In this document: positions 1 to 33,701 of the stretch, piece after piece
Layout of the letters: each line of letters begins with the position of its first letter
Position numbering within the stretch: position 1 is the first letter of the stretch
Source of the DNA: Pseudobdellovibrionaceae bacterium
GTDB lineage: Bacteria; Bdellovibrionota; Bdellovibrionia; Bdellovibrionales; JAMPXM01
NCBI GenBank assembly: GCA_023701225.1
Contig: JAMPXM010000005.1
Span: 1-33,701, forward strand
Direction: 5' to 3'
Length of the DNA stretch: 33,701 nt
Position numbers and translations under genes: made by a program
Notes under the pieces: model-generated
The model's input: the letters and a program-made list of their open reading frames with translations, nothing else
Databases searched by the model: none
Told to the model about the DNA's origin: nothing

Positions 1-1
1 C

Positions 2-664
2 ATGAAGTCCTACGGACCCACAGATATTCACCTTGCAACTCAGCCTGCCTTTCCTAGTGCCGCAGGTGAGGGCCCCAAACTCGTGATTCGCGCTGCGAAT
101 GGCAATGTTGGAATTGGCAATTTGTCGCCAGCGGAAAAGTTGCATGTGAGCGGAAATGTCCGAATCGATGGAACGGCCTATGGGAATTTCAGTGGCACCT
201 TCCGTGGGACAGGTTATGGAAATTTCAATGGAACCTTCGTGGAAACATCGGATGAGCGCTTAAAGAAGGACTTTTCGTCAATTGATCATTCTCTTGAGAA
301 GCTCCTCAGGATTCATGGTTATACGTTTTACTGGCAGGATCCGAGTCGAGGCGGGGAACGTCGAATTGGACTGAAGGCACAAGAGGTCGAAAGGTCATTC
401 CCCGAACTTGTCAAGACCACCGCCGACGGTTTCAAGGCCGTGGCCTACCAGAATTTGGTTGCTCCAATTATCGAGGGACTTCGCGAACTTCATGAAAAAA
501 TTCTCGCCCTCATCAACGCCGACAAGCGACATGATCAGCGTATATCTGAGTTGGAACGGAAGATCGAAACGCTCGTCCAGCATCAAACTGAACTGGAAAG
601 AGAAAACGACACACTTCATCGCATGCTTCAGATACAGCCTCACTCCGGACCAAAGTCTCGATAG
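2..664 (+). CDS. Peptidase S74 (intramolecular chaperone) domain protein, 3' end
   Basis: The frame is open from the window edge to TAG and the sequence begins mid-domain, so the true start is probably upstream; the ATG at position 2 is not a supported start. Two near-identical units (YGNFSGTF, YGNFNGTF) and a VGIG motif give the beta-rich look of tail-fibre or adhesin stalks. Around residues 82-165 is the S74 chaperone domain: the S83-D84 pair in TSDERLKKD is the family's self-cleavage dyad, followed by the GLKAQEV segment. The last 60 residues are a predicted coiled coil rich in E, L and R. Members trimerise and cut off their own C-terminal chaperone after folding. In non-phage genomes such proteins are usually surface adhesins; nothing phage-like lies nearby. 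The family call is firm; the role is inferred. Confidence 0.85.
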   Translation: MKSYGPTDIHLATQPAFPSAAGEGPKLVIRAANGNVGIGNLSPAEKLHVSGNVRIDGTAYGNFSGTFRGTGYGNFNGTFVETSDERLKKDFSSIDHSLEKLLRIHGYTFYWQDPSRGGERRIGLKAQEVERSFPELVKTTADGFKAVAYQNLVAPIIEGLRELHEKILALINADKRHDQRISELERKIETLVQHQTELERENDTLHRMLQIQPHSGPKSR

Positions 665-824
665 ATACCGTGTGACTGGATTCTGCCCGAAGGAAATTCA
701 CTAAATCAGGATCAACGGCCTCACGCTGTCGAGACGTTCGACACGCGCTCGCGCGATTTGTTCCTCTTGGTTTAAAAGCGAAACCAGGCGCGCTGGGCGC
801 ATCTGTACAACATATTGAAATCAT

Positions 825-830
825 ACAATT
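825..830 (+). promoter_or_regulatory. Possible -10 element for the 906 lipoprotein gene
   Basis: TACAAT lies about 75 nt before the ATG, in the AT-rich part of an otherwise gene-free 240-bp stretch. No convincing -35 is visible at 16-18 bp. This is a weak candidate; it matters only because the upstream S74 gene ends 240 bp away and the lipoprotein probably has its own promoter. Confidence 0.3.
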
Positions 831-905
831 TTATTGCGACCGTGCCGTGGCACAGAACTTGGACTCCTTCGCTTCGTCGATGTTTTCTCTATTGAGGAGT
901 TTTTT

Positions 906-1442
906 ATGAAGTCGCAATTGTATCCTTGGCGTTGGTTTGTATTGAGTGCGGCCGTGGCGTTCTTCGGAGTGTCGGTCGCGTGTGGCAAGAAACAGCCGGC
1001 CGCTGTGGAGCCGGGTCCGCGTGTGGTGTCGATTCAAGGTGATCGTGGTGGTCTGTCGATGGCCGGCTCGGTTGGAACTAACATGAGAATCACACTCGCG
1101 GAAGGTAGCACGACACTCACATTTGACATCGCACTTTCACAGACGCCGTCGTCTTCGGCACCTCAGCGCATCGGGAATTCGGATTATACGCTGCAAGCGA
1201 TGTGTGCCGATGTTTACTGTGATCGCGTGGGTCTTCTCTTGCAGACTGTGACGTACGCGACAGCGACCGCCCCCACAGTCACCAATGGTTATGCTGGATC
1301 GACTTCGTACATCGTCGGTCAGTCTTCTAAGGCGTACCTGTTCCGCGAAAACTTTCAAGGCAATCTGGAGCAGGTCGCGGTGAAAGTCGGCACTTACACG
1401 AGCATCTACGACGCCATGGTGGATCTGGGCGCTTACAACTGA
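906..1442 (+). CDS. Lipoprotein of unknown function (178 aa)
   Basis: I chose the ATG at 906 because GAGGAG sits 6 nt upstream and the product then begins with a lipoprotein signal peptide (MKSQLYPWRWFV..., lipobox SVAC with C26). The frame runs further upstream, but that start would bury the signal. The mature part is small and Ser/Thr/Ala/Val-rich, with a single Cys pair around CADVYCDR that could form a disulfide. No enzyme motif is visible. It is probably anchored to the inner leaflet of the outer membrane or to the periplasmic face of the inner membrane. The gene stands alone, closed by a strong terminator. I do not recognise a family. Confidence 0.85.
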   Translation: MKSQLYPWRWFVLSAAVAFFGVSVACGKKQPAAVEPGPRVVSIQGDRGGLSMAGSVGTNMRITLAEGSTTLTFDIALSQTPSSSAPQRIGNSDYTLQAMCADVYCDRVGLLLQTVTYATATAPTVTNGYAGSTSYIVGQSSKAYLFRENFQGNLEQVAVKVGTYTSIYDAMVDLGAYN

Positions 1443-1462
1443 TCGAGTTGGATCGGAATTCA

Positions 1463-1499
1463 ACAAAAGTCCATTGCAGGTTCTGCAATGGACTTTTGT
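1463..1499. terminator. Bidirectional rho-independent terminator
   Basis: A perfect 16-bp inverted repeat (1463-1478 with 1484-1499) encloses a 5-nt loop. It carries an A-run on the left arm and a T-run on the right arm, so it works as read from either strand. It lies between the convergent lipoprotein gene (+) and the ABC ATPase pair (-) and can end both transcripts. Confidence 0.88.
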
Positions 1500-1533
1500 C
1501 TATTTTGATTCAGTGAATGTGCGTATTCGACCC

Positions 1534-2505
1534 TTAGGCGCGGATACAGGACGTCGAATGCGCTGGCCGTGTTTCCCGTAGTGACGGACATGTTGTTTTG
1601 CACTCTTCGATCATGTCCGGGCAGCGAGGATGGAAGTTGCATCCGCTGGGCGGGCGGATCGGGCTCGGCACATCCCCGTGCAGAATAATCCGCTGTTCCT
1701 TACGCTTCGGATCCGGAACTGGAATCGCCGACATCAGCGCGCGCGTGTAGGGATGCGTCGGGTGAAGGAACAATTCGTCAGCCTCGGCGATCTCAACCAC
1801 TTTTCCAAGATACATGACCGCGACGCGATTGGAGATGTGCTCGACGACTTTCAAGTCGTGGGCGATGAACAAGTACGTCAAGCCGAGCTTTTGCTGCAGA
1901 TCCATCAGGAGATTGATGACCTGTGCCTGAATCGACACATCCAATGCCGAGACGGGTTCGTCGCAGACGATGAATTTGGGTTCCACAGCCAATGCACGTG
2001 CGATGCCAATGCGCTGGCGTTGGCCGCCGGAGAATTCATGCGGGTAACGATTGATGTGTTCCGGACGCAGACCGACCGTATCCAGCAATTGCTTGACGCG
2101 GTCTTCGCGGTCTTTTTTGGAGTCGAAGAGGTTATGAATTTCCAATGGCTCCGCGATGATCGAACCGACCGTCATGCGTGGATTCAGAGACGCATACGGG
2201 TCTTGGAATATGATCTGCATCTTACGGCGGAGAGTGCGAAGTTCTTCGCCTTCGAGCCGCGTGATGTCCTGTCCTTCGAGGAAGACTTGGCCCGAGGTGG
2301 GCTCGATCAGCCGAATGATGCATCGGCCAAGCGTGGATTTTCCGCAGCCGGATTCACCGACCAGGCCCAACGTTTCGCCTTCTTTGATTTCCAAAGAAAC
2401 GCCCTGGACGGCTTTCACGCTCGCGACTTCGCGGGAAATCAAGCCGCCCTTGATCGGGAATGCTTTTGTGAGGTCTTTCACTTGGAGCAAGGGTGTTTGG
2501 CTCAT
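1534..2505 (-). CDS. Oligopeptide/dipeptide ABC transporter ATP-binding protein, OppF/DppF type
   Basis: This is the cytoplasmic ATPase of a peptide import system. Visible motifs are Walker A GESGCGKS (residues 50-57), Q-loop [11 protein letters not shown], signature SGGQRQR, Walker [12 protein letters not shown] and the switch His in IAHDL. The C-terminal Cys-containing extension (CNFHPRCP) is typical of Opp/Dpp ATPases, where it holds an iron-sulfur cluster. The frame could begin at a TTG at 2517, but GAAGG placed 5 nt before the ATG at 2505 supports the shorter 323-aa form. It lies 18 nt after its partner and is co-transcribed with it. No permease or binding-protein gene is in the window, so the substrate class is inferred from the family only. 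Confidence 0.93.
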
Positions 2506-2523
2506 CTGTACCTTCAAATGCCG

Positions 2524-3540
2524 TCAGTTTGGGGCCGGGTGAATGCACGCGGCCACATGTTTACCGCCGAACGGGAGAAGCGCGGGATCCGCCTGGCGGC
2601 AATCCTCTGCGGCGGCGGGGCACCGATCGGCGAACCGGCAACCTTTTGGAAGATTCAACAGCGACGGCACCATGCCTTTGATCGTTTGCAGACGCTCACG
2701 GCGATGGCCCGTCTCGAAGTGCGGGATCGAATCCAGAAGGCCCTTCGTGTAACGGTGTTTCGGGCGATAGAAGATATCCTCGACCGATCCGTATTCGACA
2801 ATGCGTCCCGCGTACATGATCGCGACATCATCGCAGGTTTCCGCGACGACGCCGAGGTCATGTGTGATCAGAATCATGGAGGCGTTGAATTCACGCTGCA
2901 GCTTGCGAATCAATTCCAAGACCTGCGCCTGGATCGTGACGTCAAGCGCGGTGGTCGGCTCGTCGGCGATCAAGAGCTTCGGGTTGCATGAGAGCGCCAT
3001 GGCGATCATCACGCGCTGACGCATTCCGCCCGACAACTGATGCGGATATTCGTCTACACGTTTATCCGCTTCGGGAATACCGACGAGCTTGAGCATCTCG
3101 ATCGTTTTGGTGCGCACATCTTGCTTCGTCAGATTCTTTTGATGAAGAGCGATCGCTTCGCCGATTTGGTTGCCGATGGTGAACACCGGGTTTAGCGAGG
3201 TCATTGGTTCTTGAAAAATCATGGCGATATCGTTGCCACGGATTTTACGCATTTCATCTTCAGGAAGGCTTAAGAGATTGCGGCCTTCGAAATTGATTTC
3301 GCCGCTTTCGATTTTTCCGGGAGGCGTCGGAATCAAACGCATGATCGAGAGGGAGGTCACGGACTTGCCGCAACCGGACTCACCGACGATGCCCAGAGTC
3401 TTGCCCTTTTCCAGTTGAAAGCTCACGTTGTCGACGGCGGTAAAATAGCCATCATCGGTCTTAAAACCGGTCCTCAGATTCTTCACTTCTAGAAGAACGC
3501 TCACGGGTGTCGGGCCTTTCATAGCTTTTGGAGTTGCCAT
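2524..3540 (-). CDS. Oligopeptide/dipeptide ABC transporter ATP-binding protein, OppD/DppD type
   Basis: Partner ATPase of the preceding entry. Walker A GESGCGKS is at residues 53-60, Q-loop is [12 protein letters not shown], signature LSGGMRQR, Walker [13 protein letters not shown], and the switch His is in ITHDLG. The C-terminal oligopeptide domain carries CRFADRCP and a later Cys. OppD and OppF normally form the nucleotide-binding heterodimer under two permeases (OppB/C). Here nothing upstream on this strand encodes permeases; the next gene is divergent. The start is ATG at 3540, directly preceded by an in-frame GTG. No clear Shine-Dalgarno is visible for either, so the exact start is uncertain by a codon. 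Confidence 0.92.
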
Positions 3541-3590
3541 CACAGGGCTTCGCTCTATGGGCGATTTTGACCCAGGTCGGCAAGTGTTTC

Positions 3591-3596
3591 CTTATA
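3591..3596 (-). promoter_or_regulatory. Possible -10 element for the oppD-oppF pair
   Basis: Read on the minus strand this is TATAAG, 50 nt before the ATG, in the 210-bp divergent gap between oppD and the subtilase. The -35 region is poor, so this is only a candidate. The same gap must also hold the subtilase promoter, which I cannot place. Confidence 0.35.
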
Positions 3597-3751
3597 CAGG
3601 GCTGAAAGGGGAAAAGCCAGTGCTCTAGAGTTCTGGTGAGGCGGAAGTTTCGCCCCGAGTCATGGTGCAGATTTCAAAACAATAGCCGACTTCACTATTC
3701 AGGAGTCCGCTCGCTGTCCACACTGCTTCGAAGACTTATGCTGGGGGGGAC

Positions 3752-5260
3752 TTGGCAAGGTGGCGACTTTGTTTTTTATGCCTACTAGCGAGCGTCGCGG
3801 CTCGCGGAGGGGGCGCGGCGGACGTCCAATTGGAAACTTTTGCTCGTCGCCTTCAGGAGACCGACTTCGCCCGCTTTGCCAATCAGCCACTTCGTCAATT
3901 GAGTCCCGCGGAGTCGGATTTCATTCCGGCGGGTACGGAACTCAATGCAGTTTTTGATCTTTCTTGTCTCGCGACCTCCGAGAGGCGCAAGGGCGCCGAT
4001 CGGATCCGGCGGCAAGTTCAGATCCCCGCCGCGAGAATTCGGATGTTCAAGCCGCGGGCGGTAGGCGTGCGGACGGTGGCACTATCGGCCCTATCGCAGC
4101 TGCAGTCGGCGGTTTGGCGGTTGCCCAAGAGCATGTCCTGGGGGCAGTTGAAACGACAGGCGGCCGAAGAGCGGTGTTTGCGTGCGGTGGCGCCGGAAAC
4201 ATCGATTCGCACACTGACCACCGGCGACCCCTTGCTCGGTCGACAAGACCACCTACCGTCGATTGGTTGGCCCACGGCGCTGGCGCGATTTCAACCGGTC
4301 GTGGAGCGGGCATCGCCGATCGTTTTGGCGGTGATCGATACGGGCGTGGACTTATCCCACCCGGATCTGACGGCCAATTCCTGGGTCAATCCACGAGAAG
4401 TTCCGGGCAACGGCTTGGACGATGACTTCAATGGGTATATCGATGATGTGAACGGTTTCGACTTCAGCAATTGGTCCGGCGAATGCGGGCCAAAGAGCGA
4501 GGACTTTTATTTTCATCATGGGACTCATGTCGCCGGTTTGGCCGCGGCTCGTTGGGGCAATGCGGGAGGCGGGGCGGGGGTGAACGGTGTCGCGCGGATT
4601 ATGTCGTTGAACGTTTTTGGCGCGCGTAAATCAGCGCGGGTGTCGACGCTGGAAAACGCGCTTCGCTATGCTGTCGACAACGGCGCAAATGTCATCAATC
4701 TGAGTATCGGTGGGCGGGAATACACCAGTTCCATGCGTGAAACGCTCCGCTATGCCGTCAGTCGCGGTGTCGTGATCGTCGCGGCGGCCGGCAATGACGG
4801 CGTGGAGTTGAGCTGGAACCCGGCGACCGCACGGTTTGTCACCCCAGCCGTGTACGGCAAGGATATCGGCGGCATGATCACTGTAACTTCCGTAGATTCG
4901 CGCACGAATCGGCTTAGCGTGTTTTCCAACTTCAGCATGTTCCTCGTTGAGCTTTCGGCGCCTGGTGCGTTCCGCTCGGGATCGGTTTCGCAAGATGGGT
5001 TGTTCTCAACACTGCCGCACAACGGATATGGAAACCTGGCTGGCACGTCCATGTCGGCGCCATTGGTGAGTGGCGCAGCGGGATTGGCGCAAGCTTGGAT
5101 GCGGGTCGCCGGACATCCCTCTTCACCTGCACTGATCGAACGGGCTTTGGTCGAAAGCGCGCGTCCGGCGCCCGGTGCCTTCGTCTACACGCGCTCGGGT
5201 GGCATTCTCGATCTGGACGCGTTAGCGACGTGGCTGCAGAACCATGCGCCGCTCCCATGA
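3752..5260 (+). CDS. Secreted subtilisin-like serine protease (S8 family)
   Basis: An exported endopeptidase of 502 aa. The start is TTG, right behind a G-rich Shine-Dalgarno (GGGGGGA). It gives a signal peptide of about 23 residues, then a propeptide-like region to roughly residue 170. The catalytic triad is complete: D196 in VIDTGVDLSHPDL, H259 in HHGTHVAGLAA and S433 in GTSMSAP. The oxyanion Asn region is AAAGND. A D-N-rich insert after the Asp motif (NGLDDDFNGYIDD) resembles calcium sites of bacterial subtilases. No C-terminal sorting domain is seen. It stands alone, divergent from oppD and convergent with the hydrolase that ends 14 nt away. A degradative or self-processing role outside the cytoplasm is inferred. 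Confidence 0.93.
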   Translation: MARWRLCFLCLLASVAARGGGAADVQLETFARRLQETDFARFANQPLRQLSPAESDFIPAGTELNAVFDLSCLATSERRKGADRIRRQVQIPAARIRMFKPRAVGVRTVALSALSQLQSAVWRLPKSMSWGQLKRQAAEERCLRAVAPETSIRTLTTGDPLLGRQDHLPSIGWPTALARFQPVVERASPIVLAVIDTGVDLSHPDLTANSWVNPREVPGNGLDDDFNGYIDDVNGFDFSNWSGECGPKSEDFYFHHGTHVAGLAAARWGNAGGGAGVNGVARIMSLNVFGARKSARVSTLENALRYAVDNGANVINLSIGGREYTSSMRETLRYAVSRGVVIVAAAGNDGVELSWNPATARFVTPAVYGKDIGGMITVTSVDSRTNRLSVFSNFSMFLVELSAPGAFRSGSVSQDGLFSTLPHNGYGNLAGTSMSAPLVSGAAGLAQAWMRVAGHPSSPALIERALVESARPAPGAFVYTRSGGILDLDALATWLQNHAPLP

Positions 5261-5274
5261 TATGGGTCATATGC

Positions 5275-6069
5275 TCAGGGATGTTTGGCGCGACGATGCG
5301 GAGCCGAAGTTTCAGTCCGTGCTTCTACTGGGGTCGCGACTCTGTTGAGGAAAGATTCCACACGCGGAACGTACTCGTTCGGATAATCACGTAATCCTTT
5401 GAGGTGTTGAGCTTCGGGGAGCGAGAGGACTTCCAGATCCAAATGATCCTGAAGTGAGAAAAACTCTTCGATCGCCGAAGGCGGCACTAGAGAGTCTTGC
5501 CAACCGCGGACTGAGAGCACCGGGAAGTCGCTCGGGATTTCTTTCAAGGTCTGCCGCATTTGTTCACGAAAGCCGATGCCCCAGAGAAGCATGGAGGCTC
5601 CGGTGAATCCCGCCCGGAGGACGCGACTCTTCACTTTGTATTCTTGCTCGTAGAGGTTCCAAATACACCGGGGCAATTGCAAGAACGGACCGCCATCACA
5701 AATCAGACCTGCGATATCTTGAGCCCGGCGTCTTGCGACGGCTTGAAGCGCGCTACTGGATGGCATTGAAAACGTAAAGAGCACTTTCCGTCCGGGAATC
5801 GCGTTCAGAATGGACTCGATTTGATCGGCCCAAACATGCCGTACGCCGAAACGAAGATCGCCCGTGATCGGTAGCTGATCTTGCGGCCGCTTTTGACTGA
5901 AAATCAGGTCGAAGCGAACGCTATCAAAGCCAAGGTCGGAGGCCAGTCGAGCGTGGCGCAGAACAGTTCGGCGGCTGCCGCCAAAATGGTGCACAAAAAC
6001 GATCGTCTCCGCGAAGCGACGGTTCTTGGCGTGCATCCACTCAGCATGAAACGGCAGCTTTTCGCTCAA
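5275..6069 (-). CDS. Alpha/beta hydrolase coupled to the E1 gene
   Basis: A 264-aa cytoplasmic hydrolase fold: an oxyanion-type HHFGGS at the N-terminus, a nucleophile-elbow strand with S101 in TFSMPS, a late Asp in GWQDSLVPP and a final His in EAQHLKG. The usual G-x-S-x-G elbow is altered because both flanking glycines are replaced, so activity is likely but not certain. The start is TTG at 6069. It overlaps the stop of the upstream E1 gene in the form TTGA, and GGGAG lies about 9 nt before it, so translation is coupled to E1. The substrate is unknown. A thioesterase or acyl-CoA/ester role near the pyruvate dehydrogenase step would fit the context but is inference. Confidence 0.75.
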   Translation of the reverse strand: MSEKLPFHAEWMHAKNRRFAETIVFVHHFGGSRRTVLRHARLASDLGFDSVRFDLIFSQKRPQDQLPITGDLRFGVRHVWADQIESILNAIPGRKVLFTFSMPSSSALQAVARRRAQDIAGLICDGGPFLQLPRCIWNLYEQEYKVKSRVLRAGFTGASMLLWGIGFREQMRQTLKEIPSDFPVLSVRGWQDSLVPPSAIEEFFSLQDHLDLEVLSLPEAQHLKGLRDYPNEYVPRVESFLNRVATPVEARTETSAPHRRAKHP

Positions 6070-8975
6070 TGACGATCTCCCGTGTAGCCGGATTCATCCG
6101 GCCACAGATTGCGCCAAGATTGTCCTTCGACCGACTCACCCATGGTTTGCACTTGAGCGAGAATACGAGGGCTGACCTTGACCTGTTCGAGCGCGGTCTC
6201 CGCCAAAACCTTGCCGGCGGCTTCCACGACGGCCTTCGCATCCAGATGATGATAGGCGTAGATTTCGTCCGGACGACCGCATTTGGAGTGCTTGCGGACG
6301 GCGAGCGACTCTTGCTTTACGCCGATGATGGAACCGATGTTGTCGAGAAGGCCCGGCTCGCCGTCATGCACGCTGACGATCGGCGTGCGACGACCGGCGA
6401 GCGTTGCGACTTCCGCCGGGTGAGCGCCGCCATTCGGTACGGGCTGCAGGATGAGAGAGCCATCGATACCGAGCTCGTGCTTGAGAAAGTGGTAATCGTT
6501 CTCGTGTGCCTGGTTGCCGAGGAGAAGATCCGGGCTCGTCACCATGATGACATTCGCGTAAATGCCCTTCTGAAGAAGTTCTTCCGATGCCTGAATCGCT
6601 TCAGTGCCAAGAGCGCCCATAGCGAAAATATTCACGACGTTGTCGCCGGGCTCGTAGCCCGCGTAGCCGCGGTAATCGAGAAGATAATAGGCACCACGCA
6701 GAACATCTTGGCGGACGTGTTCGAGCATGTGCTCTTCGGCGACGTTGGTTAGAGTCGACTCATCCACCGCGCCTTCGATCGTCAGGCCTGCCGGATGCAG
6801 CGGTTGTCCATTCCAATCTTGCTTGAAGCGCGCCTGGCGTTTCAAACATTGGTTCATGAGTTTTTGTTCCACGCCGCGCGTGACACCTCGGATGAGCACA
6901 CCCGTGCGGCCTTCGTTGTCGAGAGTGACATGGCGGCGGACCGACTCTGCTAAAATCCAGTCCAACTCCAGGCAGAAGAACGGTTCCCAGGTGATCTGAT
7001 TCGGAATCTGGAAGTCGGATTTCCAACCGTGCTGCGCGCCTTCCGGAGAGAGCGTGATTCCGGACGGAGTGCCGACGAGAATGAAGCTCGATTTCCAATA
7101 CAAGTCATAGAAAAACTGGTCGTGCGCGCGCTTGATGAAGAAGTCGTAAACGGTCATCAGCGGCAGAATCGGAACGCCAACGAAGTCGCGCATTTTACCG
7201 TAGGAGCCCAAGCACGACATGACGTTCCCCTCGGCGATCTCGAAGCGCAGGAAGCGGTCGCTTTTCTCCTCGCCCGGGACGAGATCGGGAGCTTTTTTAT
7301 CTTTCACGCCGAAATCGGTTTCATAATCCGGTACAACCGGCACGCCGAAGATCTTGCCATCCATCGCAGGGTTCAAGTTCGTCGACGTGCCGACGTCTGG
7401 AGCCATGGAGACAAGCAGCTCGGACGGGACCTTCCATGTGTTTTCTTCAGGCGTCAGGCCCTTTTCGTTTTTCCCGGTGCCATTGGTATTGGCGATGCGC
7501 GTGAGTTTGGCCGTGCATTGACCGAGCATCCACTGCGTGTGAGGAAAGCTCGCCATCTTCAAATTGATGCCGAAGCTGGTCGGAATCTCGCCGTTCTCCT
7601 GAATGCGGCGAGCAAAGAGCTGGAGGTTCTTCTCCTTGAGCTCGGCCTGCGCGCGGATATCAGCGAAAAGCTCTTCGCCACGTAATTTCAAGAAGCGGCC
7701 CTCTTCGCTTTTGGCGTCGAAGCGCGCGAAGAGACGATCCGCCGGGAGTTCCTGCGCTTCGCGCAAGGCATCGACTTCATCTTGCGTGGGCAAAGCCGAG
7801 TGATTGCCTTGCGAAGCGGCCGAGCGAAGTCCCCAGCCCTTGACCGTATGGGCGATGATCATGGTCGGCTTGTGCTTGACCTCTTTCGACTTCAGCATCG
7901 CTTCGGCGAGCAAAATGATGTCGTGTCCGCCGAGATCGCGAAGCGCCCAATACAGTTCGCTGTCGTTGACGTGATCGAGGAACTTCTTCAGTTTCGGATG
8001 CGTCTTCAGCAAACCCTTGCGCAGACCTGCCATGTCATTGATGAGGAGCAGCGCTTGCAACTCGTAGTCTTCCAGTTCCTTTTCCAGCCAATTTTGGAAG
8101 ACTTTGCCGTCGGGGCGTTCGAAGAGTTTCAAGCGCCGGTGTCCGTGACGGACTTGAATCACGTCCCAACCGTTCGCGATCATCGTGCGTTCGATCCGAT
8201 CGGCATCAGTGCCGTTCATGATTTTTTTGTTCGTGATCCGGTGTCCATCGAGTGACTGGCGATTGTAGTCGACGATCCACGTGAGATTCCCGAGCTCGCG
8301 TTCTGCGAAGTCCGGAATGGCTTCGTAGCAAGAGCCCTCGCGGAATTCCGAATCGCCCAGAATCGCCCAGAAGTGGGCGTCTGGCACGTCATAACCGTGC
8401 TCTTGAGCGAAGCGGTACGCGAGAGCGAGATAGCCGGCGTTGACCGGCGGAATACCCACGGTGCCGGACGGAAGGAAACCATGATGATCCGGGTCGTAGT
8501 GGGAATGATAGGATTGGAACACAGGCTCGCCGTTTTGCGGGAACTTGCGCAAATTGTGCATGACCTGATCCGCCTCTTCGGGCGTGAACTTTTCGAGTCC
8601 GTTTTTCAGGAAAAGGTCGAGCAGGTAATTGTACGTGTGGTCCACTGGGGCCGCATGCGGCTTGTTGGCGACGTAGTCAAAACCGGACTTCGCTAAAAGA
8701 TGAAGCGCTCCGGTGATATGCAGGGAGCTGGCGCAGGCCGCCGGGTGGCCGCCGACTTTCGGATCGCCCTTGGTCGCGTCTTCGCGGTTATTTGCAAGCC
8801 AGATCATTTGCGTCGTCATGTAGTGGACGCGCCCGCAGATGCGATCCAGCGTCTCTTTGCGGACGTCGATCCGAGTTTGGATCCGTTTGTCAGCGGGTTT
8901 ATCAGAGCGCTTGTCAGAGCGGTTATCCGCGCGTTTATCAGCGCGAGCATCGACACGAGTTTTGCTTTTATTCAC
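6066..8975 (-). CDS. aceE: 2-oxoacid (pyruvate) dehydrogenase E1, homodimeric AceE type
   Basis: Thiamine-diphosphate enzyme that decarboxylates pyruvate and passes the acetyl group to the lipoyl domain of E2. The order matches AceE: an N-terminal TPP domain with GDSEF (G207-D208) and NLTWIVDYNRQSLDG, the segment GGHDIILLAEAMLKSK...PTMIIAHTVKGWG, a transketolase-like central domain, and an ending of the AceE kind (GRPDE...YHHLDAKAV). At 969 aa it is about 80 longer than E. coli AceE (887). The start is GTG at 8975 with a strong Shine-Dalgarno (AAGGGGA, 6 nt away). The first 40 residues are a charged tail built of repeated tetrapeptides of the type (A/S)-D-(K/N)-R encoded by 12-bp repeats. In E. 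coli this end of AceE binds E2. E2 and E3 lie 17 kb away on the other strand. Confidence 0.85.
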   Translation of the reverse strand: MNKSKTRVDARADKRADNRSDKRSDKPADKRIQTRIDVRKETLDRICGRVHYMTTQMIWLANNREDATKGDPKVGGHPAACASSLHITGALHLLAKSGFDYVANKPHAAPVDHTYNYLLDLFLKNGLEKFTPEEADQVMHNLRKFPQNGEPVFQSYHSHYDPDHHGFLPSGTVGIPPVNAGYLALAYRFAQEHGYDVPDAHFWAILGDSEFREGSCYEAIPDFAERELGNLTWIVDYNRQSLDGHRITNKKIMNGTDADRIERTMIANGWDVIQVRHGHRRLKLFERPDGKVFQNWLEKELEDYELQALLLINDMAGLRKGLLKTHPKLKKFLDHVNDSELYWALRDLGGHDIILLAEAMLKSKEVKHKPTMIIAHTVKGWGLRSAASQGNHSALPTQDEVDALREAQELPADRLFARFDAKSEEGRFLKLRGEELFADIRAQAELKEKNLQLFARRIQENGEIPTSFGINLKMASFPHTQWMLGQCTAKLTRIANTNGTGKNEKGLTPEENTWKVPSELLVSMAPDVGTSTNLNPAMDGKIFGVPVVPDYETDFGVKDKKAPDLVPGEEKSDRFLRFEIAEGNVMSCLGSYGKMRDFVGVPILPLMTVYDFFIKRAHDQFFYDLYWKSSFILVGTPSGITLSPEGAQHGWKSDFQIPNQITWEPFFCLELDWILAESVRRHVTLDNEGRTGVLIRGVTRGVEQKLMNQCLKRQARFKQDWNGQPLHPAGLTIEGAVDESTLTNVAEEHMLEHVRQDVLRGAYYLLDYRGYAGYEPGDNVVNIFAMGALGTEAIQASEELLQKGIYANVIMVTSPDLLLGNQAHENDYHFLKHELGIDGSLILQPVPNGGAHPAEVATLAGRRTPIVSVHDGEPGLLDNIGSIIGVKQESLAVRKHSKCGRPDEIYAYHHLDAKAVVEAAGKVLAETALEQVKVSPRILAQVQTMGESVEGQSWRNLWPDESGYTGDRH
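8884..8955 (-). repeat. Six 12-bp tandem units in the 5' end of the E1 gene
   Basis: Units run 8884-8895, 8896-8907, 8908-8919, 8920-8931, 8932-8943 and a diverged 8944-8955. Read in the coding direction each encodes a tetrapeptide such as ADKR, ADNR, SDKR or SDKP. Because the unit length is a multiple of three, copy number can change without a frameshift. Confidence 0.9.
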
Positions 8976-9017
8976 AGCGATCCCCTTCGAATTCCCTCAA
9001 TCCCCAAAACAGCACTT

Positions 9018-9045
9018 TACTTAGCACCACGTAGGGAAAGGTCAA
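9018..9045 (-). promoter_or_regulatory. Possible promoter of the E1-hydrolase pair
   Basis: On the minus strand TTGACC (9045-9040) is followed after 16 bp by TAAGTA (9023-9018). The -35 is good and the -10 is weak. It would give a leader of about 40 nt before the GTG. Confidence 0.3.
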
Positions 9046-9078
9046 GTCATAGTGAAAATTGTTAAACCGTTCAGCTAC

Positions 9079-9672
9079 TTAGGCGACTGTCGAGGCGCCT
9101 GTTGATACGATTGTGGCGCAGCTGTCAGCGGTTTCTGGCGGTAGGCACCGGAAGCGGATCCGCTCGTCGCGGTCCCAGAGGCAATCGGCCGGGAGCCTTC
9201 GCAAATGAGCAACACCGGAGCGCGTGATGAGCTGCGGGAAATTGAGGGCCGATTCGGCATCAGCTTCGACATCAGTGGACTTAGTCATTTGTAGCACATG
9301 GACGACATCTTCGGGCGTTAAGGACCATGCGGCTTGATCCAGTCTGTGCCAGGCCGAATCATCGATTTGGGCGCTCTCGATCGGCAGGACAAAGCAAGCG
9401 CCTTGGGAGGCTTGAAGGCCGGCGAGAATTCCGGAGAAAAGTTCACCTGCGTAATTCGGATCAAAAGCCAGGTCGCAGTCGTCGAGTTCAGGACAAATGC
9501 GAAGGACGTCATCACCGGCGGGACCGAGGACCACAATCGGATTCAAGCCGCGCGAACGTGCCGAGCGGATAGCTTGCAGCAAACGGGTGCGCGTGTGCGC
9601 GACGCGCGTTTTCGAGAAGTCGGTCGCCGTCAGGCCAGTGGTGAGCAAAATCGCATCTGTCGCCTTCATCAT
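9079..9672 (-). CDS. MobA-like nucleotidyltransferase-fold protein, probably degenerate
   Basis: A 197-aa cytoplasmic protein. I placed the start at ATG 9672, 6 nt after GAGGTGG; longer readings are out-of-frame copies of the TonB gene. The layout follows the MobA/NTP-transferase fold: a first strand with DAILLTTGL, a helix with TRTRLLQAIRSARSRGL, a second strand NPIVVLGPAGDDVL, then NYAGELFSGILAGLQA (compare the N-x-x-G-x-x-x-S-I-x-x-G-L motif of the family) and a strand ACFVLPIESAQI where the family has its metal-binding D-M/Q-P. The nucleotide-binding G-G-x-S-x-R-M-G signature is not recognisable. It could be a non-catalytic relative. It begins 10 nt after the TonB-family gene and is co-transcribed with it; no molybdenum-cofactor gene is nearby. 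Confidence 0.6.
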   Translation of the reverse strand: MMKATDAILLTTGLTATDFSKTRVAHTRTRLLQAIRSARSRGLNPIVVLGPAGDDVLRICPELDDCDLAFDPNYAGELFSGILAGLQASQGACFVLPIESAQIDDSAWHRLDQAAWSLTPEDVVHVLQMTKSTDVEADAESALNFPQLITRSGVAHLRRLPADCLWDRDERIRFRCLPPETADSCATIVSTGASTVA

Positions 9673-9682
9673 ACGATCCACC

Positions 9683-10681
9683 TCATTCGAGCGCTGCGTA
9701 GGTTTCGTGATCGCGCGGCGAGCGGGAGTTGGCTTCGAGAATGAAATCCCAGCGAATGCGGATGAAGCCGTCTTTTTCCACGATTCCCTTGGGAGGATTC
9801 GGGAACGGAGCTGCCGCACGGAACGCTTCGATTGCGGCCTCGTCGAGGTCGACCAAGCCGGACGCGCCCACGACCTGCACGCGGACGAGCGTGCCGGAGC
9901 GATCAAGGATGATCACGCATTTAGTGACGCGATCGACGTCAGAAGCGATGGTGCGGCCCTGCCGCATCACGCGTTCCATTTTTTCTTTGATCTTGGGTTC
10001 CCAGTACTGGCGGAGGCGGTCTTTGATTCGATTGTAGTACGTGTAATAAACAAATTCGCGCGTGCTGAGCAGCGTCTGCATACCCTTGGCGACTTTGAGG
10101 TGATCATCCGTCGCGGAAGGACCCTCGCCACCGCCGCTCGCTTGCTGACCCATGGGCAGAGGTTTCGGGCGGAAATCCGGTTTGAAATCCTTCATCGATT
10201 TACCGGCGGCGATACCGTTGGCGTCGGTGTAGATATCGCGCTGCTTTTCGAGCGGAGTCTTGGCCTGCTCAAGCTTTTCTTCGTTCGCGGACAAAGTCGG
10301 TTCATGGGTTTTTTGCGCTTCGCCTGGGCGAGGTGCTTGTGCCTGCGGCCCGCCCGTGCCTGTCGAGTTGCGGAAACGGTCATTGAGTTCGGCGCGCGTT
10401 TCCTTTTCCACCTTTTGATTGAATTTGCTCAGATACTTCGAGTCTTGGGGGACTTCGTCATTGACCCGCTGGTCTTGGGTCACGATTTGGCCTTGGCGCG
10501 ATTCCTGCGCCTTCATTTTTTTAAGAAGCTCCTCGGCGCTCACGAGTTCGATCTCGGTTTTTTCTTTTCTGAACGAGTCGACGGTCAGAAAGCTCGGCTG
10601 ATACCACACGACGAGCGTGAGGAGGGCGTGGAGCGCCAAACTGATCAGCAATGCTATCCGGAACACGTTCCGTTTCTTCAT
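9683..10681 (-). CDS. TonB-family energy transducer
   Basis: A 332-aa inner-membrane protein that in this family transmits energy from ExbB/ExbD to the outer membrane. The ATG at 10681 has GAGAGG about 7 nt upstream and yields the classic N-terminal layout: short KKR stretch, then one membrane anchor (IALLISLALHALLTLVVW) with the His that is conserved in TonB anchors. A long charged Q/E/K/P-rich periplasmic linker follows. The C-terminal TonB domain is recognisable by VQVVGASGLVDLDEAAIEAFRAAAPFPNPP. The frame is open to 10855, adding a Pro/Arg-rich 58 residues, but neither upstream ATG has a ribosome site. The matching ExbD and ExbB genes found here are 22 kb away and may or may not be its partners. 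Confidence 0.85.
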   Translation of the reverse strand: MKKRNVFRIALLISLALHALLTLVVWYQPSFLTVDSFRKEKTEIELVSAEELLKKMKAQESRQGQIVTQDQRVNDEVPQDSKYLSKFNQKVEKETRAELNDRFRNSTGTGGPQAQAPRPGEAQKTHEPTLSANEEKLEQAKTPLEKQRDIYTDANGIAAGKSMKDFKPDFRPKPLPMGQQASGGGEGPSATDDHLKVAKGMQTLLSTREFVYYTYYNRIKDRLRQYWEPKIKEKMERVMRQGRTIASDVDRVTKCVIILDRSGTLVRVQVVGASGLVDLDEAAIEAFRAAAPFPNPPKGIVEKDGFIRIRWDFILEANSRSPRDHETYAALE

Positions 10682-10936
10682 CGATCGACCTCTCAGCTTT
10701 ATCGGACGTTGGGGCGGTCTTTTTGAGCTTGGCGAGGGGCCTGAAAAAGGCCAGGGCTCCGGTGTGGGAGATGAAGGATGCCGAAGGCGGCGCGGGTCGG
10801 GCTTCCGTTGCAGTTCGCGGTCGTAGTCACTCATGGTTTCGCGCCACGATGCCATAGTCGAGGCGGCGACGCGGGGTTTTGTTCTGAGATGAGGCCAGGC
10901 CTTACGACGAGCATCGGCCAGGAACGCTCAAGTCTC

Positions 10937-10965
10937 TTGTCGGCTCCCGCGAGGGACCGTACAAT
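10937..10965 (+). promoter_or_regulatory. Sigma-70-type promoter giving a probably leaderless PP2C mRNA
   Basis: TTGTCG (10937-10942), a 17-bp spacer and TACAAT (10960-10965). Only 7 nt separate the -10 from the ATG at 10973, so the expected start of transcription coincides with the start codon. No Shine-Dalgarno exists at a usable distance; GAGGGA lies 16 nt upstream and overlaps the spacer. Confidence 0.65.
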
Positions 10966-10972
10966 TGTTTGC

Positions 10973-11716
10973 ATGACACTTGAGGCCTACTGTCAGACCG
11001 ACATCGGTCTTCGTCGCGAGCGCAACGAAGACTCTTTTCTCATTGATGAAAGTCTGGGCCTATTCTTGGTCGCCGACGGGATGGGCGGGCACCGTGGCGG
11101 CGAGGTCGCTAGCCGCTTGGCCGTCGAGTCCGCGCGTGAAGTCGTGTTTCGCCATTCTAAAGACAATCGCCGGATGATGCCGCGCCAGCTGTTGGCCGAA
11201 GCGTATCGCGAGGCGAGTCATCGAATTTTTGATAAGGCACGCAGTGAGGGCAATCAAGAGCTGCAGGGGATGGGCACGACGTTGGTCTGCGCCTACCGGT
11301 ACCGCAATACGCTGTACATCGCGAATGTCGGTGATTCGCGCGCCTATCTCTTCAGTGACCCCTATTTGTGGCAAGTGACTGAAGACCATTCTCTTCTCAA
11401 CGAGCAGCTCCGAGCCGGTCTGTTCTCAGAACGCGACATCGCCAGTTTTGGGGCGAAAAACGTGATCACCCGCAGTGTCGGCTTCGAGCGCGATGTGATG
11501 TGCGATATCGTCGAACGCGACGTTCGGCCTGGGGAAATGATTCTCATGTGCTCGGACGGATTGTCCGGATTGGTCACAGACACGCGAATTGCCGATATTT
11601 TGCGCACAACATCTGTGGACCAAATTGTTTCAACTTGTATCAATGAAGCCAAGAAGAACGGGGGCGACGATAACGTCACCTGTATGCTTCTTTACGCGCG
11701 GCCCCAAGAGCATTGA
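10973..11716 (+). CDS. PP2C-type serine/threonine protein phosphatase
   Basis: A 247-aa soluble metal-dependent phosphatase (PPM family, like PrpC/Stp). All metal-binding motifs are present: RNEDSF (D20), VADGMGGHRGGE (D35), GDSRAYL, CSDGLSGL and GGDDNVT (D232, D233). It would remove phosphate from Ser/Thr of proteins, usually opposing a Hanks-type kinase; no kinase gene is visible in the window. The frame is open upstream to 10778, but only the ATG at 10973 gives the canonical PP2C beginning (YCQTDIG...RNED). The gene is divergent from the TonB gene. The M23 peptidase gene follows 240 bp later, so a link to envelope growth is possible but unproven. Confidence 0.94.
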   Translation: MTLEAYCQTDIGLRRERNEDSFLIDESLGLFLVADGMGGHRGGEVASRLAVESAREVVFRHSKDNRRMMPRQLLAEAYREASHRIFDKARSEGNQELQGMGTTLVCAYRYRNTLYIANVGDSRAYLFSDPYLWQVTEDHSLLNEQLRAGLFSERDIASFGAKNVITRSVGFERDVMCDIVERDVRPGEMILMCSDGLSGLVTDTRIADILRTTSVDQIVSTCINEAKKNGGDDNVTCMLLYARPQEH

Positions 11717-11745
11717 TAATGTTTGACGCACCTTGAGAATCTTCC

Positions 11746-11769
11746 TTAGATAAGACGTTAGATAAGACC
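11746..11769. repeat. Two 12-bp tandem units in the PP2C-M23 gap
   Basis: Two adjacent copies of TTAGATAAGAC plus one base. A TTGACG hexamer (11723-11728) lies 17 bp before the first unit, so the units could overlap a weak -10 region for the M23 gene. The rest of the 241-bp gap shows no hairpin I would call a terminator. Confidence 0.7.
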
Positions 11770-11958
11770 TAAACCGGGGTCGGGAAGTGCCGATAAGATT
11801 AAAGGTTTTCGGCCGATTCGCCGTTAAAACGTTTGTATCGGATTGATCCACCGGTGCTTGAACGGGGCCGGAAGCGGGTAGAGCCAGAAGTGAGTTGGGC
11901 TCTGGTGGATGGAGTCGGAAGCGAGGATCGATTCCGGCGAGCCTTAAGGGGTGCGAAG

Positions 11959-12951
11959 TTGGACAAGAAGACAGTAACCTTTCTGATGGTGAGCAACCGC
12001 AAGGGAACGACGCGGAAGCTTTCTATTTCGTCTGGTTGGCTGAAAGCCGGAGTTACTCTTTTTGCCGTGTCCACATTGATCTTGGCGGCTTGCATTGTCG
12101 ATTACGTCGGCCTGCTTTCGCAAGCCATGGAAGTCAAGCGACTCCGCGTGGAGAATGAGCAGCTCAAGCAACAGTTCCAGGTCGTGGAAGGCAAGCTGAA
12201 CTCATTGGAGACAGGCCTTGAGCGTGTCAAAAGCTGGGTCGTGAAGCTGAAAAACATCACCAATATCGATGATGAAAACCGCGAGTTGAAGTTGGCCATC
12301 GGGCCTTTGCCGCGGACCGGTGAAAGCCTCCAGCCGGTGGCACACCGTGGCCCGAGTTCGGAACTCGCGGCCGAAGACGCTGTCTTTTTCGAGCGTGCTC
12401 CAACCGATGAAGCTCAGGGTGAGCTGACCGTCGAGGGGCAACGTGATTACGCTTCGCTGGCGATTCGCATCGATTCGGCGGTTAGCGAAACGTTGCTTCG
12501 CGAGCAGGGCGTTTTAGAGCTCTACAACTCTCTCTCCGAGCGCCAGTCGCTGCTGGGCGCTACGCCCAGCATCAAGCCGGTCCGCGGTTGGTTCACATCC
12601 AAGTTCGGCTATCGGATTTCGCCCTTCACGGGTCGTCCGGTGATGCACAATGGTCTGGATGTCGCGGCTTCTCCGGGAGCTCCGGTGTACGCTCCTGCGG
12701 ATGGCGTCGTGAGTTTTGCGGGATACGATGCTGGTTATGGCAAGCTCGTGTCGATCGATCACGGCTACGGCGTGATCACCCGCTATGGGCATTTGTCGTC
12801 GATTTCGGTCGAGGTCGGTCAGAAAATCAAGCGTCGTGACCTGATCGCCGCCGTCGGCAGCACGGGCCGCTCAACGGGCCCTCACTTGCACTACGAAGTG
12901 CGTGTGAACGGCGTACCGGTTGACCCGATCAATTACGTTCTCGACGAGTGA
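11959..12951 (+). CDS. M23-family peptidoglycan endopeptidase, membrane-anchored
   Basis: A 330-aa LytM/NlpD-type zinc peptidase that cuts peptide cross-bridges of peptidoglycan. I chose the TTG at 11959, which follows AAGGGG by 7 nt; the upstream open frame has no ATG and no ribosome site. There is one membrane span at about residues 27-49, then a coiled coil (VKRLRVENEQLKQQF...ETGLERVKSW) to about residue 105, a linker, and the C-terminal M23 domain. Zinc and catalytic residues are complete: H230 and D234 in HNGLD, and H309 and H311 in HLHYE. The single anchor with a coiled coil places it in the periplasm facing the wall. The MBL hydrolase gene starts 10 nt after its stop. Confidence 0.93.
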   Translation: MDKKTVTFLMVSNRKGTTRKLSISSGWLKAGVTLFAVSTLILAACIVDYVGLLSQAMEVKRLRVENEQLKQQFQVVEGKLNSLETGLERVKSWVVKLKNITNIDDENRELKLAIGPLPRTGESLQPVAHRGPSSELAAEDAVFFERAPTDEAQGELTVEGQRDYASLAIRIDSAVSETLLREQGVLELYNSLSERQSLLGATPSIKPVRGWFTSKFGYRISPFTGRPVMHNGLDVAASPGAPVYAPADGVVSFAGYDAGYGKLVSIDHGYGVITRYGHLSSISVEVGQKIKRRDLIAAVGSTGRSTGPHLHYEVRVNGVPVDPINYVLDE

Positions 12952-12961
12952 TCCTTTTCTC

Positions 12962-13783
12962 ATGTCCATCTTGAAGATTCACCATCTGAACTGCGGTACC
13001 ATGTGTCCGGCGGGTGGGTATTTATTTCCGAAGCTCTTCCCGAAGCGAGCGATTTGCCACTGCCTCTTGATTGAAACCCGCAGTCGTTTGGTACTGATCG
13101 ACTCCGGCCTCGGGCTACAAGATATCGCGCGCCCGGAACGATTGGGTGTGATGGGTCCACTCTTGAATTTTACTTTAGACCCAGATGCCACGGCCTACCG
13201 GCAGGTGAAGAAACTCGGTTACTCCCCGCTTGATGTGACAGACCTCATTCCGACACACTTGGACCTGGACCATGCCGGAGGAATCCCGGATTTTCGCTGG
13301 GCTCAGGTTCACGTCGCCGAAGAGGAGCTGCGGGCCGCACGCTCACGGTCGAATTTGAAAACGCGTTTTCGCTATCGACCGCATCATATCCCCATAGATG
13401 CGCGCTGGAAAACATACGCCCTTCACGGCGGCGAGGCATGGAACGGGTTTGCTTGCGTGCGAGACTTGCCAGGCTTGCCGCCAGAAATTCTCGTTGTCAA
13501 TTTGCCGGGCCATACCCCCGGTCATTTCGGGGTGGCGATTCAAGAATCTGAGGGTTGGTTGTTGCATGCTGGAGATGCCTACTACAGCCGCGACGAACTC
13601 AAATCGAAGAGTCCACCTTCGGCCGCAGCGGACCTCTATCGTCATTTCGCGCATATCGATTCAAAGCAGACGGCGGCCACGCAAGCGCGGCTGGCGGACT
13701 TGCTGGAGAGTCGAGCGGATTTGCGGATGATCTCCAGCCATGACCCGCGGGAGTTCAGACACGCTGACTCAGGACATGCCTGA
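12962..13783 (+). CDS. Metallo-beta-lactamase-fold hydrolase, lactonase-like
   Basis: A 273-aa cytoplasmic MBL-fold enzyme. The start is ATG 12962, 10 nt after the M23 stop; the earlier open frame overlaps the M23 gene. Metal-site residues are H99, D103 and H104 in THLDLDHAGG, H184 in GHTPGH, D205 in HAGDAYY and H260 in SSHD. The motif differs from the standard H-x-H-x-D-H because the second His is Asp (D101). The arrangement, with an N-terminal Cys/His-rich strand and HAGGIPDF, is closest to the AHL-lactonase-like or RNase-Z-distant group. The substrate is unknown; quorum-signal or other lactone hydrolysis is possible. It is probably co-transcribed with the M23 gene. Confidence 0.85.
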   Translation: MSILKIHHLNCGTMCPAGGYLFPKLFPKRAICHCLLIETRSRLVLIDSGLGLQDIARPERLGVMGPLLNFTLDPDATAYRQVKKLGYSPLDVTDLIPTHLDLDHAGGIPDFRWAQVHVAEEELRAARSRSNLKTRFRYRPHHIPIDARWKTYALHGGEAWNGFACVRDLPGLPPEILVVNLPGHTPGHFGVAIQESEGWLLHAGDAYYSRDELKSKSPPSAAADLYRHFAHIDSKQTAATQARLADLLESRADLRMISSHDPREFRHADSGHA

Positions 13784-13831
13784 ATCTTTCCTCTTCTAAA
13801 CTGGTGCGGGTGCTACGCATTACAAAATGTC

Positions 13832-14257
13832 TTAAGGCATTTCTGTTAAGGTGTGTAGGCGATCAGTCGCGGACTTCAATCCGTTGCGGGCCGCCTCTTC
13901 ATACCAAGACAGCGCGTATGCCACGTCACGTTTCACTTCGGGACGGCCCTCTTCGAAGATCCGACCCAAATTGAATTGAGCACGAGCTAGACCTTGAAGT
14001 GCGGCGGCCGTGTACCAACGAACGGCTTCACGATAGCTTTGGCGCGTACCAGACCCCAGCTCATAGGCTTTCGCCAAACGGTACTGAGCATGCGCGTTCC
14101 CTTTGCGCGCCTGATGCACGAGAGTTTCCACCTCATGCGCGGAGGCGGAATGCTCTTCCTCCGCATGAGCATGTATTGGGCGGAGGATCGTCATCGCCAA
14201 AGAAATACTAACGCAGAGGAGCGACAGGTAAACAATATGAGATAAGAGTTTTCTCAT
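13832..14257 (-). CDS. Periplasmic Sel1-repeat protein
   Basis: A 141-aa exported protein. An excellent ribosome site (AAGGAGG, 5 nt) fixes the ATG at 14257, although the frame extends upstream. A signal peptide spans about residues 1-33 (hydrophobic core YLSLLCVSISLAMTIL, cleavage near HAHA-E). Two Sel1-like helical repeats follow, beginning AHAQYRLAKAYELG and ARAQFNLGRIFEEG, and a partial third at the end. Sel1 repeats mediate protein contacts; no catalytic residues are expected. The gene is monocistronic and convergent with the MBL gene (48-bp gap without a clear terminator). A structural or adaptor role in the periplasm is inferred. Confidence 0.88.
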   Translation of the reverse strand: MRKLLSHIVYLSLLCVSISLAMTILRPIHAHAEEEHSASAHEVETLVHQARKGNAHAQYRLAKAYELGSGTRQSYREAVRWYTAAALQGLARAQFNLGRIFEEGRPEVKRDVAYALSWYEEAARNGLKSATDRLHTLTEMP

Positions 14258-14339
14258 GGCTCCTCCTTTCGTTTCGAGTGTCCTCGACAGGTGCCGAAGG
14301 CTCATCGGCAGAAATATGTTCGGGCCTCAGGAAAATCGT

Positions 14340-14567
14340 ATGGCTCTGAAAGAGACGCCTAGAAAAGTAGCGCGACCGGTCCGTACGAAGATTGGAAGCC
14401 CCGCCGAAAGCGAATCCTTGGACCTCGGTCTCCGGGACGCACTGGAAACTGTCGATCTCTTTGACGTTCGGGAGCGTACGATGAGGTCGAATTCACTATT
14501 GGGCAAAACGAAAAGGCCAGCGCATATACGCTGGCCTTCAGAGCATCTCGATAATGAGATGGTGTAA
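14340..14567 (+). CDS. Possible small protein (75 aa)
   Basis: ATG 14340 is preceded by AGGA at 6-nt spacing. The product is basic at the N-terminus (MALKETPRKVARPVRTK), has an amphipathic stretch (SLDLGLRDALETVDLFDVRERT) and no known motif. Its 3' end runs through the rpsI terminator hairpin, which argues against it. The neighbours on both sides are on the other strand. I include it because the ribosome site and composition look protein-like; it may equally be chance. Confidence 0.3.
   Translation: MALKETPRKVARPVRTKIGSPAESESLDLGLRDALETVDLFDVRERTMRSNSLLGKTKRPAHIRWPSEHLDNEMV
14505..14538 (-). terminator. Rho-independent terminator of rplM-rpsI
   Basis: A 10-bp perfect stem (14513-14522 with 14529-14538, loop CATATA) lies 33 nt after the rpsI stop. 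On the minus strand it is followed by TTTTCGTTTT. Confidence 0.85.
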
Positions 14568-14570
14568 CGA

Positions 14571-14966
14571 TTAACGCTTCGAGAACTGGAAGCGCTTGCG
14601 GGCACCCGGTTGGCCGTACTTTTTACGTTCAACCATACGAGCGTCACGAGTCAGCATGCCGGCTTTTTTCAGGGCCGGGCGGTTGGCTTCGTCGAATGCG
14701 CACAGTGCGCGCGAAATACCGTGGCGAATGGCACCGGCTTGTCCGGTTTCACCGCCGCCCGTCACCGTGACAACAGCGTCGAACTTGCCGGTGCTGGAAG
14801 TCACTGAGAAGGGTTGCAGGACAACCATGCGCGAAATTTTATTGCTCAGGTATTGCTCGGGAGTCTTCCCGTTGATTGTCATTTTGCCAGAACCGGGCTT
14901 CAGGAACACGCGAGCCGCGCTAGTTTTGCGGCGACCAGTGGCATAGTAAGCTTTTTGCGCTGCCAT
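14571..14966 (-). CDS. rpsI: 30S ribosomal protein S9 (uS9)
   Basis: A 131-aa ribosomal protein of the small-subunit head. Family marks are [22 protein letters not shown] near the N-terminus, [19 protein letters not shown] in the middle and the basic C-terminal tail that reaches the P site ([17 protein letters not shown]). The length is normal. ATG 14966 follows GGAG at about 10 nt. It lies 29 nt downstream of rplM, the conserved bacterial order, and is closed by a terminator. Confidence 0.98.
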
Positions 14967-14995
14967 TTCGTATCGTCTCCGTACTTAAGTGCTTG

Positions 14996-15424
14996 TCAAA
15001 TCGTCAATGCTTCAGGTTTTTGAGCTGCGTGCGGATGATCCGCGCCCTTGTAGGCTTTCAGCTTCTTGATGAGACTGAACGACAGCTTGTTCTTAGGGAG
15101 CATGCCTTTCACGGCGTCTTCGATCACGAAGGTCGGATCCGCGTCGATCATCTGCTCGAGCGACTTTGCCTTCAGCGAGCCGAAGAAGCGTGAGTGGCGG
15201 TAATATTTCTTTTCGACGGTTTTGTTGCCGGTCGTTTTGATCTTTTCAGCGTTGATCACGATCACAAAATCACCGGTGTCGGCGTTTGGCGTGAATTGCG
15301 GCTTGCGCTTGCCACGAATCACTTGCGCAATTTCGGTCGCCATGCGGCCGAGGTTCTTATCGGTAGCGTCGACGATCCACCATTTTTGCGGAACTTCGCC
15401 TTCGGTCGGATTCCAGGTCTTCAT
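14996..15424 (-). CDS. rplM: 50S ribosomal protein L13 (uL13)
   Basis: A 142-aa large-subunit protein acting early in 50S assembly. Recognisable by KTWNPTEGEVPQKWWIVDATDKNLGRMATEIAQVIRGK, the RHSRFFGSLK segment and VKGMLPKNKLSFSLIKKLKAYKGADHPH. The length is normal for the family. ATG 15424 has GGAGCGAGAG upstream. It is the first gene of the rplM-rpsI unit and follows truA by 65 bp, with its own likely promoter at the end of truA. Confidence 0.98.
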   Translation of the reverse strand: MKTWNPTEGEVPQKWWIVDATDKNLGRMATEIAQVIRGKRKPQFTPNADTGDFVIVINAEKIKTTGNKTVEKKYYRHSRFFGSLKAKSLEQMIDADPTFVIEDAVKGMLPKNKLSFSLIKKLKAYKGADHPHAAQKPEALTI

Positions 15425-15487
15425 ACTCTCGCTCCAGGCAACAAAACGCGGGTCATTGAAAATAGGCCGGTTTTACAGAGGGGTTAG

Positions 15488-15515
15488 GTTTAAAGTTTAC
15501 GGCACCCATTGTCAA
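15488..15515 (-). promoter_or_regulatory. Possible promoter of rplM-rpsI inside the truA 3' end
   Basis: On the minus strand a perfect TTGACA (15515-15510) is followed after 16 bp by TTAAAC (15493-15488); the -10 is a poor match. The -35 lies in the last codons of truA. The expected leader is about 55 nt, short for ribosomal autoregulation, and I see no S9/L13 leader structure. Confidence 0.45.
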
Positions 15516-16278
15516 GTTCCTCGGGGTAATAAACCTGAGCGAGGTAAAGTCCTTGAGGAGGGGCCGTGGGACCGGCTTTCCGGCGATCCCGGGCGTTGAT
15601 GATCTCTTGCAGGCGACCCGGTTGAGCCTCATTCATATTCAGATCGATGAGGGTGCCGACAATGTTACGGATCATCTGTTTTAAGAAGCCATTGCCGGTG
15701 ACCGTGAAGATGAGGGAGTCGCGATCACGCTCCCAAGATGCGGACATGATTTCCCGGACAGTCGACTTCACCTTGGTCCCAGACGTTTGAAAACTTTTAA
15801 AGTCTTGTTTTCCCACAAGAAAACGGGATGCCTCGTTCAGGTAATCGACGTCCAGAGGGAAGCGAATCCAGTGTGAATACCGGCATCGGAGGGCGCTGGG
15901 AACTCGGCGGTTGAGGACGTGATAGCGATAGGTTTTCTTCTGCGCGTCGGCGATGGCGTGAAAAAGATTGGGGGCGTGCCAAGCCTGTTTAAGGACGATG
16001 CTTGGCGGCGTCATGCCGGTGAGGGCAAAACGCAGGTCTCCCTGAAAAGGATCCCGAGGTGCGTCGAAATGGGCGGTTTGCCCGACGGCGTGCACTCCGG
16101 TGTCCGTACGGCTCGCTCCCATGAGTTTGATGGGTTTTTTATAAAACTTCTGGAGAGCCTCTTCGAGAGTGCCTTGGACCGTCCGCTGCCGGGACTGGCG
16201 CTGCCACCCGTGATAATCGGTTCCATCATATGAAATCAGCAGACGCACGCGCCAATGATCGGGCGGACAGCCCTTCAA
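15490..16278 (-). CDS. truA: tRNA pseudouridine(38-40) synthase
   Basis: Isomerises uridines 38-40 in the anticodon arm of many tRNAs. The catalytic Asp is D59 in ASRTDTGVHA. Other family marks are YDGTDYHGWQRQ, FHAIADAQKKTYRY and the C-terminal FLKQMIRNIVGTL. At 262 aa the size is typical. Available starts are TTG 16278 and GTG 16248; TTG gives the usual 16 residues before YDG and was preferred, although its ribosome site (AAGGG) is 13 nt away. It follows the outer-membrane protein gene by 71 nt in the same direction. Confidence 0.95.
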   Translation of the reverse strand: MKGCPPDHWRVRLLISYDGTDYHGWQRQSRQRTVQGTLEEALQKFYKKPIKLMGASRTDTGVHAVGQTAHFDAPRDPFQGDLRFALTGMTPPSIVLKQAWHAPNLFHAIADAQKKTYRYHVLNRRVPSALRCRYSHWIRFPLDVDYLNEASRFLVGKQDFKSFQTSGTKVKSTVREIMSASWERDRDSLIFTVTGNGFLKQMIRNIVGTLIDLNMNEAQPGRLQEIINARDRRKAGPTAPPQGLYLAQVYYPEELDNGCRKL

Positions 16279-16349
16279 AGGACCGATCGGCCCTTCTTCG
16301 GACCCTTCGTCAAATAAGCTGGAATTTTCGGGATCAGCGGACTCGATCT

Positions 16350-17339
16350 TCAGAACTCCATCAGCACGCCAGCGTTGATCACGCTGGATGAGAAGTCATA
16401 CTCCTTATTGAGTCCTGTGATCAACCGGTACTCCGTGAGCAACCAGACATGGTTGATACCCCATTCGTTGTCGAGTTGGCGGACGGAATGAGGATCGAGC
16501 CAATCCATCAAAAAATTCAATCCGCCAGCCGCGATCGCCACGGGCGCACCGCCGATTTTCGGGCCCGCGCCGTCATCACGGAGTTCGGCAAACGTGAAAT
16601 AACCGGCGCCGCCTTCGATATAAGGCACGATCGGTTGTGTTTCCGCGTATTGAAAACGATAGATCGCCGTCAACGTGTTCGGGAGCATCAGAAAAGTGAA
16701 TGTTTCGTCCGGTGTCCGGTTGGTCCTTTCGGGGTTCTCCTGGACAAATTCACCGTTGCCTTGGCTGACGAACAAACCGCTGCCGACTTTGAGGCCGAGA
16801 TCCCCAAAGCGCTTGGTCAGCGACCATTGATAGTCGCCAAAGAGCGCGGGGATGTCCTGATTGCCGTAAATCTGTTCGAACGCGACGTCGTTTTCTTCGT
16901 TCACGATGTCCGGCGGTCCGAAAAACCCAAGACGGACGCTCGCGCTGGCACTCCGTGAGCTACTCTTGAAGCCGTAAAAGTACTCGCCGCTCGAATTGAT
17001 CCGTACGGGACGGATCAGGCCGGCCGGGGCCTCCCGCGCTTCGAGCTGAACGGCAGGCTTGGTGGGCTCAAAGCCTTCTTCGGTCGCGCCGGGATAAGGG
17101 AATTCGGCCGGCGGCGCATCCGGCTCCTCGGCGATTTCCTTGGCCATCTCTTCGGTTTCATCCGCGGTCGGGGCAGCATTCGAAGAGCCATCTTCAAAAA
17201 TATCGTCTTCCGTCGCGCTCACGTCCCCTTCGAGTTCTTCGGTCTCGGCCGGAGATTGCGCGTAGGCCTCGGGCAGGTGATGAACGGCGAGTGACAACGC
17301 GCAGATCGGAAGTACGAGGGTCATCAAAAAGCGTGTCAC
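16350..17339 (-). CDS. Putative outer-membrane beta-barrel protein
   Basis: A 329-aa exported protein. The start is GTG 17339 with GAGGGAA 6-7 nt upstream, giving a signal peptide that ends near AYAQ-S. Residues 28-100 are a strongly acidic, Pro/Ala/Glu-rich stretch without predicted structure. From about residue 110 on, alternating aromatic/hydrophobic strands (FYGFKSSSRSASASVRLGFF, LTAIYRFQYAE, VPYIEGGAGYFTF) and a final Phe are characteristic of a monomeric outer-membrane barrel, similar to acyloxyacyl-hydrolase/PagL-like or OmpW-like eight-strand proteins. I see no firm family or active site. It follows the CFI-box protein gene by 16 nt, so the two are co-expressed. Confidence 0.75.
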   Translation of the reverse strand: MTRFLMTLVLPICALSLAVHHLPEAYAQSPAETEELEGDVSATEDDIFEDGSSNAAPTADETEEMAKEIAEEPDAPPAEFPYPGATEEGFEPTKPAVQLEAREAPAGLIRPVRINSSGEYFYGFKSSSRSASASVRLGFFGPPDIVNEENDVAFEQIYGNQDIPALFGDYQWSLTKRFGDLGLKVGSGLFVSQGNGEFVQENPERTNRTPDETFTFLMLPNTLTAIYRFQYAETQPIVPYIEGGAGYFTFAELRDDGAGPKIGGAPVAIAAGGLNFLMDWLDPHSVRQLDNEWGINHVWLLTEYRLITGLNKEYDFSSSVINAGVLMEF

Positions 17340-17355
17340 GTCTGTTCCCTCTGAG

Positions 17356-18804
17356 TTAGGCGGCGTGTGTGTTGGACCGTATTGATTTCCTGCGACGGCG
17401 TTGTGCGATGAACCAAACGAATGGGCCGAGGATCACGAATGCCGTGAGCATCAAGGCAGTCCAGGCACCGAGCTTCAAGGAGAGCCAGGCATACGCGAGA
17501 AGCGGTTGCAACGCCACACGGCTCGCGGCACGGTACACCTCATTTTGAGCGATGAAGCGTGCGGCCGTGGGGCCGAACTTGTAGTACGCCCGAACGAACG
17601 CGCGCCCGAGTTTATTTGTGAGCATGAAGCGGTTGCGGAATTGGCGGAAGGTGCGCACTTGGTTTGCCATCGGGGATCCGAAGGCGGCCGTCGCGATGAA
17701 GCAATTGACGTCTTTGGCGAGGACACCTGTCACGGCTCCCGGCATGGCGGTATGACAGGGGGGCTCGTAATTGGTGGAAGCACAGGTCTTGTTCGCGAGA
17801 TCGGCGGTGAAGAAACCGATGTTGCCCGCCTGATCCTGCACAGCGGCTTTAAAATAATAGAGGACTTCGTTTTCCAATCCGGTCACACGATCCGAAGACA
17901 GCGCGAATGTGTCGGTGTCTTGGGTCTCGACCGGAAGCGCGACGAACGGGCTCGCGGGAGTGATGTTCGCAAAGCCCACCGACGAGAAGAAAAAGAGCGC
18001 ATTCGTGAACTTGATGCCCGTCGACGAGGGGAAATTCGCCGCACCCTGCACCTCACGCACCTGAACCTTCTCATCTCCGGGATTGATGTCAAAGCGGCAA
18101 ATGCCCTCGAAATCGTCCGGTGCCGGCGAGCAGTCGACTTCCGACATCGTGCTCTGATCACCCGCTGTCGCATCGTCGACAAAGCCCTTATGAACGGTGA
18201 TCGTCACATCCTTGGTGTCATCGCCGGAACTGTTGAGCTTGCCGTCACCGTCTTTATCGATGCCGACTTTAAAGGTCGCGCTGTTGCCGTCACCGGCGGC
18301 GAATTCGCAACCGACCGCGGTCGAATTCGTATCGATGGCATCACAGATGTCTTCCCATTCGACTTCGATCACGCCTTGCGAGCCTTTTGCCACTGCGGAG
18401 GGCGTGGTCGCCAGCGTAATTTTAATGTCGTCCGAGGTCGTGATGGCGGGAGTGCCGCTTTCCACCGTGTCGCTGGAGAGCGTGATTTTTAAGCGGACAG
18501 TCTCGAAGATTCGAGTCGGGTTGCATGCGATCAAGCGGCTGTCGTCGCCGGCTCCGTTGTCATAGCAGTTGTTGCACGTCGTGAGACTGTCGACGCGATT
18601 GTTGCAGTCGCCCGAGCGACCTTGACCGACCGTCGAGTCTCCGGCGACGCCGCCGAAGATCGTCGGCGTGGAACCGGTGAGATCGATGCTGTTGGAATCG
18701 CCGACGACGTCCACGAGAGTGATCGTAGCGAACGCCGGTGTTGTCGCGCTCAAACAAAGCGCTGCCAAGACCATAGGGATGAGGGAATTCAGCCGTGAAA
18801 TCAC
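17356..18804 (-). CDS. Exported CFI-box C-terminal-domain protein
   Basis: A 482-aa surface or periplasmic protein. GTG 18804 is the only start in frame that gives a full signal peptide (cleavage near PAFA-T); its ribosome site is poor. Residues 27-360 are an acidic, Thr/Asp-rich, beta-like ectodomain with several Cys and an EF-hand-like loop DKDGDGKL (residues 183-190). The C-terminus has the hallmark NCFIATAAFGSPMANQV (C368), then a basic amphipathic stretch of about 70 residues (FRQFRNRFML...), one membrane span near 440-465 and an RRRRKS tail. This is the CFI-box C-terminal module known across several phyla with no established function. It is followed 16 nt later by the barrel gene. Confidence 0.82.
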   Translation of the reverse strand: MISRLNSLIPMVLAALCLSATTPAFATITLVDVVGDSNSIDLTGSTPTIFGGVAGDSTVGQGRSGDCNNRVDSLTTCNNCYDNGAGDDSRLIACNPTRIFETVRLKITLSSDTVESGTPAITTSDDIKITLATTPSAVAKGSQGVIEVEWEDICDAIDTNSTAVGCEFAAGDGNSATFKVGIDKDGDGKLNSSGDDTKDVTITVHKGFVDDATAGDQSTMSEVDCSPAPDDFEGICRFDINPGDEKVQVREVQGAANFPSSTGIKFTNALFFFSSVGFANITPASPFVALPVETQDTDTFALSSDRVTGLENEVLYYFKAAVQDQAGNIGFFTADLANKTCASTNYEPPCHTAMPGAVTGVLAKDVNCFIATAAFGSPMANQVRTFRQFRNRFMLTNKLGRAFVRAYYKFGPTAARFIAQNEVYRAASRVALQPLLAYAWLSLKLGAWTALMLTAFVILGPFVWFIAQRRRRKSIRSNTHAA

Positions 18805-18819
18805 CCTTTTATTGCATCA

Positions 18820-19881
18820 CTACTGGGGCTTTATGTCAAAAATTCGCTCGGCGATCTGTATCCCGTTGAGGGCAGCGCCTTTTTTGAGATTGTCCGAAAC
18901 GATCCACATCAACCAGGTCGCGGGATCGTGGAGATCTCGGTGGATTCGGCCGACATAGACTGGATCTCGACCCGAGACCATGGCTTGAGTCGGATACGCG
19001 GCTGGACTTTGGCCCACGGCGTTCGTCGCTTTCGGCGCGGATCTCATGACTTCCAGACCTTCGCCCGAAGCTAAACAGTTTTCGATTTCTTCGGTATGGT
19101 GGACCGTTTTTGCCAATGTCACCCAAGCCACTTCCGCATGGCCGTTGAGTGTCGGCACGCGCACGGTGAACGCCGAGACCGGCACTTCGAGTCGCAAAAT
19201 CTTCCGCGTCTCGTTCATGATTTTCACTTCTTCGGTGCAGAAGCCTTGCTCGTTGAAACCACCGATCTGCGGAACACAATTGAAGGCGATCGGAGCGGGG
19301 AAAATCGCGGAAGCCGACGGTTCTTCACCCTCGAGAGCTTCGCGGGTCGAGTTGAAAAGCTCCTCGATACCATTGCGGCCGGCCCCGCTGACCGACTGAT
19401 AGGTCGCGACACGAACCGCTTGAAGTCCGTACTTTTTGGCCAAAGGCTGGAGCGCAACCACAAGTTGGATCGTCGAGCAGTTCGGATTGGCGATGATGGC
19501 CGGTTTGTTCCGGGCTGGCAGCAAATCCGCGTTGATCTCGGGGACGATGAGGGCGACTTCCGGGTCCATGCGAAAGGCGGCGGAATTATCGACCGCGAAC
19601 GCGCCGGCGGCCACGGCCTTCGGTGCCCAAACGCGACTGATGTCATCTCCGGACGAAAAAAACACCAGATGCAGACCATCAAAACCGTCTTCAGAGAGAA
19701 CCTGAATCGGGTACTCGCGGCCGGAGACAGTGCGTGTTTGGCCTTGGCTGGCTTCGCTGGCGAACAAACGCAGCTCGCCGAAAGGAAAACCACGTTCTTC
19801 GAGAAGATTCAAAAATGTTTCGCCGACGACCCCTGTAGCGCCGACGACGCCGACGTTCACCCTCTCGTTCACGATGCTCAT
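18820..19881 (-). CDS. asd: Aspartate-semialdehyde dehydrogenase
   Basis: Reduces aspartyl-4-phosphate to aspartate semialdehyde, the branch point to lysine, diaminopimelate, threonine and methionine. It has an NADP-binding VGVVGATGVVGE, the catalytic Cys C135 in NPNCSTIQ, YQSVSGAG and the substrate-binding RVPTLNGH. At 353 aa it is a normal length for the archaeal/Gram-positive-like ASADH type. ATG 19881 overlaps the pssA stop by 4 nt (ATGA), so translation is coupled. Supplying diaminopimelate links it to peptidoglycan synthesis and to the envelope genes around it. Confidence 0.97.
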   Translation of the reverse strand: MSIVNERVNVGVVGATGVVGETFLNLLEERGFPFGELRLFASEASQGQTRTVSGREYPIQVLSEDGFDGLHLVFFSSGDDISRVWAPKAVAAGAFAVDNSAAFRMDPEVALIVPEINADLLPARNKPAIIANPNCSTIQLVVALQPLAKKYGLQAVRVATYQSVSGAGRNGIEELFNSTREALEGEEPSASAIFPAPIAFNCVPQIGGFNEQGFCTEEVKIMNETRKILRLEVPVSAFTVRVPTLNGHAEVAWVTLAKTVHHTEEIENCLASGEGLEVMRSAPKATNAVGQSPAAYPTQAMVSGRDPVYVGRIHRDLHDPATWLMWIVSDNLKKGAALNGIQIAERIFDIKPQ

Positions 19882-20786
19882 GATCGCTTCCCCGTGTCGC
19901 TTGTGTCCGCGTCCGAATTGGATTCGTCGTCATCCCGAATCTCTTCGTGTAAGTCGTCGCCGACTTCCAAAAGAGCGATCGATGGTTCGATTTCGCGGGC
20001 GGGCTTGCCCCAGCGTAGGACTCCGAAGATGGCGCCCAGTAATGCATAACTCAGAAAGAGAACGAAAATCATGATCTCATGGCGCAACACCACGATGGTC
20101 AGAAGTAAAACGCCAAGAACCAGGTAGCTGAAAGGCAAGCGTTGTTTGAGATCGAGGTCTTTGAAGCTGCGATAGCGGAAATTGCTGACCATGACGAAGG
20201 CGAGCAGTGTGGTCATCGCCAAGAGCGGAACGGAGCCCAACGGGTCGAGCTCAAGATCGTCGACAAACAAAACGCAGCTGGCGACGATGCCCGCCGCCAT
20301 GGGGATCGGCAGACCTTGAAAGTAAGCTTTTTCGACAATGTTCTTTTGCACGTTGAAGCGCGCCAAACGAAGCGCGCCGCATGCGGCAAAAAGGAAGCTG
20401 ACGACCCAGCCGAGTCGGCCAAACGGATGCAGGGACCAGAGGTACAAAAGTAAGGCTGGCGCGACGCCGAAACTCACCAAGTCACAGAGCGAGTCATACT
20501 CGGCACCGAACTGGCTGGTACTGTTGGTGATGCGCGCGACTCGGCCGTCGAGTTGGTCGAAAAACGCCGCAGCGACGATGGCGTAGGAAGCGAATTGGTA
20601 CTGACCCTTGATCGCTTGAATGATCGCGAAAAAGCCGAAGAACATATTGGCCGTCGTCATCAGGTTCGGGAGCACATAAATGTGCATGCCCATACGGCGG
20701 CGCAATCGCGCGCGACGAGATTGTCCCGGACGCGGCTGTGTGGATTCGAGAGCGGATTCGAGAAAGGACGAGTCGTGATCAGCCAT
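19878..20786 (-). CDS. pssA: CDP-diacylglycerol-serine O-phosphatidyltransferase
   Basis: Integral membrane enzyme of the CDP-alcohol phosphatidyltransferase family that makes phosphatidylserine, the precursor of phosphatidylethanolamine. The signature D-x2-D-G-x2-A-R-x8-G-x3-D-x3-D is complete: D77, D80, G81, A84, R85, G94, D98, D102. About eight hydrophobic segments follow the basic N-terminus. The C-terminal 40 residues are an acidic tail rich in Asp, Glu and Ser that is longer than in typical relatives. ATG 20786 has no clear ribosome site and lies 12 nt after the kinase-like gene, so coupling is likely. The neighbour upstream is also a lipid enzyme. Confidence 0.93.
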   Translation of the reverse strand: MADHDSSFLESALESTQPRPGQSRRARLRRRMGMHIYVLPNLMTTANMFFGFFAIIQAIKGQYQFASYAIVAAAFFDQLDGRVARITNSTSQFGAEYDSLCDLVSFGVAPALLLYLWSLHPFGRLGWVVSFLFAACGALRLARFNVQKNIVEKAYFQGLPIPMAAGIVASCVLFVDDLELDPLGSVPLLAMTTLLAFVMVSNFRYRSFKDLDLKQRLPFSYLVLGVLLLTIVVLRHEIMIFVLFLSYALLGAIFGVLRWGKPAREIEPSIALLEVGDDLHEEIRDDDESNSDADTSDTGKRS

Positions 20787-20798
20787 GGAGCGTGTGTA

Positions 20799-21440
20799 TC
20801 ACACCCCAAAGCCTCCAAAAAGGTGAAAAAGCGCCCAAAGCAAGACAGAACAAATGATGGGGAATGTGAAATTGTCGTCGAGTTTTCCGACCGGAATCAG
20901 TTCAGAGGCAGCCCCAATCGCTCCGGACAAGGGAGCCACGATCAAGAGGCGCTCGGTCATGATGTTGTGTGTGTAGTAATAAACAAACGCGATCAACGTG
21001 CACACGACCAACGAGGCCATCGTTCCTTGCAGTGTCTTGTTGCCGATGATTTTATCTTTTCCAAAGCGAATGCCGAAAAAACTCGCGACGGGATCTCCGA
21101 ACGCCAGGAATAAAAGCGTGAGAGTGAGAATGTGCGAATCTTGATAGAGAAGCAAAAACAAAGCACCGAGGAAGAGGTAACTAGCGCCTGAAACATGTTC
21201 GACTTCATGCTGTCGCATGACGGGACCGAAGCAGCGGACAGCGACGCGATTGAGCTGAGAATTGGAAAGACGGAGGAAATCAAACGGAAGCGCCACGGCT
21301 GTCAGCAGGCCGAGAATCATCCAGGATCGCTCCGGACCGGCGAGGTGGTAGATCGCAACCATCAGGCAAACACCCGTGGCGTGCCAGAGCTTGCGACCCA
21401 AATGCAGGTCTGATTTTTTCTTCAGATCAATTTTGTCCAT
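20799..21440 (-). CDS. Polyprenol/diacylglycerol kinase-like membrane protein
   Basis: A 213-aa integral membrane protein of the SEC59/dolichol-kinase and phosphatidate-cytidylyltransferase-like group. Distinctive residues are HLGRKLWHATGV near the N-terminus and, in the second half, the GDPVASFFGIRFGKDKIIGNKTLQGTMAS core with its CTP-binding Gly/Lys pattern. It would phosphorylate a polyprenol, diacylglycerol or phytol-type alcohol with CTP. I took ATG 21440; an upstream in-frame TTG (21473) has no better ribosome site. It is first in the run leading to pssA, which supports a role in phospholipid or lipid-carrier metabolism. The exact substrate cannot be told. Confidence 0.8.
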   Translation of the reverse strand: MDKIDLKKKSDLHLGRKLWHATGVCLMVAIYHLAGPERSWMILGLLTAVALPFDFLRLSNSQLNRVAVRCFGPVMRQHEVEHVSGASYLFLGALFLLLYQDSHILTLTLLFLAFGDPVASFFGIRFGKDKIIGNKTLQGTMASLVVCTLIAFVYYYTHNIMTERLLIVAPLSGAIGAASELIPVGKLDDNFTFPIICSVLLWALFHLFGGFGV

Positions 21441-21766
21441 CTTTGCGGGGAGCACCGTACAATTGAAACGCAAGACGACTCACGGGAAAAGTAAAATCAT
21501 GTCTCACCGCATTGAAACCTAGGGATCCGTCCGGCCCTCGTCACGTCATTTGGAAGTCGCAAGAGATGTCACTCTCGGTGAATTTAGCAGATTTGATTTA
21601 ACTTATCGGAATCACTACAAAATCATTGAAATCTGAGAAGTTTTGTTCATAGAGCGCCTCTGAAAGCTCGGGAGGCATGTAAATTGTGCTATTATTTCAA
21701 GCACTTGGCCGTCTCAACTTGAGAACGGTTGTTGCACTGATTTCGACTTGAGGAGGTCCGTCAACC
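21441..21766. other. Divergent intergenic region
   Basis: This 326-bp AT-richer gap separates the minus-strand lipid operon from the plus-strand exported protein gene. It contains the extended -10 for the latter. A 12-base string ACCGTACAATTG at about 21453-21464 also occurs over the PP2C promoter; its meaning here is unclear because the orientation does not face either gene. No hairpin or open frame was recognised. Confidence 0.6.
21687..21695 (+). promoter_or_regulatory. Extended -10 promoter for the 21767 gene
   Basis: TGCTATTAT fits the TGn-TATAAT consensus with one mismatch; no -35 is seen, as is usual for extended -10 promoters. The expected leader is about 65 nt and ends in the AGGAGG ribosome site. 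Confidence 0.55.
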
Positions 21767-22597
21767 GTGGCCGCAAGAGTCCTGAAGATCCTGAATCGAT
21801 TTTTGCGCACCATCGTCTTGCTGACGATCGGGATGGCGTGTGTGTCCACGGCTCAGGGCGCGCGCGACTATGGCGTGCATTCGGGATATCTGGAGTCCGT
21901 GCGCGGCGAACGAGACGTGATTGTCGAGGATCTCGTTTTGCTGACGCCACCACCTTCAGGTCCGAGCCTGCATCAGCGGATCTTCAATGAAAAACTGACC
22001 AAGGAATTCACCGAGCGTTACGAGCAGAAATTTGGGCGCACGGAGCAGCAGAGAGTGTATCTGGCCCCGAACAACAACACCTACTACACCGATCTGTTCG
22101 GTTTTCAGGGCACGCCCCAGCAAACGGATAATGAGCGCCGGCGGTTCGGCGAATTCATGCTTCGTCGCCTCACGGAATATCACGTCGAGAACTACGCCAA
22201 AACCGATCCAAAGGCGCGTGTTGTTTGGGAAGCCAAAGAAAAACTCAGCAACGTCAAGGTGGCTGTCGGCAAGTCGGTCAAAGTGAGCGCGAAGTATTCC
22301 ATTTCGGGGAACTCGGCGGACATCAATTTTGCGAACCCATGGCTGGGCGCGAAGGTCACTCTCTACATGGGGGACGACTTCACGCGCGAGGCGATCGTTT
22401 CGCTCTCCAAAGGATTGACTCCGACCGTGTCGGCCGAGACTCATTGGGCGATGGACGATGGGATCGTGTCGTTGATTGGGCGTAAAGCCATGACGCCGGT
22501 GTTGCAAACCTCGTTCACGATGTCGACCTATACGCACCACGGCGGCGTGAGTCGCCGCGAAAGCCTGTATCTCACCGGGGCGAGTTACTCGTATTGA
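21767..22597 (+). CDS. Exported protein of unknown function (276 aa)
   Basis: GTG start with AGGAGG about 10 nt upstream. The signal peptide spans about residues 1-32 (core LRTIVLLTIGMACVSTA, cleavage AQG-A). The mature part has an N-terminal mixed region with two Arg/Glu-rich helices (LHQRIFNEKLTKEFTERYEQKFG and RRRFGEFMLRRLTEYHVENYAK) and a C-terminal beta-rich half ending in Y-S-Y, where alternating residues (AKVTLYMG, EAIVSLSKG, VSAETHWAMDD, LQTSFTMSTYTH) suggest a small barrel or sandwich. Together these suggest an envelope protein, perhaps outer-membrane associated. No catalytic motif or known family is apparent. It is monocistronic and convergent with the next gene. Confidence 0.8.
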   Translation: MAARVLKILNRFLRTIVLLTIGMACVSTAQGARDYGVHSGYLESVRGERDVIVEDLVLLTPPPSGPSLHQRIFNEKLTKEFTERYEQKFGRTEQQRVYLAPNNNTYYTDLFGFQGTPQQTDNERRRFGEFMLRRLTEYHVENYAKTDPKARVVWEAKEKLSNVKVAVGKSVKVSAKYSISGNSADINFANPWLGAKVTLYMGDDFTREAIVSLSKGLTPTVSAETHWAMDDGIVSLIGRKAMTPVLQTSFTMSTYTHHGGVSRRESLYLTGASYSY

Positions 22598-22612
22598 TCC
22601 TTTTGCGTATCC

Positions 22613-23170
22613 TTATTCGCTATCGGTGGCGGCAGGGGCGCGAACGATCGTGATCTCGCGATTTTCCACTTTGCCGTCGGCGAAGGTATGCGCGAGGGAA
22701 ATCTGATTTTCCCCTTCGCTCAAGTTGATGTAGTCGGTCGTGTAGCGGCGCTTGTCGGGATAAAACACGGTTCCTATAAAGCCATTCTTTGCGTTTTTCA
22801 CCACGCTCGTCACTGAATTCGACAGTGAATTCGACACTGAATTCGATACTGAGCCCGACGCGGATTCGCCGCGTTCGCAGAAGGGTCCTGTGAGCCGAAC
22901 TTGGCGAATACTGGCTTGCACGGTCGTCTTGGTGGCCGTTCCGCAATCCAAATCGAAATCGACCGCGATTTCCTTCGTTTCGGCATCGCCGGCGGCGGTG
23001 TCGGGAATGGGATCGGGCACGGCGGACGCGGGCAATCTTGCTCCGGCGACCACGGGCCGAACGGCTTCCTGATCAGGGGGCTGTAGCACCGTGAACGCGA
23101 CGGCCACGCCGAGGATCGCGACCAGGACCACAGTCCAGACAATCATTTGCCATTGAATAAACGGATTCAA
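22613..23170 (-). CDS. Membrane-anchored periplasmic protein with a Ser/Asn repeat
   Basis: A 185-aa protein. The start is TTG 23170 with GGGAG about 9 nt upstream. One N-terminal membrane anchor (MIVWTVVLVAILGVAVAFTVL) is followed by a Pro/Ala linker, a region with one Cys pair (DLDCGTAT...GPFCERG), then a repeat SVSN-SVSN-SLSN-SVTS encoded by four 12-bp units, and a final small beta domain (GFIGTVFYPDKRRYTTDYINL). The end resembles a carbohydrate-binding or Ig-like strand pattern but no family is recognisable. It points away from the lipoprotein gene upstream (83-bp gap, same strand). Its function is unknown. Confidence 0.72.
   Translation of the reverse strand: MNPFIQWQMIVWTVVLVAILGVAVAFTVLQPPDQEAVRPVVAGARLPASAVPDPIPDTAAGDAETKEIAVDFDLDCGTATKTTVQASIRQVRLTGPFCERGESASGSVSNSVSNSLSNSVTSVVKNAKNGFIGTVFYPDKRRYTTDYINLSEGENQISLAHTFADGKVENREITIVRAPAATDSE
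22811..22858 (-). repeat. Four 12-bp tandem units encoding S-x-S-N
   Basis: Units 22811-22822, 22823-22834, 22835-22846 and a diverged 22847-22858; the first three each contain GAATTC. Translated on the minus strand they give four tetrapeptides (SVSN, SVSN, SLSN, SVTS). Confidence 0.9.
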
Positions 23171-23253
23171 ACCCGGGAACTCCCCTTTTGCGGTCTTTCC
23201 GTTTTCGGAGTTCGGCGGGAGTTTCTAAACTCGACGAGTGAGGAAATGTCGCC

Positions 23254-23949
23254 CTAACTTGCCTTGGCGGGCACCTGTGAAAGCAGGCGCTCGGCGGTAT
23301 CGGAGGGCGACACAGGTCGGGACATCGTCCGCATCATCAATTGCTTGCGGACGGCCGGATCGATATCGATGCGTGCGTCGCGGATGCGGGTGACGATTTC
23401 ACGCGTGTTGTCATTGGCCAGGTCGGGTCGGAGCTCAGCCATCAGATTTTCCAAAATATAGACGTAAGTCGCCTGTGCTTTGGCCGAGCGTTTGGCTTTG
23501 AGCGCGTCGATGGATTCTTGTGCGAGGTCGCGCAAGACAACGTCGAGGGAATTCAGGTCCACCAATTCCCTGCGTACGAGCGAATACAGCGATGAGCGTG
23601 TCCCGTCCCGGTCGGGTCGGGCCAAGGCGATGCGCATGGCGTCTTTGAGGGCCTCCAAAGTTTCCAGTTCGACGACGACACTATCTGCTTCGGCGTCATC
23701 GACTTGCGAGGCTTGCACGTTGCCGGCTTTTTGAATCCGAGCGTTGATCAGCTCGTTCACTTGGTCGGAGTTCTTCATCATCAATTGAGTGGAGTCGAAT
23801 TCCAGTTTCGGTTCGCCCGTGGTGATCGCCGTGCTGGTTCGCGGTTGCCACTGCGTCTCTTGCGACTTGGGGGAGGTGGTGCAGCCGGAGAGGGCGAGCG
23901 CGAGAACGGCGAAAGGAATCGTCAATTGGCATCGAATACGCTGTGTCAT
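23254..23949 (-). CDS. Lipoprotein of unknown function, helical
   Basis: A 231-aa lipoprotein with signal peptide MTQRIRCQLTIPFAVLALALSGC (lipobox LSGC, C23). The mature part is helix-rich: TLEALKDAMRIAL, SSLYSLVRRELVDLNSLDVVLRDLAQESIDALKAKR, TYVYILENLMAELRPDL and a C-terminal DPAVRKQLMMRTMSRPVSP. This pattern resembles TPR/HEAT-like superhelices without a recognised family. I used ATG 23949; the longer frame upstream is the mirror image of the DsbA gene. No ribosome site precedes the ATG, but a TATACT hexamer does, so the mRNA may be leaderless. It is divergent from the DsbA-like lipoprotein, which may share its control region. Confidence 0.83.
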   Translation of the reverse strand: MTQRIRCQLTIPFAVLALALSGCTTSPKSQETQWQPRTSTAITTGEPKLEFDSTQLMMKNSDQVNELINARIQKAGNVQASQVDDAEADSVVVELETLEALKDAMRIALARPDRDGTRSSLYSLVRRELVDLNSLDVVLRDLAQESIDALKAKRSAKAQATYVYILENLMAELRPDLANDNTREIVTRIRDARIDIDPAVRKQLMMRTMSRPVSPSDTAERLLSQVPAKAS

Positions 23950-23957
23950 ATGCGACG

Positions 23958-23963
23958 AGTATA
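23958..23963 (-). promoter_or_regulatory. -10 element just upstream of the 23949 start
   Basis: TATACT on the minus strand ends 8 nt before the ATG, with no usable Shine-Dalgarno between. The -35 is poor. It predicts a leader of 0-2 nt. Confidence 0.45.
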
Positions 23964-24072
23964 CCCTCTCCATCGGCCGAGCTGGAGTTTTTTTGCTTTC
24001 TCGACTTTTAAGAGATATGGCAGACTGTGTTCTCTCGATCATCGTCCTGATGAACTTCATGTGGAGGATTCT

Positions 24073-24873
24073 TTGAAACGAGTCATGTTGCCTTTCGTTT
24101 ATATGTTCGTCGGAGTGTTGGCGTTCGTGGTCATGGCCGGATGCGCGCCTTCCGCTTCGCAAATGCAAAAGGTTCTTGAGGACAATCCCGAAGTTCTCTT
24201 CTCGGTGATTGAAAAGCATCCGGACAAGTTCTTCCAGACCGTGCAGAAAGCACAGATGCAAATGCGCCAGGGCGAAGAAGAGCGCATGATGAAGGAAGAA
24301 GGCGAGAAGCGCGAAGAAGAATTCAAGAGTCCGAAGGTTCCGGCGATCGCCGACGACCGCGCGTACGAAGGTGAAAAGAGCGCTCCGGTCACGATCGTCG
24401 AATACTCGGATTTCGAATGCCCATTCTGCCGCAAGGGCCACCTGACGATGGATCAGATCCTGAAGGAATATCCCGGAAAAGTGAAAGTCGTCTTCAAAAA
24501 CTTGCCGATCGAGCGCATCCATCCTCACGCCTTGATCGCATCCAAGTATTACGAGGCGGTCGCGCTTCAGGACATCAAGAAAGCGGCGGCCTTTAAGAAG
24601 GAAGTCTTCGAGAACCAGCGTGAGTTCACGGACGCGGGCGAGAAGTTTCTGAAAGACGCGGCGAAAAAAGTGGGCGCGAACGTGGCGAAGGTTCAAGCCG
24701 ACATCAACTCGGAAGCCGTCACGAAGCGTATCGACGAGGACCGCGCCGAAGCCGAAAAATTCGAGTTTAGCGGCACGCCCGGTTATTTGATCAACGGCGT
24801 TTCCTTGCGTGGGGCGTATCCGGCGGAAGAATTCAAAAAGATCATCGACCGCCACCTGCAAGCCAAGAAATAA
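24073..24873 (+). CDS. DsbA-family thiol oxidoreductase lipoprotein
   Basis: A 266-aa lipoprotein. TTG 24073 has GGAGG 5 nt upstream and gives signal peptide and lipobox VMAGC (C24). Residues 30-90 are a charged, helical spacer (MQKVLEDNPEVLFSVIEKHPDKFFQ... QMRQGEEERMMKEEGEKREEE) that can hold the enzyme off the membrane. The thioredoxin-fold domain has the active site C116-P-F-C119 (DFECPFCRKG) with the helical insert and the cis-Pro loop SGTPGYLI. CPFC resembles DsbA/DsbG-like oxidases and the NhaA-linked thioredoxins. It would form or isomerise disulfides in exported proteins. The C-terminal AKK* lies at the start of a 12-bp repeat array in which the stop codon is part of the unit. A strong terminator follows. 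Confidence 0.9.
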   Translation: MKRVMLPFVYMFVGVLAFVVMAGCAPSASQMQKVLEDNPEVLFSVIEKHPDKFFQTVQKAQMQMRQGEEERMMKEEGEKREEEFKSPKVPAIADDRAYEGEKSAPVTIVEYSDFECPFCRKGHLTMDQILKEYPGKVKVVFKNLPIERIHPHALIASKYYEAVALQDIKKAAAFKKEVFENQREFTDAGEKFLKDAAKKVGANVAKVQADINSEAVTKRIDEDRAEAEKFEFSGTPGYLINGVSLRGAYPAEEFKKIIDRHLQAKK

Positions 24874-24908
24874 GCCAAGAAGATAGCCAAGAAAATAGCC
24901 AGAGACGA
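24861..24908 (+). repeat. Four 12-bp units across the DsbA-like stop codon
   Basis: Units of AGCCAAGAAATA-type: 24861-24872, 24873-24884, 24885-24896 and a diverged 24897-24908. In the reading frame each unit reads A-K-K-I, but in the first one the fourth codon is TAA, the present stop. Confidence 0.88.
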
Positions 24909-24976
24909 GGCCGTCAAAAGCGGGCGTCGCCTCCGCGCTTCACCCCAGGTCTCGAACAGCCCCTGAATATGAGCCT

Positions 24977-25004
24977 AAAGGACCCGATCCAGGGTCCTTT
25001 TTTT
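24977..25004 (+). terminator. Rho-independent terminator after the DsbA-like gene
   Basis: A 9-bp stem AAAGGACCC / GGGTCCTTT with a 6-nt loop, followed by a run of T (seven T in total from the stem end). It separates this gene from the lipA operon. Confidence 0.92.
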
Positions 25005-25027
25005 ATTGCACTCGCGGGGGCGGTGAT

Positions 25028-25056
25028 TTGCCTTTCCAGGGTTGAGCGTTTACAAA
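25028..25056 (+). promoter_or_regulatory. Candidate promoter of the lipA-E2-E3-lipB operon
   Basis: TTGCCT (25028-25033), 17 bp, TACAAA (25051-25056); four of six matches in each hexamer. It lies just after the terminator and gives a leader of about 36 nt before the lipA ATG. Confidence 0.5.
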
Positions 25057-25098
25057 GGGGGGCATTGGGCATTTATTGATCCCGAGAAAGGACCTCGT

Positions 25099-26049
25099 AT
25101 GTCCGTCTCTGATCCGGCTGCTCCGGGGAAGACACCTAAACCGTCTTGGCTCAAAGTTCGCGCTCCCGGCGGCGAAAGTTTCAATCGCATTAGGGACATG
25201 GCGTCGGAGCTCAAGCTTGCGACGGTCTGCCAAGAAGCGCGCTGTCCGAACATCGGCGAATGCTGGGGTGGTGGCACGGCGACGTTCATGCTCATGGGAG
25301 AGGTGTGTACGCGTGGATGCCGCTTCTGCAACGTGAAGACCGGCAATCCAAAAGGCAAAATCGACAACGAAGAACCCGAAAAAATCGGCTGGGCGATCGC
25401 GCAGATGGGCCTGGAATATGTCGTCCTCACCTCGGTCGATCGGGACGATCTCCCGGATCAAGGGTCCTCGCATTTTGCGCGTACCATCGAAGTGATCAAA
25501 ATCAACGATCCGAAACTGATCGTCGAAGTTCTCACGCCGGACTTCCGTGGGCGTCGTGATTTGGTGGAGCCGCTTGTGCGCGCCAAGCCGGATGTCTTCG
25601 CGCACAACATCGAAACGGTCGAAAGTCAGACAAAGCGGGTACGTGATCCTCGCGCCGGGTATCGCCAGAGTCTGGATGTCTTGCGCATGGTAAAAGAGAT
25701 CGATCCGACTCGTTACACGAAGTCTTCGATCATGTTGGGCCTGGGCGAACAAAAAGACGAAGTCCTCCAAGCGCTCAGTGACCTGCGTGACGTGGGTTGT
25801 GATGTCGTCACTTTTGGCCAATATCTGCAGCCGACCCGCCGGCATCTCAAAGTGGAATCGTTTGTTTCGCCTGAAGAGTTCCGGGAGTGGCAAACGGTTG
25901 CCGAGGGAATGGGATTTTTGTATGTGGCCAGCGGTCCCTTGGTTCGCAGCTCGTATCGCGCTGGTGAGTTTTTCATGAAAGGCGTGATCGAAAAACGTCG
26001 GGCGGAAAATGTCTCCGACCAAGCGCAGTCGAGCGTGACTCTCGCGTAA
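25099..26049 (+). CDS. lipA: Lipoyl synthase
   Basis: Radical-SAM enzyme that inserts two sulfurs into the octanoyl chain bound to E2 or GcvH. It has both iron-sulfur clusters: the auxiliary C44-x4-C49-x5-C55 and the radical-SAM C70-x3-C74-x2-C77, plus the C-terminal R-S-S-Y serine ligand. ATG 25099 (316 aa) follows AAAGGA at 6 nt and gives the normal length; the longer frame from 25042 is not supported. It is the first gene of an operon that also carries E2, E3 and lipB, so the cofactor enzymes sit with the apoprotein they modify. Confidence 0.98.
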   Translation: MSVSDPAAPGKTPKPSWLKVRAPGGESFNRIRDMASELKLATVCQEARCPNIGECWGGGTATFMLMGEVCTRGCRFCNVKTGNPKGKIDNEEPEKIGWAIAQMGLEYVVLTSVDRDDLPDQGSSHFARTIEVIKINDPKLIVEVLTPDFRGRRDLVEPLVRAKPDVFAHNIETVESQTKRVRDPRAGYRQSLDVLRMVKEIDPTRYTKSSIMLGLGEQKDEVLQALSDLRDVGCDVVTFGQYLQPTRRHLKVESFVSPEEFREWQTVAEGMGFLYVASGPLVRSSYRAGEFFMKGVIEKRRAENVSDQAQSSVTLA

Positions 26050-26106
26050 AAACTGCATTCAATCGAGTGGAATCAGATTTAGGGATCAGGGAAAAGGGGT
26101 CTAGAG

Positions 26107-27441
26107 ATGGCGACAAAGAACGTACAGCTTCCAGAAATCGGCGAGGGCGTGACCGAAGGCGAACTCGTGAACTGGTTGGTGAAGGTAGGTGACAAGATCG
26201 AGCCTGATCAGGCGATCGCGGAACTGATGACCGACAAAGCGACTGTTGAAGTGCCGAGTCCGATCGGCGGAGTCGTCAAGGAGCTGAAGTTCAAAGAAGG
26301 CGATGTCATCACTGTCGGAAGCGTCGTCATTGTCGTAGACGCCGATGGCGCCGCTGCCGCGGCTCCGGCCCCCACTCCCGCGAAATCGGCGGCTCACACG
26401 CCGGCGCCGCAACCGGCTCCCGCCGCGTTCGCGAAGCCCGCTCCCGCTCTTACGCCAAAGCCAGCGGCGACGACTGTAGCGACGACTGTAGCAATGAGCG
26501 GCGGGACCGATGTGTATCCGCCTCCGGCCTCGAGCCGCGTGTTGGCCACTCCGGCTACGCGTCGTCTGGCACGTGAGATGGGCGTGGATGTCAACAGTAT
26601 GAACGGCACGGGTATGGCCGGCCGAGTGACTCGCGAAGATGTTCTCGGCGCACGGGGCGCGGGTGCCGTTTCTGGTGGACCCGCCACCTACCAAGCTCCT
26701 TCGATTCCGCGACCGGGCTTTGTCGGCCAAGGTGGCGCGATGGAAGAACGAGTGCAGCTAAAGGGAATCCGCAAAAAGATCGCCGAAAACTTGCAGATGG
26801 CCAAACACATCATTCCGCATTTCACGCTGATGGATGAAGCCAATGTGACCGCCTTGGTGGCGATGCGCGAGGAGCTCAAGGCCGCGGGCGAAAAGGCGGG
26901 TGTGAAAGTCACCTATATGCCGTTTGTTTTCAAAGCGCTGATCGCGACGGTGCGCGAATTCCCGATGTTCAACGCCAGCATCGATGATGCCGCCAATGAG
27001 ATCGTCTACAAAAAATATTTCAACGTGGGCTTTGCCGCGGACACACCGAATGGCCTGCTCGTGCCGGTCGTGAAAAACGCCGATCAAAAGTCCATCCTTC
27101 AAGTGGCCAAAGAGATCACTGAGCTCGCCACGAAGGCACGCGATGGTAAATTGGCGCTGGACGAGATGAAGAATGCAACGTTCACCGTGACCAATATCGG
27201 TTCCGTGGGCGGCACGTACGCGACTCCTGTGATCAATCACCCGGAAGTCGCTATCTTCGGTATGTACAAAATCCAAGACAAGCCGGTCTTGAAAGACGGC
27301 AAGATCGAATTCACTAAGACCATGAATTTCACGGTGACGGCCGATCATCGGCTGATCGACGGCGCGGTCGCGGCTCGCTTCTTGAAGGCGTTCATTCATC
27401 GCATCGAGAACCCCGGTGTTCTCATGCTGGACATGATGTAA
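26107..27441 (+). CDS. 2-oxoacid dehydrogenase E2 (dihydrolipoyl acyltransferase)
   Basis: Core of a pyruvate or branched-chain dehydrogenase complex: its lipoyl arm carries the acyl group from E1 and transfers it to CoA. Order: one lipoyl domain with K44 in MTDKATVEV; an Ala/Pro linker with a short 12-bp duplication; the E1/E3-binding domain (LATPATRRLAREMGVDVNSMNGTGMAGRVTREDV); a second linker; and the catalytic domain from about residue 210, with H414 and D418 in TADHRLIDGA. A single lipoyl domain and the opening LPEIGEGVTEGELV resemble E2s that pair with alpha2-beta2 E1s more than AceF. The ribosome site AGGGG fits ATG 26107. It is followed 16 nt later by E3. Confidence 0.95.
   Translation: MATKNVQLPEIGEGVTEGELVNWLVKVGDKIEPDQAIAELMTDKATVEVPSPIGGVVKELKFKEGDVITVGSVVIVVDADGAAAAAPAPTPAKSAAHTPAPQPAPAAFAKPAPALTPKPAATTVATTVAMSGGTDVYPPPASSRVLATPATRRLAREMGVDVNSMNGTGMAGRVTREDVLGARGAGAVSGGPATYQAPSIPRPGFVGQGGAMEERVQLKGIRKKIAENLQMAKHIIPHFTLMDEANVTALVAMREELKAAGEKAGVKVTYMPFVFKALIATVREFPMFNASIDDAANEIVYKKYFNVGFAADTPNGLLVPVVKNADQKSILQVAKEITELATKARDGKLALDEMKNATFTVTNIGSVGGTYATPVINHPEVAIFGMYKIQDKPVLKDGKIEFTKTMNFTVTADHRLIDGAVAARFLKAFIHRIENPGVLMLDMM
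26467..26490 (+). repeat. Two 12-bp units in the E2 linker
   Basis: Exact duplication of GCGACGACTGTA, encoding ATTV-ATTV in the flexible linker between the lipoyl and peripheral-subunit-binding domains. It is a size change that keeps frame. Confidence 0.88.
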
Positions 27442-27457
27442 GGCGAAGGGGATCCAC

Positions 27458-28918
27458 ATGGCTCAGAAGTTCGATGTTGTAGTCGTAGGCGCAGGTCCTG
27501 GTGGATATGTCGCGGCGATCCGCTGCGCGCAGCTCGGTCTCTCGACCGCTGTGATCGAACGCGAATACTTGGGCGGCGTTTGTTTGAACGTTGGATGTAT
27601 CCCGTCCAAAGCGCTGATCACCGCCGGACATTTTTTTGATAAGCTTCAGCACAGCGCGCCTGAAATGGGCATTCGCCTTCCGAAGGGCGAAGCGACCATC
27701 GATATGGCACAGATGCAGAAGTGGAAGACAAGCGTGTGCGACCGCATGTCGGGTGGAGTGGAGCAGCTTCTCAAGGGCAATTCCGTCGCCATTCTCCGCG
27801 GTGAGGCGACGTTTAAAACCGCGCATGAATTAAACGTGAAATCCTCTGGCGGCATGGAGACCGTGACGGCGAAGAACTTCATCATCGCCACCGGCTCGCG
27901 CCCAATTGAAATTCCGGGTTTTGCGTTCGATGAAAAATTCGTTCTCTCATCCACGGGTGCGCTCGCGTTGTCCGAGCTCCCAAAGAAGCTCGTCGTGATC
28001 GGCGGCGGATACATCGGTTTGGAGCTCGGTTCGATGTACGCTCATCTCGGTGTTGAAGTCACCGTGGTCGAAGCCGGTCCAGGCGTTCTCCAGGGCGCAG
28101 CCGATCCGGAGTGCGTGCAGGTCGTCGCGCGCAAACTCAAAAAGACGGGCGTGGAAACGCTGTTGGATGCAAAGGCCAAGGGCTGGAAAAAATCTGGCTC
28201 CGGCGTGGAAGTCACCGTCGACGTCAAAGGCAAGGAACAGACGCTCAAGGCCGACAAAGTGATCGTGACCGTGGGGCGCAAGCCCAATAGCGATCAAGCG
28301 AACTTGAAGGGCATTGGCCTTCAGATCGATGAGCGCGGCTTCATCAAAACCAATTCGCAACGGCGCACCTCGCATTCGCACATCTTCGCCATCGGCGATA
28401 TCGCTTGCCAGCCGATGCTTGCGCATAAGGCTTCGCATGAAGGCGTCCTGGTCGCGGAGGTCATCGCCGGGAAAAATCGCGCGTTCGACGCGAAGACAGT
28501 TCCTGCCGTGATCTTCGTCGATCCTGAGATCGCGGCCGCAGGTATGACGGAAGACGAGGCAAAATCCGCCGGTTACTCGGAACTCAAGGTGGGCAAGTTC
28601 CCGTTCGCGGCCAATGGTCGCGCGGTCTCGCTCATGGAAGCCGAAGGTTTCGTGAAGATCGTCGCGGATGCGAAAACCGATGTCGTGCTTGGGGTTCACA
28701 TCGTTGGCCCCGACGCGAGCAATATGATTTCGGAGGCAGCGCTCGCCATTGAAATGGGGGCCCGTTTGCAGGATCTCGCTCTCACTATTCATCCTCATCC
28801 GACTTTGGGAGAGACGATGATGGAAGCAGCCGAGGCGGCCTTGGGACATGCCATCCATATCATCCAAAAGCCGCTGAATCAGCGTAAGGAAGGCCCGAGC
28901 CTTCGCGCCAACGCGTGA
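27458..28918 (+). CDS. lpdA: Dihydrolipoyl dehydrogenase (E3)
   Basis: FAD enzyme that reoxidises the lipoyl arm with NAD. It has the FAD-binding GAGPGGYVAA, redox disulfide C42/C47 in GGVCLNVGCIPSK, the NAD-binding GGGYIGLELG, and the dimer-interface catalytic H447/E452 in HPHPTLGE. At 486 aa it is slightly longer than E. coli Lpd (474). Clear start at ATG 27458, 16 nt after E2. Its stop overlaps the start of lipB. It can serve any lipoyl complex of the cell. Confidence 0.97.
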   Translation: MAQKFDVVVVGAGPGGYVAAIRCAQLGLSTAVIEREYLGGVCLNVGCIPSKALITAGHFFDKLQHSAPEMGIRLPKGEATIDMAQMQKWKTSVCDRMSGGVEQLLKGNSVAILRGEATFKTAHELNVKSSGGMETVTAKNFIIATGSRPIEIPGFAFDEKFVLSSTGALALSELPKKLVVIGGGYIGLELGSMYAHLGVEVTVVEAGPGVLQGAADPECVQVVARKLKKTGVETLLDAKAKGWKKSGSGVEVTVDVKGKEQTLKADKVIVTVGRKPNSDQANLKGIGLQIDERGFIKTNSQRRTSHSHIFAIGDIACQPMLAHKASHEGVLVAEVIAGKNRAFDAKTVPAVIFVDPEIAAAGMTEDEAKSAGYSELKVGKFPFAANGRAVSLMEAEGFVKIVADAKTDVVLGVHIVGPDASNMISEAALAIEMGARLQDLALTIHPHPTLGETMMEAAEAALGHAIHIIQKPLNQRKEGPSLRANA

Positions 28919-29643
28919 GCCCGGATATGATGTCATCCAATGATGATTCCACTGCCGATTCCGTCGGCGGCCTTGGCCAGACCAACGCGAACTCGGAAAG
29001 TCTCGGTGTTCAAGACTGGGGATTGATCGACTATCGTGAGGCCCTCAGGCGCCAGGATGACCTTGTCGGGCTGGTGCACCAGGAGCTCGCGCGTGAGACC
29101 TTGATCCTTTGTTCGCATCCGCCGATTGTCACGCTCGGACGTGGCACGAAGCCGGGCGATGTGGACGGATGGACAGGTGAACTCGCCGAGATCAGCCGTG
29201 GTGGCCGAGCCACGTATCACGGCCCAAGCCAGATCGTCGCCTACCCAGTGATCGATCTCACTCCTCGCGGACGTGACCTGCATCAGTATATGCGCACACT
29301 CGAAGAATCGATCGTCGCAACCTTGGCTGCGTTCGGCATTCATGCGACCGGTCGTACGCGGCAACCGGTAGCCCCTGGTGAAGACGCGACCGAAGCGACC
29401 GGCGTCTGGGTGGTCTCGCGCAAAGTCGCTTCGATCGGCATTGGCGTGCGCAAATGGGTCAGCTTTCACGGGCTCGCGCTCAATGTCGAACATGATCCGA
29501 AAGCGTTTCAAGGCCTCAAGCCGTGCGGTTTCACGCCTGAGACGATGATCAGCATGGAAGAGATTCTTGGAACCCGTCCGAATCGCCAAGAGGTCCAGAA
29601 CACTCTGACGCGTGAACTTTTGACGAGGCTCTCGGTTTCGTAA
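28915..29643 (+). CDS. lipB: Octanoyltransferase
   Basis: Moves octanoate from acyl carrier protein to the lipoyl lysine before LipA acts. The catalytic Cys is C204 in PCGFTP and the Lys is K170 in RKVASIGIG, with the GGRATYHGPSQ and HGLALNV loops. The GTG at 28915 overlaps the E3 stop (GTGA) and gives 242 aa, with about 25 extra Ser/Asn residues before the domain; ATGs at 28927 and 28930 are alternatives. None has a good ribosome site, so coupling to E3 is probable. It is the last gene of the operon. Confidence 0.95.
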   Translation: MSPDMMSSNDDSTADSVGGLGQTNANSESLGVQDWGLIDYREALRRQDDLVGLVHQELARETLILCSHPPIVTLGRGTKPGDVDGWTGELAEISRGGRATYHGPSQIVAYPVIDLTPRGRDLHQYMRTLEESIVATLAAFGIHATGRTRQPVAPGEDATEATGVWVVSRKVASIGIGVRKWVSFHGLALNVEHDPKAFQGLKPCGFTPETMISMEEILGTRPNRQEVQNTLTRELLTRLSVS

Positions 29644-29707
29644 AGTCGGGGATTCATGTACGCGGTCGAGCCTCTTTAAGAACGGCGTTTTGGAGATGAT
29701 CGCCCGA

Positions 29708-30643
29708 TTATTTTCCGCGAAGACCGATCTGATTGCCGAGCGGATCTCGAATTTGGCAGATGTGATCGCCGTCACCAAGAGAAAGAGGACCGCGAAAGAC
29801 TTCGCCGCCGAGCGATTTCAGGAGCGCCACGGCTTGGTCGAAATGTTCCACTGGCCAATAGGCGAGTTCCGTTTGTGTGCCCGCCGGGAATTGAGGATCG
29901 CCAGGCTGGAGTATCAGCGAGCGAGTACCGATTTTAAATTCGCAAATTTCAGGTAAATCCAGAATCGGCTCGACGGCGAAAGCTCGGCGGTAGAATTCCC
30001 TGCTGGCTTGGATATCGGACGTAAACAGGATCACGTGGTCTGTTTCCGCACCCACAAGCAAGTCGGCCGCGTCTTCGAAATGGAGTTCGCGGATTTTTGC
30101 GAAGACCAGAGTGTCTCGGCACTCCGCGAAGTCCGCGTCGCGGCGGACGATGCTATCCAAGCGATATCCATTCCTACGAGGAACGGAGGCGGAACGAATG
30201 TTCGTGGAGTTGCAGCGGATTTCGATGCGATTGAAGCCGAGTCGGAACAGTTCTTGTTCGAGAATTCGCACGGCCTCCGACATAAACCCTTGGCCTTCAA
30301 AGGGGCCGAGAAGCCAATAGCCGATTTCGCATTTGTCATTGAGCCAAGAAATCGTATGCACGCCGCAGTTGCCCAGGTACATATCGTCCGTGTTGCGAAA
30401 AATCCCATAATCGTAAATCTTGTAATGACTCCAGGCTTCCAAGGTCATGGCGATGTAATTGCTTTCATCCTCGACCGTCCGAGTGAGATCGACCCACGGG
30501 AGATATTGTCTGAGCCGCTCTCGGTCTTGCTCGATAGAAGCGAACATGGTCGGCGCCAGGTGCGGCTCATGCTTACGCAGCGTGATGCGTGAGCCTCGGA
30601 GCGCTTCGGACAGATAGGTCTTCTGCATGTTTCGACTCTTCAT
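29708..30643 (-). CDS. GNAT acetyltransferase - VOC/glyoxalase fusion
   Basis: A 311-aa two-domain protein. Residues 1-180 are a RimJ/RimL-type N-acetyltransferase (SRITLRKHEPH, GYWLLGPFEGQGFMSEAVRIL with the acetyl-CoA loop, then the IEIRCNSTNIRSASVPRRNGY helix). Residues 190-311 are a vicinal-oxygen-chelate domain (ETDHVILFTSDIQASREFYRR..., ending DPLGNQIGL). In the VOC half the last metal-ligand Glu of the D-P-x-G-N-x-x-E motif is Gly, so metal binding may be lost. Starts at ATG 30643 (GGAAG upstream) or 30628. It is a single gene, convergent with lipB and divergent from the next operon. Fusion of an acetyltransferase with a VOC domain suggests a small-molecule resistance or modification enzyme; the substrate is unknown. 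Confidence 0.83.
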   Translation of the reverse strand: MKSRNMQKTYLSEALRGSRITLRKHEPHLAPTMFASIEQDRERLRQYLPWVDLTRTVEDESNYIAMTLEAWSHYKIYDYGIFRNTDDMYLGNCGVHTISWLNDKCEIGYWLLGPFEGQGFMSEAVRILEQELFRLGFNRIEIRCNSTNIRSASVPRRNGYRLDSIVRRDADFAECRDTLVFAKIRELHFEDAADLLVGAETDHVILFTSDIQASREFYRRAFAVEPILDLPEICEFKIGTRSLILQPGDPQFPAGTQTELAYWPVEHFDQAVALLKSLGGEVFRGPLSLGDGDHICQIRDPLGNQIGLRGK

Positions 30644-30672
30644 CAGGACTTCCGGTCAGGCAAACGAATTCA

Positions 30673-30701
30673 TTGAGTGTGTGGGAATCGGAAGCCATAC
30701 T
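30673..30701 (+). promoter_or_regulatory. Promoter giving a probably leaderless mRNA for the 30708 operon
   Basis: TTGAGT (30673-30678), 17-bp spacer, CATACT (30696-30701); four of six matches each. The -10 ends 6 nt before ATG 30708, which has no ribosome site. Confidence 0.5.
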
Positions 30702-30707
30702 ACGGTC

Positions 30708-31499
30708 ATGAGAACACTTTATTGTCTTCTAGTTGTCATGATGGCGCTCCCCGCGATGGGCGCGACCGATATGTATCCTTGTTTTAAAAATGTTGCGGAA
30801 GTCCTCGATCGCTCCGAACCGGCGAGCGGTTGGACGTTTGATACGACAGAGAATTTGCTTCGCGCGGGATCGAGCGTCTCGGGCGTGAACTACGAACTCA
30901 GGCGTTCGGAAAAGGTAGCCGAGTTGCGGCGCGTGTCTCCGACCGGTGACCGCTCTTATAAATTCGAAATCCCGCATTGTTATACGGAATTTCGCATGGA
31001 GCGCGGCACCCCAGCGACAGCTCAAGCGAAAGGCCAAGAGGCCGCCACGATCGCCGATGGTTGGACCGACCAAGATTTGTCGCAGCTATTGAAAACGTCG
31101 GCGAAGAACGGACGCCGTGGATTCATCTATGTCTGGTCGCCGAATATGCCGCTCGCTCTACGCGGCTTCCCGGAGGCGCAGAAAATCGCGAAGTCTTTGA
31201 ATTTGGATTTCATCGCGGTCCGCGATCCTCACAGCAGCGCCAAATTCGCGCAGATGATCGTGACCAAGCGTGGGTTTCCGAAGTCGGCGATGCGTCCGTT
31301 GGATTCATCGGAAGTGATCGCAACCGGCGCGATCAATCACTTTCCGGCGATCGTATTGTTCGAAGAAGGTCGTCTGCATTCGCGGGCTCGCCCAGGTTAT
31401 GATGAGGCGCCGCGCCTGCGTGCACTCTTGGAGCAGTCTTATATGACTGGGCCGGTTGAGCGAATTCGTCTGCCGTCGGGAAAGGGCAAAAATCAATGA
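30708..31499 (+). CDS. Exported thioredoxin-like protein without active-site cysteines
   Basis: A 263-aa periplasmic protein. The ATG at 30708 starts a signal peptide (MRTLYCLLVVMMALPAMGA); the earlier frame has none. After an N-terminal region of about 110 residues with two Cys (MYPC, IPHC), residues 125-245 follow a thioredoxin fold: GRRGFIYVWSPNMPLALRGFPEAQKIAKSL lines up with F-x-x-W-C-x-x-C, but the cysteines are replaced (SPNM), and NHFPAIVLFEEGRLHSRARPGYDE fits the cis-Pro strand. It would bind rather than oxidise or reduce thiols. It overlaps the following propeller-cytochrome gene by ATGA, so they are made together. I know no named family for this pair. Confidence 0.72.
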   Translation: MRTLYCLLVVMMALPAMGATDMYPCFKNVAEVLDRSEPASGWTFDTTENLLRAGSSVSGVNYELRRSEKVAELRRVSPTGDRSYKFEIPHCYTEFRMERGTPATAQAKGQEAATIADGWTDQDLSQLLKTSAKNGRRGFIYVWSPNMPLALRGFPEAQKIAKSLNLDFIAVRDPHSSAKFAQMIVTKRGFPKSAMRPLDSSEVIATGAINHFPAIVLFEEGRLHSRARPGYDEAPRLRALLEQSYMTGPVERIRLPSGKGKNQ

Positions 31500-32851
31500 C
31501 AACGTGGATTGGCTTTATCGCATCTTTACTCGCGGTTTCCCCGGCGTTCGCTCAAAGCAATAACAATGCATGCGTAGGCAAAGAACCGGCCGTGATCCGC
31601 GAAGTTCCTTTCAAGGGACAGCCGAGCTTTTTCTTTCGTGCGTTCCCGGCCGAAGATATGGTGTCGTTCGCATCCAGTGAGAGTCGAAACCGGATTTTCG
31701 ATTTGCGCACCGGGGAAGAAGTGGAAATACCTGGCAGCTATGATCCCGTACCGCTTTGGAACGAGCGTTACATGGTCGTGCCGATCAGCGATGGCGGAGC
31801 GACGCGGATGGAATTCTTCGCGATGAACGATCTGCGCAAGTCCAAGCGAAACACGAAACCCGTTCGTCGCAATGAGTTGGAAGGGACCTATCAGTCGGTC
31901 GGCTCCTTGCCATCGATCGACGGGGTGGAAGTCTATCGGATCATTACAGCATATTTGGGGGTTTCGTCGCGCGATTATAAAGTACGCGATGGAAAAAGTG
32001 GCGAGGCTGCGATCGAGCCGATCGGGGATCCGGTTCTGCTCTGCAAAGGTTATGACTTGAAGTTGCCGATGCTATCAAAAAATGGAACTGAATTGGCCGC
32101 GCTAGATGCGAGGACCAACACGACCAAGATTTTCGGCGTCGATCCAGCGACAAATATGTGCGTGGAAAAGCTCGATTTGGGTGTGCAGACCGGTAAAGTG
32201 GATTTCAGTTTCGATGGTCGCTTCTTGGCCTATCACGTTTCCAAAGTCGACGTCGGTGGTAGCTTTTTCTCGCGGCCGGACAAGAGTTGGTCCATGCAGG
32301 TCCACGTCTATGATCGAGTCAAACGGCGTGTGCATGTGCTCTCGGCCGATATGGCGCGCAATTCCTATTTTCCGGTATTCCGACAGGATGGGACAATCGT
32401 ATTTCTCCGCTCGGATAAGAGCGGAGAAAACTATGTCTTCGCGGTCGCCGATCTGAAAAAGGCCGGCATCATCGATGCCGAAGGCGGCGCTTACGAAAGC
32501 GAAAAGAAAGTTCGTGCTCCGGTGCGCGCAAAGGAAATGCTCGATGCGGTGGCGTGCCGGTCCATGGATGCGAGCCCCGAAGAGATCCGTCGGAGCCTGC
32601 TCAGTTATCGCTCCGTCATCGAACGCAAGTGCCAGTACTGCCATGCGGACCCTTCGATTGGGATCGATTTCTTCAACGTTTCGGCTTTGAAGGCAGCAAA
32701 GCCGAAACGCACACCCGCGGCCGCGAATATGCTTCAGGCCATCGGGATGCGCTTGCGCGGGACAGACGGCGTCGTGCGCATGCCACTCGAGGGGCAGATT
32801 TCGGAAGAAGAAGTACAAGTGGTTCTGCAAGAACTCGGAATCGTGAAATAG
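31496..32851 (+). CDS. Exported propeller-like protein with C-terminal cytochrome c domain
   Basis: A 451-aa periplasmic protein. ATG 31496 overlaps the previous stop (ATGA) and begins a signal peptide ending near AFA-Q. Residues 40-330 consist of repeating strands with motifs such as MVSFASSESRNRIFDLRTGEEV, KVDFSFDGRFLAYHVSKVD and YFPVFRQDGTIVFLRSDKSGE, the TolB/WD-like beta-propeller pattern. Residues 360-451 carry one class-I heme c site, C379-Q-Y-C382-H383, with M429 in VRMPLEG as the likely second axial ligand. Such fusions can couple heme redox to a partner. The substrate or redox partner is unknown. It is convergent with ExbD. Confidence 0.85.
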   Translation: MTTWIGFIASLLAVSPAFAQSNNNACVGKEPAVIREVPFKGQPSFFFRAFPAEDMVSFASSESRNRIFDLRTGEEVEIPGSYDPVPLWNERYMVVPISDGGATRMEFFAMNDLRKSKRNTKPVRRNELEGTYQSVGSLPSIDGVEVYRIITAYLGVSSRDYKVRDGKSGEAAIEPIGDPVLLCKGYDLKLPMLSKNGTELAALDARTNTTKIFGVDPATNMCVEKLDLGVQTGKVDFSFDGRFLAYHVSKVDVGGSFFSRPDKSWSMQVHVYDRVKRRVHVLSADMARNSYFPVFRQDGTIVFLRSDKSGENYVFAVADLKKAGIIDAEGGAYESEKKVRAPVRAKEMLDAVACRSMDASPEEIRRSLLSYRSVIERKCQYCHADPSIGIDFFNVSALKAAKPKRTPAAANMLQAIGMRLRGTDGVVRMPLEGQISEEEVQVVLQELGIVK

Positions 32852-32891
32852 GAAAGAGTTGGTTTCGTCCTACGACTCTGGTCTTTAATCC

Positions 32892-32917
32892 GTCTCTCTA
32901 AAACGTCTCTCTAAAAC
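32892..32917. repeat. Two 13-bp tandem units downstream of the cytochrome gene
   Basis: GTCTCTCTAAAAC is repeated exactly, followed by GTC. It lies in the 108-bp convergent gap before exbD; the A-run is too short and the partner arm is missing for a terminator. Confidence 0.85.
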
Positions 32918-32959
32918 GTCGGCCGGTACGAATCGGCTGACGTGTGAGCTTCCTTGGTT

Positions 32960-33367
32960 TCACTTCTTTTCGATACTGAACGCGACTTTCTTCACCCCGG
33001 CGCGTTTCACGACATCAATCAATTCTGTGAGGCGCTCCAGCGTCACGTCTTTATCGGCGGCAAGAATGGCGGCCGTGTCCGGCTGGCGTTGTAACAGGGA
33101 CGTCGTGAAGACCGTGATGTCTTCGAGCGTCGATGGTTTGCCGTTGAGCAGAAGTTGGCCGTCACGGCTGACGGCGATGTTCAAAGGGGTCGCCGGGCTT
33201 TCGTCGCCCGTACTCGCCTTCGGCAGATTGATGTCGATGGTTGGCTTGAGAACCAACGGTGCCGTGACCATGAAAATGATCAGGACGACAAGAATGATAT
33301 CGACCAGGGGCACGACGTTGATCGCTGAAATCGGTTCGTCTTCGCTGCCGCTGATGTGGCCCGCCAT
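32960..33367 (-). CDS. exbD: ExbD/TolR-family biopolymer transport protein
   Basis: A 135-aa inner-membrane protein of the proton-driven ExbBD/TolQR motor. N-terminal cytoplasmic part, then one membrane span with the essential proton-carrying Asp D23 (VPLVDIILVVLIIFMV), then a periplasmic domain (INLPKASTGDE..., LNIAVSRDGQLLLNGK, LERLTELIDVVKRAGVKKVAFSIEKK). ATG 33367 is 3 nt after the ExbB/TolQ stop, the usual order. It could energise the TonB-family protein at 9683-10681 or a Tol system; ExbD and TolR cannot be separated from sequence alone. Confidence 0.93.
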   Translation of the reverse strand: MAGHISGSEDEPISAINVVPLVDIILVVLIIFMVTAPLVLKPTIDINLPKASTGDESPATPLNIAVSRDGQLLLNGKPSTLEDITVFTTSLLQRQPDTAAILAADKDVTLERLTELIDVVKRAGVKKVAFSIEKK

Positions 33368-33370
33368 TGG

Positions 33371-33701
33371 TTAGGCCTTCCCTTTTTGCTTCGCGTACGC
33401 CAAACACAGATCGCGTACGGTTTCTAAACTTTGCAAAGTGATTTTCACTTGGCGTTGGAAGTAGTTGTACGCGATCACGGCCGGGATCGCGACAATCAAG
33501 CCGACCGCCGTTGCGACCAACGCTTCGGCGATACCGAGCATCACCGCTTCATTGCCCGTCGCGCTCGCGTTCGCCGCGAGGTCGCGAAATGCTTTCATGA
33601 TGCCCAAGACCGTTCCCAGCAGGCCGATGAACGGAGCATTGGAGCCAACCGTCGCCAGAAAGTTCAGCGATCGCTCCAACTGAGGACGTTCTAGAAGAGC
33701 G
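33371..33701 (-). CDS. ExbB/TolQ/MotA-family proton channel, C-terminal part
   Basis: The frame is open to the window edge; the visible 109 residues are the conserved C-terminal half with two membrane spans. NFLATVGSNAPFIGLLGTVLGIMKAF and GIAEALVATAVGLIVAIPAVIAYNYF are the family's hallmark spans that line the proton path. N-terminal residues are cut by the window; no true start is visible. Confidence 0.92.
   Translation of the reverse strand, partial: ALLERPQLERSLNFLATVGSNAPFIGLLGTVLGIMKAFRDLAANASATGNEAVMLGIAEALVATAVGLIVAIPAVIAYNYFQRQVKITLQSLETVRDLCLAYAKQKGKA

Follow-up and report, generated by a model that had tools for sequence, protein, structure and literature searches.

An exported two-gene family of Bdellovibrionota that pairs a cysteine-less thioredoxin fold with a β-propeller, and a possible docking role for the former active site

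Two overlapping genes within a 33,701-nucleotide stretch of DNA from a Pseudobdellovibrionaceae bacterium (contig JAMPXM010000005.1, hereafter the window) encode an exported two-protein family that is real and conserved, and of which the searched libraries and papers contain no description. The products of gene 1 (t, thioredoxin-fold) and gene 2 (p, propeller) would form a stable two-subunit periplasmic complex, in which the thioredoxin-fold subunit performs no redox chemistry and its dead active-site face is docked permanently onto the propeller. In thioredoxins the face holding the CxxC also binds substrate peptides; in t this old face would now present a hydrophobic side chain, usually Met and in few cases Phe or Leu, together with a Ser and with a His adjacent to the cis-proline. 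An optional small cytochrome c tail may, in some lineages, add electron transfer or sensing to the same core. Judged by sequence patterns and by analogy, this explanation has about an even chance of being correct. The wider claim, namely that of a bacterial exported two-component family in which the thioredoxin active site has become an obligate propeller docking surface, a counterpart of phosducin-Gβ with a heme tail plugged in or out, is put forward tentatively and with somewhat less than even confidence. The family, which carries no name, occurs in roughly one in six of the Bdellovibrionota species genomes that were searched, and it offers a clear, testable design rule for the fate of a thioredoxin active site once redox chemistry has been dropped and one partner kept.

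Both genes are located as the first-pass annotation had placed them, as an exported unit on the forward strand joined by an ATGA overlap (Table 1), and each product begins with a signal-peptide-like segment. The genes on either side, which from their translations we take to be GNAT/glyoxalase-like (upstream) and ExbD-like (downstream), lie on the opposite strand, and the pair therefore stands alone. Elsewhere in the window a long open frame (23704-24873) encodes a DsbA-like protein whose CPFC site is canonical; ordinary periplasmic thioredoxin-fold chemistry thus persists in this genome.

Table 1. Features of the two-gene unit, in window coordinates; residue numbers refer to the respective gene product.
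Feature	Position	Strand	Basis
Gene 1 (t), encoding a 263-aa exported protein with a Cys-less thioredoxin fold	30708..31499	+	AlphaFold2, PDB matches, homologues
N-terminal β-rich domain, about residues 24-97, with Cys 25 and Cys 91	30777..30998	+	sequence, alignment, model
Thioredoxin-fold domain, residues 118-247	31059..31448	+	AlphaFold2 model, PDB matches
W143-S144-P145-N146-M147-P148-L149-A150, the former active site, with Met at the Cys32 position and Ala at that of Cys35	31134..31157	+	alignment
H211-F212-P213, conserved His and cis-proline position	31338..31346	+	alignment
ATGA overlap, gene 1 stop and gene 2 start	31496..31499	+	sequence
Gene 2 (p), exported β-propeller protein with C-terminal heme motif, 451 aa	31496..32851	+	sequence, relatives
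Propeller core, about residues 27-330, PD40-like, with conserved Cys183 and Cys222	31574..32485	+	relatives' matches, alignment
CQYCH (residues 379-383), motif for one c-type heme, in an accessory domain	32630..32644	+	sequence
M429-P430, with the Met as candidate axial heme ligand	32780..32785	+	sequence; CxxCH...(R)MP pattern also in relatives

The AlphaFold2 model of the gene 1 product, calculated from an alignment of 11 rows, displays a pLDDT of about 90 for residues 121-246 with secondary structure elements in the order α-β-α-β-α-β-β-α, and thus contains the β-α-β-α-β-β-α core and the cis-proline that define the thioredoxin superfamily. Nearly all of the top Foldseek matches in the PDB are thioredoxin, TlpA, ResA or DsbF proteins, and structural alignment by VIA-align gives a best Z of 11.2 over residues 119-246. 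The only cysteines of the protein are residues 6, 25 and 91, none of which lies in the thioredoxin domain, and the CxxC of redox-active superfamily members is absent throughout the paired family. A thioredoxin-like fold devoid of C-x-x-C, as proposed in the first-pass annotation, which would have been refuted by a structure prediction lacking that fold, is thereby borne out. The N-terminal β-rich domain, for which no named family was found, is missing in several relatives; where it is present, Cys 25 and Cys 91 are conserved. It is also retained in the propeller-less clade described below.

Assignment of the gene 2 product as a PD40-like β-propeller is supported by its relatives, including the model predicted for a fused one, and is less firm than that of the thioredoxin fold. 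The product alone gives no PD40 match, while 5 of 18 relatives do so (best E 2.4e-4), placing the family as a whole among the PD40/TolB-type propellers; none of these 18 propeller members matches an NHL repeat. Most of the proteins that Foldseek matched to the fused relative's model are propellers, the model itself being of low confidence (mean pLDDT 61, at which the t-p interface cannot be read). Searched against PDB sequences, the propeller profile returned a single match under 0.001, to a ribosomal protein, which was taken as chance. Downstream of the propeller, the CQYCH motif and M429 together resemble a miniature cytochrome c, with Cytochrome_CBB3 scoring E 0.088, below the Pfam cut-off. 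Heme attachment is plausible since a Cytochrom_C_asm protein is encoded in the window's genome. In one related locus (L036:5750-6849) a frameshift or sequencing error divides the propeller gene into two overlapping frames, next to an intact t.

Profile searches of 369 Bdellovibrionota genomes, with thresholds of more than 42 bits for gene 1 and less than 1e-13 for gene 2, detected t in 63 genomes, p in 58 and both in 57, where about 10 would be expected by chance. The sole propeller without partner (genome G087) sits at a contig end. Single-sequence searches within the order found both genes adjoining, a search with a narrower alignment yielded 11 loci, and a single-protein scan of genome contigs returned no relative. 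In all 48 unfused loci examined the two genes are adjacent and on the same strand, t preceding p in 45 and following it in 3. Pairwise distances of t and p are correlated with a Mantel r of 0.57 (highest value under permutation 0.19), which is what co-inheritance would produce. No match over the curated cut-offs of Pfam or NCBIfam was obtained for either gene, and no publication describing the pair was found in the literature searched, most subscription journals lying outside its scope; within these libraries and this literature, the earlier suggestion that the pair is undescribed holds. Absence of the two genes as neighbours in other genomes, the second outcome that would have refuted the first-pass reading, did not occur. 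In an all-against-all comparison of neighbouring genes, further neighbours were conserved solely among near-identical loci, and a larger operon with further genes was accordingly rejected.

According to the tree, t and p have been fused, in the order t-p, in three lineages, represented by genomes G081 and G227 (both Bdellovibrionota) and by Comamonadaceae. The latter contribute four fused loci and an unfused relative, L094. These loci (L090-L094, from Polaromonas, Comamonadaceae and Variovorax), in which the pair is mostly fused, group with a Bdellovibrionota subgroup, which suggests horizontal transfer. One further locus (L041:3883-7197) has the arrangement p-t-p, with one thioredoxin-like gene between two diverged propeller genes, suggesting that a single t may be able to serve two propellers.

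The fusions bear on the strongest alternative, in which t would be devoted to folding or assembling the propeller and would leave it after folding, as PhLP1 would for Gβ. The strict pairing and the usual translation of t before p are in line with such a role, and PMC8544692 discusses PhLP1 as a folding partner of Gβ and other seven-bladed WD40 propellers. However, three lineages tie t and p into one chain, an arrangement compatible with an intramolecular chaperone but one which disfavors a purely transient one. Altogether, a folding factor is regarded as unlikely.

In the former active site, alignment places W-S-P-x-M-x-x-S where thioredoxin has W-A-x-W-C-x-x-C, the slots Cys32 and Cys35 being named after E. 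coli thioredoxin by our own presumed mapping. Among 55 paired or fused t sequences, the Cys32 slot is occupied by Met in 49, Phe in 4, Leu in 1 and Thr in 1, and the Cys35 slot by Ser in 53 and Ala in 2, one of which is the window protein. The residue two positions before the cis-proline is His in 53 and Gln in 2, and the cis-proline position itself is Pro in 54 of the 55. The former CxxC site is thus under strong constraint. A degenerate motif (WTPHTPCA, HHS) occurs in L120, yet the propeller is present there, which counts against the docking explanation.

In the thioredoxin fold the Cys32 slot and the residue near the cis-proline are close in space. The highly conserved Met and His are hence expected near each other and might bind a metal (copper) or a small ligand, the pair then being a metal- or ligand-handling module. 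Against this, Met is replaced in pairs by Phe (L049, L106, L107, L109) or Leu (L114), two of these five being fusions, and neither residue ligates metal; moreover, there is no metal-related gene among the conserved neighbours. A metal site is disfavored by these exchanges and is considered improbable, and because Met exchanges with Phe or Leu, a hydrophobic contact is favored over a metal ligand.

In genomes G224, G225, G229 and G230 t is present and p was not detected. Their t sequences form a supported clade, sister to the paired locus L089 and nested in a supported group of pairs, so that p was most likely lost in this clade. In these four genomes the P of the patch is changed to A/A/S/V, the M to E/E/E/N and the H to S/T/V/T, with D, L, I, Y, W, S, S, D, the cis-proline and G all unaltered. 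Since just these three positions of the patch changed in the clade without p and the fold-defining residues stayed, the simplest reading, resting on one clade and hence one event, makes P, M and H residues that serve the propeller partner. The clade thereby offers ready-made natural interface mutants. Two further propeller-less t, L100 (a very recent loss) and L112, retain the motif, which speaks against this reading.

The nearest functional picture for the proposed complex is provided by phosducin and phosducin-like proteins, which are Cys-less thioredoxin-fold proteins binding the β-propeller of Gβ. As in the pair described here, a Cys-less thioredoxin fold meets a β-propeller, but phosducin-Gβ is eukaryotic and cytosolic, and in sequence no more than a profile match at chance level connects the two (phosducin-like protein 2, E 1.9). 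The TlpA/ResA/DsbF-type thioredoxins found among the best Foldseek matches share the fold and the periplasmic location of t, whereas they possess a CxxC and carry out thiol-disulfide exchange; t instead has M-x-x-S and the conserved His before the cis-proline.

In terms of architecture, the closest system, and a precedent for the proposed docking, is human NHLRC2, consisting of a Trx-like domain and a six-bladed NHL propeller, with reported prokaryotic homologues (PMC6107167). Its Trx-like domain lacks classical oxidoreductase activity, and its CCINC region is the part nearest the cup of the propeller, which it faces and to which it forms hydrogen bonds (PMC6107167). The order, Trx-like first and propeller second, and the non-oxidoreductase nature are common to both. 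NHLRC2, however, is one chain with retained cysteines (CCINC), NHL repeats and a C-terminal β domain, whereas the pair is as a rule encoded by two genes and exported, with M-x-x-S, a propeller that is probably PD40-like and an optional heme tail. The CC(I/V)NC that defines the NHLRC2 family (PMC6107167) is absent from the Trx domain of the pair in the alignment, and the pair is therefore not a member of that family. In PMC4597128, HP0231 and DsbI of Helicobacter are presented as a periplasmic Trx-fold protein and a partner with a propeller domain; unlike t, HP0231 is an active CxxC oxidoreductase, and its partner is a membrane DsbB-like protein.

With respect to the heme, a CxxCH is present in 18 of 54 propeller partners and missing from the other 36. 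At least 6 changes of state are required on the propeller tree, gain and loss not being separable, and the t partner with its Met/Ser/His motif is the same whether or not the propeller carries the heme motif. As judged from these sequences, the heme is accessory to the core and not the general point of the pair. The first-pass annotation had described a redox-dead thioredoxin fold encoded alongside a heme protein; the redox-dead fold and its pairing with a propeller stand, while the emphasis on heme does not. The reading in which t serves the cytochrome domain as its chaperone, as that annotation suggested, or as a redox adaptor could draw on the CxxCH of the window and of the 18 relatives as well as on the Cytochrom_C_asm protein noted above, but it cannot describe the general function, because t and its motif are unchanged in the two thirds of pairs without heme and the thioredoxin domain of most members has no Cys for thiol-disulfide work; a heme-centred general role is thus rejected, and this reading is considered very improbable. 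The accessory nature of the heme redirects the focus from redox chemistry to the protein-protein complex. In one relative (L089:1204-3180) the propeller partner bears CxxCH twice and is prolonged by a long additional stretch at its C-terminus.
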